Shown here: positions 1 through 64,000 of the stretch, piece by piece
How the letters are laid out: the number at the start of each line of letters is the position of its first letter
Position numbering within the stretch: position 1 is the first letter of the stretch
DNA from: an uncultured Muribaculaceae bacterium
GTDB taxonomy: Bacteria > Bacteroidota > Bacteroidia > Bacteroidales > Muribaculaceae
DNA: 64,000 nucleotides
Direction of reading: 5' to 3'
Assembly (NCBI GenBank): GCA_944321685.1
Contig: CALUMH010000001.1
Span: forward strand, 1 to 64,000
Translations under genes and position numbers: made by a program
Notes under the pieces: model-generated
Database searches by the model: none
Told to the model about the DNA's origin: nothing
The model's input: only the letters and a program-made list of their open reading frames with translations

Positions 1-103
1 TTAATATGTTCCATGATACAAAGTTAAGCTATATTCCTGAAATCCCCGTTCCACCAACCGGGAAAATCCGCTGATCCGTTACAACCGTGAAAAATTCACT
101 GCC

Positions 104-340
104 ATGTTCCAAAATCTATACAAACAAATAGCCTCGGCCGCACTCATGTGCCAAACCCGAATCTCCTGGTTTGAAAGCGAAGGACACATTTGTGCCAAAA
201 TCGATGTCGATTACAATGGAGACGTGGTACTTATCAACGGAACCGAATTATATGTCCGCAAAGACAGCAGCACACACCTGCTCAAGGGGCAAGATATGGT
301 GGACTTTATCCGCAATTATCAAAAGCAAACTATAAACTAA
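104..340 (+). CDS. small hypothetical protein, possibly a 3' remnant
   Basis: I do not recognise this 78-residue soluble protein. It has no signal peptide or membrane segment; the middle (KIDVDYNGDVVLINGTELYV) looks like beta strands and the end (KGQDMVDFIRNYQK) like a helix. The reading frame stays open upstream of the ATG back to about position 41, so it could be the 3' end of a longer, truncated gene. It is followed after 13 bases by a 37-codon ORF on the same strand and lies at the left edge of a cluster of small and damaged genes. Confidence 0.45.
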   Translation: MFQNLYKQIASAALMCQTRISWFESEGHICAKIDVDYNGDVVLINGTELYVRKDSSTHLLKGQDMVDFIRNYQKQTIN

Positions 341-353
341 AAATCACATAGTC

Positions 354-467
354 ATGGGAAAAAAATCCGACAAAATTCGTTCAGGCGTTGAAACAACCGT
401 AAAAATTGCAACAGTTGTTGCCACAATCGGCAGTACTATACTCACAACTTTACCGAAAGGCAAATAG
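354..467 (+). CDS. 37-residue hydrophobic micro-protein
   Basis: A short ORF starts with ATG at 354 and reads MGKKSDKIRSGVETTVKIA, then a hydrophobic Thr/Val/Ile stretch, ending TLPKGK. This is a basic N terminus followed by one possible membrane-inserting helix of about 18 residues. It follows the gene ending at 340 on the same strand and is followed by tandem hairpins. It resembles in style small membrane peptides of toxin or holin type, but I recognise no family. It could be a chance ORF. Confidence 0.4.
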   Translation: MGKKSDKIRSGVETTVKIATVVATIGSTILTTLPKGK

Positions 468-486
468 CCGTAAAAAGCATCTTTCC

Positions 487-568
487 CTGTAGAGACGGTA
501 TAGTATGCCGTCTTCTACAGGTGGGGAACTTGGTTGCCCCACAATGCATAAGCAGCCTTTAATGCTGC
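487..568 (+). ncRNA. three tandem hairpins; candidate structured RNA or terminator
   Basis: Three consecutive inverted repeats are visible. The first is 487-498 with 508-520 (CTGTAGAGACGG / CCGTCTTCTACAG, one bulge). The second is 521-526 with 537-542 (GTGGGG / CCCCAC). The third is 552-556 with 564-568 (GCAGC / GCTGC). They are GC-rich within AT-rich DNA and lie just after the micro-ORF ending at 467. The first alone could be a terminator, but no T run follows any of them. A structured RNA is possible and unproven. Confidence 0.3.
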
Positions 569-997
569 CCTTTCAGTACACACATACACTCAAAAAAGTA
601 CCGCAGTCCGCGCCCTTATCGGGACTTTATGAAACTTTCGTATGATTTCCATGTCATCAATCTTGCTTTTTTCGCTTGCATTGCTTACCTTTGGAATACC
701 AACAAATCAAAACCAAATGTCTATGGAGCAAAAAGCAAACTGACAACGACATAAAAGCATACAGTGTGACAAGCACATACAGCCGTAAACTGTTATTTGA
801 TTCGCTTAAATCTCGCAAATTTAGACTGAATCCGTCAATAGCAGTTGAAGCAAGCTTCACACCCGTTACGGGCGTGGACCGCTTTAACTTATTTGAGGAT
901 TCATGGCAATGCGAGAGCCTAAGCGACCAAATAAGCCAAAAGCCGGCCCCGCTCTCTTTTTTATACCCTGACATGAACTCTAACACAATAACACATC
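541..997. other. gene-poor stretch without a confident gene
   Basis: No ORF here is convincing. Opposed open frames cross it (about 676-1179 on plus, 657-986 on minus), and the plus one runs out of frame through the small ORFs at 998-1171 and 1176-1310. The stretch has small inverted repeats, for example CACCCG-TTA-CGGGCGTG near 866-883 and AGTCC/GGACT near 606-627. These may belong with the hairpins at 487-568. Confidence 0.4.
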
Positions 998-1171
998 ATG
1001 ATACCAACAACAATAACCTCGACATCAATACTCGAAATGGCAAAACAAGGATGGAATGCCATCATCGAACTGTACAAACAATCAACACCCGAACAGCGCG
1101 AGAAAATCCTAAAAATTTTAGGTGGTCTTGCAGGATTTGGTGCATTATTGAAATATCTAAAATCTTTATAA
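998..1171 (+). CDS. 57-residue micro-protein with C-terminal hydrophobic helix
   Basis: The ORF starts with ATG at 998 (MIPTTITSTSILEMAKQGWN) and stops with TAA at 1169-1171. A second ATG in frame (MAKQGWN) is an alternative start. The centre (KQSTPEQREKILKILGG) is a charged amphipathic helix and the end (GGLAGFGALLKYLKSL) a short glycine-rich hydrophobic helix, the pattern of a small membrane-associated peptide. The next ORF starts 4 bases downstream, suggesting co-expression. I do not recognise a family. Confidence 0.5.
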   Translation: MIPTTITSTSILEMAKQGWNAIIELYKQSTPEQREKILKILGGLAGFGALLKYLKSL

Positions 1172-1175
1172 GATT

Positions 1176-1536
1176 ATGACGGTAACTACACAAGAAGCTC
1201 TTGAACGGGCTTTAAAAAGCAAAGAAACACACATTCGAATAACCGGCACACTGGCCGAAACAATAAAAAGCAAAATACAAAAAACAACGAAAACGCAAGA
1301 AATTGGGTAAACTTATAGCTGCGGGTGGAATCATAGCAACCTCAGTTGCTTTAAACCTAATCACTGGAGGCACAAGTTTAATTGCAGGTGCTACTGCACT
1401 TACTGCCACAGAACTAAGCATTACTGCCGCCGAATTGGCTATAATTGCCGGTTTCACCCTTGCCATGACAGGACTTTTAAAAGGCTATAATGTAAAATTC
1501 AATTCTGATCGTAGTATAAATTTAGAGAAAAAATAA
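1176..1536 (+). pseudogene. small Gly/Ala-rich membrane protein split by a frameshift
   Basis: Two overlapping frames read as one protein. The ATG frame from 1176 (MTVTTQEALERALKSKETHI, stop TAA 1308-1310) gives a soluble N terminus. The +1 frame, open from 1267, gives a basic linker (KAKYKKQRKRKK), then two hydrophobic Gly/Ala/Thr helices and a tail ending NSDRSINLEKK at 1536. Removing one A from the A run near 1265-1269 would join them into about 118 residues. I recall small Clostridia and Bacteroidota proteins of this layout with no assigned function. A TTG at 1303 could start the second part alone. The indel may be real decay, an assembly error or programmed. Confidence 0.6.
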
Positions 1537-1557
1537 ACTAATGAAACTTATACTGCA

Positions 1558-2046
1558 ATGAGTGATTGGAAAGAAGAAATACGACGACAGACGGGGTGGA
1601 GCCGTGAGATTATGGTTGCTCTGCGGTAGCGGGAAGAAGCCGAGGTTTACATCAATGCCGGGCTAAAGGAGGCGACTGTGGGTGGCAAGCGAGCCTTGAT
1701 TCAGCCGCGGCTCGACCCGGCAATGCTCACTCCCGAATGGTGGATAGAGCATTACCATCGCGACAACTGGCGCGGGTGGAGCAACCTAGACCTCATGCAC
1801 GAAGGCTATGCGCCATTTTCATCGGCCGACATGGGTAGGCCAGGTGACCGCACCGGTATGGATCAAATAGAACTGCACCACATAGGGCAACGGCAAGACA
1901 GCCCGTTTGCCGAACTCACATGGTACCAGCACCACGACTACTTCAAGGTGCTACACAGTTTTGACGACTCGCAAATCAACCGCCCCGAGTTTGAAGAAGA
2001 ACGCCGCCAATACTGGATGAACCGCGCAAAATTCTTTTCATACTAA
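1558..2046 (+). pseudogene. LHH-type HNH nuclease gene with in-frame TAG stop
   Basis: The frame from ATG 1558 reads MSDWKEEIRRQTGWSREIMV and is interrupted by TAG at 1627-1629. It then continues in the same frame (REEAEVYINAGLKEATVGGK) to TAA at 2044-2046. The C-terminal part carries IELHHIGQ and a downstream WYQHH...LH pattern, which fits the LHH family of HNH/endonuclease VII nucleases known as toxin domains of polymorphic toxins. The catalytic part is intact. A GTG at 1678, five bases after AAAGGAGG, could restart translation and give 122 residues with the LHH motif at residues 66-68. No neighbouring immunity gene is recognised with certainty. Confidence 0.65.
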
Positions 2047-2057
2047 ATCTGCTTATA

Positions 2058-2279
2058 ATGAAACGAATCATACTTTTTATCTCTACCATACTCTTTTTGT
2101 GCATGAATTTATACGCACAAGATTTCATGAAAGAAAAACGGATATATTTGGTAGATGTCACTGCCTCAATGATTGGAAAAGGTGGAGTGAAAACGCCTGA
2201 TATATTCAACAAAGTAAAAGACCAACTAACTACTGCAATAAGCAACATTCAAGATACCGATACCGACTTTGCAGCATGA
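2058..2279 (+). pseudogene. truncated secreted von Willebrand A domain protein
   Basis: The 73-residue product begins with a clear signal peptide (MKRIILFISTILFLCMNLYAQ), then enters a vWA-like first strand with the start of a metal-ion site (LVDVTASM, pattern D-x-T/S-x-S). vWA domains are normally about 180 residues, but this one ends in DTDTDFAA followed by TGA. The rest of the domain is absent downstream, where a different zinc-ribbon gene starts at 2299. This looks like a deletion remnant. It follows the nuclease gene by 11 bases. Confidence 0.6.
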
Positions 2280-2298
2280 ACTTAAAAATTAAAGATTT

Positions 2299-2522
2299 AT
2301 GTTTCGAGGATTGTGCACATTCCGATGCTCCCGGTGCGGCAAGAGATTCATAGCACCCGACTTTGAATATTGCGCCACAACACTTTCCATGCCACAAAAG
2401 TGCCCCGGTGCGGCAGCCTGCGCACTCGCCCTGCCTCATTCATGCTGTTTGGCGATAGCGATGCCTGTTATAAATCAATATGGGATCAAATAGAATCTGA
2501 AACGTCTGACAAAAACAAATAA
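2299..2522 (+). pseudogene. zinc-ribbon small protein, frameshifted
   Basis: The ATG frame gives MFRGLCTFRCSRCGKRFIAP...YCATTLSMPQKCP, a Cys-x2-Cys half-site. After the CCCC at 2403-2406 this frame turns into unlikely protein. The adjacent frame restores the second half-site (CPRCGSLRTRP) and continues ...GDSDACYKSIWDQIESETSDKNK to TAA at 2520-2522. One extra C would give an intact protein of about 74 residues of a type I recall in Bacteroidales. The gene is thus either decayed or carries a sequencing indel. Its stop is 8 bases before the next gene. Confidence 0.65.
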
Positions 2523-2530
2523 TAAGAATC

Positions 2531-3133
2531 ATGATTACCAAAAATACCGTCGTGAAAATCCTGTCATGCTATATGCTGCAAAAAATCAACGAAACGGGAG
2601 AGAACTTTTCTACTGATGAGGACGGCAATGACAACCCCGTGCTTTTTTCGTTGAATGATAGGAAAGGAATCCGATACTTTGCCAAGTGGTTGAAAAAATT
2701 CATAAAATTATCTGTGGATGTTAACGTCTTGCTAAAAAGTTCGGAGAATAAGATAACACTTGACTCATTGACTGATTACATCAATCAAAACAATCCAGAT
2801 GCCAACGATATTGATATATTGACCCAAATCTGTAATCGATATGAAAATTTAATATCTCAACGAAATGATGCACAGGAGTTGGACTTTGAAATATCTCAAT
2901 TTATTGACGACAAATATGCTTCTGATGATAACGATGATGATATCGACCCGGATGAAATCGACCCGGAGTTTGAGGCCAAAATAAGGAAGTTGGTATTAAA
3001 GGACAATATTGTTGCACAGGAAGAACCGGATCCAGTTGATAAAAAAGATTACGTCACTTTACTTCTTGACAACTATATCATAATAAACCGAACTGAATTA
3101 ATAAACGGAGGAAGCCATTATCTGCGTTATTAA
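2531..3133 (+). CDS. acidic hypothetical protein
   Basis: This 200-residue soluble protein is not one I recognise. The N-terminal half is helical with a basic patch (RYFAKWLKKFIKL). The middle (SLTDYINQNNPDANDIDILT) is polar. Residues about 130-145 are strongly acidic (DDNDDDIDPDEIDPE). There is no signal peptide or membrane segment. It starts 8 bases after the frameshifted zinc-ribbon gene and is followed by a hairpin (3138-3162) before the membrane protein at 3203. An antitoxin, immunity or chaperone role is conceivable for an acidic protein near a nuclease, but nothing in the sequence proves it. Confidence 0.6.
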   Translation: MITKNTVVKILSCYMLQKINETGENFSTDEDGNDNPVLFSLNDRKGIRYFAKWLKKFIKLSVDVNVLLKSSENKITLDSLTDYINQNNPDANDIDILTQICNRYENLISQRNDAQELDFEISQFIDDKYASDDNDDDIDPDEIDPEFEAKIRKLVLKDNIVAQEEPDPVDKKDYVTLLLDNYIIINRTELINGGSHYLRY

Positions 3134-3137
3134 ATTT

Positions 3138-3162
3138 ATTCGTTTCAATTCTCGAAACGAAT
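3138..3162. terminator. 9-bp perfect hairpin after the acidic protein gene
   Basis: ATTCGTTTC (3138-3146) and GAAACGAAT (3154-3162) form a perfect stem with a 7-base loop, 4 bases after the stop codon. No T run follows, so it may be a weak terminator or an mRNA-stabilising structure. Confidence 0.4.
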
Positions 3163-3202
3163 CTCACGCATACTGAGTCAACCAACGAAAACGACACACA
3201 AA

Positions 3203-3727
3203 ATGAAAACTGCAATCGCTTGGATAATAGCCAATGTGGAAGGCATCACTACATTAATCGTAGTGGCAGCCTTTGAAGTATTATTGTTTACATCTTCCGC
3301 CGAAATCGACAACAAACCGCTTGCCGCCATCATGGGGCCGATTTTGGCAGCCTTAGTCAAGACCATCATAGGCGGCATCCCGTCGAAAGGCACGGTTACC
3401 GATATAGTCAACCTGCTGCTTGCCGCCGGAGCCATCTATATGGCCACAGCCCTGGCAAACACCCATACCCAGCTCGGCGGACTCGGCGGCATTGCCATAG
3501 GCTGTGGCATAGTAGCGCTCGCCGCCGCTATAGCAGCGGCAGTGTTCACTGCTGCCAACATCAACGAGGTGGTGTCATTGAGAATGTTTTACCAAAACAG
3601 CAACGTCAGCCTGTTTGAAATCACATGGATGTACACATTCAACCGTTTCGTCACCGTGTTCGCATCCATCACAGGCTCGGCACTCATCATCGCCGCCTGC
3701 CAATTTCTATTCCACTCTGCACAATAA
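3203..3727 (+). CDS. polytopic small membrane protein, unknown family
   Basis: The 174-residue protein is mostly hydrophobic, with four or five candidate membrane helices at about residues 14-31, 41-59, 68-86, 93-117 and 149-170, rich in Ala, Gly and Ile. Between the last two is a short polar stretch (NSNVSLFEITWMYTF). No transporter signature or catalytic motif is visible. It is the first gene of a tight same-strand set with the coiled-coil protein (20 bases downstream), the DUF4112 membrane protein and the YbjN-like protein, which suggests a joint inner-membrane function. Confidence 0.65.
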   Translation: MKTAIAWIIANVEGITTLIVVAAFEVLLFTSSAEIDNKPLAAIMGPILAALVKTIIGGIPSKGTVTDIVNLLLAAGAIYMATALANTHTQLGGLGGIAIGCGIVALAAAIAAAVFTAANINEVVSLRMFYQNSNVSLFEITWMYTFNRFVTVFASITGSALIIAACQFLFHSAQ

Positions 3728-3747
3728 ACTTCAAATACACAATAACT

Positions 3748-5892
3748 ATGGACGACAAAATCATTTACCAAAAAATCAAAGACATTGCACACCGGCTACG
3801 GCAGGAAAAATGCACATTCACCCGTGCCGACCTCGCCTACGAGCTGCAAATGAGCGACAGCCACGAAATCGACCGGCTGGTGTGGGAAGCCTATCGTCTG
3901 TTCAATGGCAATAAAGCAATTGAAGAGTCATTCATCGACAATGCCCAACACAATACAATTGTTTACGGCTATCAAGTGGAATTCTTTGCCAATGAAAACG
4001 ACACCGAGGAACTGTTCTCACTGATGCACAACAAGATGGACATCGGCAACAAAGCAATCTGCAAACTCGAAAACAGCATTGCCGCCATGATGCGCCCTCA
4101 AAGCAGTTCAGGTTTCGACCTGCTCGGCACCATAGTCGGCACTAAAGGAGTAACCGAAGTGCGAAAGGAAACCTCTGCCCTATTCGACTGCTATTCACAA
4201 CTTATAGGCAACTACGACGGTGCCCGCGACAGCGTAAAAGTGCTAATCGCCGACTTTGTGACATTGCGCAGCCACGTCTGCGACATTTACCGCCGTTATG
4301 CCTTGGTGCTTATCGATGCTTTCGGCGATTCGGTAAAAGCCATCGCGCCTCAACTATTCGACTTCGACTCGATAGAATGGCTCGACACGCAGCAGATGCT
4401 GCAAAACGTCAAACTCGACTATGACCAAATCACCGAACACTGCTCGATACTGATGAGTAGCATCTCCGAAAGTTTCTCACAGTCGCTCAAACAGGCAAGC
4501 AACTCCTACCGCAGCGCAGGCAGCAAGCAAGCCGGGCTATTACTTGCCGGGCTTAACATGGTATCGCACTACATCGACGCAAGCAGCCGCACTACCGAGC
4601 TTAAAGGCGAACTGCTGACACTGAAGAACAGCGTGAAACACGACGTGACACTTATTAAGGGCGACCTTAGCCGCCTGCTCGTGATATACAAGACGCTGAA
4701 CGACCTGTTTATTCCCCAAAGCGAGGCTTTCTGCCAATACAGCGACCAAGTGCTACAAGGTGAATGGCAACAAATAGTTGACAGCATCTATAAAAATCCA
4801 AACATCCAATCACTGAAACAACAACGTGACAAAATACTTGACCAATGCCGGGAGGTCGAGGCCGGAATAGCCGATGCCGAAACCAATCTGGCATATTACA
4901 CCGCACACATCGATAAGTGTAACACATTGCTTTCCAATATGCTTGACCAATACACCCAGGCCCGAGAAAGCAAACCCAAGAAACCATTGTTATTTGGCAG
5001 AAAACGATACAACCGTGAAATATACGAGTGGAACATTGCTTGCAAGCCTGTCATAACCCGTTACGAAGACTTGCAGACCGACATCAAACTTGACAACGAC
5101 GAGCTGATGAACCAAAAAGCTACACTCGCCCGCCTGCAACCGCGCAGGCAGGAACTTAGGCAGGAACTAAACCGCATTAATAAGCGCATCATGAGTGAAC
5201 TGAAAGTTACCCAAGCAACTCGTGAGAAAATACTGCCGCACCTTGAATCGATTGTCAAGCTGTTACGCATTGCCCGAGAAATCGCAGAAAGCCATCTCGA
5301 CCAAGAACTTACCAAGCGTGTAACAATAACACGGCAAGACACAGAATTGCCACCCGACCTGCAGCAAAACATCGCCGCGTTTGCCAACGGCGTGCGACAA
5401 TTGGCATTCATAGATGGCAATGCCATGGCAGAAGCTATAAGTGACGTGAATAAACAACGCCGAATTGCAGCAGAAAGGGAACAGACTACAATCGATGTCA
5501 CTAACAAACAGCAAAACAACCCGGCTCGGCATACAGAATTGTCGGAAGAAGGTACCCTGCAAATTGCCAATGCCGGCAATGTAGCAATACAAGGCACTAT
5601 CAACCTGCTCGAAGCATGGGGTACCCTGCAAGCCCAACGGGCCAAAAGCGCAATTGCCGCAGAAAAATATGACCAGGAACTTGCAAAGCTGCAAGAGGAG
5701 TTCCGCCGCAACATCGCCGAAATCGATGACAAAAGCGCAATTCTGCGCGAGAGCCTTAGCCGTATAAACACGGCCAAAGGGCATGAGCAACTGAAAGACG
5801 CCCTGCTGTCGCTGGCAGGAAAAGACAGCCGCCTGTTTACCGATGACGAATGGACTGAATTTTTAAACGGAAATAAAACAATAGAACTATGA
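3748..5892 (+). CDS. 714-residue coiled-coil protein with winged-helix-like N terminus
   Basis: I recognise no family. I chose ATG 3748 (MDDKIIYQKIKDIAHRLRQE) because the in-frame upstream extension overlaps the membrane gene ending at 3727. Residues about 10-50 (RADLAYELQMSDSHEIDRLV) look like a small winged-helix module. The rest is nearly all helix: a central block around residues 100-340 without clear membrane helices, then coiled-coil blocks near 350-400, 440-530 and 640-690. A basic proline-lysine segment (ESKPKKPLLFGRKRYN) lies between coils. The overall shape recalls large helical scaffolds or alpha-helical pore-forming proteins, which is only an impression. Its TGA overlaps the next gene's ATG by four bases (ATGA), indicating translational coupling. 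Confidence 0.7.
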   Translation: MDDKIIYQKIKDIAHRLRQEKCTFTRADLAYELQMSDSHEIDRLVWEAYRLFNGNKAIEESFIDNAQHNTIVYGYQVEFFANENDTEELFSLMHNKMDIGNKAICKLENSIAAMMRPQSSSGFDLLGTIVGTKGVTEVRKETSALFDCYSQLIGNYDGARDSVKVLIADFVTLRSHVCDIYRRYALVLIDAFGDSVKAIAPQLFDFDSIEWLDTQQMLQNVKLDYDQITEHCSILMSSISESFSQSLKQASNSYRSAGSKQAGLLLAGLNMVSHYIDASSRTTELKGELLTLKNSVKHDVTLIKGDLSRLLVIYKTLNDLFIPQSEAFCQYSDQVLQGEWQQIVDSIYKNPNIQSLKQQRDKILDQCREVEAGIADAETNLAYYTAHIDKCNTLLSNMLDQYTQARESKPKKPLLFGRKRYNREIYEWNIACKPVITRYEDLQTDIKLDNDELMNQKATLARLQPRRQELRQELNRINKRIMSELKVTQATREKILPHLESIVKLLRIAREIAESHLDQELTKRVTITRQDTELPPDLQQNIAAFANGVRQLAFIDGNAMAEAISDVNKQRRIAAEREQTTIDVTNKQQNNPARHTELSEEGTLQIANAGNVAIQGTINLLEAWGTLQAQRAKSAIAAEKYDQELAKLQEEFRRNIAEIDDKSAILRESLSRINTAKGHEQLKDALLSLAGKDSRLFTDDEWTEFLNGNKTIEL

Positions 5893-6488
5893 GTGACGTA
5901 ACGCAAAGCGGACGCCGCCAAAGAGCGCGACAAGAGTTGGGACTTGACGATGCCCAAGAGCAATACGAAATAGAACGGGCCATATCAAAAGAAGAGGAAC
6001 GGCGTGAAGCAAAAGAAATGCGCCGTCTCGAAATCGAGGATTCTCTTTCATACAAAGCCTGCATGGCCATCAATAAATATATGGACAAATATTTCCTCGA
6101 CCCGATAATAGGTTTCATCCTGCCCAGTTTAGGCGACTTCCTCTCTTCGCTGCTTGTATGGCCGTTTATCTATGTGGCAGCCTTCAAAGTGCGCTCGCTG
6201 CCACTCACGCTCGCGGTGATATTCAATGTGCTGCGCGACATTGCCATCGGTCTCATTCCATTTTGGATTGGCGACATCTTTGATGCATTCAACCGCGGAT
6301 ATTTGCAAAACTGCCGCCTGATTGTCGGTTTTGTCGAAGACGACCAAGAGGTGATAGACGAAGTGAACGGCAAGGCATGGTGGATGGGCGTACTTATCGT
6401 ACTGTTCTGCTTCATAATCTACTGGCTTATAGAATTTGCAATATGGGTAACTACAGCTGTCTCCGATTTTTTCTCTAATTTATTCTAA
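5889..6488 (+). CDS. DUF4112 family membrane protein
   Basis: The 199-residue protein has a long charged N terminus (about residues 1-60, Glu/Arg-rich helix), then DUF4112-like sequence: LDPIIGFILPSLGDFLSS, two hydrophobic helices, and the hallmark GLIPFWIGDIFDAFNRG near residues 125-140. It ends with a strong final membrane helix (VLIVLFCFIIYWLIEFAIWV). The function of DUF4112 is not known. The ATG overlaps the stop of the coiled-coil gene, and the YbjN-like gene starts 21 bases after its stop, so the three are very likely one transcript. The cytoplasmic charged helix could contact the coiled-coil partner (inference). Confidence 0.75.
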   Translation: MSDVTQSGRRQRARQELGLDDAQEQYEIERAISKEEERREAKEMRRLEIEDSLSYKACMAINKYMDKYFLDPIIGFILPSLGDFLSSLLVWPFIYVAAFKVRSLPLTLAVIFNVLRDIAIGLIPFWIGDIFDAFNRGYLQNCRLIVGFVEDDQEVIDEVNGKAWWMGVLIVLFCFIIYWLIEFAIWVTTAVSDFFSNLF

Positions 6489-6509
6489 CTCACTATAACA
6501 ACCCCAATT

Positions 6510-6950
6510 ATGGACAAATCAGAAGTAATGGCATTCATCAAAAGCTGCCTCGACGAATTGGGAATAAACTACGATACCTGCGATGACTGCATCAACATAA
6601 CTTTCGAAAATGACGACGACCTCTTCCCCATAAATGTATCGATATTCCCTAACGAGAATATAATATCGTCATTCGCTGAAATCGATGATATGGAAATACC
6701 CTCCAATAGACGAAGTGTCGTGCTGGAATACATTAACAACTACAGCTGTAAAGGTATAGAAGACGATGGAAATTTCAACGCATATGTTTTCATATATACT
6801 GACGATGAAACGGGGAAAGACTTTATTCACGCCTATAGCAGCACCCCCGTGTGGGAAACAATGGGCAGTGACCAATTCTCTGCATTCACACTCTCCACGG
6901 TGCGGGCTTTAAATGCAGTGATGCGCGACATATTCCGCCTCACGCTGTAA
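6510..6950 (+). CDS. YbjN-like / type III secretion chaperone-fold protein
   Basis: This is a 146-residue acidic soluble protein. The start (MDKSEVMAFIKSCLDELGIN) and the later VVLEYINNYSCKG, FNAYVFIYTDDETG and C-terminal helix fit the YbjN fold, a family related in structure to type III secretion chaperones. YbjN-type proteins often sit beside secreted or membrane proteins and are thought to bind partners; no catalytic residues are visible. It is the last gene of the 3203-6950 set and is followed by the perfect inverted repeat at 6977-7033. The family assignment rests on pattern similarity only. Confidence 0.55.
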   Translation: MDKSEVMAFIKSCLDELGINYDTCDDCINITFENDDDLFPINVSIFPNENIISSFAEIDDMEIPSNRRSVVLEYINNYSCKGIEDDGNFNAYVFIYTDDETGKDFIHAYSSTPVWETMGSDQFSAFTLSTVRALNAVMRDIFRLTL

Positions 6951-6976
6951 CCACACGAATCATATTATTAACTCGG

Positions 6977-7033
6977 GCGAATATAGTGCGCTTGTGTCTG
7001 ACATTTCTGTCATGACAGGCGCACTATATTCGC
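6977..7033. repeat. perfect 15-bp inverted repeat at the right end of the accessory locus
   Basis: GCGAATATAGTGCGC (6977-6991) and GCGCACTATATTCGC (7019-7033) are exact reverse complements around a 27-base loop that contains TGTCATGACA. It follows the last gene of the accessory set by 26 bases and precedes clpB. A bidirectional terminator is the simplest reading. The long stem without a T tract also leaves room for an integration or recombination scar. Confidence 0.6.
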
Positions 7034-7164
7034 TTAATTGTGACATAATATACATTCCCGGCGCATGGTACAATCATTGCAAATTAATAAACGGAAATTA
7101 AAAGCTAAATAAACACGGAGAGGCATACGCCCTCAATTTTGGAAACAATTAAAAATATACAATT

Positions 7165-9753
7165 ATGAATTTCAACAATTTCACTATCAAATCACAAGAG
7201 GCTATCCAAAAAGCAGTGGAGATAGCACGGCGCAATGGCAACCAAGCCATCGAGCCTGCCCACTTGCTAAAGGGCATCCTTGGCGAAGGCGGCTCGGTGA
7301 TTAAATTCATTTTCCAGAAATTGTCGATTAACGAATCTTTCGTCGAACAACAACTCGACCAGGAGATATCGACTTTCCCGAAGGTGAGCAATGCCGAACC
7401 TTATCTGAGCCAACGTGCCAACGAGGCATTGGATAAAGCCTACGACTATTCAAAGAAACGTGGCGACGAATACGTGACGCTCGAAACCATGCTTGTCGGA
7501 ATACTTGAAGGCAACAACCCTGTATCGACCATGCTTAAAGATGCGGGCCTGAACGAAAAGGATCTTGCCCTGGCCATCGATGAATTGCGCAAGGGTAAAA
7601 AAGCTACCGAGCAAAGTGCCGAGGACCAATACAACGCACTAAGCAAATATGCCATCAACCTGAACGAGCGTGCACGTGAAGGCAAGCTCGACCCAGTGAT
7701 AGGCCGTGACGATGAAATACGCCGCGTGCTGCAAATCCTGAGCCGACGAACCAAGAACAACCCTATGCTGATAGGCGAACCGGGTGTGGGCAAGACGGCA
7801 ATCGCCGAAGGTCTTGCACAGCGCATTGTGCGTGGCGACGTGCCCGAAAACTTGAAACGCAAACAAGTATTCTCGCTCGACATGGGCGCACTTGTGGCAG
7901 GTGCAAAATATAAGGGAGAATTTGAAGAGCGATTGAAAGCCATCGTCAATGAAGTCATTCAATCAGATGGCGACATCATCCTTTTCATCGATGAAATCCA
8001 CACACTGGTGGGTGCAGGCAAAGGTGAAGGAGCAATGGATGCTGCCAACATTTTAAAACCGGCACTTGCTCGTGGCGAACTGCGCAGCATAGGTGCCACC
8101 ACCCTCGATGAATACCAAAAATATTTCGAGAAAGACAAGGCACTCGAACGTCGTTTCCAAATTGTAATGATTGATGAACCCGACGAAGAAAGTGCGATAG
8201 CCATTCTGCGTGGATTGAAAGAGCGTTACGAGAACCACCACAAGGTGCGTATCCGCGATGAAGCAATTATCGCCGCCGTGCAACTCTCGGAACGTTACAT
8301 CACCGACCGTTTCCTTCCCGACAAAGCCATCGACCTTATCGACGAGGCTGCAGCCAAGTTACGTCTTGAGATCGATTCGGTACCTCAGGTCATCGATGAA
8401 ACTCGCCGCAAAATTTCACAACTCGAAATCGAGCGTGAAGCCATCAAGCGTGAAGGCGAAAGTGTGCAAATCAAGCAAATCGAAAAAGAGCTTGCCGAAT
8501 TGCGCGACGAAGAAAGCAATTACACTGCCAAGTGGAAATCGGAAAAAGAGCTTATCAACCGCATACAGCAGAACAAGATCGATATCGAACAACTGAATTT
8601 CGAAGCACAACGTGCCGAGCGTGAAGGCGATTATGCCCGAGTGGCCGAAATACGTTACTCGAAAATCAAGCAGAAAGAGGATGAAAACAAGTCGATACAG
8701 GAAAAACTGAAATCGATGCAGGGCGACAAGGCTCTTATCAAGGAAGAAGTTGATGCCGAAGACATTGCAGGAGTAGTTTCACGGTGGACGGGCATACCTG
8801 TCACAAAGATGGTACAAAGCGAGAAAGACAAACTGTTACACCTCGAAGACGAGTTGCATAAGCGTGTCATAGGCCAACAAGATGCCATCACAGCCATTGC
8901 CGATGCCGTAAGGCGCAGCCGTGCCGGGCTTAACGACCCGCGCCGCCCTATCGGTTCGTTCATCTTCCTTGGCACGACGGGTGTTGGTAAAACCGAGTTG
9001 GCAAAAGCTCTTGCCGAATACCTGTTTGATAACGAAAATATGATGACCCGTATCGACATGAGCGAATATCAGGAGAAGCACACCGTGTCGAGGCTTGTCG
9101 GTGCGCCTCCGGGATACGTCGGTTACGAAGAAGGCGGACAACTCACCGAGGCTGTAAGGCGTAAACCATATTCGGTGGTACTTTTCGATGAAATTGAAAA
9201 GGCTCACCCCGATGTGTTCAACATCTTGCTGCAGGTGCTTGATGACGGACGACTTACCGACAACAAGGGGCGACTTGTGAACTTCAAGAACACGATTATA
9301 ATCATGACTTCCAACATGGGGTCAGACATCATTCGTGAACGAATGTCGAAGCTCACCGATGCCAACCGTGACCAAGTTGTCGAAAGCACCAAGAACGAAG
9401 TGCTTGAATTGCTCAAGCAGCGCATTCGCCCTGAGTTCTTAAATCGTATCGATGAGATAATCATGTTCACGCCGCTTACTGAGAACGAGATAAAGCAAAT
9501 CGTTAAATTACAAATCGACAGCATAAGCCATATGCTCGAAAAGAACGGCGTACACCTTGAAGTCACCGATCGCACCCTCGACTTCCTTGCCCAAGAGGGC
9601 TATGACCCCGAGTTTGGTGCCCGACCTGTGAAACGTGTCATCCACAAAATGATACTTAACCAGTTGTCAAAAGACATTATAGCTCAAAAGGTCAACCGCG
9701 ACAAGCCTATTGTCATCGATTACGACGGCAACAAACTAGTATTCAAGAACTAA
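7165..9753 (+). CDS. clpB: ATP-dependent disaggregase ClpB
   Basis: ClpB is the cytosolic AAA+ ring that, with DnaK, pulls proteins out of aggregates. The 862-residue product has the expected parts in order: Clp N-domain (about 1-145), first AAA+ module with Walker [10 protein letters not shown] near residue 204 and Walker B ILFIDEIH, the coiled-coil middle domain (about 400-530), and a second AAA+ module with Walker [10 protein letters not shown] near 603 and [14 protein letters not shown]. The length is normal. It is monocistronic, ending at a strong terminator at 9778-9815. No CIRCE element was seen upstream; the 130 bases between the inverted repeat and the ATG hold no clear consensus promoter. 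Confidence 0.97.
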
Positions 9754-9777
9754 TAGATTGCCATAATCTCATACAAC

Positions 9778-9815
9778 AAAGCCAGGCAGAAAGTGTATGC
9801 TTTTGCCTGGCTTTT
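9778..9815 (+). terminator. clpB terminator
   Basis: AAAGCCAGGCA pairs with TGCCTGGCTTTT, 24 bases after the clpB stop, with the right arm running into T residues: an intrinsic terminator. Confidence 0.85.
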
Positions 9816-9920
9816 CTCGTTTCTAAGAAAAAGGAACAGATGCTGTCACAACACAGATAAGCCGTGACGGCATTTTGGATTTTTACGATTTACGGGTGGA
9901 TGTTTTTCATGGATAATATG

Positions 9921-9928
9921 TAATTTTG
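9921..9928 (+). promoter_or_regulatory. -7 box for the lipoprotein-murB operon
   Basis: TAATTTTG matches the Bacteroidota -7 consensus TAnnTTTG, 28 bases before the start codon at 9957. The -33 region has only a T-rich stretch, so the match is partial. Confidence 0.5.
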
Positions 9929-9956
9929 TATAATTGAAAACACGTGGACCAATAAA

Positions 9957-10889
9957 ATGAGAAAAGTATTGACGTATATATTATGCGTGCTTGCATTGCT
10001 GTCGCTTGAGGGGTGCTTTACCGGAGTAGAAAGCACAAAAGCCATTACACAGAAAGATGTGGAACGGGCTTACTCGGGTGCTATTGATGATGCAACCGCA
10101 TCAATGATAGAAATAAAGCTCGACACCTTTCCTCGGTGGGAAATGGGGAAACGCTTCTATGTCGCCGACAATAACATACGTTACCTGTTTTCCCCTTCCG
10201 CACAATTCAATGCCGACACACTTGCACTTGAAGGAAAAACAATAGCATACGACGGATACACAAAAAGCATCTCAATCGACGGCCGCCCGGTGGTGAACCT
10301 GCATTTTAAGTATGACAAAACAAGCCTGCAATACAATACCAACCGCACCATGGACGACTTGACACAACGCACCACACGATTTGAAGTTCCGTTTTTAATC
10401 GACCTTAATGAGGTTGAGCGGCTGAAAACCGTGTTGCAGGGGAAATCGTTATACATCAAAACTTCGATATGGTATGACCGTGCCGGAGAAATGACATGGG
10501 GCAGGAAGTATGTTAAAGTAACCATCACCGACGTGCTGCCCGGCGACAAGGTATTCCCCTACAAGGTGGAATTTGACGACGACGGACGCACGGCATATGT
10601 GTTCATGTCATATCGCGACAATTACTTGCACCGCGGCCTCGACGACCTGTTTTCGACAACCGACCTGCGCCTGCGCTACCCGTTGATTTCCAACGAAAAC
10701 TGGCAACGAATAATCAACGGGCAAATCGCCACCGATATGACAAAAGAAGAGTGTCGCCTGTCGATGGGGGCACCCGACAACCTTGAACGCGTTCCCACCT
10801 ATAACGGTGTACGCGAATATTGGTACTACTCCAACGGGGCCTATCTTATTTTTGATGAAGAGGGCCTTTTAACCACATTCCGACGATAA
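9957..10889 (+). CDS. lipoprotein of unknown function
   Basis: The 310-residue protein has a short hydrophobic signal ending in a lipobox (LSLEGC, Cys at about 20), so it should be a lipid-anchored envelope protein. The body is beta-rich. The last 55 residues (TKEECRLSMGAPDNLERVP...YWYYSNGAYLIFDEEG) resemble the BamE/SmpA small outer-membrane lipoprotein fold. I would not call it BamE itself, since it is much longer. The stop overlaps the murB ATG by one base (TAATG), so it is first in an operon with murB and a metallohydrolase and may serve envelope biogenesis (inference). Confidence 0.75.
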   Translation: MRKVLTYILCVLALLSLEGCFTGVESTKAITQKDVERAYSGAIDDATASMIEIKLDTFPRWEMGKRFYVADNNIRYLFSPSAQFNADTLALEGKTIAYDGYTKSISIDGRPVVNLHFKYDKTSLQYNTNRTMDDLTQRTTRFEVPFLIDLNEVERLKTVLQGKSLYIKTSIWYDRAGEMTWGRKYVKVTITDVLPGDKVFPYKVEFDDDGRTAYVFMSYRDNYLHRGLDDLFSTTDLRLRYPLISNENWQRIINGQIATDMTKEECRLSMGAPDNLERVPTYNGVREYWYYSNGAYLIFDEEGLLTTFRR

Positions 10890-11896
10890 TGAAACTATTT
10901 GAAAACCATTCATTGAAAGATATAACAACGATGCACCTCGATGTGAGGTGCAAGTTGTTTGCCGAGTATTCCACGACCGAAGAATTATCGGATTTGCTCA
11001 ATTCTACAGAATACCGGCAAAACCGCTCGATGCACATCGGCGGCGGAAGCAATCTTGTGTTCACTCGCGATTACGATGGTATGTTGCTGCATTCACAATC
11101 GCGTTTCATCAACATCACCGATGAAACAGCCGACACCGTGACAATAGAAGCCGGTGCCGGAATGGTGTGGGACGATTTTGTAAAATACTGCATCGCTCAC
11201 AATTATTACGGTGCTGAAAATATGTCGGGCATACCCGGTGAAGTGGGAGCAAGCGCCGTGCAAAACATAGGCAGCTACGGTGCTGAAGTGTGTGAAATAA
11301 TTTCACGTGTACACTGCATAGAAAAAGCCACAGGCAAAGCAATTACATTCACAAGCGACCAATGCCGCTATGCCTACCGTGACAGTATCTTCAAAGGTGA
11401 ATATTTCAACCGCTACATAGTAACATCGGTCGAATACACCTTGTCGAAAGTGCCACAGTTCACACTCACCTACGGGCCGCTGAAGGCATTAGGACAAAAA
11501 ACCGACCTAACCCTACAAAATGTGCGTGAAACCATAATTGCAGTACGCAACAGCAAATTACCGAACCCGACCGAAACAGGCAGTGTGGGCAGCTTCTTCA
11601 AAAATCCGGTAATCCCCGAAAACCTGTTTACCGCACTGCAATCCACATATCCGGCCATACCTCACTATCCTGCCGGGAACGGACTTATAAAAGTACCTGC
11701 AGGGTGGCTAATCGAGAATGCCGGATTAAAAGGTTACACCGTGGGCGGAGCCTGCGTTTACCCTAAGCAATGCCTTGTGATTGCCAACACAGGCAATGCC
11801 GCTCCTGACGATATTGTTGCACTTTACAAGCATATTATAGCAACAGTCGCCGACAAATACGGGATAGAGCTGCACCCCGAGGCCAACATAATATAA
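10889..11896 (+). CDS. murB: UDP-N-acetylmuramate dehydrogenase MurB
   Basis: MurB reduces UDP-GlcNAc-enolpyruvate to UDP-MurNAc with NADPH and FAD, the second committed step of peptidoglycan precursor synthesis. The 335-residue product shows the FAD-binding HIGGGSNLVF, the conserved GIPGEVGASAVQNIGSYG, the tyrosine loop CRYAYRDS, the catalytic-serine region TETGSVGSFFKNP and the C-terminal AGWLIENAGLKG. Length and motifs fit the type I (E. coli-like) enzyme. It is coupled to the upstream lipoprotein gene by a one-base overlap and is followed after 11 bases by the metallohydrolase. Confidence 0.96.
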   Translation: MKLFENHSLKDITTMHLDVRCKLFAEYSTTEELSDLLNSTEYRQNRSMHIGGGSNLVFTRDYDGMLLHSQSRFINITDETADTVTIEAGAGMVWDDFVKYCIAHNYYGAENMSGIPGEVGASAVQNIGSYGAEVCEIISRVHCIEKATGKAITFTSDQCRYAYRDSIFKGEYFNRYIVTSVEYTLSKVPQFTLTYGPLKALGQKTDLTLQNVRETIIAVRNSKLPNPTETGSVGSFFKNPVIPENLFTALQSTYPAIPHYPAGNGLIKVPAGWLIENAGLKGYTVGGACVYPKQCLVIANTGNAAPDDIVALYKHIIATVADKYGIELHPEANII

Positions 11897-11907
11897 AGGA
11901 GAAAAGC

Positions 11908-12666
11908 ATGGAAATAGAATTTTTGGGAACAAGCACTTCGACGGGTATCCCACAGATAGGCTGCAACTGCGAGGTGTGTACGTCAACCGCACAACATGAC
12001 AAACGACTGCGCACATCGGCAATGGTGCATACCGATAACGGGCAGGACCTGCTTATAGACTGCGGGCCCGACTTCCGAACACAAATATTACGAGCGAAAT
12101 ACAATAATCCTTGTGCACTGCTTGTCACCCACAGCCATTACGACCACGTAGGTGGCATCGATGACTTGCGTCCGTACTGTTTTCATCGCAAATTTCCCAT
12201 ATATGCCCGTGAAGATGTACTGCACGACATTCGTGTGCGCCTGCCATACTGTTTCGTCACACACCCTTACCCCGGGGTTCCGTCATTCGACTTGATACCC
12301 ATTACCGACAAGCCGTTTAACATAGGTGATACGCTTATCGAACCGCTTCCCATATGGCACTACCGCCTGCTCATCACAGGCTTCAAAATCGGTGATATGG
12401 CATACATTACCGATGCCAAACACATTGACGAAGATGTAATCGACCGTCTGCACGGCATAGGCACACTTATAATAAACTCTCTACGCATAAAAGAACATAT
12501 TTCACACATGACCCTCGCCGAAACACTCAATGTGATAAAGCGTGTGAATCCTGCACGGGCATACCTAATCCACATGAGTCACGACATGGGCAAAGAGAGC
12601 CAAGCCGCACACCTGCTTCCTCCCAACACAGAATTTGCCTACGATGGTTTAATCATCAAAATTTAA
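11908..12666 (+). CDS. PhnP-like metallo-beta-lactamase-fold hydrolase
   Basis: The 252-residue protein has the metallo-beta-lactamase dinuclear site (THSHYDHVGGIDDLRP, with later DAKH and HMSHDMG) and an N-terminal Cys cluster (GCNCEVCTS) like the structural zinc site of PhnP. PhnP is a cyclic phosphate phosphodiesterase, but Bacteroidales genomes carry such genes without phosphonate operons, and no phn genes are seen here, so the substrate is unknown. A good ribosome site (AAAGGAG) precedes the ATG. It is the last gene of the murB operon and converges on the PiT gene across the terminator at 12723-12758. Confidence 0.85.
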   Translation: MEIEFLGTSTSTGIPQIGCNCEVCTSTAQHDKRLRTSAMVHTDNGQDLLIDCGPDFRTQILRAKYNNPCALLVTHSHYDHVGGIDDLRPYCFHRKFPIYAREDVLHDIRVRLPYCFVTHPYPGVPSFDLIPITDKPFNIGDTLIEPLPIWHYRLLITGFKIGDMAYITDAKHIDEDVIDRLHGIGTLIINSLRIKEHISHMTLAETLNVIKRVNPARAYLIHMSHDMGKESQAAHLLPPNTEFAYDGLIIKI

Positions 12667-12722
12667 ACAGCATACGCACAAAGGGGCTTTTAACGGACAA
12701 ACGATTTACACTGAAAAACACC

Positions 12723-12758
12723 GGCCGCGGCAGGAGAAATTAAGTTCCTGCCGCGGCC
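12723..12758. terminator. bidirectional terminator between convergent operons
   Basis: GGCCGCGGCAGGA (12723-12735) and TCCTGCCGCGGCC (12746-12758) form a perfect 13-bp GC-rich stem between the plus-strand hydrolase gene and the minus-strand phosphate transporter gene. Confidence 0.85.
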
Positions 12759-12780
12759 GATATTTCTTTGGCACTATGCG

Positions 12781-15036
12781 TTAATTTGCCGGTTGTACGG
12801 CAGGCATATCGTCGTTAATCTTATTCAAGAAGTAAGCCTGAGACTTAAGCAAATTGCGAGATTGCAATACCATATTTTTAGTTTCATTCAATATATTAAG
12901 GTAAAGCTCACTGGCACGCGTACTCATCTCCTGACTCTTAAGGCGACGTATTTGGTTCTTGATACTTTCGGCAATTGTTGTAAACAATTCATCGCGCATT
13001 GTCATCACATCATCAATACCTGTAAAGTCCTTGTTGCGCAACATTTGGTTAATCGATGCAAAAATGTTGTCAACCTCGTCGTTAATCGTCTTCAAATCCA
13101 AAATCTGGCTCTCCGACAGACTCTTATGGTTGTTGTTGATATGTTCATATGCCGGACGCGTACAATGCAGCAATGCCTTTGACACCTCGCACAAGTAGTC
13201 AACAACCTGCACATAGAAATAACCGGTCTCTATATTCTGTTCTTGCAGGCGTTTCAACGTTGACGACATATTATATTTACGTTTGTTTGCCTCTTTGTAC
13301 ATTACTTCCGACTGCGCAACAGCCTCTTTCAGCACTTTACGGTTTTCGGTGTAAAGCGCAACAAGCATATGGTTGTAAATCGATGACACATCTTCCATGG
13401 TCTCGACAACTGTCTCGGTACACGAGTAAAGTACATCTTCGGCCTTGGCATCTCCGGCGATTTGCAGTTTCTCAACCTCTTCGGCTTCGGTCTTTTTGGA
13501 CTTGAAGATAAGATTGTGGCACAGTGCGTAACCACACACGATAAGCACTATGACAAATGCAATCCAGTCGCCCCACATCAAGAACAACCCGATGATAAAC
13601 GAAAGTGTAAATCCCACCACAGCGGTCAGGAACCAGCCTGAAATCACAACCATCACACCGGTAATGCGATAAACGGCACTGTCGCGCCCCCAAGCACGGT
13701 CGGCCAACGAAGAACCCATCGCAACCATGAATACAACATAAGTTGTGGAAAGAGGCAACTTGAACGACGTACCGATACAAATCAATATGGCAGCCGCTGT
13801 GAGGTTAACCACGGCACGAATGTGGTCATAAGAAGCCGATCCGCGTTCCTCTTCCGACAGCGGTATGAAACGCTTGTTGATGCGTTCAAGCAACGCCTCG
13901 GGTACTATGCGCTTGTAGAAATTATTAAGTGCAAGAGCCGAACGGACGAGTGAACGAGATGCCGCAGACGACCCGAACCGTTCTTCCTCGTCGTGCTGCG
14001 ACGAAAGGTTGAGTTGGGTTTCGGCCACACGCATTGCCGACCGGGAGAAGAACAACGTCAATATCATGACAACTCCCGAGATAACCAAAAACCATATATT
14101 GGCCTGTGCAGGCTTGGCAAGGTCGCCCATGAGCATTTGCTCATTGCCGCCGTTATTAAGAGCCATGATATATGAATCGAGTCCTGCAAGCGGAACTCCG
14201 ATAAAGTTTACAAGGTCGTTACCTGCAAATGCCAGCGCAAGAGCCATTGTACCTGCAAGAATGGTTATCTTCATTATGTTCACCTTGAGCAGTTGCAGCA
14301 CCCACATGATAAGCGAAGAAATTATCCATACCACAAACAGTACCATAAAAATATGGTGGTTGATATAGTCAAGCACTTCGGCCGAGAACAACCCCGAACT
14401 CTTCATGCCTTGGAATATGGCAAAATATAAAATTCCGACTATCGATATACCGCACCACACTGCCCCATACCGTTTCAATGCCTTGGCATAACGGAATGTG
14501 AATAATATGCGGCTGAAATACATCAATACCGATCCCACGGTAAACGCAATTACCACCGAGAGCAATATACCCGAAATGATAACAAGTGCTTTACCACTGT
14601 TAATAAACGAACCAAGGTCGGAAATACCAAGGTCGGGGTCGGCAAAAATCTTGAACGATGCCACGGCAACCGCACTACCAAGCAACTCCGATATAAGCGA
14701 CACAGTTGTCGAAGTCGGTAACCCAAGTGTGTTAAACGTGTTAAGCAAAATAACATCGGTGAGCATCACACCGGCAAAGAGGAACATGATTTCATGAAAC
14801 GTGAACATTTCGGGATGCATCACTCCACTACGTGCAACTTCCATCATCCCATTTGACGTAACCACGCCTATCAATATGCCCACTGAAGCCACCGTCAAGA
14901 TGACTTTCATGGGTGCCACCTTGGCTCCCAAAGCCGAGTTAAGGAAATTGACAGCGTCGTTTGAAACACCCACTATCAAATCCAAGATGGCAAGCAATGC
15001 CAACACAATAATAATTACTGTAAAAATAGGACTCAT
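12781..15036 (-). CDS. PiT-family inorganic phosphate transporter with PhoU-like C terminus
   Basis: The 751-residue protein is a low-affinity phosphate/cation symporter of the PiT family. It has the two inverted signature motifs, GVSNDAVNFLNSALG near residue 23 and GNDLVNFIGVPLAG near 270, about twelve membrane helices, and PSTTVSLISELLG and LPLSTTYVVFM. Beyond residue about 510 is a soluble helical region (CTETVVETMEDVSSIYNHML, then long helices) that resembles PhoU, making this the long fused form. It lies 28 bases downstream of a histidine kinase gene and its response regulator, so it is probably controlled by that phosphate-type two-component pair. Confidence 0.92.
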   Translation of the reverse strand: MSPIFTVIIIVLALLAILDLIVGVSNDAVNFLNSALGAKVAPMKVILTVASVGILIGVVTSNGMMEVARSGVMHPEMFTFHEIMFLFAGVMLTDVILLNTFNTLGLPTSTTVSLISELLGSAVAVASFKIFADPDLGISDLGSFINSGKALVIISGILLSVVIAFTVGSVLMYFSRILFTFRYAKALKRYGAVWCGISIVGILYFAIFQGMKSSGLFSAEVLDYINHHIFMVLFVVWIISSLIMWVLQLLKVNIMKITILAGTMALALAFAGNDLVNFIGVPLAGLDSYIMALNNGGNEQMLMGDLAKPAQANIWFLVISGVVMILTLFFSRSAMRVAETQLNLSSQHDEEERFGSSAASRSLVRSALALNNFYKRIVPEALLERINKRFIPLSEEERGSASYDHIRAVVNLTAAAILICIGTSFKLPLSTTYVVFMVAMGSSLADRAWGRDSAVYRITGVMVVISGWFLTAVVGFTLSFIIGLFLMWGDWIAFVIVLIVCGYALCHNLIFKSKKTEAEEVEKLQIAGDAKAEDVLYSCTETVVETMEDVSSIYNHMLVALYTENRKVLKEAVAQSEVMYKEANKRKYNMSSTLKRLQEQNIETGYFYVQVVDYLCEVSKALLHCTRPAYEHINNNHKSLSESQILDLKTINDEVDNIFASINQMLRNKDFTGIDDVMTMRDELFTTIAESIKNQIRRLKSQEMSTRASELYLNILNETKNMVLQSRNLLKSQAYFLNKINDDMPAVQPAN

Positions 15037-15064
15037 AATTATGTTCTATATATATTGTTATTCT

Positions 15065-16513
15065 TTATTTATGGATAGTAAACGTAAACTCAAGACCGCC
15101 GGTCGGACGATTACGCACCGAAACCGTGCCATGATGAAACAATATGGCATTCTTCACGATTGCCAGTCCAAGCCCGGTACCGCCCAACTTGCGTGAACGG
15201 CCTTCATCAATGCGATAGAAACGCTCAAACAAATGGCTCAAATGTTCGGGAGCGACCCCTACTCCATTGTCGGCAAACCGGAACTTGTAATATTCGGGGG
15301 TTTCTTCAATCATATTGATGAATATGTCACGTCCGCCCGAATATGAAAGCGCATTGATAAGCAAATTATGGAATATTGCCTCGATAAGCGTATCGTTGCC
15401 CTGCACAACCATCCCTTCGGGAACATTAATGTTGACACGCATCTGTTTCTCGGGCGGGAACTGGGCCACATCGCCCACCACCACGTCAAGCACTTCATTT
15501 ATATTGACATCAGTTTTCTTTATTTGGTCTCCGGCCTCGGTAATGCGGGTTATAATCGAAATATCATGCAACAGCGAGCAAAGCCTCTGCACATTTTGGT
15601 AAGCCTTATCGATAAGCGACATTATAGTCTCCTTGTCAAAACTGTCGCGATTATTCACTACCGTCTCAAGACAAGCCTGAATGGCATGAACGGGCGTCTT
15701 GATTTCATGGTTTATATTGCTGGTAAGTTGCTGCTTGATGCGCACCTTTTCCTGTTCTTCGAATATGGCGTTACGCAAATTATTGTCGCGTTCCTGTATG
15801 GTCTGCTTCAATTTCTTGTACAGGCTTATTATCTGCTTGGAAATCTCTCCAAGCTCATCTTGCGGGAAACTCGAAGTGTCGTAAGTGAGAATATTGCCCT
15901 GTTCGGCCTGAGTGGCAAAATCGCTCAAGTTCTGTATGCTCTGCCCAAGGCGGCGTGTGGCAAAATAGGCAATGATACTGACAATAATTGCAATCAATAT
16001 TATCACCCACATATACACCGAATCAACTTGAAAGTAATCTACAAGAGCCTTTCCATAAGGTAATGCCGAACGCACCACCACCGAATCACCCCGTGTGGCC
16101 GAATAAAAATACTCGTTGCGGTCGGTTTCCGACAGGCGGCGAATGGTATATCCTTCTCCCTTGTCAAGGGCCTCTTTGATTTCCATTCGTCCTATGTGGT
16201 TCTCCATCTCCCCGTCATGGGAATTGTCATACATCACATCGCCTTTCAAATCGATTACCGTGACACGCACCGAGTCAAGAGCCGCAATATCGTTTATGAA
16301 ATCTTCATTAATGTGATATCCGTGACTTTCGATATTGTGCAATATCTTTATATTCATCATCTGCAATTCGGTGTTGATTGTATCCACCTTATACTCCTTC
16401 TCACGAGTATATTGCAGCGTGAAAAATGCAAAAGTCAAAATCCACGTAAATACAATAATAAGGAAAAAAAGCCTCGTTTGATAGTTAAATTTAGTCTTTA
16501 AACCCGTATCCAT
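15065..16513 (-). CDS. PhoR-like sensor histidine kinase
   Basis: The 482-residue membrane kinase has a first membrane helix at about 14-33, an extracytoplasmic sensor (35-165), a second helix at about 168-186, a HAMP-like linker and a long helix. The H-box INHEIKTP has the phospho-accepting His at about 269. The ATPase domain shows NLLINALSYS, DNGVGV and GGTGLGLAIVKN. I chose ATG 16513 (MDTGLKTKFN) over a TTG six bases upstream. It overlaps the response regulator gene by 23 bases and is followed by the PiT transporter gene, which suggests phosphate sensing; the sensor itself does not prove this. Confidence 0.85.
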   Translation of the reverse strand: MDTGLKTKFNYQTRLFFLIIVFTWILTFAFFTLQYTREKEYKVDTINTELQMMNIKILHNIESHGYHINEDFINDIAALDSVRVTVIDLKGDVMYDNSHDGEMENHIGRMEIKEALDKGEGYTIRRLSETDRNEYFYSATRGDSVVVRSALPYGKALVDYFQVDSVYMWVIILIAIIVSIIAYFATRRLGQSIQNLSDFATQAEQGNILTYDTSSFPQDELGEISKQIISLYKKLKQTIQERDNNLRNAIFEEQEKVRIKQQLTSNINHEIKTPVHAIQACLETVVNNRDSFDKETIMSLIDKAYQNVQRLCSLLHDISIITRITEAGDQIKKTDVNINEVLDVVVGDVAQFPPEKQMRVNINVPEGMVVQGNDTLIEAIFHNLLINALSYSGGRDIFINMIEETPEYYKFRFADNGVGVAPEHLSHLFERFYRIDEGRSRKLGGTGLGLAIVKNAILFHHGTVSVRNRPTGGLEFTFTIHK

Positions 16514-17174
16514 ATCCAAGTTTAGTTATTATATTGTTTCCATATTGTCTGAGCTTTTTTCTCAACCGGTTTATGTTAACGTCGATAGTACGGTCTATTA
16601 CAAGCACGTCGTCTTCCCACACGCTGCTCAATATCTCCTCGCGTGAAAATATGCGACCTTTGTTTTGCAGGAACAACCGCAATATTTCAAACTCTTTCTT
16701 TGTCAACGGCACCTCTTCACCATCAATGGTACACAACTTCTTGTCGGCATCAAGCACAAGCGTGTTACACGTCAACGATGAGTCGGTAACTTCTCCGCCT
16801 TTCACACGGCGCAATACACTCTTGATGCGAACTATCAACTCGCGTATCGAAAACGGTTTTTTTACATAATCATCGATGCCGCGGCTGAAACCGTCAAGCA
16901 AATCCTCCTCGCTGTCTTTTGCCGTACATATTATTATAGGTATGTTTTTAAGTTCATCGGTGACACGTATTTTCGAGGCGAAATCAAAGCCATTCATCTC
17001 GCCCATCATCACATCAATGACAAACAAGTCATAATCGGCAAGCGGCAACTTCATCGCAGCCTCGGCCGAGTTGGCAGTGTCCACCTCATACCCCGCAATT
17101 TCAAGGTTCAGCTTCAATACTTCACAAATGGTATCTTCATCGTCAACGACAAGGATTTTACTCTTTGTAGCCAT
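16491..17174 (-). CDS. PhoB/OmpR-family response regulator
   Basis: The 227-residue protein has a receiver domain with the acidic pair (VVDDED), the phospho-acceptor Asp at about 54 (FVIDVMMGE), CTAK and VKKPF, followed by a winged-helix DNA-binding domain (PLTKKEFEILRLFLQNKGRI ... TIDVNINRLRKKLRQYG ... GYGYGF). It should switch on target promoters after phosphorylation by the kinase encoded just downstream. The operon order regulator-kinase-PiT, together with direct repeats of TGTTACA upstream of its -7 box, makes a PhoB-like phosphate-starvation regulator the best reading (inference). Confidence 0.9.
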   Translation of the reverse strand: MATKSKILVVDDEDTICEVLKLNLEIAGYEVDTANSAEAAMKLPLADYDLFVIDVMMGEMNGFDFASKIRVTDELKNIPIIICTAKDSEEDLLDGFSRGIDDYVKKPFSIRELIVRIKSVLRRVKGGEVTDSSLTCNTLVLDADKKLCTIDGEEVPLTKKEFEILRLFLQNKGRIFSREEILSSVWEDDVLVIDRTIDVNINRLRKKLRQYGNNIITKLGYGYGFKD

Positions 17175-17202
17175 AATAGATGTTATAGTTGTTTACAATG
17201 TG

Positions 17203-17248
17203 CAAAATTAATACATAGTTACTATCCTCATGTAACAATACTGTAACA
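17203..17248 (-). promoter_or_regulatory. Pho-box-like repeats plus -7 box of the phoBR-like operon
   Basis: Read on the minus strand, TGTTACA occurs twice with 11-bp periodicity (17248-17242 and 17237-17231). After 20 bases comes TAATTTTG (17210-17203), a full -7 match, 29 bases before the regulator's ATG. No TTTG -33 box is present, because the repeats occupy that position. This is the layout of an activator-dependent Pho promoter and suggests autoregulation. Confidence 0.6.
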
Positions 17249-17390
17249 TTTACGACTTCCCAAAAGTACTAAATACTTTCCATTCTTAACGCATATTTGT
17301 ATAAAAAAATCAGTATTGCGCTGCATCGGTTCATAAAACACACTGTAAAGACAAATCTGAATTTCTTCAAAAGAGAGTAAAAAGTATGCC

Positions 17391-17423
17391 TGTTTTAAAA
17401 TCACATTTTTTCTTGTATATTTG
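17391..17423 (+). promoter_or_regulatory. promoter of the secreted protein gene at 17449
   Basis: TGTTTT (17391-17396) and, after 19 bases, TATATTTG (17416-17423), a full -7 match. It lies downstream of an in-frame upstream ATG at 17386, so it supports ATG 17449 as the true start. Confidence 0.6.
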
Positions 17424-17448
17424 CCTTGACAATTTTCCAAACAGCATC

Positions 17449-18564
17449 ATGGCCTACCATATAATAATTATATTATTGTTGATAATCATAAGTTTCCCTA
17501 CGGCAATCTCTGCCGAAAGCCATTATGCAACCTACCTTAACAACTTCGCCCCGTTCAACGGCAAGTCAACTGCCACACTCGATGACGACCGCCTTATTAT
17601 TTGCAATAATTTCTCGGATGACCTCATAATAACCGACACTATTACACGCAGCGGACATAAAAGTTTCAAATTCTATGTTCGTGCAGCCAATTTAAACAAC
17701 GATATAAAAGGCGGTTACAAATATACCGACCTTACCGATAATTCCACAAAACGCATCGACAACACCGCCTGGGGCATAGTGTGGAACTATACCGACCAAG
17801 ATAATTTTTATGCAGCAATAATAGGCAGTAACGACCCTTCGCCACACGACGACATTTTCAACAACCGCACAATGATTGTCAACATCATAAAAGTACAAAA
17901 TGCATCAATGTCCGTCATTAAATCGGTAAACCTTGACAAGGACATAGATCTATATACCGGCTACAATGTGATAAATGTTGAATATGACGGCGACATGACA
18001 CATATCGCCGTCGGAGACAAAACCCTTCGTTATGTTGCCGAAATCAGCGGAATACCATACAATCCGAACTCTCAATATGGATTACTTGCCGGGCCTGCAT
18101 CAAAACTTTCAGTAGAACGCATTGTATTGCGTTGCAACCCAATTATGCCAATGCAATTAAAAACCGAATGGACTATGCAATCGCTCACCGAGCATATCGA
18201 AAAATCAACCGATGCAATTGAAGGTTTTTACACATTCTTCGACAAAGAGCTCAATGAGGATATACTTAAAACCGGCGGACGATATACATTGGCACTCGTG
18301 AAAAACGGCAACAGATACGACATCATATATGTCAACGGAGCAAGCGTCAATGGTTCGGAATGGACTTGCGGTATGCTCAAGGGCAGCATTGCTCCAACAC
18401 AATTCATCGATAATTACTCACTCCTATGGTATGATGCCATGATGAAACCTTTCGATAAAGACGTATATGCCACCATCGAGAATTACACCTTGCTGTCATT
18501 ATATTTCCCTGCTCAAAAAAGCATGATACGTTTTGCCAAAACACTTGATTACAAAAAAAGATAG
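17449..18564 (+). CDS. secreted protein of unknown function, possibly ConA-like fold
   Basis: The 371-residue protein starts MAYHIIIILLLIIISFPTAI with a signal peptide cleaved near AESH. The body has regularly spaced beta-strand stretches with aromatic and Asp residues (FAPFNGKSTATLDDDRLIIC, WGIVWNYTDQDNFYAAII, YNVINVEYDGD), which recall concanavalin A-like lectin/glucanase sandwiches. I cannot name a family or catalytic residues. I rejected the upstream ATG at 17386 because the promoter lies between the two. It is alone on its transcript and precedes malQ by 114 bases, with a hairpin between. Confidence 0.7.
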   Translation: MAYHIIIILLLIIISFPTAISAESHYATYLNNFAPFNGKSTATLDDDRLIICNNFSDDLIITDTITRSGHKSFKFYVRAANLNNDIKGGYKYTDLTDNSTKRIDNTAWGIVWNYTDQDNFYAAIIGSNDPSPHDDIFNNRTMIVNIIKVQNASMSVIKSVNLDKDIDLYTGYNVINVEYDGDMTHIAVGDKTLRYVAEISGIPYNPNSQYGLLAGPASKLSVERIVLRCNPIMPMQLKTEWTMQSLTEHIEKSTDAIEGFYTFFDKELNEDILKTGGRYTLALVKNGNRYDIIYVNGASVNGSEWTCGMLKGSIAPTQFIDNYSLLWYDAMMKPFDKDVYATIENYTLLSLYFPAQKSMIRFAKTLDYKKR

Positions 18565-18604
18565 TTCATTAACATAAAAATTTAGTTTCTTAAAACCATG
18601 AATA

Positions 18605-18629
18605 CGATAAAAAATTAGTATTTTTATCG
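18605..18629. terminator. AT-rich perfect hairpin between the secreted protein gene and malQ
   Basis: CGATAAAAA (18605-18613) and TTTTTATCG (18621-18629) pair around a 7-base loop, 40 bases after one stop and 49 bases before the malQ ATG. It may be a terminator, or an operator for malQ. Confidence 0.4.
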
Positions 18630-18678
18630 AAAATTTCTGATACGCATAATTCAACCTAATCTAAAAATACACTAACTT

Positions 18679-21351
18679 ATGAAGCTAACATTTTATATCG
18701 ATTACAGAACCAATTGGGGAGAATCGGTCTATTTGGCAAGCTGCAATTCCATCGAAGGCGAAAAAACGCACATCAAAATGGATTTTGATGGCATGAGCAC
18801 ATGGTCATATACATTGACTCTTCCCGACTCGATGAAAGAATTCACTTATTGTTATGTTGTAAAATCCGAACTCAGCCAATTCGTCAGGAACGAATTCGGC
18901 AAGCCACACTATTTGGTACTTACAAGCGGCGTCGATTGCGAAATACACGACATCTGGCAAGATGTGCCTTCCGACAAGTCGTTCTATTCATCGGCTTTCA
19001 CACAAGGCATTTTCTCAAGGGAAACATCTCCCACCCCCATAACCGGCGGCGAGGGAGAAATACTGTTTAATATAAAAGCCCCCATCATCAAGCGCGACGA
19101 AGTGCTTGCAGTGTCGGGCAGCATAAAAGCACTGGGAGAATGGAATCCACAAATGGCTTTAATTCTCAACGATTACAGCTTTCCTCGGTGGTTCTTCAGG
19201 ATTAACGCCACCGATATAGAAGCCCCGTTTGAATACAAATTCCTCATACTTAAAAAAGATACTCACGAAGTGGTAGCATGGGAAAATTGCAACAACCGCT
19301 ACTTCGATCCTGTGGCATATAAAATCGGCAAGGGGCTTACATTCATAACCCTGCACGAATTCAACAACCCTCTTCCTAATTGGAAAGGTGCCGGTACCGC
19401 AATACCGGTGTTCTCGCTGCGCTCAAACGAGGATTTCGGTGTAGGCGACTTCTACGACCTTTTCAAAATGATCGACTGGGCAAAAGCCACCGGACAAAAA
19501 TTCATACAAATTTTACCAATCAATGACACAACCATGACCCATACTTGGGTCGATTCATACCCATATAGTTCCAACTCGATTTTCGCATTGCACCCGATGT
19601 TTGTACGTCCCGAGGCTATAGGTGAATTGGACGACAAAGACTTGTTGGCACAATACAGGGCAAAAGCGGCAGAACTCAATTCCCTTACCGAAGTGGATTA
19701 CGAACAAGTCAACGAATGGAAGCTGAAATATGTACATGACTTGTATGAACAATTAGGTGCAGAAACATTAGAGTCCGACAATTTCAAAGAATTTATCGCA
19801 GCCAATGAATACTGGCTGAAACCTTATGCTGCATTTTGCGTGTTACGCGACATGAAAGGCTCGGCCGATTTCTCAACATGGGGATATTATTCATCATATG
19901 ATGAAAAAATAATCGACAAGTTCTGCGAAGAAAACAACCACGAAATACAGTTTTTCATATTCCTGCAATACCACCTCGACAAGCAACTTAGAGAAGTGCG
20001 CGACTATGCACACGCCAACGGGATTGTGTTGAAAGGCGACATCCCCATCGGCATAAGCCGTGAAAGTGCCGATGCTTGGTCAAATCCGCGCTTGTTCAAC
20101 CTTGATTGCCAAGCCGGAGCGCCACCCGATGACTTCTCGGTGCTCGGACAGAATTGGGGCCTTCCCACCTACAACTGGGAAGAAATGAACAAAGATGGTT
20201 TCAGCTGGTGGAAAAAGCGTTTCCGCAAAATGGCAGAATATTTCGATGCCTATCGTATCGACCACATTCTTGGTTTCTTCCGCATTTGGCAAATTCCCAT
20301 GAATGCCGTACACGGACTATTGGGAACATTCTATCCGGCAATGCCGTTCAGCGAAGATGAAATGCGCAATTTATATGACTTTTGGCTCGATAAGGACTTG
20401 CAAACCAATCCTTACATCATGGATTATTTCTTGCAAGATTTCTTTGGAGAATACACCGAAGAGGCCAAAAATCGCTTCCTATATGTCCGCAGCCCGAAAC
20501 GGTACGGCCTGAAAGAAGAATATGACACACAAGCCAAAGTGGTAAAATACTTCAGCACACAAGAGCAAAACGAAAAAAATGAAAAGCTGAAAAATGCATT
20601 ACTCGGCTTGATTGACGAAGTCCTATTCATCGAAGATGCCGAACAAAAAGGCAAATATCATCCTCGCATCTCGGCTCAGTACACCTATATATACAGGTCG
20701 TTGAACGACTACGAGCGTTGGTGTTTCAACCGCCTGTATAACGACTTCTTCTACCACCGCCACAACGATTTCTGGTATGGAAAAGCAATGTGGAAACTTC
20801 CACCGCTAATAAATGCCACCGATATGCTGGTTTGCGGCGAAGACCTTGGCATGATACCCGATTGTGTTCCGGCCGTGATGCAACAATTACAAATTCTGTC
20901 ACTGGAAATCCAACGTATGCCCAAAGACCCCAAAACAGAATTTGGAAATCCATTGGCTTATCCATATATGGCAGTTTGCACCACATCCACTCACGATATG
21001 CCAGGCATACGGGCCTGGTGGGAAGAAGACCACGAAAAGACGCAACGCTTCTTTAATAATATGCTGCATGAATGGGGCAACGCACCATACTATGCCGAAC
21101 CATGGGTGTGTGAACGCATCGTGGCAATGCACCTTAATTCACCGGCAATGCTCACCATTCTGCCGCTGCAAGACTGGATGGCTATCGACGGGAAAATACG
21201 TCGCAAAAATCCCAAGGACGAACAAATCAACAATCCATCCAATCCTCACCACTACTGGAGATACCGTATGCACATACCCATTGAAGAACTTTTGTCAAGT
21301 CAAGAGTTCAACGAAAAAATCAAGGGCATGATAACCCATAGCGGCCGATAA
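18679..21351 (+). CDS. malQ: 4-alpha-glucanotransferase (GH77) with two N-terminal starch-binding domains
   Basis: This enzyme transfers alpha-1,4-glucan segments during maltodextrin and glycogen use. The 890-residue product begins with two CBM20-like domains (about 1-125 with NWGESVYLASC, and about 135-240 with VSGSIKALGEWNPQMAL), then the GH77 barrel: NIPVFSLR-like AIPVFSLRSNEDFGVGDFYD, nucleophile region YRIDHILGFFRIW, acid/base region CGEDLGMIPD and TSTHDMPGIRAWWE. This long CBM20-GH77 layout is usual in Bacteroidales and plants. There is no signal peptide, so it is cytosolic. It is followed by a terminator shared with the convergent Gfo/Idh gene. Confidence 0.95.
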   Translation: MKLTFYIDYRTNWGESVYLASCNSIEGEKTHIKMDFDGMSTWSYTLTLPDSMKEFTYCYVVKSELSQFVRNEFGKPHYLVLTSGVDCEIHDIWQDVPSDKSFYSSAFTQGIFSRETSPTPITGGEGEILFNIKAPIIKRDEVLAVSGSIKALGEWNPQMALILNDYSFPRWFFRINATDIEAPFEYKFLILKKDTHEVVAWENCNNRYFDPVAYKIGKGLTFITLHEFNNPLPNWKGAGTAIPVFSLRSNEDFGVGDFYDLFKMIDWAKATGQKFIQILPINDTTMTHTWVDSYPYSSNSIFALHPMFVRPEAIGELDDKDLLAQYRAKAAELNSLTEVDYEQVNEWKLKYVHDLYEQLGAETLESDNFKEFIAANEYWLKPYAAFCVLRDMKGSADFSTWGYYSSYDEKIIDKFCEENNHEIQFFIFLQYHLDKQLREVRDYAHANGIVLKGDIPIGISRESADAWSNPRLFNLDCQAGAPPDDFSVLGQNWGLPTYNWEEMNKDGFSWWKKRFRKMAEYFDAYRIDHILGFFRIWQIPMNAVHGLLGTFYPAMPFSEDEMRNLYDFWLDKDLQTNPYIMDYFLQDFFGEYTEEAKNRFLYVRSPKRYGLKEEYDTQAKVVKYFSTQEQNEKNEKLKNALLGLIDEVLFIEDAEQKGKYHPRISAQYTYIYRSLNDYERWCFNRLYNDFFYHRHNDFWYGKAMWKLPPLINATDMLVCGEDLGMIPDCVPAVMQQLQILSLEIQRMPKDPKTEFGNPLAYPYMAVCTTSTHDMPGIRAWWEEDHEKTQRFFNNMLHEWGNAPYYAEPWVCERIVAMHLNSPAMLTILPLQDWMAIDGKIRRKNPKDEQINNPSNPHHYWRYRMHIPIEELLSSQEFNEKIKGMITHSGR

Positions 21352-21380
21352 TAAATAGGCCACACCGACACTGAGAACAA

Positions 21381-21424
21381 ACAGAGCCACCCAATGACAA
21401 AATTCACGGATGGCTCTGTTTTTA
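21381..21424. terminator. terminator between malQ and the convergent Gfo/Idh gene
   Basis: ACAGAGCCA (21381-21389) pairs with TGGCTCTGT (21411-21419), followed by TTTTT on the plus strand. Confidence 0.8.
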
Positions 21425-22477
21425 TAATATTTCTCGCAATTTGTCTATAAGTTCAAAAGTGGTTTCCATTGACACAAATGACGAATCACATCCCTTACCC
21501 ACTTTGCCTTCCACAGCATCGACAAATGTTTTTATTTCATTGAAATAACCTTGCGTATAAATTTGATTGTTAGCCAATATCGGCACAAAATTGTTTCTAC
21601 CATATAATTCAACCGTAACCGGATTATAGCCATGTACAATTTTCTCTAAGGGTATGCCAAGCACCGCCCCTGGCTTGGGCGTAAATTTCAACGACTCCAT
21701 CTGTTTAAGTTCATAAATTCCATTTTGTGCATTCACAGTCAGCTGTTCTACGGCACCACCCCACGTATAATCGGTTGACAATTCAAGTATCCCTTTGGCT
21801 TTCTCATGTTTTAACATGAGAAACAATGTTTTTCCACCACACCGATGTCGTACATAATCGGCAACACACACCTCAGCTCTACCAAAAATAAAACTCACAT
21901 AATCAAGCGGATGTATAAAAATATCAAGCAATACATCCCCTTCCGGATAAAGTCCGGTAAGATAACGCATATTATAACTCAAGTTTTCCGATTTTGCAAG
22001 TTTCTTTAAAAGGATGCCGGTAACAGGCGAGTATCGTTTCTGCACACCAACCATCGTCACCTGCACATTATTCCTTTTTGCAATACCTGCAAGCGACCTG
22101 ATTTCCTCCAGTGACCTGCAAGGCGGTTTTTCTATAAAAAGAGACTTTCCACTTTCCAAAATTTTCCTTGCTATATTATAATGCTCATCGGGTGACACCG
22201 ATACAAATACTCCTTTTATCTCATTATCATTAACAATATCCCCAAGAGAAACCGTGGTTGTTATTCCGGTTTGTTTTTTTATCAATTCCACCTTGCTTGG
22301 CGATTTGCAACATATATAATTCAAGGGTACATGAAGGTAATCAAGCACAGGATAAAGATTATTTATACTGTGGCTTCCTATGCCGACAAAAGCATATTTC
22401 ATCTTATAATCGCCTTGTAATAAGGATTTATTTCGCAATCCTTTATATAGGTTTATCAATTCTTTTACGCTGTTCAT
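21422..22477 (-). CDS. Gfo/Idh/MocA-family NAD(P)-dependent oxidoreductase
   Basis: The 351-residue protein has an unusual N-terminal helix (MNSVKELINLYKGLRNKSLL) before the Rossmann start KMKYAFVGIG near residue 26. It then carries the family's VSVSPDEHYNIA and SLFIEKPP, with the catalytic-site IHPLDYVS further on. The substrate is probably a sugar or sugar nucleotide, but cannot be read from sequence. It starts 4 bases after the radical SAM gene, so the two are co-translated. Base composition of the pair is visibly more AT-rich than the flanking malQ and acyl-CoA synthetase genes, which suggests transfer as a module. Confidence 0.85.
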   Translation of the reverse strand: MNSVKELINLYKGLRNKSLLQGDYKMKYAFVGIGSHSINNLYPVLDYLHVPLNYICCKSPSKVELIKKQTGITTTVSLGDIVNDNEIKGVFVSVSPDEHYNIARKILESGKSLFIEKPPCRSLEEIRSLAGIAKRNNVQVTMVGVQKRYSPVTGILLKKLAKSENLSYNMRYLTGLYPEGDVLLDIFIHPLDYVSFIFGRAEVCVADYVRHRCGGKTLFLMLKHEKAKGILELSTDYTWGGAVEQLTVNAQNGIYELKQMESLKFTPKPGAVLGIPLEKIVHGYNPVTVELYGRNNFVPILANNQIYTQGYFNEIKTFVDAVEGKVGKGCDSSFVSMETTFELIDKLREIL

Positions 22478-22481
22478 ATTA

Positions 22482-23471
22482 TTATTTTTTTATTCTTGCA
22501 AAATAATGTTTGTACGTTTCATCATGACTACCGGACCATTGATATTTTCCATATATACATTCTATGATTTTTTTAGGCAATATTTTTTCAAAATTACGGA
22601 ATAACACAATATCATATTTTCTGTGAAAGTTTATCCAACATCCATTACAATCTTGTGAATATTTATGTTGCTCTTTACAAGTCTCTACAGAATTAAAGAT
22701 TTCATCAAGCGACCGCTCATGTATATTTCCTATTATTACATCTAAGTTTTGACCCAATGGAACATTTCCATTGGAATGAATCACAAGTTCGCTGAAGATA
22801 CTTTGGCATGGCAACCTCAATCGTCCGGCTCTCCATTCATCATATAGTGCGATAAAATCATAATTCTCATCTGTTTCTTTTACATTACGGGGAATATTAT
22901 TACAATAACCACATGTACCGGCATTTAATAAATCACTGGTCGTATCAAAAAATGCCATTGTTCCATATATACCTATGCGAATATCCACGTCATAATGCTC
23001 GGCTATATTTACTACATATTCCATGTCATCAAAATTATTCCATGGCGAAAGACAAAACATCAGGGAAACAGGTACAACATCTTTAACGGCCTCGACCACT
23101 TGAATAACCCTGTCATAACCATCCACCCCACGCATTTGCTTATAAGTTTCTTTATTACCATCAAGAGAAACATACAAATGCGCCGGGCCGTAAGCTTTTA
23201 CCATATCAATCACTTTATCACAAGCCAAACAATTGGAAAGAAGCGTGTAATTAGGATGGTTATCACTAAACCAACTCATTATTTGATTGGCCTGAGGGTG
23301 AAGCACAAACTCTCCACCTTCAAGCCCCACTACCGTATTTTTTGTAACACACTTGCTCACCATTATCTTCTTGATATCTTCGAGTGAGAGCATCTCTTCT
23401 TCCTTTTTCCATATATGGCAATGTTTACATCTCGACTGGCAACGCGTTGTGGCATATATCATCAACATCAT
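22482..23471 (-). CDS. radical SAM/SPASM-like protein
   Basis: The 329-residue protein has the radical SAM cluster motif CQSRCKHC at about residues 11-18 (C-x3-C-x2-C), GLEGGEF as the SAM-binding GGE equivalent, and Cys-rich segments later (GTCGYCN; CKEQHKYSQDCNGCW) that could bind auxiliary clusters in a SPASM-type C terminus. Such proteins modify peptides or sugars, and the Gfo/Idh partner downstream makes a small biosynthetic pair. No precursor peptide gene is obvious next to it. Its first codons overlap the end of a truncated sigma-factor reading frame on the same strand, marking a rearrangement boundary. Confidence 0.85.
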   Translation of the reverse strand: MMLMIYATTRCQSRCKHCHIWKKEEEMLSLEDIKKIMVSKCVTKNTVVGLEGGEFVLHPQANQIMSWFSDNHPNYTLLSNCLACDKVIDMVKAYGPAHLYVSLDGNKETYKQMRGVDGYDRVIQVVEAVKDVVPVSLMFCLSPWNNFDDMEYVVNIAEHYDVDIRIGIYGTMAFFDTTSDLLNAGTCGYCNNIPRNVKETDENYDFIALYDEWRAGRLRLPCQSIFSELVIHSNGNVPLGQNLDVIIGNIHERSLDEIFNSVETCKEQHKYSQDCNGCWINFHRKYDIVLFRNFEKILPKKIIECIYGKYQWSGSHDETYKHYFARIKK

Positions 23472-23595
23472 CCTTTTCTTCTTTTAGGATCTTTATGCAC
23501 ACCCCCTTCATTTTTAACCGATAAGCACTATATAGCAATCCGAAGGCCTCCTTATTGCCTTGGCGAGCTTCTTCTATAACTTTTACAAGATCCAT
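23425..23595 (-). pseudogene. ECF-type sigma factor, N-terminal remnant
   Basis: A 56-codon frame from ATG 23595 reads MDLVKVIEEARQGNKEAFGL, continues LYSAYRLKMKGVCIKIL and ends KDDVDDICHNALPVEM. This is the start of sigma region 2 (a helix with AFGLLY, then a D-x-DDI-H motif) as in ECF sigma-70 factors. Everything after region 2.1/2.2 is gone, and the frame ends inside the first codons of the radical SAM gene. Region 4 is not found nearby. The fragment is too short to work as a sigma factor. Confidence 0.65.
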
Positions 23596-23791
23596 CTTAT
23601 GAGACGACCATTTGCTTTATTCCACATTACTTCGATTAATTCTTAAATATAGATACATCATTTCACAAATGACTGCGCTCATGATGGTTAAATTATGTTT
23701 ACCTCACATTCCGGCGTTTTATCATCAGAAAGCATTGCATTTTGCAAAAATATTTATAATTTTACCTTTATAAAAATGAAAAAAGAAACTC
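23596..23791. other. AT-rich intergenic between divergent genes
   Basis: This should hold the promoters for the acyl-CoA synthetase (plus) and the sigma remnant/radical SAM unit (minus). The nearest -7-like sequence for the plus side is TAATTTTA near 23757-23764, one mismatch from consensus. Nothing else is seen. Confidence 0.35.
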
Positions 23792-25444
23792 ATGGAACAA
23801 TCCATTATTAAGTACATAGAGCAAGCCATACGTGAAAATTGGGAAGAACTTGCCCTGACCGACTTCAACGGGGTCTCATTCCAATATAGAACTATTGCCC
23901 GCAAAATTGCAAAACTTCACATTGCATATGAGGCTGCAGGAATAAAAAAAGGTGACAAAATTGCATTGTGCGGACGCAATTCGGCCCAATGGTCGATTGC
24001 ATTCCTTGCTTCACTCACTTATGGCGCAGTACCGGTGCCTATCCTTCACGACTTCAAGCCCGACACCATACACCATCTCATCAACCACAGCGAGGCCAGG
24101 CTCTTATACACCGACAATTCGATATGGGAAAATTTAAATCCCGATACAATGAGCAACCTGCTCGGTGTAATTCACATAAGCGATTACGGTCTGATGTTTT
24201 CACGCAGCGAGAAATTAAATTACGCAAGGCTGCACCTGAATGAACTTTTCGGCAAAAAATATCCCGAACGCTTTACTCCTGAGGATGTGGTATATGAAGA
24301 TGCAGATCCCGAGAGCCTTGCTCTGATTAATTACACATCGGGTTCAACAGGGTTGTCGAAAGGTGTAATGATACCGTACCGAGCACTTACGTCAAATATA
24401 ACATACGCAATCGAACATCTCACATTCCTGAAACACGGCGATGGGATGGTGTGTATGTTGCCTCTTGCACACATGTATGGATTGGTGATTGAAATGATAC
24501 ACCCGCTCGTAAAAGGTTGCCACATATATTTCCTCACAAAATTGCCGTCGCCAAAAGTTATAATGGACGCATTTGCCACTGTGCATCCGAAGTTAATTGT
24601 CAGCGTACCTCTTATATTGGAAAAAATAATCAAGACAAAAGTTTTTCCGCTGCTCGAAAAACCTCTTATGAAAATCATGATGAAAGTTCCGGGACTCGAC
24701 GAACGGCTTTTAACAAAAATCAAAGAAAAACTGCAAGAAACTTTCGGCGGGCAATTACAAGAATTCATTATCGGCGGTGCCGCACTTAACAAAGATGTTG
24801 AAGCATTCTTGCGCAAAATAAATTTCCCGTTCACTGTAGGCTACGGCATGACCGAATGTGCCCCGCTTATATCATATGCACCTCACCGGGAGAGCCGTCC
24901 GGGTTCATGCGGGAAACTCGTTGACCGCATGGAAGCAAAAATCAACTCCACCGACCCTGTTCACATTGCAGGAGAATTACTTGTAAAGGGTGATAACAAT
25001 ATGCTCGGATATTACAAAAATCCCGAAGCAACAGAAGCGGCAATGACCGATGGCGGTTGGCTGCATACCGGCGACCTTTGCACCATCGATGAAAACGGAT
25101 ATATTTATATCCGGGGCAGGAGTAAGAACATGATTTTGGGCCCGTCAGGACAAAACATTTATCCCGAAGAAATCGAACAGCAACTTAATAATATGCCATA
25201 TGTAAGCGAATCGCTTATAGTAGAAGAAAACAATCGACTTGTAGCACTTATATACCCCGACATTGAAAACGGCTCTAAGCAAGGCTTGACTTTCGATGAC
25301 CTTACCCGCTTGATGAAAGAAAACATTACAAATCTCAACAAAGACCTTCCGGGCTATTCGCAAATCGAAAGTGTGAAAGTTTTGCATGAAGAATTTGAGA
25401 AAACTCCCAAACGCTCAATTAAACGATATTTATACCAACACTAA
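23792..25444 (+). CDS. long-chain acyl-CoA synthetase-type AMP-forming ligase
   Basis: The 550-residue protein activates a carboxylic acid as acyl-adenylate, then acyl-CoA. It shows the ANL-superfamily phosphate loop INYTSGSTGLSKGV near residue 180, GYGMTECAPL, the hinge region GWLHTGDLC...IYIRGRSKNMI, and a C-terminal Lys region EKTPKRSIKRYL. Similarity is to FadD-like long-chain fatty acid ligases, but the exact chain length is not readable. No signal peptide is present. It is monocistronic, with a terminator 10 bases after the stop. Confidence 0.9.
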   Translation: MEQSIIKYIEQAIRENWEELALTDFNGVSFQYRTIARKIAKLHIAYEAAGIKKGDKIALCGRNSAQWSIAFLASLTYGAVPVPILHDFKPDTIHHLINHSEARLLYTDNSIWENLNPDTMSNLLGVIHISDYGLMFSRSEKLNYARLHLNELFGKKYPERFTPEDVVYEDADPESLALINYTSGSTGLSKGVMIPYRALTSNITYAIEHLTFLKHGDGMVCMLPLAHMYGLVIEMIHPLVKGCHIYFLTKLPSPKVIMDAFATVHPKLIVSVPLILEKIIKTKVFPLLEKPLMKIMMKVPGLDERLLTKIKEKLQETFGGQLQEFIIGGAALNKDVEAFLRKINFPFTVGYGMTECAPLISYAPHRESRPGSCGKLVDRMEAKINSTDPVHIAGELLVKGDNNMLGYYKNPEATEAAMTDGGWLHTGDLCTIDENGYIYIRGRSKNMILGPSGQNIYPEEIEQQLNNMPYVSESLIVEENNRLVALIYPDIENGSKQGLTFDDLTRLMKENITNLNKDLPGYSQIESVKVLHEEFEKTPKRSIKRYLYQH

Positions 25445-25451
25445 AAACACC

Positions 25452-25489
25452 AAAAAAGCTCCATTCCTTTGACAGAGATGGAGCTTTTT
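25452..25489. terminator. terminator between the acyl-CoA synthetase and vor operon
   Basis: AAAAGCTCCAT and ATGGAGCTTTTT pair, with T and A runs on both sides, so it can serve both convergent transcripts. Confidence 0.85.
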
Positions 25490-25508
25490 CCTTATCTATT
25501 ACCTGGAA

Positions 25509-26048
25509 TTACTCTTTAATAAGGCTCATTCCCATTTTCAATGCTTCCTCATTCATCGGTATCAAATGATGATGGCGTTCGGGCAAAGTCTTCTTCAATG
25601 CCTTTATCACGCTTTCAATCGAAACCATAGGCTTCACTTTCAGTAACGCCCCAAGCACAATCATGTTAAATGCCTTGGCATTCTTTAACTCGAAAGTTGC
25701 TTCCATCGCTTCAATTTGATAAATACGTATGTCGGTACGTGCAGGTGGCATGTGGATACCATAGCTATCATATATAAGCACACCGCCGGGCTTTACTTTG
25801 CTCTCAAACTTGTCAAGGCTTTGCTGGTTAAGAACTACCGCAGTGTCATATGTGTTAAGGACAGGCGAACTTATGCGGCTGTCACTCAATATCACTGTGA
25901 CATTGGCTGTTCCTCCACGCTGTTCAGGCCCGTATGAAGGCATCCAAGTAACTTCTTTGTCCTCCATAAGTCCCGAATAGGCAAGAATTTTACCCATCGA
26001 CAACACTCCCTGGCCTCCAAAACCGGCTATGACTATTTCTTCTTTCAT
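25509..26048 (-). CDS. 2-oxoacid:ferredoxin oxidoreductase, gamma subunit
   Basis: The 179-residue protein is the gamma/POR subunit (GFGGQGVLSMGKILAYSG at the N terminus, PSYGPEQRGGTANVTV) of a thiamine-diphosphate, iron-sulphur enzyme that oxidatively decarboxylates a 2-oxoacid to acyl-CoA using ferredoxin. It is the last of four genes in the order ferredoxin-alpha-beta-gamma, 10 bases after the beta gene. In Bacteroidales this four-subunit set is usually annotated as the VorBAC/KorABC type, for branched-chain 2-oxoacids or 2-oxoglutarate; sequence alone does not settle the substrate. Confidence 0.9.
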   Translation of the reverse strand: MKEEIVIAGFGGQGVLSMGKILAYSGLMEDKEVTWMPSYGPEQRGGTANVTVILSDSRISSPVLNTYDTAVVLNQQSLDKFESKVKPGGVLIYDSYGIHMPPARTDIRIYQIEAMEATFELKNAKAFNMIVLGALLKVKPMVSIESVIKALKKTLPERHHHLIPMNEEALKMGMSLIKE

Positions 26049-26058
26049 AATTTTTCAG

Positions 26059-26820
26059 TTATTCGTTTTTTAGGTCTCCAATGGGATATTTCTTAAACAT
26101 ATTCTCTTCCATCCACTTGTTGGCATCAGCCGGGGTCATTTTCCAACCCGAATTGCAAGTACTTACGATTTCCACCACCGATGTACCTTTACCATGCAAA
26201 CTGTTTTCAAAAGCCTTGCGTATGGCAGCCTTGGCCTTACGCACAGCCGCAGGAGTCTCCACGCTTTGCCTTGTGACATAACAAGTACCGTCAAGTTGTG
26301 CCATCAGTCCTGTAATCGCAAGCGGATAGCCGTTAAGATCGGCTCGGCGGCCATACGGTGTGGTAGAAGTTTTCATGCCAAGCAATGTAGTAGGTGCCAT
26401 CTGCCCCCCTGTCATGCCATAGATGGCATTGTTGATGAATATCATGGCTATATTTTCTCCACGGTTCGCCGCATGAAGCGATTCGGCAGTACCTATTGCC
26501 GCCATATCGCCGTCACCTTGGTAAGTAAATACCAATTTATCGGGTTGCAAGCGTTTTGCAGCAGTGGCAAGGGCCGGAGCCCTGCCATGCGGAGCCTCTA
26601 TCCAATCCACGTCGATATAATTATACGCAAACACGGCACATCCCACAGGTGCAATGCCTATTGCAATCTCGGCAGCCCCCATCTCTTCGATGACTTCCGC
26701 TACCAGTTTATGCACAACCCCGTGGCTGCATCCGGGACAATAGTGCATATGGGTGTCGTTGAGAAGTTCCGGCTTCTTATAAACTCTGTTCTCGGGTTTT
26801 ATTATATCTTGAATATCCAT
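26059..26820 (-). CDS. 2-oxoacid:ferredoxin oxidoreductase, beta (TPP-binding) subunit
   Basis: The 253-residue subunit has the cluster/TPP region HYCPGCSHGVVHK and the thiamine-diphosphate motif YQGDGDMAAIG...NNAIYGMTGGQMAPTT. I chose ATG 26820 (MDIQDIIKPEN) because it follows a GGAGGG ribosome site; an upstream in-frame ATG would overlap the alpha gene. It works with the alpha subunit to decarboxylate the 2-oxoacid and pass electrons to the ferredoxin-like delta subunit. Confidence 0.9.
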   Translation of the reverse strand: MDIQDIIKPENRVYKKPELLNDTHMHYCPGCSHGVVHKLVAEVIEEMGAAEIAIGIAPVGCAVFAYNYIDVDWIEAPHGRAPALATAAKRLQPDKLVFTYQGDGDMAAIGTAESLHAANRGENIAMIFINNAIYGMTGGQMAPTTLLGMKTSTTPYGRRADLNGYPLAITGLMAQLDGTCYVTRQSVETPAAVRKAKAAIRKAFENSLHGKGTSVVEIVSTCNSGWKMTPADANKWMEENMFKKYPIGDLKNE

Positions 26821-26839
26821 ATTGCGCTCCCTCCTCTCA

Positions 26840-27925
26840 TTATTTGTTGATTGCAAATTGTTTTTTCAAGGCATCAAGCACTTCTTCGGGTGTCGGTACT
26901 ATACCTCCGAAACGACCGTAATGCTTAACATCCACATTACACTCCACGGCAAGTTTCACATCTTCTATCATTTGGCCTGCCGACAATTCTACCACCATTA
27001 TACCTTTTACGTTCTTGGCGGCTTCTTTTATCTGTTGCGACGGGAACGGCCAAAGCGTTATCGGGCGCAATAAACCAATCTTTATTCCTTCTTCGCGGGC
27101 TATTTCCATCACCTTTTGACATATACGGGCCATGCTGCCGAATGCCACAAACAGGTAATCGCAATCCTCGGTGTCAATAGTCTCGTAACGCACCTCGTTC
27201 TTCTCTATTTCACGGTATGTGCGTTGGAAACGCAGGTTATTTTGTTCCATGATTTCGTCCACCAGTTCAAGCGATGTTATCACATTGCGAGGTCGCATAC
27301 CTTTTCTACCGTTGATTGCCCACGGACACTGCTCGCGCACTTGTTCTTCCGTCCGACGAGGACGCGGTTCGGGCAATACCACTTTTTCCATCATTTGCCC
27401 CACTAAGCCATCGGCAAGAAGCATAGCCGGAGTACGATACTTGAAAGCCAAATCCCATCCGAGCCACATAAAGTCGCACATTTCCTGCACACTGCTCGGA
27501 GCTAAAACTATGAGATGGTAGTCACCATGGCCTCCGCCTTTCACTGCTTGGAAATAATCGGCCTGCGACGGGTGGATAGTTCCAAGTCCCGGACCGCCAC
27601 GCATGACGTTAACAATAAGTGCCGGCACTTCACTCGCAGCTATATATGATATGCCCTCTTGCATGAGGCTTATACCGGGACTCGACGACGAAGTAAACAC
27701 CACTTTGCCGCAAGCAGCACCGCCATACACCATATTTATTGCCGCCAACTCGCTTTCGGCCTGCAATACAACCATTCCTGTCGTTTCCCACGGACGTTGT
27801 TCTTCAAGTACCTCAAGCACCTCTGACTGCGGCGTTATCGGATATCCGAAATAGCCGTCGGCTCCATAACGTATCGCCGCATGAGCCAAGGCCTCATTTC
27901 CTTTCATCAATCTTACTTCTTCCAT
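26840..27925 (-). CDS. 2-oxoacid:ferredoxin oxidoreductase, alpha subunit (VorB-like)
   Basis: The 361-residue subunit begins with the family's GNEALAHAAIRYGADGYFGYPITPQSE. It carries the GLGTIHPSQADYFQAVKGGGHG segment and a C-terminal transketolase-like domain (LLRPITLWPFPSQQI). Length and partner sizes match the VorB alpha subunit of 3-methyl-2-oxobutanoate oxidoreductase more than the longer 2-oxoglutarate KorA, so branched-chain acyl-CoA formation (for branched fatty acids or amino-acid exchange) is likely but unproven. It follows the ferredoxin gene by 30 bases. Confidence 0.9.
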   Translation of the reverse strand: MEEVRLMKGNEALAHAAIRYGADGYFGYPITPQSEVLEVLEEQRPWETTGMVVLQAESELAAINMVYGGAACGKVVFTSSSSPGISLMQEGISYIAASEVPALIVNVMRGGPGLGTIHPSQADYFQAVKGGGHGDYHLIVLAPSSVQEMCDFMWLGWDLAFKYRTPAMLLADGLVGQMMEKVVLPEPRPRRTEEQVREQCPWAINGRKGMRPRNVITSLELVDEIMEQNNLRFQRTYREIEKNEVRYETIDTEDCDYLFVAFGSMARICQKVMEIAREEGIKIGLLRPITLWPFPSQQIKEAAKNVKGIMVVELSAGQMIEDVKLAVECNVDVKHYGRFGGIVPTPEEVLDALKKQFAINK

Positions 27926-27955
27926 ATTTCAAAAAATGTGTAAGCTTATTTATAT

Positions 27956-28186
27956 TCAATCAACCTTGACCCTGTAAACCTCTATGCATGCATCAGGGCA
28001 AACCAATGCGCAACTGCTGCACCCGACACATTTGTCGGGGTCGCTCATATATGCAAAATGGTATCCGCGATTATTAACCTCCTTAGGTTGTAACGATAAA
28101 ACTTTGGCGGGACAAGCCACAACGCACAAGTTGCATCCCTTGCACCGCTCGGTATTCACTGTCACTGCTCCTCTAATTTTTGCCAT
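27956..28186 (-). CDS. 2x[4Fe-4S] ferredoxin-type delta subunit
   Basis: The 76-residue protein has two classic cluster motifs, CKGCNLCVVACP and CVGCSSCALVCP, with no other domain. As the first gene of the four-gene oxidoreductase operon it is the electron-transfer subunit carrying electrons from the catalytic core to free ferredoxin. Confidence 0.93.
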   Translation of the reverse strand: MAKIRGAVTVNTERCKGCNLCVVACPAKVLSLQPKEVNNRGYHFAYMSDPDKCVGCSSCALVCPDACIEVYRVKVD

Positions 28187-28211
28187 AGTATTATAAACTT
28201 TTTATACAATA

Positions 28212-28242
28212 CAAATTTAAAAAATAATTCGGGCTTGGCAAG
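28212..28242 (-). promoter_or_regulatory. promoter of the 2-oxoacid oxidoreductase operon
   Basis: On the minus strand CTTG (28242-28239), 19 bases, TAAATTTG (28219-28212): a full -7 box and a one-mismatch -33 box, 26 bases before the ATG at 28186. Confidence 0.65.
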
Positions 28243-28308
28243 TTGATTAACAAAAGATTAACCTTTGGCACATTTCAACCCCAATTGTGCCGAAAGTCAC
28301 ATAATCTG

Positions 28309-28983
28309 TTACATTTCAAACACATAATTAAGGAAGTCGTTAAACGGCTTCATATACCTGAAGTCTTCGGCAACACGTTCCACCCAGTTATCCGATAAAA
28401 AATAGTCATCACCAACGGGCATCGACACTAAATACTCTTTCATTTTTATATATTCTCCGTAAGGGGTATTCTTATCAAATCCTTTTGGCATGGTTTTAAG
28501 ACTGTCACCCGAAAGCCTGTAACGCTTCTTAAATTCCGCATCGTTTATAATCGACAAAAATTCATCGATGTTGTCTTCCACCTCATGGCGCAACCGAGTA
28601 AGAAGAGGCATCTCGGGACACCATATTCCGCCATGCAAGCCGCATTCTCCGGGCTGTACGTGCAGATAATAACATCCCTTGAGCGTCTTGCGCCCGCCCT
28701 GCGCCACCACAGTCGAAAAATAAGTCTTATAAGGCAATTTATTCGGGCTGAAACGTATATCCCTGTATATTCTATACACGCAATCCTTAGCATCCACACT
28801 TTTAAGCGACTCATCATACTCAGCCATTAAGTTTATAAGACGCTGCACATCGTTAAGCCATAACGTTCGCAATTCATCAAATTCTGCCTTATTTTGATGA
28901 AACCATTCCCTGTTATTGTTCATCGCCAATCTGTTCAGGAAATCAAACAATCGGCTCATATAGCCATTGACCTTTCTTACCAT
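28309..28983 (-). CDS. DUF2461 family protein
   Basis: The 224-residue protein matches the DUF2461/TIGR02453 family: FLNRLAMNNNREWFHQNKAE near the start, then VYRIYRDIRFSPNKLPYKTY, and GGRKTLKGCYYLHVQPGECG. Function is unknown; members are found widely in Bacteroidota and other bacteria. I chose ATG 28983 (MVRKVNGYMSRLF), since the longer frame upstream runs through the beta-glucosidase terminator. A -7 match (TAAGTTTG, 29012-29005 on the minus strand) lies just upstream. Confidence 0.85.
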   Translation of the reverse strand: MVRKVNGYMSRLFDFLNRLAMNNNREWFHQNKAEFDELRTLWLNDVQRLINLMAEYDESLKSVDAKDCVYRIYRDIRFSPNKLPYKTYFSTVVAQGGRKTLKGCYYLHVQPGECGLHGGIWCPEMPLLTRLRHEVEDNIDEFLSIINDAEFKKRYRLSGDSLKTMPKGFDKNTPYGEYIKMKEYLVSMPVGDDYFLSDNWVERVAEDFRYMKPFNDFLNYVFEM

Positions 28984-29035
28984 AATATTAAATTTATATA
29001 TACACAAACTTACGGAAAAAGAATTTACAAAAAAA

Positions 29036-29074
29036 CAAAAACCTGCCAAAACCGTTAATTTCAGCAGGTTTTTT
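29036..29074 (-). terminator. beta-glucosidase terminator
   Basis: On the minus strand AAAACCTGC pairs with GCAGGTTTT, followed by a T-rich run, 35 bases after the GH3 stop codon. Confidence 0.8.
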
Positions 29075-29108
29075 GTCAACCAAACAATAATCCAAAAACT
29101 AAACCATG

Positions 29109-31322
29109 TTATTTAACCGAAAAAACCACCCTTCCTTTTATTTCGGCCGATGAACTACCTACAAGAGCTTCAAACACCCCTGGTTCGGCAATCCATGCTT
29201 CCTTATTATCATCATAAAACGAAAGTTCATTTTTCCCCACAGTAAAGGTCACTTGTTTCTCTTCTCCAGGCATTAAAGTAATTTTTTGAAATCCTTTCAA
29301 TTCTTTTACCGGACGCGGAAGCGACGATTTTTTATCGGAAATATACAATTGAACCACTTCTTTTCCCACTCGGTCTCCGACATTTTTAACCGAAATCTTG
29401 AATGTGATTTCATCAGAAACCGACATTTCATCTTTATCGGCAACAAGTTTCCCGTATTCAAATGTCGTATATGACAATCCATGTCCGAAAGGGAACAATG
29501 GCTCTATACCCTCTTTATCGACCCATCTGTAACCTACAAAAATACTTTCTTTGTAAACAACATCCGACCCGTCGCCCGGATACTCTCCCAGTTTATGAGC
29601 AGGCACGTCGTCAAGCCGCTTTGGGAATGTAAACGGCAGTTTCCCCGATGGACTTACATCACCGAAAAGCACCGATGCCAATGCGTTGCCTGCCTCCGAG
29701 CCATTATACCATGCTTCAATTATTGCCGACACATCATCAATCCAAGGCATTCCTACCGCGTTGCCGCTTAAAATCACAACTGCAACATTCGGGTTAGCCG
29801 CGGCAAGCTCCGATATCAATTTATCTTGCCCGTAAGGCAAGCCCAACCCTTCACGATCATTTCCTTCACAATCTTGTCCGGCATTCTTGTTTAATCCGCC
29901 TATAAAAAGAACCATGTCGGCTCCGGCAGCGGCTTTTACGGCTTTATCACGCAATTCATCAAGATCAAATTTCTTTTCCGGAGCCACAGCTCCTTTCATA
30001 TCTTGAGCAGCTACAGCCGGAGATGCATATCCCATTTCAAACATTACTTCTATCCCACTTTGCTTTGCTCGATTTATTATCCCTTGTAACGGAGACACTT
30101 CATACTTTACCTTCAACGACGATGAACCTCCGCCGATAGTCATACTGTGAACGCCATTTTCCCCCACTACAAGCAGTTTCTTCACTTTTCCCCCATCAAT
30201 AGGCAAAATGTGATTATCGTTCTTCAACAGCACGATACCTTCTTCGGCTATTTGCCTGCAAGCCAATGCATGTTCGTCAGAAACAAATGATCCGAAATGA
30301 CGATCCTTGCTCATATTTGTACGGAAAACCAGCCGCAGTATTCGACGTACCTTGTCATCAAGTTCCGACATTCCCACTTCACCCGATTTTAATTTATCAA
30401 GATAAGGGGTAGCCAAATAATATTGGCTGTATGCATCCGACAATCCTTCTTTAAGCCCGTCGGTCCAAGTTCCGAATTCCATGTCGAGCCCGTTATATAT
30501 AGCTTCATTGGTATCATGCGTACCTCCCCAATCAGAGATAACCACGCCGTCAAATCCCCAATCACGCTTCAATATATCATTAAGCAAATATTTATTATGG
30601 CAACAATGCTCTCCTTTATATTTATTATAAGCACCCATTATTGCCCATGCGCCACCCTCTTGCACAGCAGCCTTGAACGCAGGCAGATATATCTCGTTCA
30701 ATGCCCTGTCATCTACAACTACATTTACATGATCCCTATACTTTTCTTGGTTATTCAAAGCGAAATGCTTCACACAGGCAGCCACACCATTCTTTTGCAC
30801 TTCTCTTATATAAGGCACAACCATTTTTGAAGCAAGAAACGGATCCTCGCCCATATATTCAAAATTACGCCCGTTCAATGGTGTACGGTAAATATTTACG
30901 CCCGGACCGAGCAATATATTTTTATTCCTATATCTTGCTTCTTCACCTATACTCTTCCCATATAACGCCGACATCTCAGGATTCCATGTGGCAGCAAGGC
31001 AAGTCAATGCAGGGAAAGCCATGCACGAGTCGTTAGTCCAACCCGCACCATACCACTCATCCCAGGCTACTTCCTGTCTGATGCCGTGAGGGCCGTCGGT
31101 TGCCCAGTTTTCTGGAATACCCAGTCGTGGAACTCCAGGCGAGCTGAATTTAGATTGAGCATGAATCATCGCCACCTTCTCTTCGAGAGTCATTCGCGAC
31201 AATGCATCTTCCACTCTGTCTTCTATCGGTTTGTTCAAATCAAGGTAAACCGGCTGTTCTGCCATCACAGGCAGAACAAAACACATAATAAAAACAATCA
31301 ATGTTAATGGTTTGGAGGTCAT
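29109..31322 (-). CDS. bglX: secreted GH3 beta-glucosidase, BglX type
   Basis: The 737-residue glycosidase removes terminal beta-linked glucose (or xylose) units in the periplasm. It has a signal peptide (MTSKPLTLIVFIMCFVLPVM, cleaved at AEQ), the GH3 N-terminal barrel with KHFALNNQE and nucleophile region GVVISDWGG, the second alpha/beta sandwich, and the C-terminal fibronectin III-like domain (ELKGFQKITLMPGEEKQVTF). There are no SusC/SusD genes beside it, so it is not inside a polysaccharide utilisation locus here. It is monocistronic between the rplI terminator (31436-31477) and its own terminator. Confidence 0.93.
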   Translation of the reverse strand: MTSKPLTLIVFIMCFVLPVMAEQPVYLDLNKPIEDRVEDALSRMTLEEKVAMIHAQSKFSSPGVPRLGIPENWATDGPHGIRQEVAWDEWYGAGWTNDSCMAFPALTCLAATWNPEMSALYGKSIGEEARYRNKNILLGPGVNIYRTPLNGRNFEYMGEDPFLASKMVVPYIREVQKNGVAACVKHFALNNQEKYRDHVNVVVDDRALNEIYLPAFKAAVQEGGAWAIMGAYNKYKGEHCCHNKYLLNDILKRDWGFDGVVISDWGGTHDTNEAIYNGLDMEFGTWTDGLKEGLSDAYSQYYLATPYLDKLKSGEVGMSELDDKVRRILRLVFRTNMSKDRHFGSFVSDEHALACRQIAEEGIVLLKNDNHILPIDGGKVKKLLVVGENGVHSMTIGGGSSSLKVKYEVSPLQGIINRAKQSGIEVMFEMGYASPAVAAQDMKGAVAPEKKFDLDELRDKAVKAAAGADMVLFIGGLNKNAGQDCEGNDREGLGLPYGQDKLISELAAANPNVAVVILSGNAVGMPWIDDVSAIIEAWYNGSEAGNALASVLFGDVSPSGKLPFTFPKRLDDVPAHKLGEYPGDGSDVVYKESIFVGYRWVDKEGIEPLFPFGHGLSYTTFEYGKLVADKDEMSVSDEITFKISVKNVGDRVGKEVVQLYISDKKSSLPRPVKELKGFQKITLMPGEEKQVTFTVGKNELSFYDDNKEAWIAEPGVFEALVGSSSAEIKGRVVFSVK

Positions 31323-31435
31323 ATTCGTCTTATTTTTTATGCGAATTTAAATCATAAACATATTATCACCCACATTTTTCGTTCTTATTTTTACCGATTT
31401 ATTAATTAATCCCCATAAAAACACATTTTTACCTA

Positions 31436-31477
31436 TAAAACAAGTCTCGGAAAAGAATTCTACTTTCCCGAGACTTG
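31436..31477 (-). terminator. terminator of the rpsF-rpsR-rplI operon
   Basis: CAAGTCTCGG and CCGAGACTTG form a 10-bp stem, followed by TTTTAT on the minus strand, 23 bases after the rplI stop. Confidence 0.85.
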
Positions 31478-31499
31478 CAATATTATTGAAAAATACAAA

Positions 31500-31943
31500 T
31501 TATTCTGCCACTACTTCAAACGGAATTTCCACCGAAACTTCCTTGTGCAACTTAATGGTAGCAGTGTAATTGCCCACTTCCTTGATGCTGTCTTTCACAA
31601 ATATCATCTTGCGGTCGATATTGTGACCAAGCTTCTCAAGTGCATCGGCAATTTGAATGCTGTTAACCGAACCGAAAATAGTACCGGTTGCACTTGTCTT
31701 TGCGCCGATAGTGAGTGAAACGCCTTCCAAAGTGGCAGCCAAAGCCTCGGCATCGGCCTTCAACTTCGCTATCTTGTGGGCACGTTGCTTAAGATTTTCA
31801 GCCAATACCTTCAGAGCCGACTCTGATGCAATAATGGCTTTCTTTTGTGGAATAAGATAATTACGGCCATATCCGTTCTTCACTTCCACCACGTCATCCT
31901 TGTATCCAAGGTTGGCGATATCTTCTTTTAATATAACTTTCAT
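31500..31943 (-). CDS. rplI: 50S ribosomal protein L9
   Basis: L9 binds 23S rRNA at the base of the L1 stalk. The 147-residue product has the N-terminal [32 protein letters not shown], a long connecting helix ([20 protein letters not shown]) and the C-terminal globular domain. It is last in the conserved rpsF-rpsR-rplI operon. Confidence 0.97.
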
Positions 31944-31970
31944 AAATGTGTTGCCTTTCTAAGAAATTAA

Positions 31971-32240
31971 TTACTTCATCAAGTCGGTTACATAGGGCAG
32001 AAGGGCAAGATGGCGTGCGCGTTTTACGGCACGGGCAACCCTTCTTTGGAACTTGAGCGAAGTTCCGGTGATACGGCGAGGGAGGATTTTCCCTTGTTCG
32101 TTCAAGAACTTCTTCAAAAATTCGGGATCCTTGTAGTCGATATACTTGATACCGCTTCTCTTAAAACGGCAATATTTCTTCTTCTTCACGTCAACCGACA
32201 GCGGAGTGAGGTATCTGATTTCTGATTGATTTTGTGCCAT
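31971..32240 (-). CDS. rpsR: 30S ribosomal protein S18
   Basis: The 89-residue basic protein carries the S18 signature ([20 protein letters not shown], then [20 protein letters not shown]) and binds S6 on the small subunit platform. It starts 5 bases after rpsF, as expected for S6:S18 co-translation. Confidence 0.97.
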
Positions 32241-32245
32241 TATGA

Positions 32246-32626
32246 TTAGTCCTCCTTTACTTCCTTAACTTCTTCGTTGTTGCTTGCATTTGTCTTTGCA
32301 CCCTTCAGGCTCCTTCTCTTGGCTGCATATTCTGCGGCAAACTTATCCATATGGAATATCAAGAACCTGATTACTTTCTCGTCACGACGGAAAGCTATTT
32401 CGAGCTTCTTAACAACTGTAGGCTCTGCATCAAATTCGATAAGAGTGTAGAACCCGGTTGACTTGTGTTGGATAGGATAAGCGAGTTTACGCAATCCCCA
32501 GTTCTCCTCATTCACGACAGTAGCATTGTTCTCGGCAAGTACTGCCTTGAATTTTTCTACCGCTTCCTTCATCTGAGCATCAGACAAAACGGGAGTCAAA
32601 ATGAAAACGGTTTCGTAATGATTCAT
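32246..32626 (-). CDS. rpsF: 30S ribosomal protein S6
   Basis: The 126-residue product has the S6 fold sequence ([20 protein letters not shown], then [20 protein letters not shown]) and an acidic C-terminal tail ([11 protein letters not shown]). It is the first gene of the operon. In other bacteria the S6:S18 complex represses this operon; no such structure was identified in this leader. Confidence 0.97.
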
Positions 32627-32672
32627 AAAATATAAAAATATTTAATAGTTTAATGATGCTTAAAAAGCGGTG

Positions 32673-32704
32673 CAAAGTTAGTAACTTTTTCGCAATAAAA
32701 CAAC
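32673..32704 (-). promoter_or_regulatory. promoter of the rpsF operon
   Basis: On the minus strand GTTG (32704-32701), 20 bases, TAACTTTG (32680-32673), about 47 bases before the rpsF ATG. Confidence 0.6.
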
Positions 32705-32924
32705 AAGCGCCCGAATATATAATCCTAAAATCATGCTTTGGAGTTTCTTTAGCTTGTATATACGAAAGTCAAAAGTTAAACAATGTTATCATGATGAACT
32801 TTAAATCGTCTTTGGTTGTTATTATATAAAAATGACAACACGAAATCTGTAAATTCGTACTTTTCTCAATAGACAACACGCGTGAGCGTTAATATTCTAA
32901 CACTTTTAATTAAGCATAATGTGA
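32705..32924. other. AT-rich intergenic, nothing recognised
   Basis: Between the rpsF promoter and the terminator at 32925-32959 there is no plausible gene on either strand and no strong hairpin. No tRNA-like fold was seen. Confidence 0.5.
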
Positions 32925-32959
32925 TAAAAACGAGAAAGGACTGCGAGAGCAGCCCTTTC
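32925..32959 (-). terminator. terminator of the DUF3332 gene
   Basis: GAAAGGACTGC and GCAGCCCTTTC pair around GAGA with one mismatch, and run into CGTTTTT on the minus strand. Confidence 0.75.
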
Positions 32960-32984
32960 TTATTGTTATTACGGTGTACCCCAA

Positions 32985-33527
32985 TCACCGGGTAGCAAAA
33001 GCCCCCGACATTGCTATTTGCTGATAGGCATATACGCCGGCCTGCGACAATTCCACTTTTTCAAAGGTTCCGTCAGGCGTAATCATTTCCACATTGTTGT
33101 CATCGATAAAGCGCATGAATTTGTGTTCTTCGCCATTGGCTTCAACCGACCATGAATTGTCAACCTCATCAAAGTTGAATTTTACCGTCGTGTTGTCGTC
33201 CAAATTTTTCACGATATAACCTTCGGGATTGGAAATAATTTCATAGCGAGCATCCTTGCCATCGATTACTTTGTTGCAGGCAATAGGATTGCTACCCGAC
33301 CAAAACTCAATAGAGTTGATTACCAAGATATCGGCCAACATTGAAAGTTCATACACCGGTAAAATCCAAAATGCAATAAATACTACCTCGTTTACAAACT
33401 TTCCACCAATCTGGTTATTCCAGTCCAAAACCTTGTTTGAAAGGCCGAAACTACCTATACAAGAAGACAGTGTCAACGACCCGGCTATTACCAAAGCCAA
33501 TAATGCCGAAAAAAAACCTTTTCTCAT
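32985..33527 (-). CDS. DUF3332 lipoprotein
   Basis: The 180-residue protein has a signal peptide with lipobox (LTLSSC, Cys at about 23) and matches DUF3332: SNKVLDWNNQIGGKFVNEVVFIAFWILPVYELSMLADILVIN is split here only for reading, with the hallmark NSIEFWSGSNP following. A hydrophobic helix (VVFIAFWILPVYEL) suggests membrane contact beyond the lipid. Function is unknown. It is monocistronic, with a perfect consensus promoter at 33559-33589. Confidence 0.85.
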   Translation of the reverse strand: MRKGFFSALLALVIAGSLTLSSCIGSFGLSNKVLDWNNQIGGKFVNEVVFIAFWILPVYELSMLADILVINSIEFWSGSNPIACNKVIDGKDARYEIISNPEGYIVKNLDDNTTVKFNFDEVDNSWSVEANGEEHKFMRFIDDNNVEMITPDGTFEKVELSQAGVYAYQQIAMSGAFATR

Positions 33528-33558
33528 AACTATTAAATTTTAATGTGGTTATTTGATA

Positions 33559-33589
33559 CAAATTTAGCAAATTATTACATCAATGCAAA
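33559..33589 (-). promoter_or_regulatory. consensus promoter of the DUF3332 gene
   Basis: On the minus strand TTTG (33589-33586), 19 bases, TAAATTTG (33566-33559). This is an exact match to the Bacteroidota consensus, 32 bases before the ATG. Confidence 0.8.
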
Positions 33590-33603
33590 TAAAAGTCATT
33601 ATT

Positions 33604-34647
33604 TTAATTATCAAAAATCTTTCTTATTATTTTACCCGAAGATGTTTCCTTGAATTTGCCGACGGCAATATATCGGCGAGGAACCGCATGGGCAGGCAGC
33701 ACTTTTTTCATCTCCTCGACAAACGCCGCCTTTATATCTCCCTCTTTTATCTCCCCTTCGGGCATTGTGGGATACTCAATTGCCAAAACCACCTCTTCTC
33801 CCCACTTGTCGGAAGGGCGTGATGTGACGAAAAATCGCGAATGAGGAATTAAACCGGCAAGGCGTTTTTCTATTTCTTCGGGAAAAACCTTTATACCACC
33901 CGTATTGATAACATTATCGATACGCCCGAGCCAAAAGAAATGCCTGTCGTCAGTCAGCTTGACCACATCGTTTGTCACATACCTCGAAACCGACAAATGC
34001 GGAGCATTTATCACAAGGCATCCTCGATTGTCGCATTCAAATGTAATATCGCCGATTGCTGCATATGGCTCGATTTCCCTTGCCGAGATTTTCGACAAGG
34101 CTACATGACTGCAAGTTTCAGTCATTCCATATGTTTTGTATGCGTTCATGCCTCGGTCGGCGAGCCACCGTTCCACACGTTCAGGCAATTGACCGCCACC
34201 TATGATCATCGCACCTATCTTGTCGAGTACCCCCGGAGTGTTGACCATAAACCCCAATTGCGACGGCACCACGGCTATCAGGTCGATATGGCTGCCTGAA
34301 TAATCGGCAAGCGGCATATTGCTCGGTGCCTCTTCATATATAGCCGCCCCCGACTCGATGGCACGCACTATCATCATTTTCCCTGCTATATAAGTAGGCG
34401 ACAATGGCAGATACAGCACTGAATTTCCGTTAATTCCGAAAAAATCATTTGTCAACCGTGCCGAAGCCCTCATGTCTGATTTGAGCAGTTTTATCAACTT
34501 CGGTGCACCTGTTGAGCCTGAAGTATGCGCTACCACATAATCATTGCTGTTGCAATACTCTTCAAGGAAATCGGCAAAAGCCATTGATGAATTGCTGCGC
34601 ACAGTCTCAAGATCACGGCAAATCACTCCATTTACATTTATTTCCAT
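33604..34647 (-). CDS. menE: o-succinylbenzoate-CoA ligase MenE
   Basis: MenE adenylates o-succinylbenzoate and forms its CoA ester in menaquinone synthesis. The 347-residue product is the short Bacteroidota form. It shows AHTSGSTGAPKLI (phosphate loop), TYGMTETCSHVALSK, FFWLGRIDNVINTGGIKVFP (hinge) and the C-terminal SSGKIIRK with the catalytic Lys. I chose ATG 34647 (MEINVNGVICRD), 13 bases after the menC stop, rather than an upstream start that overlaps menC. It is last in menB-menC-menE. Confidence 0.9.
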   Translation of the reverse strand: MEINVNGVICRDLETVRSNSSMAFADFLEEYCNSNDYVVAHTSGSTGAPKLIKLLKSDMRASARLTNDFFGINGNSVLYLPLSPTYIAGKMMIVRAIESGAAIYEEAPSNMPLADYSGSHIDLIAVVPSQLGFMVNTPGVLDKIGAMIIGGGQLPERVERWLADRGMNAYKTYGMTETCSHVALSKISAREIEPYAAIGDITFECDNRGCLVINAPHLSVSRYVTNDVVKLTDDRHFFWLGRIDNVINTGGIKVFPEEIEKRLAGLIPHSRFFVTSRPSDKWGEEVVLAIEYPTMPEGEIKEGDIKAAFVEEMKKVLPAHAVPRRYIAVGKFKETSSGKIIRKIFDN

Positions 34648-34660
34648 GTACTTTACATAA

Positions 34661-35713
34661 TTAAAATTCCCGCCATTCAAGTTGTGGAATAATCCATTCT
34701 TTACTTGTGTTATAAGAAACAGAATCGCCGATTTGTTCGAGCGGACTTATTATATTATTGCTATACAATTTCCCGGTACCAAGCCCTTGCGGTATTTTAG
34801 GCTGTAACGTCGATACCCACTGGGCAATGGCATTCAGACCTATGTTTGACTCCAATGCCGATGTCACCCAAGCACCGATATTAAACTGCGAAGCCATTTT
34901 AAGCCACTCGGTGGCATTGGCAAAACCGCCAACGAGAGAGGGTTTCAAGACCAAGTATTGAGGCCTGATGGTTTTCAACAATTCCATCATAAGCATGGGG
35001 TTTTCTATCCCTATCAAATCCTCATCAAGAGCCACAGGAACAGGCGTGTTGCGGCACACTTTTGCCATTTCTTCCCATTGTCCTTGTTTTATAGGCTGTT
35101 CTATCGAATGCAAGTCATACCGTGAAAGCACATCAAGGCGTTGCATTACATCCATCGGCGAAAAAGCACCGTTTGCATCAACACGTATTTCTATAACATC
35201 GGATGAATATCGTGAACGAATACTTTTTATCAACTCCACTTCCGAATCAAAATCTATGGCCCCTATTTTCAACTTTACAGTCTTGAAACCTGCCGAGAGT
35301 TTTTCTTCGATGCGCTTTTGCATTTCGTCTTTGGTACCCATCCACACAAGCCCGTTAATGGGAATTTTCTCCGTTCCACCAACAAAACGCGACGGGAAAA
35401 TGGTACGGTTACACCCGTTCGAGAAATCAAGTATCGCTGTTTCAAAACCGAATGTGATTGACGAGTATCCGGTTAAATCGGTACCTTTATCCGATGATAT
35501 ATTCGTGCACAATTCCTGCAATTTTGCCTCATATGTGTCATTGTCTTCAACCGACAAGCCTTTAAACAATGCACATTCCCCTATCCCGTAACATTCGGAA
35601 CGGTCGGGTTCCCATATTTTCAGGAAATAAGTGTCTTTGTGCGTCAACACTCCACGTGAAGTTCCTCCCGGCGTAATAAAATCAAGCCGATATTTTGCAT
35701 ATGCCGCTTTCAT
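34661..35713 (-). CDS. menC: o-succinylbenzoate synthase MenC
   Basis: MenC dehydrates SHCHC to o-succinylbenzoate. The 350-residue enolase-superfamily protein shows the catalytic KLKIG, metal ligands in VDANGAF, EQP and DED, and the second catalytic Lys in LVLKPSLVGG. ATG 35713 (MKAAYAKYRL) is preferred over a TTG six bases upstream; it lies two bases after the menB stop. The product feeds MenE, encoded immediately downstream. Confidence 0.92.
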   Translation of the reverse strand: MKAAYAKYRLDFITPGGTSRGVLTHKDTYFLKIWEPDRSECYGIGECALFKGLSVEDNDTYEAKLQELCTNISSDKGTDLTGYSSITFGFETAILDFSNGCNRTIFPSRFVGGTEKIPINGLVWMGTKDEMQKRIEEKLSAGFKTVKLKIGAIDFDSEVELIKSIRSRYSSDVIEIRVDANGAFSPMDVMQRLDVLSRYDLHSIEQPIKQGQWEEMAKVCRNTPVPVALDEDLIGIENPMLMMELLKTIRPQYLVLKPSLVGGFANATEWLKMASQFNIGAWVTSALESNIGLNAIAQWVSTLQPKIPQGLGTGKLYSNNIISPLEQIGDSVSYNTSKEWIIPQLEWREF

Positions 35714-35715
35714 CG

Positions 35716-36546
35716 TCAACCCGGAAATTTAGGAAATTGCTCAAAATCGGGATCGCGTTTTTCAAGGAAGGCGTTTTTTCCTTCTTGTGCCTCGTCCATG
35801 AGGTAATACATCAATGTTGCATCACCGGCAAGTTCCATCAAGCCTCGCTCACCGTCAAGTTCGGCATTAAGGCACCGTTTTATCATTCTTATGGCCATTG
35901 GACTGCGTTTGAGTATGGTTTCACACCATTCCACAGTCTCATCTTCAAGTTGTTCAAGCGGAACCACTTTATTCACAAGCCCCATTTCCTCGGCTTCTTT
36001 TGCAGTATATTGACGGCACAGGTACCATATTTCGCGGGCTTTCTTTTGCCCTACACACCGAGCCAAGTATGACGACCCGAAACCTCCGTCAAAGCTGCCG
36101 ACTTTTGGACCCGTTTGCCCGAACCGTGCATTATCCGAAGCTATCGACAAGTCACACACCACATTCAGCACGTTACCGCCACCTATGGCATAACCATTTA
36201 CCATGGCAATGACAGGCTTGGGAATTGAACGAATGGCCTTATGCAAATCAAGCACATTCAAGCGCGGTACTCCGCAGTCATCATTATAACCTCCTCGAGT
36301 CTTGTAATTTTGATCGCCTCCGGAGCAAAAAGCCTTGTCACCGGCTCCCGTAAGTATAACGACACCAATATCCTGCCGTTCCCGGCAAATCGACATGGCA
36401 TCGAGCATTTCACTGTTGGTCAACGGACGGAAAGCATTATAAACCCGCGGCCTGTTTATAGTAATCTTTGCAATACCCTTGTATTGCTGAAACAGAATAT
36501 CGGTATATTCCTTGATGGTAGTCCATTCTCTTGTAGCCATATTCAT
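35716..36546 (-). CDS. menB: 1,4-dihydroxy-2-naphthoyl-CoA synthase MenB
   Basis: MenB closes the naphthoquinone ring from o-succinylbenzoyl-CoA. The 276-residue crotonase-fold product has the oxyanion segment [35 protein letters not shown] and the MenB-type [20 protein letters not shown] with its active-site Asp. It is the first gene of menBCE; menD, menF and menA are not in this window. Confidence 0.95.
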
Positions 36547-36565
36547 TATGATAAATCATTATATA

Positions 36566-36597
36566 CAAAATTAAGACAATTCGGCCAATAAGCCAAA
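36566..36597 (-). promoter_or_regulatory. consensus promoter of menBCE
   Basis: On the minus strand TTTG (36597-36594), 20 bases, TAATTTTG (36573-36566). Exact consensus, 20 bases before the menB ATG. Confidence 0.75.
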
Positions 36598-36602
36598 TAA
36601 AC

Positions 36603-36642
36603 TTACAGGGCTTTACCTTTCAATAATGATAAAGCCCTGTAA
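36603..36642 (-). terminator. glmM terminator
   Basis: TTACAGGGCTTTA (36603-36615) and TAAAGCCCTGTAA (36630-36642) form a perfect 13-bp stem, 25 bases after the glmM stop and just upstream of the menB promoter. Confidence 0.85.
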
Positions 36643-36667
36643 ATTAATCAATATGAAATATGCGCGT

Positions 36668-38056
36668 TTATTTCGCCATATCCTCCATTATCTGTTTGAT
36701 ATCGTTGCCCAATTTCTCGGCTTTTTCCATCGTTGAAGCCTCGGAATATATGCGTATTATTGGCTCGGTGTTACTCTTGCGCAAATGCACCCAGCTATCG
36801 GCAAAATCTATCTTCACGCCATCTATGTCGGTAACTTTTTCATCGGCATATTTTTCTTTCATTGCCGCAAGTATCGCATCAACATCAATATCGGGCGTGA
36901 GTTCTATCTTATTTTTAGCTATGCTATATTGCGGATAGCCTTTTTTAAGTTCACTGACTTTTTTGCCCGACTTGGCGAGCAAAGTGAGGAACAACGCTAC
37001 ACCCACAAGGGCATCACGACCGTAATGCAAAGCAGGATAAATCACCCCGCCATTACCTTCACCGCCTATTACCGCTCCGGTACGCTTCATCTCGGTGACA
37101 ACATTCACCTCGCCGACAGCGGCAGCCGTGTATTGGCAACCATGAGCCTCGGTAACATCCTTTAAAGCTCGTGACGACGAAAGATTCGACACCGTAGAGC
37201 CCGGCGTGTGCGAAAGCACATAGTCGGCAATCGACACCAATGTGTATTCTTCAACGAAGAACTCACCGTTTTCCATAATTATGGCAAGACGGTCAACATC
37301 GGGATCAACCACAAATCCCACATCGGCACGTCCTTGCTTCATCAGGTCGGCGATATCCGTAAGGTTTTGCGGTATAGGCTCGGGTGTGTGGCCGAAGTTT
37401 CCTGTCGGGTCACAATACAACTCAATCACATTTTTTACACCTAACCGTTTCAACAATTCAGGGATTACAACTCCGCCAATTGAATTGACTGCATCCACGG
37501 CAACTGTAAAATCAGCTTTTTTTATAGCCGCAACGTCAACCAAGTCAAGTGCAAGCACACTGTCGATATGACGGCGCATATAAGTTTCGTTCATGTATTC
37601 TTTGCCCAAATAATCTACCTCGGCATACGAGAAATCCTCTTCCTCGGCTATTTTAAGCACCTCTTTTCCTTGTGCATCATTAAGGAATTCTCCGTTTTCA
37701 TTGAGCAATTTCAACGCATTCCATTGCTTGGGATTGTGCGATGCTGTAATGATAATGCCGCCACAGGCATTCTCGCCAGTCACGGCTATTTCGGTTGTCG
37801 GAGTGGTTGCCATCCCTATGTTTACGACATCAAATCCCATTCCTGTCAACGTACTTACAACTATATCATTCACCATTTTACCCGAAATACGGGCATCGCG
37901 TCCCACTACTATGGTATTACTTTCCTTTGTAACAGTGCGACGTATAAACGTGGCATATGCCGACGTGAACTTAACAACGTCAAGCGGAGTAAGGCCGTTC
38001 CCCGCCTTTCCACCTATAGTTCCTCTAATACCTGAAATAGATTTAATTAACGACAT
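36668..38056 (-). CDS. glmM: phosphoglucosamine mutase GlmM-like phosphohexomutase
   Basis: The 462-residue enzyme interconverts hexosamine or hexose 6- and 1-phosphates; the GlmM role supplies glucosamine-1-phosphate for UDP-GlcNAc. It has the phosphoserine loop IIITASHNPKQWN, the metal loop DPDVDRLA, the sugar loop GGEGNGGVIYP and the C-terminal phosphate-binding RKSNTEPIIRIY. I chose ATG 38056 (MSLIKSISGIRGT) over a TTG three codons upstream. It is third in the operon nrnA-like, DUF4827, glmM. A phosphoglucomutase/phosphomannomutase role cannot be excluded. Confidence 0.88.
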   Translation of the reverse strand: MSLIKSISGIRGTIGGKAGNGLTPLDVVKFTSAYATFIRRTVTKESNTIVVGRDARISGKMVNDIVVSTLTGMGFDVVNIGMATTPTTEIAVTGENACGGIIITASHNPKQWNALKLLNENGEFLNDAQGKEVLKIAEEEDFSYAEVDYLGKEYMNETYMRRHIDSVLALDLVDVAAIKKADFTVAVDAVNSIGGVVIPELLKRLGVKNVIELYCDPTGNFGHTPEPIPQNLTDIADLMKQGRADVGFVVDPDVDRLAIIMENGEFFVEEYTLVSIADYVLSHTPGSTVSNLSSSRALKDVTEAHGCQYTAAAVGEVNVVTEMKRTGAVIGGEGNGGVIYPALHYGRDALVGVALFLTLLAKSGKKVSELKKGYPQYSIAKNKIELTPDIDVDAILAAMKEKYADEKVTDIDGVKIDFADSWVHLRKSNTEPIIRIYSEASTMEKAEKLGNDIKQIMEDMAK

Positions 38057-38076
38057 TTTATTCAAACTTTAAATTA

Positions 38077-38670
38077 TTATAATGCACTTTTGAAATACCT
38101 TACGTTCCATCTGTATGGCGTAACATATGAAATCTCCTCATCAATTCCATATTGTGATTTTATGACAAGGTTGACTTCACTGTTAATGCCTATGTATTGC
38201 AACGGCATCTGTATGCCTATTCCGCAAGTCACACTTGCCGACTTGGAAAAATCGTTATAGTAAAAGTGCCTTGACGAATATACCATATCCCCCGAATTAC
38301 TTTCTTCCAGGAAGTAATCATATTCATACCAATCCAAAAGGCTGTAACGCGAATAGCGGAAAAATATCTTGTCGCCGGTATGGACCATCGAATCGCGATC
38401 GCCGGCTTTAACCACTTGCATATACACATTTCCTTCAGGTTCAATGCGGTAGTATGGAGCTTCGGCCTCTCCTACATCGGCAACCGTCACAAATACAGTG
38501 TCATCGGGAATACCCATCACCACATTATACCCCGACAAATATGCATTTGAAGCCTTACGCTCTTTGTCGAGTTTTTCGGCATAACTTTCATTATCGTCAC
38601 ACGACACGACACCCACGCAAAGCGTCATAAGCAATGCCATGGCAAATATCGATATCTTTTTCTTTTTCAT
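38077..38670 (-). CDS. DUF4827 lipoprotein
   Basis: The 197-residue protein has a signal peptide and lipobox (GVVSC, Cys at about 24). It matches the Bacteroidota DUF4827 lipoproteins, whose body resembles an FKBP-type domain (GDKIFFRYSRYSLLD, VTCGIGIQMPLQYIGINSEV). No peptidyl-prolyl isomerase active site is evident. It sits 12 bases after the nrnA-like gene and 20 bases before glmM, an order I recall as common in Bacteroidales. Confidence 0.8.
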   Translation of the reverse strand: MKKKKISIFAMALLMTLCVGVVSCDDNESYAEKLDKERKASNAYLSGYNVVMGIPDDTVFVTVADVGEAEAPYYRIEPEGNVYMQVVKAGDRDSMVHTGDKIFFRYSRYSLLDWYEYDYFLEESNSGDMVYSSRHFYYNDFSKSASVTCGIGIQMPLQYIGINSEVNLVIKSQYGIDEEISYVTPYRWNVRYFKSAL

Positions 38671-38682
38671 AACAATCCTGGA

Positions 38683-39732
38683 TTATTTATCGTTTTCCAC
38701 TCCATCGGCATCAGCCTCGGATTTCATTTCTTCGATTATCTTGTCAAATTCTGCCCTTGCTTCTTCTACAGTACCGTAAAATTCGCCACCTGCCGCATTT
38801 TTGTGGCCGCCGCCATTGAAATGCTTTTCACAAATGGTATTGACTGCAAAATCGCCTTGCGAACGTATCGATATTTTCACATACTCATCGTCTTCACGCA
38901 TGAAAACCGACCAATACACCTCGGGGATTTGCAACGGCATATTCACAAGGCTTTCGGTATCTCCTTTCTTATAATTATATCGGGCGAGTTCTTCCTTCGT
39001 CAATATTATAAGTGCGGCACCGCAGTCCTCAAACACCTCCATCTTGCTGTCGAGCGAATAACCAATGAGGCGCAGGCGGTCAACGGAACTTGTATTTATG
39101 GCAAGCGTGTAAATCCTATCCTTGTTTATACCCTTCTTCATCAACATTGCTATAATGTTATAAATATCGGGATCATTCGAATTGTAAGTGAAGTTGCCGG
39201 TATCGGTCATCATACCGGCATACAGGCACTCGGCACATTTCCTGTTTACTTGCTGGTACATATTCATGCCAAGTATGGCTCGGAACACAAGTTCGCAAGT
39301 CGAAGACATTTTATCATAAGATATGCTCAAGTCACAAAAATTCTCGGCACCTATATGGTGATCTATAAGTATTTTTTTTGCTTTCGACTCGGTTATCGCA
39401 GGAGCGAGATTGTCAAGACGTTTAGGGGTGTTGAAATCAAGGCATATGATCAATTGCGCATTGCCAACAAGCCGATTGCCTAATTCGGCATACTTCGAAT
39501 ATGCAATTATGTCTTTTGCTCCCGGCAGGAAAAGCAATGACCTCGGAACCATGTCGGGTGCAATGATATGCACCGTCTTTCCCATGGTTTCAAGCAAGTG
39601 TTTCATGCCAAGAGTGGAGCCTACGGCATCGCCGTCGGGTGACAAATGGCACGTCAGTACGATATTGTTATACCGCTCCAAATAATATTTTAATTGTATT
39701 ATCTCCTCGTTGGAAAGTATTCTGTCTATCAT
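38683..39732 (-). CDS. nrnA: NrnA-like DHH phosphoesterase (oligoribonuclease/pAp phosphatase)
   Basis: The 349-residue protein degrades very short RNA oligomers and may dephosphorylate 3'-phosphoadenosine 5'-phosphate. The DHH domain has HLSPDGDAVGSTLG, LDFNTPKRLD, the name-giving LIDHHIGAENF and MTDTGNFTYNSND. The C-terminal DHHA1 domain ends with NGGGHKNAAGGEF. I chose ATG 39732 (MIDRILSNEEIIQ) because the promoter lies just upstream, inside the longer frame. It is the first gene of its three-gene operon. Confidence 0.9.
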   Translation of the reverse strand: MIDRILSNEEIIQLKYYLERYNNIVLTCHLSPDGDAVGSTLGMKHLLETMGKTVHIIAPDMVPRSLLFLPGAKDIIAYSKYAELGNRLVGNAQLIICLDFNTPKRLDNLAPAITESKAKKILIDHHIGAENFCDLSISYDKMSSTCELVFRAILGMNMYQQVNRKCAECLYAGMMTDTGNFTYNSNDPDIYNIIAMLMKKGINKDRIYTLAINTSSVDRLRLIGYSLDSKMEVFEDCGAALIILTKEELARYNYKKGDTESLVNMPLQIPEVYWSVFMREDDEYVKISIRSQGDFAVNTICEKHFNGGGHKNAAGGEFYGTVEEARAEFDKIIEEMKSEADADGVENDK

Positions 39733-39751
39733 CTTTTTTCTTTTACAATGG

Positions 39752-39781
39752 CAAAAGTACAATAAAATGTGTAATTGCAAA
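39752..39781 (-). promoter_or_regulatory. promoter of the nrnA-DUF4827-glmM operon
   Basis: On the minus strand TTTG (39781-39778), 18 bases, TACTTTTG (39759-39752), 20 bases before the chosen ATG. Confidence 0.6.
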
Positions 39782-39828
39782 AACACATTTCCACTCCACA
39801 CACCAATTTTCTCGACATAATTCCCGGC

Positions 39829-40104
39829 TTACGGGTTATAAAGGTCGGTATTATAAAAATCAAGTATTTCCTGCAATTGCTTCAATGCCTCGGCGGCCGG
39901 ACTGCCGGGATCCAATTCCACAGCCTCGCCATAATTACATATGGCTTCTTTTGTTTTTCCCAATTTATGGTAAGCTTTTCCAAGCAGAAAATACGCCTCG
40001 GCACAAGCCTTGTCGGCCTCAATATACTGTCCAAGCCTGCTTATTGCCTCTTCGGCATTTCCGTTGCGAATAAGAAAGTTAATTGCTTCAAAATCGTTTG
40101 ACAT
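39829..40104 (-). CDS. small TPR-repeat protein
   Basis: The 91-residue protein is built of two to three tetratricopeptide repeats (AEEAISRLGQYIEADKACAE, then AYFLLGKAYHKLGKTKEAIC) and has no signal or catalytic motif. It probably mediates a protein contact. It is divergent from the MINPP-like gene, with only 39 bases between the two start codons, so the MINPP promoter partly overlaps its 5' end. Confidence 0.85.
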   Translation of the reverse strand: MSNDFEAINFLIRNGNAEEAISRLGQYIEADKACAEAYFLLGKAYHKLGKTKEAICNYGEAVELDPGSPAAEALKQLQEILDFYNTDLYNP

Positions 40105-40127
40105 TTCTGTTTTTGTTGATACATTTG
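40097..40127 (+). promoter_or_regulatory. consensus promoter of the MINPP-like gene
   Basis: TTTG (40097-40100), 19 bases, TACATTTG (40120-40127), an exact consensus match. The expected start of transcription is about 10 bases before the ATG at 40144. Confidence 0.8.
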
Positions 40128-40143
40128 TATAAAAAAAACGAGT

Positions 40144-41370
40144 ATGCGCAAGTTATTATTATCAATCACAATATTTTTTTCATTTTTTGTTGCCGGTGCA
40201 GCATCTTCACATTTCGAAGGCAGCCATCATCCTTATACCGTGCCACAAGCCATCACAGAGCATCCCGACTCGCTACAGCCCTTTTATATAAGCCATATCG
40301 GCCGACATGGCTCTCGTTACCCGTCATCGGCCTCAACAGCCAAATATATCAAATTCTACCTTGATTTTGCCGACACTACAGGCACAATAACGCAAACCGG
40401 CCGGCAGTTGCTCGGAATTATCGACAAAACCATTGAAATGTGCGACGGCAAATGGGGCGACCTCGACTCCTTAGGCATGGAAGAACAGCGCGGCATTGCC
40501 GAAAGGCTCTATGCAAAATTCCCCGAATTGCTCGAAAACGGACAAATCGAAGCAATATCAACCCGTTCGCCTCGTGCTGTAATGAGTATGTATGCCTTCA
40601 CACATCGCCTCACACAGCTTTCAAGCGAAGTGGAAATATCAACAGCCGAAGGTGAACGATACACACCATTATTGCGTCCTTACGATGTAAATGAAAAATA
40701 TATATCATTCTGCGACAGCCCTGAATGGAAAAACATTTTTGACAGTTATTGCAAAAGTACTTGTCCATTGGCGGTAGCACGCCGGCTCGTAGGCAATGAT
40801 TTTGAAGCTACCGACGATGCATTGCGAGAACTATCGATAAGCGTATATTCATTCATATCGGGAATGTCGGCAATGGGTATCGATTTTGATTATACCACCT
40901 ATCTCTCCGATGAGGAATATGAACAGTTATGGTCAATTGACAACATGGAACATTACCTGTTATACAGCGGCACAACCGTTTCATCCGCACCTGCCGAGTT
41001 GGCAATACCGTTAGTGGAAGAAATTGTGGAAGCTGCCGATCGGGTGGTGGAAGGGCGACGACCGGTTGCTGCAAACCTGCGTTTTGCCCATGCCGAAACA
41101 CTCATGCCGCTGCTTTCATTATTGCAAATCAACGGCGGGCATTACCTTACCCACTACTTCGACCAAGTTAAAGACAACTGGAAGGATTATGCCATAGTGC
41201 CTATGGCGGCCAACTTGCAATTCATCTTTTTCAAAACAGAAAAGGGCAACATATACGTCCGCACCGACCTTAATGAACAGCCGATACCGCTAATTCCCGG
41301 CAACCCTGCAATATACCTTCCTTGGAACGAAGTCCGAGATTATCTGCTGAACTTCATACTTGTCATATAA
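40144..41370 (+). CDS. MINPP-like histidine acid phosphatase
   Basis: The 408-residue protein has a signal peptide (MRKLLLSITIFFSFFVAGAA) and the histidine acid phosphatase motif ISHIGRHGSRYP with the phosphorylated His. Near the C terminus it has NLRFAHAETLMPL: the HAE variant of the usual HD proton donor, which marks multiple inositol-polyphosphate phosphatases. It probably removes phosphate from phytate or other phosphorylated substrates in the periplasm, which fits the phosphate uptake genes elsewhere in the window. It is alone on its transcript. Confidence 0.85.
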   Translation: MRKLLLSITIFFSFFVAGAASSHFEGSHHPYTVPQAITEHPDSLQPFYISHIGRHGSRYPSSASTAKYIKFYLDFADTTGTITQTGRQLLGIIDKTIEMCDGKWGDLDSLGMEEQRGIAERLYAKFPELLENGQIEAISTRSPRAVMSMYAFTHRLTQLSSEVEISTAEGERYTPLLRPYDVNEKYISFCDSPEWKNIFDSYCKSTCPLAVARRLVGNDFEATDDALRELSISVYSFISGMSAMGIDFDYTTYLSDEEYEQLWSIDNMEHYLLYSGTTVSSAPAELAIPLVEEIVEAADRVVEGRRPVAANLRFAHAETLMPLLSLLQINGGHYLTHYFDQVKDNWKDYAIVPMAANLQFIFFKTEKGNIYVRTDLNEQPIPLIPGNPAIYLPWNEVRDYLLNFILVI

Positions 41371-41374
41371 ACCA

Positions 41375-42358
41375 TCATCGTTTTTCCTCCTCGCCCCACG
41401 TCGTGGATTCAACAAAGTAGCGTGGACGCTGCTTCACCTCAAGGTAAATCTTGCCGATGTATTCGCCTATAATGCCGAGGGCGATAAGAATAAGCGACCC
41501 GAGGAACCAAAGCGACAACATAAGCGATGCCCACCCCGGATAAGTACGCCCGAGTAGTATCGCAGCAAGCACATATATTCCTACCGACAAAGTCAGTACC
41601 AACGACACCACTCCTATAAGGAATATAGAACGAATGGGACGTATTGAAAACGACGTTATGCCCTCGACTGCAAAATTTAGCATTCGTGCCAATGGATATT
41701 TCGACCTTCCGAACTGTCGCGGACGGCGATCATAATACACCATTCCTGTCTTAAATCCCATCGACGTGATTATCCCGCGTAAAAACACATTGCGTTCACC
41801 ATATTGCAACAGGCAGTCAACTGCCCTGCGACTCATAAGGCGATATTCGGCATGGTCGGGCACCACAGGCGTATGCGTGTTTTTCATCAGGCTGTAAAAC
41901 ATTTGTGCCGTATATCGCTTCAACAACGAGTCACTTTTACGGCTGCGCCGCACACCCAGTACAATATCACAGTTTTCAAGCCTGTATTTCTCCACCATCT
42001 CTTTAATGGCTGCTACATCATCTTGCAAATCGGCATCCATGGTAATGACGGCTTCGCACAAATTTTCTTGCCGCACATGTTCAAGCCCTGCGAGAATGGC
42101 ATTTTGATGCCCTACATTACGCGACAACTTAATACCCGACAAACGCCCTTGATAATTCCGAGCCAAGTTACAAATCATCGGCCATGTTCCGTCAAAACTT
42201 CCATCATCGACGCACACCAATTTATATGCCGCATCTATAATCCTATCCCCTGCCAAGGCTGCAAGAACTTCGTTGAGCGACTTTATAGAATATTCAAGCG
42301 CGGCCTCTTCATTATAGCAAGGCAGCACCACACATAATTTTACAGGTGCATTTTCCAT
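41375..42358 (-). CDS. GtrB/DPM1-like family 2 glycosyltransferase
   Basis: The 327-residue protein probably moves a sugar from a nucleotide donor to a polyprenyl phosphate. It has the GT-A sequence VVLPCYNEEAALEYSI, VDDGSFDGTW, SRNVGHQNAIL and the metal-binding TMDADLQDD, followed by two C-terminal membrane helices (IFLIGVVSLVLTLSVGIYVL, then LWFLGSLILIALGIIGEYI). I chose ATG 42358 (MENAPVKL), four bases after the Crp-like gene's stop, so both are on one message. Confidence 0.9.
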   Translation of the reverse strand: MENAPVKLCVVLPCYNEEAALEYSIKSLNEVLAALAGDRIIDAAYKLVCVDDGSFDGTWPMICNLARNYQGRLSGIKLSRNVGHQNAILAGLEHVRQENLCEAVITMDADLQDDVAAIKEMVEKYRLENCDIVLGVRRSRKSDSLLKRYTAQMFYSLMKNTHTPVVPDHAEYRLMSRRAVDCLLQYGERNVFLRGIITSMGFKTGMVYYDRRPRQFGRSKYPLARMLNFAVEGITSFSIRPIRSIFLIGVVSLVLTLSVGIYVLAAILLGRTYPGWASLMLSLWFLGSLILIALGIIGEYIGKIYLEVKQRPRYFVESTTWGEEEKR

Positions 42359-42362
42359 TCCA

Positions 42363-43046
42363 TCATTCCATTGAATGAACAATGTCGAGCAATGCACGAC
42401 GGTCTTTCACCAATATTTCCGACAATGTGTAATCTATCACGCCTTGTTTTTGTAAACGATCCATGGCATTTATGAACGAGGACCTTTGTATTCCCAGCAA
42501 AGTGCACAAATCTTTTTGTTTATACAAAATCTTCACTTCACGGGCATTACGCTGCGTAAGTGATACCACAAAAAATGCAAACCGCTCGAATATCGACCCG
42601 GTACTTAACGACAACAATTCCTCCACATTGTTTTGCGAATTACGCGACAGCATATTCAATATATTGAACAAAAATATATTGTCACTTTGCAGTATGTTAA
42701 TGAAATCGGGCTTTGTGATTTGCAATATTCCACACTCTCCGTTGCCATAAACATCATACGGATAGTCGGTGCGACGTCCGAACAAGTAATCATGTCCAAG
42801 CACATTGGGACTCGATAAAATTTGCGACACTTTTACCCTGAGATTACGGCACGGAATGGTCATTTTCACTTCTCCCGAAATAACAAACTTAACGTGCGTA
42901 CATGCACTGCCGGCTGTCACAATTTCCTCTCCATCGGCAAATTTCAGAAAATGGAACGGGGTCTTCTCTATCAACTCCGACAGCTTGTCACGGCTCACAC
43001 CCTGAAACAGCGGCAAGTCCATCAATATTTCAAACATACTATTCAT
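42363..43046 (-). CDS. Crp/Fnr-family transcription regulator
   Basis: The 227-residue protein has an N-terminal cyclic-nucleotide-binding-like beta barrel (LPLFQGVSRDKLSELIEK, FADGEEIVTAGSACTHVKFV) and a C-terminal helix-turn-helix (KQKDLCTLLGIQRSSFINAM). No Cys cluster for an Fnr-type iron-sulphur centre is apparent, and ligand residues are not those of cAMP-binding Crp, so the signal is unknown. It is co-transcribed with the glycosyltransferase. A -7-like TATTTTTG is at 43079-43072 on the minus strand, with no clear -33. Confidence 0.85.
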   Translation of the reverse strand: MNSMFEILMDLPLFQGVSRDKLSELIEKTPFHFLKFADGEEIVTAGSACTHVKFVISGEVKMTIPCRNLRVKVSQILSSPNVLGHDYLFGRRTDYPYDVYGNGECGILQITKPDFINILQSDNIFLFNILNMLSRNSQNNVEELLSLSTGSIFERFAFFVVSLTQRNAREVKILYKQKDLCTLLGIQRSSFINAMDRLQKQGVIDYTLSEILVKDRRALLDIVHSME

Positions 43047-43079
43047 AATTCAAGAATTTATACACGGTATGCAAAAATA

Positions 43080-43322
43080 CACAAAAAAGAAAAAGAAAAA
43101 AAGAGGAAAACGACAACACACCCCCATGTCACATCACCCTTCATCCTCACTCTCATTAAAATTGCCATTATATTTCACACTAATTAAAGCATATATCATG
43201 AATGGCAACCCATCCAATTTTGTATTAATCTGATGCACGAGGCACACTACCGCAACTCAGCCTCAAAGAAATCGAACAAATTTGTGACATCTTTCCATAC
43301 TGATACACAACAGAGTTGCATC
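43080..43322. other. intergenic, A-rich, no gene seen
   Basis: Between the Crp-like gene and the BACON gene terminator there is a purine-rich stretch (43081-43115) and then AT-rich DNA with no plausible ORF, hairpin or tRNA-like structure. Confidence 0.5.
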
Positions 43323-43375
43323 AAAAAATTCGGAGATGCTACACACTAAAATTCATAGTGTCCAACATCTCCGAA
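43323..43375 (-). terminator. terminator of the BACON lipoprotein gene
   Basis: TTCGGAGATG (43329-43338) pairs with CATCTCCGAA (43366-43375), with an inner CACTA/TAGTG stem; the minus strand continues with TTTTTT. Confidence 0.85.
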
Positions 43376-43392
43376 ATAAATTATTACAATTT

Positions 43393-45282
43393 TTATCTGA
43401 CAAATTGTTTTAAAAACATTGGTATTCCTTGTATTTGTGAACGAACAGATTGTTCATTCTTTTCATTTTTCAGCGTTCCACTAAGACTTCCATCATAAGT
43501 AGCTGTAGAGCGGTCGTAATACGCATCTTCCTTATATTCCAAGTCAATGCTACCGCTCAAACGGCACTCAGATGTCGCAACTCCAGTTCGTTTGAAAATA
43601 AATGTAAGCATACCCTGTATTTTTATCCAACCATCCTCAAAATTTAGCGTTTCATTATAATTCGCTCTTATAACAAGTTGTCCTGTTGCATCTACAGTTG
43701 ACGATAACTGTGGTGCACCAAAATCTCCATAAATTGATATTTGCCCATCATTTACACTCGTTATATACATATCAAAATTCATCACATCGGTAATGTTCTC
43801 TCCATCCATTACAGATGTACACATTCCGGAAAACGACCACGAAGTGTTATCCCATTGCCAGTCCAAGTCGCCATACTGCGTCACTTGCACAGTGCGGTCG
43901 ATCATACTACCACTCGTTGTAATGCCTGTAACCGTGATTGTACCAGACCGATCCTCCCCTTCGTTATTTTCTTCAACATTGATGTAAAACGAATTATCCG
44001 ACTTTCCACTAATCCTCACCCAACTCGGACAACCCGATACGCTCCATGACGTAATCTGCTCATTTGTATTTACATAAACGCCAGCACTTCCCCCTTTGGC
44101 CTCGAACGTAAGCGAACTTTCACTTAAATCAAACAACACTCCTTGCTGCACCACATGAAGCAATGCATTGGGTATGTCGCTCGTGTAGGTCACGGTTTTC
44201 ACCACCACAGTGCAGTTTCTTGTCTCCCGCCCGCTATAATCATCCACTTCCACCACAACATTGTCGCCCTCCTTGCGAGCCCTGCACCAGCTGGCACCGC
44301 CTTCTACTTCCCACAATGCTTGCGATGTCACAGAGGCTGTATAAATCGCGGCCTCAGGTCCGGCCTCGATTGTAGCTGGCGACAGCTTTATTTGCCACTC
44401 TTCACCTGTAAACACGGCACTCGTGGCAGGTTCGCATCGCGACAGCTCGTCATACATTGCATCTGCGGCTGTAATCATCAAGTCTGCTGCCAATGAAATA
44501 GAACCACCAGCTAAATCAAATTTTAAGCCCCATTTGCCGTTCTCTTTCAGGAAATCAAGTGCCATTACCGACGTATCGCACCACCAGGGCGTTTGTTGGT
44601 CCCACAGCCCCGACTTATATCCCTCGTCAATAATAGTATTCAACATCGACGGCACACCTTTAATTGGGTTTTCAACAAAAGAGAGTGCCTGAATCCAAAA
44701 CCCGCACACTTTCAAAGTATATGGCAATATCATCTTCCGCGAATGTTCATCCCATGTGAAATTCCGTATTCCTCCCGACACTTGCTCATACCAACTCTTG
44801 AACGGGGATGCCACTGAATTCCACACATCGCCCACAAGCCCACGGGTCGCAACTCCATCGAATGTATAAGGAATATCCCAATAATAGTGTATGTCGTCGC
44901 TACCCTTTTCTATAACGGCACAGTCGAAATCGGTATCAGTGATATTCCCTATCTGTATTGTCATCTCATCATTACCCACTGCCACGGGAATGCCATCGGC
45001 ATCGACAAGTATCGTATATCCTTGCGTATCTTCGCCACCAGCATTGAGTTCCATCCGTATCACCCCATGACCGTTACCATCGTTCATGCAAGCCATAATG
45101 TAGCTACCATCATCACACAGCAGCATCCAATCGGCGTTTTCAGTCTCATCAACCGTATTAATCATGACCATGCCAACGTCGTTGCCTTGGCCTCCACCCG
45201 ATGATAATCCTCCATCCTCAGAACAACTTGCCAAGAGGCTCACCACACACAATACACTAATGATAGCATTATACTTCTTCAT
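43393..45282 (-). CDS. surface lipoprotein with two BACON domains
   Basis: The 629-residue protein has a signal peptide with lipobox (LLASC, Cys at about 20) followed by a Gly/Ser-rich linker (SSGGGQGND), a typical export arrangement for Bacteroidota surface lipoproteins. Residues about 30-300 are an unrecognised domain with many Trp and Cys. Two BACON domains follow at about 306-375 and 392-475 (ASWCRARKEGDNVVVEV; PSWVRISGKSDNSFYINVEE), each with the A/P-S-W motif. The last 150 residues are beta-rich. BACON domains are often in glycan- or mucin-binding proteins, but no enzyme domain is visible here. It stands alone, with no SusC/D partner. Confidence 0.85.
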   Translation of the reverse strand: MKKYNAIISVLCVVSLLASCSEDGGLSSGGGQGNDVGMVMINTVDETENADWMLLCDDGSYIMACMNDGNGHGVIRMELNAGGEDTQGYTILVDADGIPVAVGNDEMTIQIGNITDTDFDCAVIEKGSDDIHYYWDIPYTFDGVATRGLVGDVWNSVASPFKSWYEQVSGGIRNFTWDEHSRKMILPYTLKVCGFWIQALSFVENPIKGVPSMLNTIIDEGYKSGLWDQQTPWWCDTSVMALDFLKENGKWGLKFDLAGGSISLAADLMITAADAMYDELSRCEPATSAVFTGEEWQIKLSPATIEAGPEAAIYTASVTSQALWEVEGGASWCRARKEGDNVVVEVDDYSGRETRNCTVVVKTVTYTSDIPNALLHVVQQGVLFDLSESSLTFEAKGGSAGVYVNTNEQITSWSVSGCPSWVRISGKSDNSFYINVEENNEGEDRSGTITVTGITTSGSMIDRTVQVTQYGDLDWQWDNTSWSFSGMCTSVMDGENITDVMNFDMYITSVNDGQISIYGDFGAPQLSSTVDATGQLVIRANYNETLNFEDGWIKIQGMLTFIFKRTGVATSECRLSGSIDLEYKEDAYYDRSTATYDGSLSGTLKNEKNEQSVRSQIQGIPMFLKQFVR

Positions 45283-45467
45283 AAGTCATTATTTTTAAGA
45301 TTATATACTTCAGCCTATTTAAATGCAAATTAACCATCTTTTTTCGAAATAAACAATACAAATGTTATAATTATGCCACTATTCAGTGAATTATATCAAC
45401 ATACAACGCACCTGTTTTTAACTAACAAATAGCTGCCGTTGTTTTTCTTTGTATCGCTTTTTTGTAG

Positions 45468-45475
45468 TAATTTTG
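45468..45475 (+). promoter_or_regulatory. -7 box immediately before the purF-like start codon
   Basis: TAATTTTG (full -7 match) ends 4 bases before the ATG at 45480, so transcription would start at or beside the start codon. The -33 region is T-rich (TTTG at 45448-45451, spacing 16), so the match is imperfect. Confidence 0.5.
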
Positions 45476-45479
45476 CGAC

Positions 45480-47363
45480 ATGGAAACTTTAAAGCATGAG
45501 TGCGGTGTGGCAATGATAAGGTTGCGCAAGCCGCTTGGATATTTCAAGGAGAAATACGGGTCTTGTTTCTACGGATTAAACAAGCTCTATCTCCTCATGG
45601 AGAAACAGCATAATCGCGGGCAAGAAGGTGCCGGATTGGGGTGTATAAAACTGAATGCCCTGCCCGGTAACGAATATATCTTCAGGGAAAGAGCATTAGG
45701 TTCTTCGGCAATTCAAGAGATTTTCGACAATGTAAAGCATTCCATCAAAGCAGCCAATGAAAGTTCATGCCGGGAAGAAGATCTGCCATTCATCGGTGAA
45801 GTATATATGGGCCACTTGCGATACAGCACAACGGGGAAGTCGGGCATCTCGTATGTGCACCCGTTCTTGCGCCGAAACAACTGGCGTTCACGCAACCTGA
45901 TGCTGTGTGGCAACTTCAACATGACCAACGTCGATGAAATATTCGACTCAATTGTCAGCGAAGGACAGCACCCGAAGATTTATGCCGATACCGTGCTCAT
46001 TTTGGAACAACTCGGCAGCAGGCTCGATGATGAATATCACCGCCTTTATTCCATTTACCATAATCAAGGTCTCGACGGGAAAGAACTCACAAGGCAAATC
46101 GAGGCCAACCTGTCCATTCCCGACATAATCACCGAACCGGGTCGGTTATGGGATGGAGGTTTTGTAATTTGCGGGGCACTGGGCAGCGGCGACATTTTTG
46201 CCTTGCGCGATCCTCATGGCATAAGGCCTGCATTCTATTACTACGACGACGAAATAGTGGTTGTGGCTTCGGAACGCCCTGTGATACAAACCACCATGCA
46301 CCTCGACATCGACCAAGTAAAGGAACTGACACCCGGCTCGGCAATAATCGTCAACCAAAAAGGAGACATAACTATTACCGACATTTTGGGCGAACAGAAA
46401 AATGAACGATGCTCATTTGAACGCATATATTTCTCACGTGGAAGCGATGCCGACATATATAACGAACGCAAAGCATTGGGGCATGAAATAGCTCCGGCGA
46501 TTTTGAAAGCTGTTGACAACGACCTTGAAAACACGGTATTGTCATTCATTCCAAATACTGCCGAGGTTGCGTACATAGGACTCATGGAAGGCATGGAACA
46601 CTTCCTAAAAGTCCAGGTTGCCGACAAAATCTCCAATCTCGACCCCAATCTACCCGATTATAAAGAGCAACTGCTCAAGATACTCGACACCAAGCATCTT
46701 AGATGTGAGAAAATAGCAATCAAGGACATAAAATTACGTACGTTCATTACCGAAGGCGACTCACGCGACGACCTCGCGGCACATGTATACGATGTCACCT
46801 ACGGGCAAGTAAAACAAGGTATCGACAATCTCGTGGTTATCGATGACAGCATTGTGCGCGGCACCACGCTGAAGCAGTCCATCATAGGCATTCTCGACCG
46901 CCTGCACCCACGCCGCATCATCATTGTGTCATCGTCGCCGCAAGTACGATACCCCGACTATTACGGCATAGATATGTCACGCATGAGCGAATTTGCCGCT
47001 TTCCGTGCTGCCATCAGATTACTGAAGAAACGCGGTATGCAAAACATAATCGATGACGTGTATGCGAAATGCAAAGCCCAGCAAAACCTGCCAAAAGAAA
47101 AAGTGGTGAATTATGTCAACGAGATATATGCACCATTTACCGACGAAGAAATTTCAGACGAAATAGCAGAAATGCTAACTCCTGCCGGAACTGAGGCCGA
47201 GGTGAAAATCATATACCAGACTCTCGATGGGTTGCACAAATCAATCCCCGGGCATCCCGGCGACTGGTATTTCTCGGGCAACTACCCCACCCCCGGCGGA
47301 AACCGCATGGTTAACCTTGCTTTCATCAACTACTATGAAGGCAACCCCAACCGTCGCAATTAA
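45480..47363 (+). CDS. long-form amidophosphoribosyltransferase (PurF-like)
   Basis: The enzyme joins ammonia from glutamine to PRPP in the first step of purine synthesis. The 627-residue product starts METLKHECGVAMIRL: the Ntn nucleophile Cys would be at residue 8 after a short propeptide, and this fixes the start codon. The glutaminase part has QHNRGQEGAG and GHLRYSTTG; the PRPP site is VVIDDSIVRGTTLKQS. At 627 residues it is well beyond the usual 460-510, with insertions and a C-terminal extension, a Bacteroidota variant that exists beside a normal PurF in some genomes. Whether it is the main PurF is not known. Confidence 0.85.
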   Translation: METLKHECGVAMIRLRKPLGYFKEKYGSCFYGLNKLYLLMEKQHNRGQEGAGLGCIKLNALPGNEYIFRERALGSSAIQEIFDNVKHSIKAANESSCREEDLPFIGEVYMGHLRYSTTGKSGISYVHPFLRRNNWRSRNLMLCGNFNMTNVDEIFDSIVSEGQHPKIYADTVLILEQLGSRLDDEYHRLYSIYHNQGLDGKELTRQIEANLSIPDIITEPGRLWDGGFVICGALGSGDIFALRDPHGIRPAFYYYDDEIVVVASERPVIQTTMHLDIDQVKELTPGSAIIVNQKGDITITDILGEQKNERCSFERIYFSRGSDADIYNERKALGHEIAPAILKAVDNDLENTVLSFIPNTAEVAYIGLMEGMEHFLKVQVADKISNLDPNLPDYKEQLLKILDTKHLRCEKIAIKDIKLRTFITEGDSRDDLAAHVYDVTYGQVKQGIDNLVVIDDSIVRGTTLKQSIIGILDRLHPRRIIIVSSSPQVRYPDYYGIDMSRMSEFAAFRAAIRLLKKRGMQNIIDDVYAKCKAQQNLPKEKVVNYVNEIYAPFTDEEISDEIAEMLTPAGTEAEVKIIYQTLDGLHKSIPGHPGDWYFSGNYPTPGGNRMVNLAFINYYEGNPNRRN

Positions 47364-47370
47364 GAGAAAA

Positions 47371-47386
47371 CCTGTTTAAATTTTGC
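47371..47386. repeat. CCTGTTTAAATTT motif after the purF-like gene
   Basis: CCTGTTTAAATTTTGC here shares CCTGTTTAAATTT with both arms of the inverted repeat at 60551-60607 after purB. It may be part of a dispersed small repeat. Confidence 0.4.
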
Positions 47387-47407
47387 ACTTGCCCACAAGC
47401 TATGTGG

Positions 47408-47438
47408 TTGTGGAAGTGCTGTAAAATAATTAACTTTG
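47408..47438 (+). promoter_or_regulatory. promoter of carAB
   Basis: TTG (47408-47410), 20 bases, TAACTTTG (47431-47438), giving a leader of about 50 bases before carA. Confidence 0.6.
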
Positions 47439-47494
47439 CATGGTTTTTACGATGGTGGAAACCGGCAAATTAAAATATTCATCTATCGTACACT

Positions 47495-48565
47495 ATGCAA
47501 GAAACAAAAAAAGCAGTTCTTACATTGGAAGACGGCACGACTTTCGAGGGATTTTCGTTCGGAAGCGATAAGCCGTGCGCAGGCGAGGTGGTTTTCAGCA
47601 CAGCCATGACCGGCTATCCCGAGAGCCTTACCGACCCGTCTTACAGCGGACAAATATTAGTGACGACCTATCCCATGCTGGGTAACTATGGCGTACCTCC
47701 GCGGAGCGAAGACAATGTAACCGATACCTACTTCGAGAGTGACAAAATTCATTGCGAGGCAATCATCTGCCAAGATTATTCGTGGGATTACAGCCACTGG
47801 CAGGCAGGCCGCAGCTTGAGCGAGTGGTTGCGCGATGAAAATATTGTGGGTGTGTATGGCATCGATACCCGTGCGCTCACCAAGCGTTTGCGCGAAAAAG
47901 GCTCAATGCTAGGCAAGATTGTAATCGATGGCGGAATGGACATAGAATTCCATGACCCGAACAAAGAAAACCTTGTGGCACGCGTAAGCTGCAAAGAAAT
48001 CATAGAGTACGGCAAGGGAGACAAAACCGTAGTACTGGTCGATTGCGGAGTGAAGTACAATATAATCCGTTGCCTTGTAAACCGCGGCGTGAAAGTGGTG
48101 AGAGTTCCTTGGAATTACGACTTCTCACAACTCAAATATGACGGCCTGTTCATTTCAAACGGCCCAGGCAATCCCGACTTTGCCGAAGAAACAGTAGCAA
48201 ATTTGCGTCGGGCTATAACCCAGGATAAACCCATTTGTGGCATTTGCATGGGTAACCAACTGTTGTCAAAAGCCGCCGGAGCCCGGGTATATAAACTGAA
48301 ATACGGCCACCGTAGCCAAAACCAGCCGGTAATGAAAATAGGCACCACACAATGCTACGTAACTTCTCAGAACCATGGTTTTGCCGTTGACACAGCAACG
48401 CTCGGCAACGATTGGGAACCGCTGTTCATAAATATGAACGATAATACCAATGAAGGGATACGGCACAAGAACAAGCCTTTCTTCTCGGCTCAATTCCACC
48501 CCGAAGCGTGCGGCGGCCCTACCGACACAGAGTTTATTTTTGACGATTTTATCAAACTGCTTTAG
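47495..48565 (+). CDS. carA: carbamoyl-phosphate synthase small subunit
   Basis: CarA hydrolyses glutamine and channels ammonia to CarB for arginine and pyrimidine synthesis. The 356-residue product has the N-terminal CarA domain (TAMTGYPESLTDPSYSGQI) and a class I glutaminase domain with nucleophile CGICMGNQLL and catalytic His/Glu in FHPEACGGP. It lies 16 bases before carB. An unrelated-looking leader of about 50 bases precedes it; I see no clear attenuator. Confidence 0.96.
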   Translation: MQETKKAVLTLEDGTTFEGFSFGSDKPCAGEVVFSTAMTGYPESLTDPSYSGQILVTTYPMLGNYGVPPRSEDNVTDTYFESDKIHCEAIICQDYSWDYSHWQAGRSLSEWLRDENIVGVYGIDTRALTKRLREKGSMLGKIVIDGGMDIEFHDPNKENLVARVSCKEIIEYGKGDKTVVLVDCGVKYNIIRCLVNRGVKVVRVPWNYDFSQLKYDGLFISNGPGNPDFAEETVANLRRAITQDKPICGICMGNQLLSKAAGARVYKLKYGHRSQNQPVMKIGTTQCYVTSQNHGFAVDTATLGNDWEPLFINMNDNTNEGIRHKNKPFFSAQFHPEACGGPTDTEFIFDDFIKLL

Positions 48566-48581
48566 CGCATAGTGTGTAATT

Positions 48582-51500
48582 ATGGAAAAGGGAGAAATCA
48601 AGAAAGTCTTGCTGCTCGGTTCAGGAGCATTGAAAATAGGCGAAGCCGGAGAATTCGATTATTCGGGCTCTCAGGCATTGAAAGCGCTAAAGGAAGAATC
48701 AATCGAAACAATATTGATTAATCCGAATATCGCTACAGTACAAACTTCGGATGAATTTGCCGATAAGATTTATTTCTTGCCGGTAACGCCTTATTTTGTC
48801 GAAAAAGTTATTGCAAAAGAACGTCCGCAAGGCATATTGCTGTCGTTTGGCGGGCAAACTGCCCTGAATTGCGGCGTAAAGCTGTATGAAAGCGGCGTGC
48901 TTGAAAAATACGGCGTACAAGTACTCGGCACTCCGGTTCAGGCCATCATGGATACCGAAGACCGCGAACTGTTTGTAAAGAAACTTGACCAAATAGGTGT
49001 AAAAACCATTAAAAGCGAAGCTGTCGAAAGCATAGAAGATGCCGTAAAGGCAGCCGATGAATTGGGATACCCGGTGATAGTCCGCGCGGCATACGCTCTT
49101 GGTGGGCTCGGCAGCGGGTTCTGCGATAATGAGGAACAACTTCGGGCACTGGTCGAGAAAGCATTGTCATTCTCGCCGCAAGTACTTGTGGAGAAGTCGT
49201 TAAAAGGCTGGAAAGAAATAGAATATGAAGTGGTGCGTGACCGTTACGACAATTGTATCACGGTGTGCAACATGGAAAATTTCGACCCGCTGGGCATACA
49301 CACCGGAGAAAGTATTGTGGTGGCTCCGTCACAAACGCTCTCAAATGCCGATTATCACCTGCTTCGCGAACTCGCAATAAAGATAATACGCCACATTGGC
49401 ATTGTGGGTGAATGTAATGTGCAATATGCCTATGATCCTCGCTCAATGGACTACCGAGTGATTGAAGTAAATGCACGCTTGAGCCGTAGTTCGGCTTTGG
49501 CATCAAAAGCCACAGGATACCCGCTTGCATTTGTCGCTGCAAAATTGGGTCTCGGGTACGGGTTGTTTGAACTCAAGAATTCGGTGACGAAAGTTACATC
49601 GGCATTCTTCGAGCCTGCTCTCGATTATATCGTTTGCAAAATACCACGTTGGGACCTTGGTAAGTTCCACGGCGTGAAACGTGAAATAGGTTCGTCGATG
49701 AAGTCGGTGGGCGAAGTAATGGCCATAGGCCGCACATTCGAAGAGGTTATCCAAAAAGGTTTGCGAATGATAGGCCAAGGAATGCACGGCTTTATCGAAA
49801 ACAAGCGTACCAAGGTAGCCGACTTAGAAAAAGCATTGAAAGAACCTACCGACAAACGTATATTTGTCATTGAAAGTGCCTTCCGTGAAGGATACACCGT
49901 TGACCAAATACACGAACTGACAAAAATCGACAAGTGGTTCTTGTATAAGCTAAGGAATATAGTAAACACGGCGATGGAATTGGAGAAATGCAATGAATTG
50001 GACGAACTTTCTACCGATTTGTTGCAACAGGCAAAGCGTGAAGGCTTTTCTGACTTCCAAATAGCACGTGCCGTGCTTAAAGAGCGCATGACCGATGCCG
50101 AAAAAGCAAATCTCGACGTGCGTCGTTTGCGTAAAAGCCTCAATATCGTGCCGTGCGTGAAACAAATCGATACGCTTGCTGCCGAATATCCGGCGCAAAC
50201 CAATTACCTGTATCTCACATACAACGGCAGTGAAAACGATGTCACCTATCTGCACGACCATCGCTCGATAATTGTACTTGGATCAGGGGCATATCGCATA
50301 GGCAGTTCGGTAGAATTTGACTGGTGTAGTGTAAATGCACTGATGACAGTGAAGAAAGAAGGCTGGCGCAGTGTGATGATTAACTATAACCCCGAGACTG
50401 TATCGACCGACTATGATATGTGTGACCGCCTATACTTCGACGAACTCACATTCGAGCGTGTGATGGATATCATTGAGCTTGAACAGCCTCACGGGGTGAT
50501 ATTATCAACCGGCGGACAAATACCTAATAACCTTGCAACACGTCTTGATGCTGAAAAAGTGAACATACTGGGCACAAGCGCTACAAGCATTGACAACGCC
50601 GAAGACCGACACAAATTCTCATCGATGCTCGATTCACTTGGCATCGACCAACCTCGTTGGCGTGAATTGACTTCACTGGCCGATATTAAGGAATTTGTAG
50701 AAGAAGTGGGATACCCGGTACTCGTGCGGCCGTCATACGTGCTTTCCGGTGCTGCCATGAACGTATGTTCCAATGAAGAAGAACTCGAACGTTTCCTGAA
50801 ACTCGCAGCCAACGTGTCGAAACAGCATCCGGTGGTAGTAAGTTCGTTTATACAACACGCAAAAGAAATTGAATGGGATGCAGTGGCACAAAACGGAGAA
50901 ATAAAGCTATATGCCATATCCGAACATATTGAATTTGCCGGTGTGCATTCAGGCGACGCAACCATCCAATTCCCGCCACAAAAGTTATATGTTGAAACCA
51001 TTCGCCGAATAAAAAAAATAAGCGGGCAAATAGCAAAAGCATTGAACATCTCAGGACCATTCAACATTCAATATCTTGCCAAAAACAACGATATAAAAGT
51101 AATAGAATGTAACCTGCGAGCTTCACGTAGTTTCCCGTTTGTGTCGAAAGTGCTGAAAATTAACTTCATCGACCTTGCTACAAAGGTTATGCTCGGCATT
51201 CCCGTAGAAAAGCCTAACAAAAATGCTTTCGACCTTGATTACGTAGGCATCAAGGCATCGCAATTCTCATTCTCACGCCTGCAAGGTGCCGACCCGGTGC
51301 TTGGTGTGGATATGTCTTCAACGGGAGAAGTCGGTTGCCTTGGAGAAAACACTTCCGAGGCATTGCTGAAAGCCATGCTTTCGGTAGGCCAACAAATACC
51401 CCAAAAGAGCGTATTGCTCAGTACAGGTGGAGCCAAGCAGAAAGTGGATATGCTCGATGCCGCACATAAACTGCACGACAAGGGTTATACACTATATGCC

Positions 51501-51806
51501 ACAGGTGGCACACATAAATTTCTCACCGACAATGGCATTCCGGCAATACTTGTTTATTGGCCGAGTGAGAGCGACAAGCAACCGCAAGCACTTGAAATGC
51601 TGCATAAAAAACAAATCGACATGGTAGTGAACATACCTAAGAATTTGTCATCGACCGAACTGTCCAACGGTTACAAGATACGCCGCGCAGCCGTTGATTT
51701 GAACATTCCGCTGCTCACAAATGCCCGCTTGGCATCGGCATTCATCGATGCCTTCTGCGACCTCACCCTCGACCAAATCGAGATAAAGGCTTGGGGCGAA
51801 TATTAA
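48582..51806 (+). CDS. carB: carbamoyl-phosphate synthase large subunit
   Basis: CarB makes carbamoyl phosphate from ammonia, bicarbonate and two ATP. The 1074-residue product has two homologous ATP-grasp halves (GSGALKIGEAGEFDYSGSQA near the start and GSGAYRIGSSVEFDWCSVNA near residue 566) and a C-terminal MGS-like regulatory domain (STGGAKQKVDMLDAAHKLHD onward). Length and motif order are normal. It is followed by a strong terminator at 51833-51875. Confidence 0.97.
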   Translation: MEKGEIKKVLLLGSGALKIGEAGEFDYSGSQALKALKEESIETILINPNIATVQTSDEFADKIYFLPVTPYFVEKVIAKERPQGILLSFGGQTALNCGVKLYESGVLEKYGVQVLGTPVQAIMDTEDRELFVKKLDQIGVKTIKSEAVESIEDAVKAADELGYPVIVRAAYALGGLGSGFCDNEEQLRALVEKALSFSPQVLVEKSLKGWKEIEYEVVRDRYDNCITVCNMENFDPLGIHTGESIVVAPSQTLSNADYHLLRELAIKIIRHIGIVGECNVQYAYDPRSMDYRVIEVNARLSRSSALASKATGYPLAFVAAKLGLGYGLFELKNSVTKVTSAFFEPALDYIVCKIPRWDLGKFHGVKREIGSSMKSVGEVMAIGRTFEEVIQKGLRMIGQGMHGFIENKRTKVADLEKALKEPTDKRIFVIESAFREGYTVDQIHELTKIDKWFLYKLRNIVNTAMELEKCNELDELSTDLLQQAKREGFSDFQIARAVLKERMTDAEKANLDVRRLRKSLNIVPCVKQIDTLAAEYPAQTNYLYLTYNGSENDVTYLHDHRSIIVLGSGAYRIGSSVEFDWCSVNALMTVKKEGWRSVMINYNPETVSTDYDMCDRLYFDELTFERVMDIIELEQPHGVILSTGGQIPNNLATRLDAEKVNILGTSATSIDNAEDRHKFSSMLDSLGIDQPRWRELTSLADIKEFVEEVGYPVLVRPSYVLSGAAMNVCSNEEELERFLKLAANVSKQHPVVVSSFIQHAKEIEWDAVAQNGEIKLYAISEHIEFAGVHSGDATIQFPPQKLYVETIRRIKKISGQIAKALNISGPFNIQYLAKNNDIKVIECNLRASRSFPFVSKVLKINFIDLATKVMLGIPVEKPNKNAFDLDYVGIKASQFSFSRLQGADPVLGVDMSSTGEVGCLGENTSEALLKAMLSVGQQIPQKSVLLSTGGAKQKVDMLDAAHKLHDKGYTLYATGGTHKFLTDNGIPAILVYWPSESDKQPQALEMLHKKQIDMVVNIPKNLSSTELSNGYKIRRAAVDLNIPLLTNARLASAFIDAFCDLTLDQIEIKAWGEY

Positions 51807-51832
51807 ACAGCAACGATACTCGGTAATATAAT

Positions 51833-51875
51833 AACAGCGACGCAGGAAAGCATATGCAATTCCTGCGTCGCTGTT
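51833..51875. terminator. bidirectional terminator between carB and the efflux operon
   Basis: AACAGCGACGCAGGA (51833-51847) and TCCTGCGTCGCTGTT (51861-51875) are perfect 15-bp complements between convergent genes. Confidence 0.9.
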
Positions 51876-51890
51876 TATTATTACCGTTTT

Positions 51891-53279
51891 TTACTCGGCA
51901 GACTTCCAACCGCCACCAAGAGCCTTATACAAATTGACCACGGCAAGTTGCTTGTCTCGAACAGCGTTGCTGAGACTGATTTGCGCAGACAAATAAGTAC
52001 GTTGGGCATCAAGCAAGTCCAAGTATCCTATCACACCATTCATATATTGCAATTGCGCAAGGTCGAGCGTACTGCGAGACGAACGTTCAAGGCGATACTG
52101 CGACTCATAAATTTCCTTGGTTTTATTGAAGCGCACAATAGCATTATATGCATCCATAAAAGCATTAAGCACTGCTTTCTCATAAGCATATACAGCCTGC
52201 TCGTAAGCCGCTTGTGCAGCTTTATGCCGCGCCTTGTTCTTAACCAATCCTATAACCGGCTGCAAAAGAGTTCCGCTTATCAAATGGTAAGGCGAGCGTA
52301 ATATATCACTCAGTTGGTCGCTCTCGGCACCAAGGTCAGCTGTAAGGTTTATTTGAGGGAACATACTCGTATATGCGATGCCTACTTGCGCATTAGCCGC
52401 TATCAATTCCTGCTCGGCCTCGCGCACATCGGGACGACGTTCAAGCAAAGCCGACGGCAATCCCACAGGCAGGCTGACTGGTATCATCACATCTTCGGGC
52501 AGCTCCACACGCTCTATATCAAATGGATATTCACCTGCAAGAAACGCAATCTCATTTTCTTTCAAAGTTATTTTTTGTTCAAGATCGGGAATTAAAGCCT
52601 CGGCACTTGCAAGCTCAACTTGCGCCTGCCTATAGGTCATCTCCGATGTCAAACCTCCCTCATACCTTATGCGGGCAAGTTCCAAACCTTCGCGACGGGC
52701 ATCGACCGTCTGACTCACAATCTTCAACTCATTGTCAAGAGCCACAAGCTCGAAGTATGATTCCGCGACGCTTGCCACAAGACTCATCTGCAACGCACGA
52801 CGATTCTCGACCGACGCAAGGAACTCAGCCATGCTTTGATCCTTCGCCCATCGCAATTTACCCCACAAGTCAAGTTCCCATGTTATACGTGCTTTTATGT
52901 CAAACTGGTCATCGTCATCCGAATTATTGCCACCATAATTATCCTGTTCTTTTTCGGCATACAAACGCAATGCGGCATCGGGAAACAAATTAGCGACATC
53001 TATGCGCTTCATTGCAGCCAGTTCTTTAACTTTTGCAGCAGCAATAAGCATATCCTTATTGTTATCAAGAGTCATCTCTATCAAAGTCTGCAAAAGCGTG
53101 TCGGCATACACCTGGTTCCACGGCAAGTCGCCTATCGATACTGTATCGGCAATGACGGTACCATCAAGCCGAGACGGCAATTCCACGTCGGGGCGGGCAT
53201 AACGCTGCCCTATCTTACAACTTGTGGCAACCATTGCCAACAATAGCGATATGATAATAAATATTCTACTTGGCTTCAT
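51891..53279 (-). CDS. TolC-like outer-membrane efflux lipoprotein (NodT type)
   Basis: The 462-residue protein has a lipoprotein signal (MVATSC, Cys at about 21), the family start IGQRYARPDVELP, and two repeats of long periplasmic helices (RIRYEGGLTSEMTYRQAQVE; LAQLQYMNGVIGYLDLLDAQ). It forms the outer-membrane channel for the RND pump encoded upstream. Its start overlaps the end of the RND gene by 14 bases, so it is last in the MFP-RND-OMF operon. Confidence 0.92.
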   Translation of the reverse strand: MKPSRIFIIISLLLAMVATSCKIGQRYARPDVELPSRLDGTVIADTVSIGDLPWNQVYADTLLQTLIEMTLDNNKDMLIAAAKVKELAAMKRIDVANLFPDAALRLYAEKEQDNYGGNNSDDDDQFDIKARITWELDLWGKLRWAKDQSMAEFLASVENRRALQMSLVASVAESYFELVALDNELKIVSQTVDARREGLELARIRYEGGLTSEMTYRQAQVELASAEALIPDLEQKITLKENEIAFLAGEYPFDIERVELPEDVMIPVSLPVGLPSALLERRPDVREAEQELIAANAQVGIAYTSMFPQINLTADLGAESDQLSDILRSPYHLISGTLLQPVIGLVKNKARHKAAQAAYEQAVYAYEKAVLNAFMDAYNAIVRFNKTKEIYESQYRLERSSRSTLDLAQLQYMNGVIGYLDLLDAQRTYLSAQISLSNAVRDKQLAVVNLYKALGGGWKSAE

Positions 53280-56200
53280 CTTCTGTCACGTGTTTTTTAC
53301 CGATGATGTGAATTTTATTCTTTGTCTGCTTGATTTTGCCTGTCGTCTTGTAAATCATTACAAAAAAGAACGGAACAAGCACAATACCGAGCGTAACGGC
53401 CAATATCATTCCGAAGAATACTCCCGAACCTATGGCCTGACGGCTTCCGGCTCCCGGACCCGAGGCAATAACCAACGGCAGAATACCCAGGATAAATGCC
53501 AACGAAGTCATGAGAATCGGTCGGAACCTCAAGTGTGACGCGTGCAATGCGGCTTCCTGAACTCCTTTTCCGGCCGCAACCTCGTCCTTGGCAAATTCCA
53601 CTATAAGAATAGCATTCTTTGCCGCCATACCCATCAGCATCACAAGACCTATCTGGAAATAAGTATTGTTTTCAAGCCCGAGAGCCATGATGCCCAAATA
53701 TGCACCCAAAGCAGCCACCGGCAACGACAATAACACGGCAATAGGTATGGTCCAACTCTCATAAAGAGCAGCCAAGAAAAGGAACACAAACAAGAACACA
53801 AGCGCAAGCACAAGTCCGGTTTGTCCGCCGGCTTTCTGTTCCTGATACGACAGTCCACTCCATTCCACTCCTATGTTGTCGGGCAAGTGTTCGTGAGCCA
53901 ACCGCTCTATTGTCTCCATTGCTTGCCCCGAACTATAACCACGGGCAGCCTCGCCGCGTATTACAGCAGTCGTAAACATATTGAAACGCTTTATGCTACC
54001 CGGTCCGGTAGTATATTCGGTGGTACCAAGTGCAGTAAGCGGTATCATATCACCATTTTTCCCCCTGACGAAGAATAGGTTGATATTATCACGATGCTCG
54101 CGATACTGCGACTCGGCCTGTAAATACACACGATATACACGGTTGTACATGTTGAAGTCGTTCACATATACTGCACCCGTATATGCCTTCATGGTAGCAA
54201 ACACATCAGCCATAGGCACGCCTGCCATCTTCACTCGGTCGCGATCGACATCAAAATACAATTGCGGAATTTCTCCTTGCAACGATGAGGACAAGCCAGT
54301 CAACCCGCGATCTTGCCCGGCATAATACATCAGCGTATCGGCTGCAGCCACAAGGTTGTCATAAGTGGCATCTCCACGAGCTTCAAGTTGCAACTCAAAT
54401 CCGCCCGATGTACCAAGACCCGGGATTACCGGCGGTGTTGACAAATAAACCTTGCACTCCGGATATTTCTTAAATTCATTCCTTACATCCTCCATCACTT
54501 TGTCGATTGGAGCTTCTCCGCGCTCTGTCCAGTTTTTCAATATCACTGTGAGCTGACTGCGGGCTTGGTTGGTTCCGACACGAGGGCTGGTTCCTGTTAC
54601 ATTTTGAACATACTCCACGGCATCAAGCGTCATAAGGTAGTCAATAGCCCGCTCGGTAACTACCCGTGTACGTTCAAGAGTTGTACCTTCGGGCAATTCA
54701 AGCTCCACGGTAAAATACCCTTGGTCTTCCGACGGAAGGAAACTCGTAGGTATCAATTTATACAGTACGAATATAAGTACAATCACCATTCCGAAAGCAG
54801 CCATTATACGGCGCGGGTTCTTCAATGCCACTTTTATCAAACCCACATACTTATGATTACCCGCATCAATCCAATGGTTAATCAATCTGAAGAAACGATT
54901 TTTCTTTTTGGTCGGATCCACAGGCTTAAGAATAAGCGAGCACATCACCGGCGTAAGCGTCAACGCCACTACTGCCGACAACAGCACCGACACCGCAATG
55001 GTGATACTGAACTGGCGGTAAAGCTGCCCTGTTATACCCGACAAGAAACTAACCGGCACAAACACCGCCGCAAGCACAAGCGATGTTGCTATCAAGGCAC
55101 CCGTCAGCCCCTCCATTGCTTTTTTGGTGGCTTCATACGGACTCAAATGTTCCTCTTCCATTATGCGTTCCACATTCTCCACCACCACTATGGCATCGTC
55201 CACCACTATACCTATGGCAAGTACCAAGCCAAGCAACGTGAGAATATTGAGTGAAAAGCCCATTATGAGCATAAATCCAAACGTACCTATCAACGAAATT
55301 GGCACTGCCACAATCGGTATGATCGTGGCCCGCCAACTTTGCAGCGACAGGAATACAACTATCATCACCAAGAAAAGTGCCTCAAACAGGGTCTTATATA
55401 CTTCGTGTATCGACTCGGATATATATTCCGTCATGTCGAACGTGACTTCATACGAAAGTCCTTCGGGGAAACTGCGGCTTATTTCCTGCATTTCCTGCTT
55501 CACAAGGTCGGCGACTTCTACAGCATTTGCACCCGGCAACAGGTAAATACCAAGTACGGCTGCATTACCGCCGTTTATGCCACTCTCGGTATTATATGAC
55601 TGTGCTTCGAGCGACACCCGCGCCACATCGCGCATTCTTATCAGCGAACCGTCGGCATTGGCTCGCAACACAATTTCCTCGAATTGAGACGCGCTCGACA
55701 AACGACCCTGTGCCGTAATAGGTATGGTTATATCCACTCCGTCAACCGGTTGCTGGCCCAACACTCCGGCAGCCGATTCACGGTTTTGATCCTTCAACGC
55801 GCTTTGCACATCTTGAACTGTCAACCCGAAGTTTGCCAATTTAGCCGGATCAACCCATATCTGCATGGCATAATAGCGACTGCCTATGTTTGACACGCGC
55901 CCCACTCCCGGTATGCGCCGCAGCAAGTCCAAAATATTAAGCGTGGCAAAGTTACTTAAATATATTTCGTCGAATTTCGGGTCATCGGACGTTATACAGA
56001 TGGTCATAAGCTGGTTAGAAGCCTGTTTCTCTATTTCTATACCATTCTGTACCACCTCGGCAGGAAGACGAGACTCGGCAAGTTTCACACGGTTCTGGAT
56101 TTCAACGGCAGCAAGATCGGCATCGGCACTGATGTCAAAAGTGACATTCGCCGTAAATCCACCAGAGTTTGAACTGTTCGACTCCATGTACAACATACCC

Positions 56201-56421
56201 GGCGTACCATTCAATTCCTGCTCGATAGGTGTAGCCACGGCTTGCGAGACCGTGAGTGCGCTTGCCCCCGGATATGATGCCGAAATCCTCACCACCGGCG
56301 GAGTTATTTGTGGATATTGGTCGATAGGCAATAATAACAATCCTATTATACCTATGATTACTATCAATATCGATATGACAGCCGAAAACACCGGTCTGTC
56401 GATGAAAAAATTAACTTTCAT
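53266..56421 (-). CDS. RND efflux pump, HAE1 (AcrB-like) family
   Basis: The 1051-residue inner-membrane transporter exports hydrophobic or amphiphilic compounds using the proton gradient. It has the N-terminal FFIDRPVFSAVISILIVIIG, the signature PGASALTVSQAVATPIEQEL, the proton-relay Asp pair in GIVVDDAIVVVENVER, twelve membrane helices and two large periplasmic loops. It belongs to the drug-type HAE1 group rather than the heavy-metal HME group. Which substrates it pumps cannot be read from the sequence. It is between its adaptor and channel genes. Confidence 0.95.
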   Translation of the reverse strand: MKVNFFIDRPVFSAVISILIVIIGIIGLLLLPIDQYPQITPPVVRISASYPGASALTVSQAVATPIEQELNGTPGMLYMESNSSNSGGFTANVTFDISADADLAAVEIQNRVKLAESRLPAEVVQNGIEIEKQASNQLMTICITSDDPKFDEIYLSNFATLNILDLLRRIPGVGRVSNIGSRYYAMQIWVDPAKLANFGLTVQDVQSALKDQNRESAAGVLGQQPVDGVDITIPITAQGRLSSASQFEEIVLRANADGSLIRMRDVARVSLEAQSYNTESGINGGNAAVLGIYLLPGANAVEVADLVKQEMQEISRSFPEGLSYEVTFDMTEYISESIHEVYKTLFEALFLVMIVVFLSLQSWRATIIPIVAVPISLIGTFGFMLIMGFSLNILTLLGLVLAIGIVVDDAIVVVENVERIMEEEHLSPYEATKKAMEGLTGALIATSLVLAAVFVPVSFLSGITGQLYRQFSITIAVSVLLSAVVALTLTPVMCSLILKPVDPTKKKNRFFRLINHWIDAGNHKYVGLIKVALKNPRRIMAAFGMVIVLIFVLYKLIPTSFLPSEDQGYFTVELELPEGTTLERTRVVTERAIDYLMTLDAVEYVQNVTGTSPRVGTNQARSQLTVILKNWTERGEAPIDKVMEDVRNEFKKYPECKVYLSTPPVIPGLGTSGGFELQLEARGDATYDNLVAAADTLMYYAGQDRGLTGLSSSLQGEIPQLYFDVDRDRVKMAGVPMADVFATMKAYTGAVYVNDFNMYNRVYRVYLQAESQYREHRDNINLFFVRGKNGDMIPLTALGTTEYTTGPGSIKRFNMFTTAVIRGEAARGYSSGQAMETIERLAHEHLPDNIGVEWSGLSYQEQKAGGQTGLVLALVFLFVFLFLAALYESWTIPIAVLLSLPVAALGAYLGIMALGLENNTYFQIGLVMLMGMAAKNAILIVEFAKDEVAAGKGVQEAALHASHLRFRPILMTSLAFILGILPLVIASGPGAGSRQAIGSGVFFGMILAVTLGIVLVPFFFVMIYKTTGKIKQTKNKIHIIGKKHVTEDEAK

Positions 56422-56445
56422 TCTTTGCGATGTTTAGGCACTTGG

Positions 56446-57651
56446 TTATTCACTATCCTTATCATCTTCCCCTTCGGGTTTCACAAAATCTTCAGGCCTG
56501 GCAATAGTGACTTTTACTCCCGGCGACAATTTGTTGATACCCTCGGTCACAACCATTTCTCCCGGTACGAGACCGCGCTCTACAACCATATTGTTGCCAA
56601 ATTCGGCACTGACTTCTATATAACGGCGTTCAACCACCGAGTCGCGACGCATCACATATATATAAGATGCGCCTTTCTCTTGTATCAAGGCTTTTTGTGG
56701 TACAACGGTGGCATTTTCCATTACATCGAGCAACAGTCGTACCTTGGTAAACTGCCCGGGCAGCAAAACATGGTTGGGATTGGCCATCTCGGCGCGTACC
56801 GAGAAAGTACCGGTTTCAGGGTTTACTTGCGGCTCGGCAAAGTCAACAAGTCCTTTATATGGATACACGCTGTTATCGGCAAGGGTGATGGTTACCGTAG
56901 GCTGCCACGAACGTGTGGTGTCCTGTTGGCCTATGTTTACGTTTCGCTCCTTGCTGCGCAAATAATCAAGAGCCGTCATGCTGAAGTCCACAAGCACGGT
57001 GTCGCTTTTAACAATGGTCGCAAGCAACGACTGCGCCCCCGTTCCGACAAGCGTTCCAAGGTCAACATGGCGCTCGCTTATATGCCCAGAAATAGGAGAT
57101 GTGACTATGGTATATCCCAATTCCTGTTCGGCCTGGTCAAGGTCGGCCTGACTCATTCCCACACTTGCCACTGCTGTCTCGTATGCAGCAATGGCATTGT
57201 CAAGGTCAAGTTGGCTCGCTGCATTTTGTTCATATAAAGGGCGTATGCGTTCAAGGTCGCGCTCGGCCTTGCGGGCAGTAGCTTCATCTTTCTTCAACTG
57301 GGCACGAGCCTTGTCGGCTTTCGCCTTGTACTGGTCTTGATTTATGACAAACAGCACCTGTCCACGGTTGACATATGTACCTTCTTCAAACTTCATCTGT
57401 TCAAGGAAACCTTCCACACGGGCACGCACTTCCACAAACTGTTGCGCCCTGATACGACCCACATAGTCGCCATAAATTTCCACGTCTTGCTTTCCCGCAG
57501 GTTCTACACACACCACAGGATACTCAGGTTCGGGAGCCGGTTTACGTGTCAGTATAAACCACACGACACCTATAACCACTATCGCCACCGCAGTCACGAT
57601 TATCTGTTTCTTTCTAAACTTCAAATCTTGCTTTGTCGGATAAAGTCTCAT
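56446..57651 (-). CDS. RND periplasmic adaptor (membrane fusion protein)
   Basis: The 401-residue protein has an N-terminal membrane anchor (KQIIVTAVAIVVIGVVWFIL), the biotinyl-lipoyl half-motifs (VEVRARVEGFLEQMKFEEGT and YTIVTSPISGHISERHVDLG), a helical hairpin between them, and beta-barrel and membrane-proximal domains (TVVPQKALIQ). It ends in an acidic tail. It joins the RND pump to the outer-membrane channel and is the first gene of the operon. No regulator gene lies next to it. Confidence 0.93.
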   Translation of the reverse strand: MRLYPTKQDLKFRKKQIIVTAVAIVVIGVVWFILTRKPAPEPEYPVVCVEPAGKQDVEIYGDYVGRIRAQQFVEVRARVEGFLEQMKFEEGTYVNRGQVLFVINQDQYKAKADKARAQLKKDEATARKAERDLERIRPLYEQNAASQLDLDNAIAAYETAVASVGMSQADLDQAEQELGYTIVTSPISGHISERHVDLGTLVGTGAQSLLATIVKSDTVLVDFSMTALDYLRSKERNVNIGQQDTTRSWQPTVTITLADNSVYPYKGLVDFAEPQVNPETGTFSVRAEMANPNHVLLPGQFTKVRLLLDVMENATVVPQKALIQEKGASYIYVMRRDSVVERRYIEVSAEFGNNMVVERGLVPGEMVVTEGINKLSPGVKVTIARPEDFVKPEGEDDKDSE

Positions 57652-57924
57652 CTTAGTTTAATTTTATACGCGCAGCCTTCGCAAGGTGCATTTCCGATAG
57701 GCCACCGTCAGGTTTTGTTTTGTAAAGTTATAATTCTATTTTCATTGTGCCTCATCGCCGATCACGGCGTTTCGGTTTCCATAATCCACAGTAGTGACAA
57801 ATCAATGCAAATGTAGCCATATCGGCCAAAACAAAGGCACTTTTACATATAAAATATGCTAATTATGTCTTTTTTTTGACAGTTTAACGGCAATTTTAAC
57901 AAACTGCCACTTGGTATCATGGTA
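57652..57924. other. leader/promoter region of the efflux operon
   Basis: There is no gene here. On the minus strand a -7 match TACATTTG is at 57815-57808, with TTTG 16 bases further up (57835-57832). If used, it gives a leader of about 150 bases before the adaptor ATG. No clear operator palindrome was seen. Confidence 0.4.
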
Positions 57925-57960
57925 TAAAAAATGCCGTCGCCAAATATCTTTGGCAACGGC
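57925..57960 (-). terminator. rpmH terminator
   Basis: On the minus strand GCCGTTGCCAAAGATATTTGGCGACGGC folds to a stem with one mismatch, then runs into ATTTTTT; shown as positions 57960-57933 with the T run to 57925. Confidence 0.85.
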
Positions 57961-58045
57961 TTAACCATTAACGTTCTCCACCAATCGTCACCGACAAAAA
58001 GGGGAACTTCCCTTGTGTGGAAAGACGCATCACTGTCACAGTGGA

Positions 58046-58201
58046 TTACTTGCTTCCTATAGAATCGCTTACAGTAAGGCTGTAACGACCTTTTGCGCGG
58101 CGGCGGGCAAGCACCTTGCGGCCGTCAGCCGTTTTCATTCTTTGGCGGAAGCCATGCTTATTAACTCTCTTCCTGTTCGACGGTTGGTATGTTCTTTTCA
58201 T
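58046..58201 (-). CDS. rpmH: 50S ribosomal protein L34
   Basis: A 51-codon gene on the minus strand from ATG 58201 to TAA 58046. The product begins [20 protein letters not shown], then has [20 protein letters not shown] and a short tail. This is the full L34 sequence pattern, with a Bacteroidota-type C-terminal extension of a few residues. The gene is easily missed because of its size. It has its own consensus promoter and terminator, and is divergent from efp. It is not next to dnaA or rnpA here, as is usual in Bacteroidota. Confidence 0.95.
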
Positions 58202-58245
58202 CGTTTTATATTTTTATTGTTCTTTTTTGTTTCAAATTCGGTGTG

Positions 58246-58277
58246 CAAAAGTAGCTACTTTTTTTGAATTTACCAAA
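58246..58277 (-). promoter_or_regulatory. consensus promoter of rpmH
   Basis: On the minus strand TTTG (58277-58274), 20 bases, TACTTTTG (58253-58246), 45 bases before the rpmH ATG. Confidence 0.75.
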
Positions 58278-58303
58278 GCGCACTCAGTTTTTTGCCCCAT
58301 TCT

Positions 58304-58334
58304 TTTGTGTTTTTTCCGATTTACAGTAATTTTG
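58304..58334 (+). promoter_or_regulatory. consensus promoter of efp
   Basis: TTTG (58304-58307), 19 bases, TAATTTTG (58327-58334): exact consensus, 46 bases before the efp ATG. Confidence 0.8.
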
Positions 58335-58380
58335 CACCACAAATAATTCCAATTTTAAATTACACTATACATTAATATAT

Positions 58381-58944
58381 ATGATTAACGCTCAAGACAT
58401 CAAGAACGGAACTTGCATCCGTATGGACGGCAGATTGTATTTCTGCGTAGAATTCCTACACGTTAAGCCGGGCAAAGGCAACACCTTTATGCGTACCAAA
58501 CTCAAAGACGTGGTTGACGGCCGCGTGATAGAACGCCGCTTCAACATCGGCGAAAAACTCGAAGACGTGCGCGTGGAACGCCGCCCCTACCAATACCTAT
58601 ACCAAGAAGGTGGCGACGACATATTCATGAACAACGAAACTTTCGAGCAGATACCCATCGCCAAGGATCTTGTTACCGGAGCTGCTTTCATGAAAGAAGG
58701 CGATACCGTGGAGGTGGTTTCAGATGCTTCTACCGAGACTGTGCTTTATGCCGAAATGCCAGTAAAGACCGTCTTGAAAGTAACCTATACCGAACCGGGG
58801 TTGAAAGGCGACACAGCAACCAACACATTGAAACCCGCAACCGTTGAAACCGGTGCCACAGTGAAAGTGCCCTTGTTCATCAACGAAGGCGAACTCATCG
58901 AAGTTGACACACGCGACGGCTCATACGTCGGCCGCGTAAAATAA
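58381..58944 (+). CDS. efp: translation elongation factor P
   Basis: EF-P rescues ribosomes stalled at consecutive prolines. The 187-residue product has the three OB/KOW-like domains; domain I has the loop [10 protein letters not shown] with Lys at residue 32 at the site that many bacteria modify. The C-terminal signature [21 protein letters not shown] is intact. The modifying enzyme is not encoded nearby. It is monocistronic, with a consensus promoter and a terminator at 58999-59033. Confidence 0.96.
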
Positions 58945-58963
58945 CAAAAAACAGGCTACACCT

Positions 58964-59033
58964 CTCCAAAAAATTCTTTGGAGAACGAAACAATTATCAC
59001 GCCTCAGCACAAATTCTTGCCGAGGCGTTTTTT
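58964..59033 (+). terminator. two hairpins after efp; the second an intrinsic terminator
   Basis: CTCCAAA/TTTGGAG (58964-58984) is a small hairpin. ACGCCTC (58999-59005) pairs with GAGGCGT (59022-59028), followed by TTTTTT. Confidence 0.8.
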
Positions 59034-59104
59034 ATTTCCGAAAGTTTGTACGAAACCACACGGCAATATTATAAAATCAGGCTGTTTATGTCATTTTTTA
59101 TTTG

Positions 59105-59112
59105 TACATTTG
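59105..59112 (+). promoter_or_regulatory. -7 box of purB
   Basis: TACATTTG matches the -7 consensus; the -33 is only TGTTTA-like at 59083-59088. It gives a leader of about 75 bases. Confidence 0.5.
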
Positions 59113-59192
59113 CAGCAATTTAAGCATCGGCTTTTAATGATTTGAGATCATTTTAACTACCAATTTTTATATTTTTATTATTATATCATTCT

Positions 59193-60536
59193 ATGAATCT
59201 GTCGCCACTCACCGCAATTTCCCCCATTGACGGGAGATACCGCTCGAAAACCGAACAATTAGATTTGTACTTTTCGGAATTTGCCCTTATTCGCTACAGG
59301 GTAAAAGTTGAAGTAGAATATTTTATTGCATTATGCCAATTGCCATTACCGCAACTGGCCACAGTGCCTCACGACAAATTCCAATGCTTGCGCGAAATAT
59401 ACGAAAACTTCTCGGTAGATGATGCCGGGCGTATCAAGGAAATCGAAAGCGTAACCAACCACGACGTGAAAGCCGTTGAATATTTCTTAAAGGAAAATTT
59501 CGATCTGTTCGGCTTGCAGCAATATAAAGAATTCATTCACTTCGGGCTGACTTCGCAAGACATCAACAACACATCTGTACCGATGTCGATAAAAGACGCC
59601 TTGCACGAGGCTTACTTGCCCCTTATGAATGAATTGTTGTCGATTCTCGACCGCTATGCCACCGAATGGAACGATGTGCCGATGCTTGCACGCACACACG
59701 GGCAACCTGCATCCCCTACTCGCCTCGGCAAAGAAATACGTGTATTTGCCTACCGCCTGCGCCAACAATTACAGATGCTTTCGCAAGTTCCTGTTTCAGG
59801 CAAATTCGGCGGCGCAACAGGCAACTTCAACGCCCATCTCGCCGCATTCCCCAAATACGACTGGGTGGCATTTGCCAACTCTTTCTTGCAAGACACACTC
59901 GGGATACAACGGGAACAATGGACTACACAAATTTCCAACTACGACAACATGGGGGCACTTTTCGATACCCTCAGGCGTATCAACACAATAATCATCGACC
60001 TCGACCGGGACATTTGGCAATATATCTCGATGAATTACTTCAAGCAAAAAATCAAAGCCGGAGAAGTTGGTTCATCGGCAATGCCACACAAAGTCAACCC
60101 TATAGATTTTGAAAACTCCGAAGGGAACTTGGGTATAGCTAATGCAATATTCTCGCACTTGTCAACCAAGCTGCCGGTATCAAGGCTGCAACGCGACCTT
60201 ACCGATTCAACAGTATTACGTAACATCGGCGTTCCTTTCGGGCACACTCTTATTGCATTACACAGCACCATCAAAGGCCTCAACAAGCTCATATTAAACC
60301 AAGAAGCCATTAATGCCGACCTTGATGGTATGTGGAACGTAGTGGCCGAGGCAATACAGACTATTTTGCGCCGCGAAGGATATGAAAAACCATACGAGAC
60401 ATTAAAAGCATTGACCCGCACCAACAGTGTGGTAAATGCCGAAAGCATCGCAAATTTCATCGATACGCTCAATGTCTCGGATGAGGTGAAAGCCGAACTG
60501 AAACAAATAACCCCGCACAATTATACCGGATATTGA
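59193..60536 (+). CDS. purB: adenylosuccinate lyase
   Basis: PurB cleaves SAICAR and adenylosuccinate to fumarate plus AICAR or AMP. The 447-residue product matches the E. coli-type enzyme: LTAISPIDGRYRSKTEQLDL at the start, FGLTSQDINNTSVP, ARTHGQPASPTRLGKE with the general acid His, and the fumarase/ASL signature GSSAMPHKVNPIDFEN. Together with the PurF-like gene at 45480 the window holds two purine genes, although they are not in one operon. It ends at the inverted repeat 60551-60607. Confidence 0.96.
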   Translation: MNLSPLTAISPIDGRYRSKTEQLDLYFSEFALIRYRVKVEVEYFIALCQLPLPQLATVPHDKFQCLREIYENFSVDDAGRIKEIESVTNHDVKAVEYFLKENFDLFGLQQYKEFIHFGLTSQDINNTSVPMSIKDALHEAYLPLMNELLSILDRYATEWNDVPMLARTHGQPASPTRLGKEIRVFAYRLRQQLQMLSQVPVSGKFGGATGNFNAHLAAFPKYDWVAFANSFLQDTLGIQREQWTTQISNYDNMGALFDTLRRINTIIIDLDRDIWQYISMNYFKQKIKAGEVGSSAMPHKVNPIDFENSEGNLGIANAIFSHLSTKLPVSRLQRDLTDSTVLRNIGVPFGHTLIALHSTIKGLNKLILNQEAINADLDGMWNVVAEAIQTILRREGYEKPYETLKALTRTNSVVNAESIANFIDTLNVSDEVKAELKQITPHNYTGY

Positions 60537-60550
60537 CACACAATACCTGC

Positions 60551-60607
60551 GAGCCTGTTTAAATTTCGGCAAAAAACACTTGACTGATTTCCAATTTAAA
60601 CAGGCTC
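60551..60607. repeat. 15-bp perfect inverted repeat after purB
   Basis: GAGCCTGTTTAAATT (60551-60565) and AATTTAAACAGGCTC (60593-60607) are exact complements around a 27-base loop. It probably terminates purB, but there is no T run, and its core CCTGTTTAAATTT recurs at 47371 after the purF-like gene. Confidence 0.6.
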
Positions 60608-60631
60608 TTAGCTAAATTTCACGATTTCAAG

Positions 60632-60662
60632 TTTGTTTTATTCAGGCTTTTAAGTATCTTTG
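60632..60662 (+). promoter_or_regulatory. consensus promoter of the rluB-like gene
   Basis: TTTG (60632-60635), 19 bases, TATCTTTG (60655-60662): exact consensus, about 86 bases before the ATG at 60748. Confidence 0.8.
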
Positions 60663-60747
60663 CAACATCATAAATGAAAAATATTTATTTTTTTAAACCT
60701 TATTACTAAACTATTAGCCGAGAGGCCAAGATTTGAATTGTAAACTT

Positions 60748-62223
60748 ATGGAAGAGAATGTAGAAAAAAAGACAAGACGACCGCGGATTGGCGAAAACAA
60801 AGGAGAAATCGCCGATAGCAATGAAAGCCGCTACGAGAAAATCGAATACAACACCGAGAACCGTGGCGAAAATGCATCACAATCGGGCGAATACTCCCAA
60901 AACTATCAACGCGGAGATTACAGAGAACAACGTGGGTATAACCAACGCGGAGGGTATAACAACCAACGCAGCAACAACAGCTGCTACAACAATTACGAAA
61001 ACAGCGAGAACGGTGAAGGCAGCCAGGAACAAGGCGAAGGGGGAAACAACTACCAGCAACGCGGAAATTACCAACGTGGCGGGTACCAGCAACGCGGAGG
61101 GTACAATAACCAACGTGGCGGATACCAGCAACGCGGAGGGTATAATAACCAACGCGGCGGATACCAACAACGCAACAACCAAGGTGGCGGGTATAACAAC
61201 CAACGTGGCGGGTATAACAACCAACGTGGCGGATACCAACAGCGCAACAACCAAGGTGGTTATAACCAAGGCGGGTACAACCAAAACGGAAATTACCAAC
61301 AGCGAGGCGGGTACCAACAACGCGGAAATAACCAAGGTGGCGGATATAACAATCAACGCGGAGGGTACAACAACCAACGTGGCGGATACAACAAAAATGC
61401 CGGACAACACAACCAGCGCAACCGCAACCAGCAACATCCGCAACAAATGCGCTTCACTCCGCGCCCGAAACGCATCGAATATGAATTGCCTGAAGTTGAT
61501 CCAAACGAACCGATTCGTTTGAACAAATTCATGGCCAACGCCGGCGTATGCTCACGTCGTGAAGCCGATGAATTGATACAAAAGGGCGAAGTTAAAGTAA
61601 ATGGCGTACCTGTAACCGAATTGGGGACAAAAATCACTCGCAACGACGTGGTTGAATACAACGACAAGGTGGTAACCCTCGAAAGCAAATGCTACATCTT
61701 GCTTAACAAACCCAAAGATTGCGTTACCACAAGCGATGACCCCAACGGCCGCACAACTGTAATGGACCTTATCAAGGGTGCTTGCACCGAACGTGTATAT
61801 CCGGTCGGACGCCTCGACCGCAACACCACAGGCGTGTTGCTGCTGACTAACGATGGAGATCTCGCTTCAAAACTCACGCATCCCAAATATATCAAAAAGA
61901 AAATTTACCAAGTATGGACCGACAAGCCCATCTCGGAAGATGATATGCAACACATTGCCGATGGCGTGGAACTCGACGACGGCCCCATTCATGCCGATGC
62001 CATAAGCTATGTGTCGCCAACCGACAAGAAACAAGCAGGCATTGAGATACATTCGGGTCGTAACCGTGTGGTTCGACGCATATTCGAGTCGTTGGGTTAT
62101 CACGTAGTTAAGCTCGACCGTGTTTATTTCGCAGGTCTCACCAAGAAAAATCTTGCTCGCGGCAAATGGCGTTACCTGACACAAGAAGAAGTAAACTTCT
62201 TGAAACAAGGTTCATTTGAATAA
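60748..62223 (+). CDS. rluB: RluB-type pseudouridine synthase with RGG/Asn/Gln-rich N terminus
   Basis: The 491-residue protein has two halves. Residues about 55-235 are low-complexity: tandem units of RGGYNNQ and RGGYQQ, with GGGNNY interruptions, predicted disordered and like RNA-binding RGG boxes. After a basic linker comes an S4 domain (IRLNKFMANAGVCSRREADE) and an RsuA/RluB-family catalytic domain with YPVGRLDRNTTGVLLLTNDG (catalytic Asp) and SGRNRVVRRIFESLGY. It should modify U2605-equivalent of 23S rRNA (known for RluB). I chose ATG 60748 (MEENVEKKTRRPRI) over a TTG 15 bases upstream. It is followed by asnS. Confidence 0.93.
   Translation: MEENVEKKTRRPRIGENKGEIADSNESRYEKIEYNTENRGENASQSGEYSQNYQRGDYREQRGYNQRGGYNNQRSNNSCYNNYENSENGEGSQEQGEGGNNYQQRGNYQRGGYQQRGGYNNQRGGYQQRGGYNNQRGGYQQRNNQGGGYNNQRGGYNNQRGGYQQRNNQGGYNQGGYNQNGNYQQRGGYQQRGNNQGGGYNNQRGGYNNQRGGYNKNAGQHNQRNRNQQHPQQMRFTPRPKRIEYELPEVDPNEPIRLNKFMANAGVCSRREADELIQKGEVKVNGVPVTELGTKITRNDVVEYNDKVVTLESKCYILLNKPKDCVTTSDDPNGRTTVMDLIKGACTERVYPVGRLDRNTTGVLLLTNDGDLASKLTHPKYIKKKIYQVWTDKPISEDDMQHIADGVELDDGPIHADAISYVSPTDKKQAGIEIHSGRNRVVRRIFESLGYHVVKLDRVYFAGLTKKNLARGKWRYLTQEEVNFLKQGSFE
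60948..61395 (+). repeat. coding tandem-repeat tract (RGGYNNQ / RGGYQQ units)
   Basis: Short degenerate DNA repeats, typically CAACGTGGCGGGTA(C/T)-like 18-21-base units, encode the RGG tract of the pseudouridine synthase. Repeat number could vary among strains by slippage or recombination without changing frame. The biased composition also opens long false frames on both strands. Confidence 0.85.
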
Positions 62224-62246
62224 ATAAAGCAACAACCACAAAAAGG

Positions 62247-62293
62247 CATTGTGTTACTTCGATACAATTATAATTGGACGATGTAACACAATG
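62247..62293. promoter_or_regulatory. 11-bp perfect inverted repeat upstream of asnS
   Basis: CATTGTGTTAC (62247-62257) and GTAACACAATG (62283-62293) pair around a 25-base loop, ending 20 bases before the asnS ATG. It may terminate the rluB transcript or act in the asnS leader. It is too close to the start to ignore as a regulatory structure. Confidence 0.5.
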
Positions 62294-62313
62294 TTTATTA
62301 ATCAATATCATTA

Positions 62314-63717
62314 ATGTCAATCATGGCACTGAAAAGAACAAAAATCGTTGATATATTCAACCCTGAACTTATAGGAGAAAAAGTGTGCGTTAAAGGTTGG
62401 GTAAGAACTCGCCGGGGCAACAAGAATGTTCAATTTGTTGCTCTTAACGACGGATCCACAATCAAGAACATACAAATTGTTTTTGATTTGGCAAAATTCT
62501 CGGAAGACGAGCTTAAACCTATCACCACAGGTGCAAGCCTGCACGTGGAAGGAGAACTCGTGGCTTCGCAAGGGAAAGGCCAAACGTGTGAAATACAAGC
62601 CGAAACAATCGAAATATATGGAACGGCCGATCCTCAAACTTACCCTTTGCAAAAGAAAGGACACACATTGGAGTTCCTGCGCGAAATTGCCCATTTACGT
62701 CCTCGCACCAACACATTCGGAGCCGTTCTGCGCATACGGCACAATCTTGCATTTGCAATACACAAATTCTTTAATGAGCGTGGATTTTTCTATCTCAACA
62801 CTCCGCTTATCACAGCCAGCGACTGCGAAGGCGCAGGTGCCATGTTCCAGGTAACTACACTCGACCTTAACAACCTGCCCAAGACCGAAGATGGAACAAT
62901 CGACTACGCCCAAGATTTCTTTGGCAAGCAGACAAGCCTAACCGTCTCGGGACAACTTGAAGGCGAACTTGGAGCAACGGCACTCGGTGCTATATACACC
63001 TTCGGCCCCACATTCAGGGCTGAAAACTCCAACACGCCTCGACACCTTGCCGAATTTTGGATGATAGAACCGGAAGTCGCTTTCAACGACATTACCGACA
63101 ACATGGATCTTGCCGAAGAATTCATAAAATATTGCATCGTGTATGCCCTTGAAAATTGCAAAGACGACATAGAATTCCTGGCTCAAATGTATGACAAGAA
63201 TTTGGTTGAACGACTGGAATTTGTATTGCACAACCAATTCATGCGTCTGCCATACACCGAAGCCATAAAAATACTTGAAGCATCGGATAAGAAATTCGAG
63301 TTTCCCGTTTCATGGGGCATCGACCTGCAAAGCGAACATGAACGCTACCTCGTGGAGGAACATTTCAAGAAACCTGTCATTCTCACCGACTATCCAAAGG
63401 AAATCAAGGCTTTCTACATGAAGCTCAACGAAGATGGCAAGACCGTACGTGCAATGGACGTTCTGTTCCCACAAATAGGTGAAATCATTGGCGGCTCGGA
63501 ACGTGAAGCCGATTATGACAAGCTGCTTGCACGAATCGAAGAACTGCACATACCCATGAAAGATATGTGGTGGTATCTCGACACTCGCCGTTTTGGTACC
63601 GTTCCTCACTCGGGATTTGGCCTCGGATTTGAACGCCTTGTGCTGTTTGTTACAGGAATGACCAATATACGCGACGTAATTCCTTTCCCTCGCACACCCA
63701 AGAATGCCGAATTTTAA
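62314..63717 (+). CDS. asnS: asparaginyl-tRNA synthetase
   Basis: AsnS charges tRNA-Asn. The 467-residue class IIb enzyme has an N-terminal OB-fold ([20 protein letters not shown]), motif 2 ([20 protein letters not shown]) and motif 3 ([15 protein letters not shown]). The [16 protein letters not shown] segment and absence of an insertion favour AsnRS over AspRS. ATG 62314 and ATG 62323 ([10 protein letters not shown]) are both possible starts. It is followed by a strong terminator. Confidence 0.95.
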
Positions 63718-63740
63718 AAATTATACAAGTTAATACAGAA

Positions 63741-63784
63741 AACAAGCAGGATGGTTCCTAAACACCATCCTGCTTGTTTTTTTC
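63741..63784 (+). terminator. asnS terminator
   Basis: AACAAGCAGGATGG and CCATCCTGCTTGTT form a perfect 14-bp stem followed by TTTTTT. Being A-rich on the other side, it can also stop the convergent pseudouridine synthase gene. Confidence 0.88.
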
Positions 63785-63795
63785 ATTAGTGGTTT

Positions 63796-64000
63796 TCATT
63801 TCAGGCCCCCGGCAAACGTTCTCCACTTTTCTATCAAAGCCTGCATATCTTGTGGTATCTCACTGTCAAAATCCATCTGCTGTCCGGTTTTGGGATGCAC
63901 AAAGCCGAGAGTCTTGGCATGAAGAGCCTGACGCGGACACATTTCAAAGCAATTACGCACAAATTGCATATATTTGCCTGAATTATTGCCTCGCAATACC
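63796..64000 (-). CDS. RluA/RluD-family pseudouridine synthase, 3' end (partial)
   Basis: The minus-strand frame is open to the window edge. The visible C-terminal part (FVRNCFEMCPRQALHAKTLG, then FVHPKTGQQMDFDSEIPQDM) is the conserved end of RluD-like 23S rRNA pseudouridine synthases. The catalytic GRLD-type part lies beyond 64000, so only family, not target uridine, can be given. It converges on asnS. Confidence 0.85.
   Translation of the reverse strand, partial: VLRGNNSGKYMQFVRNCFEMCPRQALHAKTLGFVHPKTGQQMDFDSEIPQDMQALIEKWRTFAGGLK

Follow-up and report, generated by a model that had tools for sequence, protein, structure and literature searches.

Do the five closely spaced genes at positions 2531-6950, all read from one strand, encode a single membrane-associated machinery, as the earlier note on this DNA proposed, or does a smaller unit stand out among them? 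The window analyzed here (64,000 nt) opens contig C1, which belongs to a genome of 2.67 Mb, and covers its initial 64 kb; its nearest match is a locus of an uncultured Muribaculaceae bacterium (L018). Our ORF check found the five same-strand reading frames, including an ATGA overlap, exactly as claimed, with intergenic distances of 69, 20, -4, and 21 nt along the row. Together with their surroundings, they are arranged as follows:

104..340, + strand: Schlafen/AlbA_2 gene, 3' end; the gene is split by the end of an insertion sequence that lies at the contig edge
1187..1536, + strand: frameshifted small helical/membrane gene
1678..2046, + strand: LHH nuclease, 5'-truncated by an in-frame stop (PF14411, E = 3e-20)
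2058..2279, + strand: remnant (start of gene) of a secreted vWA protein
2299..2493, + strand: remnant of a small zinc-ribbon protein
2531-3133, + strand: acidic protein, 200 aa, net charge -17; lineage-specific cargo outside the core
3203-3727, + strand: polytopic membrane protein, 174 aa, MKT..W.IAN.E family; optional helper
3748-5892, + strand: coiled-coil protein, 714 aa; core gene 1
5889-6488, + strand: DUF4112 membrane protein, 199 aa (PF13430, E = 2.3e-12); core gene 2
6510-6950, + strand: acidic protein, 146 aa, possibly YbjN-like; lineage-specific cargo
6977..7033, no strand: inverted repeat with 19-nt arms (6977-6995/7015-7033), between the island and clpB

When the five genes and their upstream neighbors were scanned, only the DUF4112 gene and the LHH nuclease matched Pfam, and none of the five was named in NCBIfam or PADLOC profile searches. 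The tight spacing on one strand speaks for a five-gene membrane secretion or defense complex, but the acidic and YbjN-like genes occur in two species only, being broken in one of them, and the polytopic membrane gene is also present without the coiled-coil/DUF4112 pair. The synteny survey of other loci thus contradicts a five-gene system, which we regard as extremely improbable. What remains of the proposed membrane/coiled-coil complex is the pair itself: the acidic, polytopic, and YbjN-like genes occur independently, whereas the two members of the pair do not. For the suggested toxin or export role, we found no support.

Outside the window, both acidic genes were detected only in a congener (G001): the 200-aa gene is frameshifted there, and the gene at 6510-6950 (2 of 79 relatives) is broken by a small insertion and stops. 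The YbjN-like label given earlier to the latter gene derives only from a weak PDB sequence match (6vu7, E = 0.061), with no YbjN match in Pfam or NCBIfam. Homologues of the polytopic membrane gene lie beside the pair, downstream of DUF4112, in three Prevotella loci (L021, L024, and L039), a decayed one is found in L019, and two loci carry the gene without the pair (L111 and L112), in line with a helper shared among related islands. Ninjurin identity of this membrane family was considered and judged noise (E = 0.008, in one of six homologues).

The coiled-coil gene was found at about 42 other loci in searches that covered whole genomes, plasmids, phages, viral contigs, and a one-genome-per-species collection, with all ORFs of the loci scanned, and in nearly all evaluable cases a DUF4112 gene follows directly downstream. 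The gap between the two ranges from -11 to 164 nt, except for two Paludibacteraceae loci (L043 and L054) with one gene in between; the other loci lacking a directly downstream DUF4112 gene are L055 (contig end), L047 (where the contig stops at a frameshifted gene), and L056, which is distant. Throughout the nearest clade the ATGA overlap is kept; it is exactly -4 in the window, L018, L020-L025, and L039, and the overlapping genes are probably translationally coupled. Distance matrices of the two proteins correlate with r = 0.89 (n = 29; matched in 0 of 5000 permutations), a value that still contains shared species history. The coiled-coil and DUF4112 genes are one conserved two-gene unit, evolving as a pair. 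This pair is under purifying selection while neighboring genes decay: a comparison of the window with G001 gave a pN/pS of 0.23 for the coiled-coil gene (17 non-synonymous against 21 synonymous changes) and of 0.04 for the DUF4112 gene (2 against 13).

The pair is a mobile accessory module. It is rare, being present in about 1% of Bacteroidales species (2 of 9 genomes of the genus, 4 of 297 of the family, and 3 of 393 of the order). The coiled-coil gene resides mostly in Bacteroidales; it also turned up in Myroides and in a Treponema bin, and one copy lies on a plasmid of Segatella hominis. Phylogenetically, the window copy clusters with one from Paraprevotella (96/93) and is separated from two further Muribaculaceae copies, and the Treponema copy falls inside rumen Bacteroidales (100/100), bearing in mind that bins can contain stray contigs. 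A phylum-wide profile search returned only short coiled-coil matches apart from the window itself, so that hardly any members seem to exist beyond Bacteroidales and a small number of recipients; a Winogradskyella match (L056; 25%, without DUF4112) is of uncertain membership. A phage or prophage origin was considered and dropped, as phage records and viral contigs gave no match. The island borders on clpB in the window but on a TatD-type gene in G001; in other congeners, the neighbor of clpB is carA. Patchiness, mobility, and one copy on a 317-kb S. hominis plasmid might suggest selfish or plasmid-maintenance cargo, such as a segregation or addiction unit of no benefit to the cell, and the combination of a winged-helix-like domain with a coiled coil would be reminiscent of some plasmid segregation proteins. 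We nevertheless consider this very unlikely, given that the other loci are overwhelmingly chromosomal and that purifying selection is accompanied by an old divergence of the pair within Paludibacteraceae.

What, then, could the two proteins do together? Core gene 2 encodes a genuine member of the DUF4112 family (PF13430), which includes fungal Mar1, scoring 47.5-48.7 bits against a curated cut-off of 23.3. The paired forms differ from stand-alone Bacteroidales members in a charged N-terminal extension of ~50 aa (RRxxAxxxLG; RR..LG), present in 30 of 30 paired proteins and absent from all six stand-alone ones, none of which has an adjoining coiled-coil gene. Given this distribution, the paired proteins most plausibly contact their partner through the extension. 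The structure model of the DUF4112 protein is poor (pLDDT 69), and a fold search with this poor model found nothing. In the passages on DUF4112 consulted in the literature, we encountered no description of the coiled-coil/DUF4112 pair; Mar1 is described as a mitochondrial protein with two TM segments (PMC10033685; Mar1 is also the subject of PMC6002136), and two T6SS papers mention effectors labeled DUF4112.

The coiled-coil family (about 700 aa) is named in none of the searched libraries: the protein belongs to no Pfam, NCBIfam, or PADLOC family. Scattered weak profile matches that might have pointed to a known family were judged coiled-coil noise. Among 33 homologues, PADLOC gave isolated matches of coiled-coil type (DruC in two, E 8e-5; LmuB in one), and TelA (PF05816) was not matched in any at E <= 0.01. 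An ATPase head of SMC or Wadjet type is not indicated either, with no ATPase family match and a near-all-helix model that leaves no room for one. A PDB sequence search with the coiled-coil profile found nothing, Foldseek returned no PDB match at E <= 0.001, and in the viral library it found SMC-like coiled coils at a TM of about 0.1.

The AlphaFold model of this protein is good (pLDDT 84.9, pTM 0.76) and divides it into an N terminus (aa 1-85), a three-helix region (126-348), a hairpin (351-486), and C-terminal helices that end in a conserved tail. The model is compatible with the winged-helix-like N terminus recognized earlier in the 714-aa protein; this domain is net negative, which does not favor generic DNA binding. 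The hairpin tip (405-431) is net positive in 33 of 33 homologues and combines a conserved KP..P with, in most of them, a largely hydrophobic stretch that reads FFLxNxxTFG in many.

The best structural matches of residues 126-348 are BAR domains (3caz, Z 11.0 over 197 residues at 5.7 A; BIN1, Z 8.8), such Z-scores being common for long helical bundles, so that the three-helix region may at best be called weakly BAR-like and the resemblance serves as a lead only. Taken at face value, it would accord with a housekeeping module for membrane stress or remodeling, in which a BAR-like scaffold and its anchor serve envelope maintenance without any conflict role and patchiness reflects niche adaptation. 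Bacteria are known to possess a membrane-sculpting protein that resembles BAR domains (BdpA, PMC8687657), the mitochondrial two-TM protein Mar1 fits such a picture, and many loci (e.g., L033, L035, L041, and L053) have housekeeping neighbors without defense genes. However, unlike BAR/F-BAR proteins and BdpA, the coiled-coil protein lacks a sequence match to these families, and it carries a winged-helix-like domain and a second hairpin in addition to the three-helix region. The net charge of this region is neutral to negative among homologues (mean -1.9, range -8 to 2), which does not favor classical BAR membrane binding. As a housekeeping role would also leave the enrichment of WYL and nuclease genes described below unexplained, we regard it as rather unlikely.

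The hairpin raises a different prospect. In ClyA/XaxA-type alpha-helical proteins, the heads insert into the membrane, and XaxA (Z 8.8), AhlC (8.4), and SmhB (8.0) as well as MakA and YaxA are among the structural matches of residues 351-486 (pore-former range 7.8-8.8). The pair could accordingly be imagined as an intracellular pore-forming or abortive-infection device whose conserved tip with its hydrophobic residues inserts into the membrane, DUF4112 keeping the coiled-coil protein inactive until triggered. Yet unrelated coiled coils, including Smc, dynein, and LSD1, score the same. The XaxA/YaxA, Ahl/Smh, and Mak pore formers share the long hairpin and hydrophobic tip residues with our protein, but the latter has neither a family-wide sequence match (MakE, the only one, appears in 1 of 33 homologues with E = 1.1e-4) nor a signal peptide for export; it is cytosolic, and its gene is coupled to that of a membrane protein. 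Such a device thus seems distinctly unlikely.

The neighborhood of the pair bears on whether it belongs to defense islands, as had been suspected, and here the support is circumstantial. WYL regulators, which have been reported to co-localize with phage defense islands (PMC9122601), are encoded near the pair on the same strand at 8 loci versus 0.38 expected (directly upstream in L030 and L047), where the expectation assumes 3.6 WYL genes per genome over the surveyed flanks, the background comes from 15 genomes only, and three of the eight loci are related ones from Segatella/Leyella. LHH nucleases occur near the pair in the window, L018, G001, and L038, an Endonuclea_NS_2 nuclease with a lipoprotein-like signal and a vWA protein occur in L020, a homologue of the candidate-defense family PDC-M09A adjoins in L027, and serine/threonine kinases are found in L021 and L039. 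In one genome, Prevotella lacticifex, a type II CRISPR-Cas locus (cas9, cas1, and cas2, the latter two identified by eye; L032, 9185-14039) begins 0.4 kb beyond the DUF4112 gene and shares its strand. That neither core protein is named by any PADLOC model argues against a defense reading, as do the many loci with housekeeping neighbors only.

Taking these lines together, we tentatively read the pair as a membrane-tethered surveillance or remodeling module of the accessory conflict/defense genome. The DUF4112 protein would reside in the inner membrane and hold the cytosolic coiled-coil protein through its charged N-terminal extension; the latter, placed at the membrane, could touch lipid or its partner with the basic/hydrophobic hairpin tip. 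Its three helices may serve to sense membrane shape or as a scaffold for it, and a signal, either protein or nucleic acid, may be bound by the N terminus, with membrane perturbation, for example by phage entry or a membrane-active toxin, as the conceivable trigger. The pair would then be one module of a changing conflict/stress island whose exchangeable helpers might comprise nucleases, a periplasmic vWA protein, zinc ribbons, and WYL-type regulators. A more specific version strikes us as rather improbable: an unrecognized immune module in which a DUF4112-tethered BAR-like or pore-forming coiled coil would detect changes that phages induce in the membrane and respond by remodeling or breaching the inner membrane, interchangeable nucleases acting as downstream effectors.

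Membrane-associated two-gene defense systems such as Kiwa combine a small membrane protein with a larger cytosolic protein, are patchily distributed, and have defense-type neighbors. The present pair resembles them in all these features but differs in that neither of its proteins matches PADLOC. For an unnamed family of ~700 aa, the analysis provides a partner, a genomic context, and a pairing rule, and, within the DUF4112 family of unknown function, it links a subgroup to a defined partner; should the module be defensive, gut Bacteroidales would gain a further immune mechanism, one operating at the membrane.

The nuclease, vWA, and zinc-ribbon remnants described upstream of the five genes proved real, by Pfam match for the nuclease and by identity to intact homologues for the other two. 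An intact LHH nuclease of 162 aa exists in a congener, and in L038 an LHH protein is encoded 3' of the pair. In its first ~66 aa, the vWA remnant shares 62% identity with the full-length vWA protein 3' of the pair in L020, and identities of 50-53% link the zinc-ribbon remnant to intact proteins from L036 and L104; intact zinc-ribbon homologues flank the pair in L036 and accompany the helper membrane gene in L111. L027 and L036 carry homologues of the frameshifted gene at 1187..1536 close to the pair (that of L036 assigned by eye). Farther upstream, the Schlafen/AlbA_2 gene is interrupted by an insertion sequence whose ends are inverted (GGATCAGCGGATTTTCCCGGTTGGTGGA) and whose target is duplicated over 8 bp (GTTACAAC), and contigs C31 (at its end, L087) and C1 (window 1-340) both terminate in this element.

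On the downstream side, the inverted repeat closing the row is real and larger than the 15 bp given before, with arms of 19 nt. Folding of 6977-7033 yields -40.8 kcal/mol (z = -8.9), and the window contains no other copy of this palindrome. A canonical intrinsic terminator was considered and discarded, as the U-run is absent.

Some further observations concern individual loci. Along 3203-6950, divergence between the window and G001 (L009) is uneven, which suggests recombination along the island: the membrane gene has 0 synonymous changes, DUF4112 is changed at 10% of its synonymous sites, and the YbjN-like gene differs by 19% at the nucleotide level. The insertion in the G001 YbjN-like gene (L009, about 6925-7090, minus strand) is MITE-like, ~120 bp long, with inverted ends TGTCCGATAAA/TTTATCGGACA. 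Proteins that appear uracil-DNA-glycosylase-like by eye form a cluster found near the pair at 8 loci (e.g., L036 9025-9681, L029 5318-5914, and L009 14405-16210; those of L036 and L009 have no Pfam match). Finally, a sibling island (L111, 747-5073) carries the helper membrane gene, a zinc ribbon, and a divergent WYL regulator together with a different coiled-coil protein of 389 aa that has hydrophobic segments.
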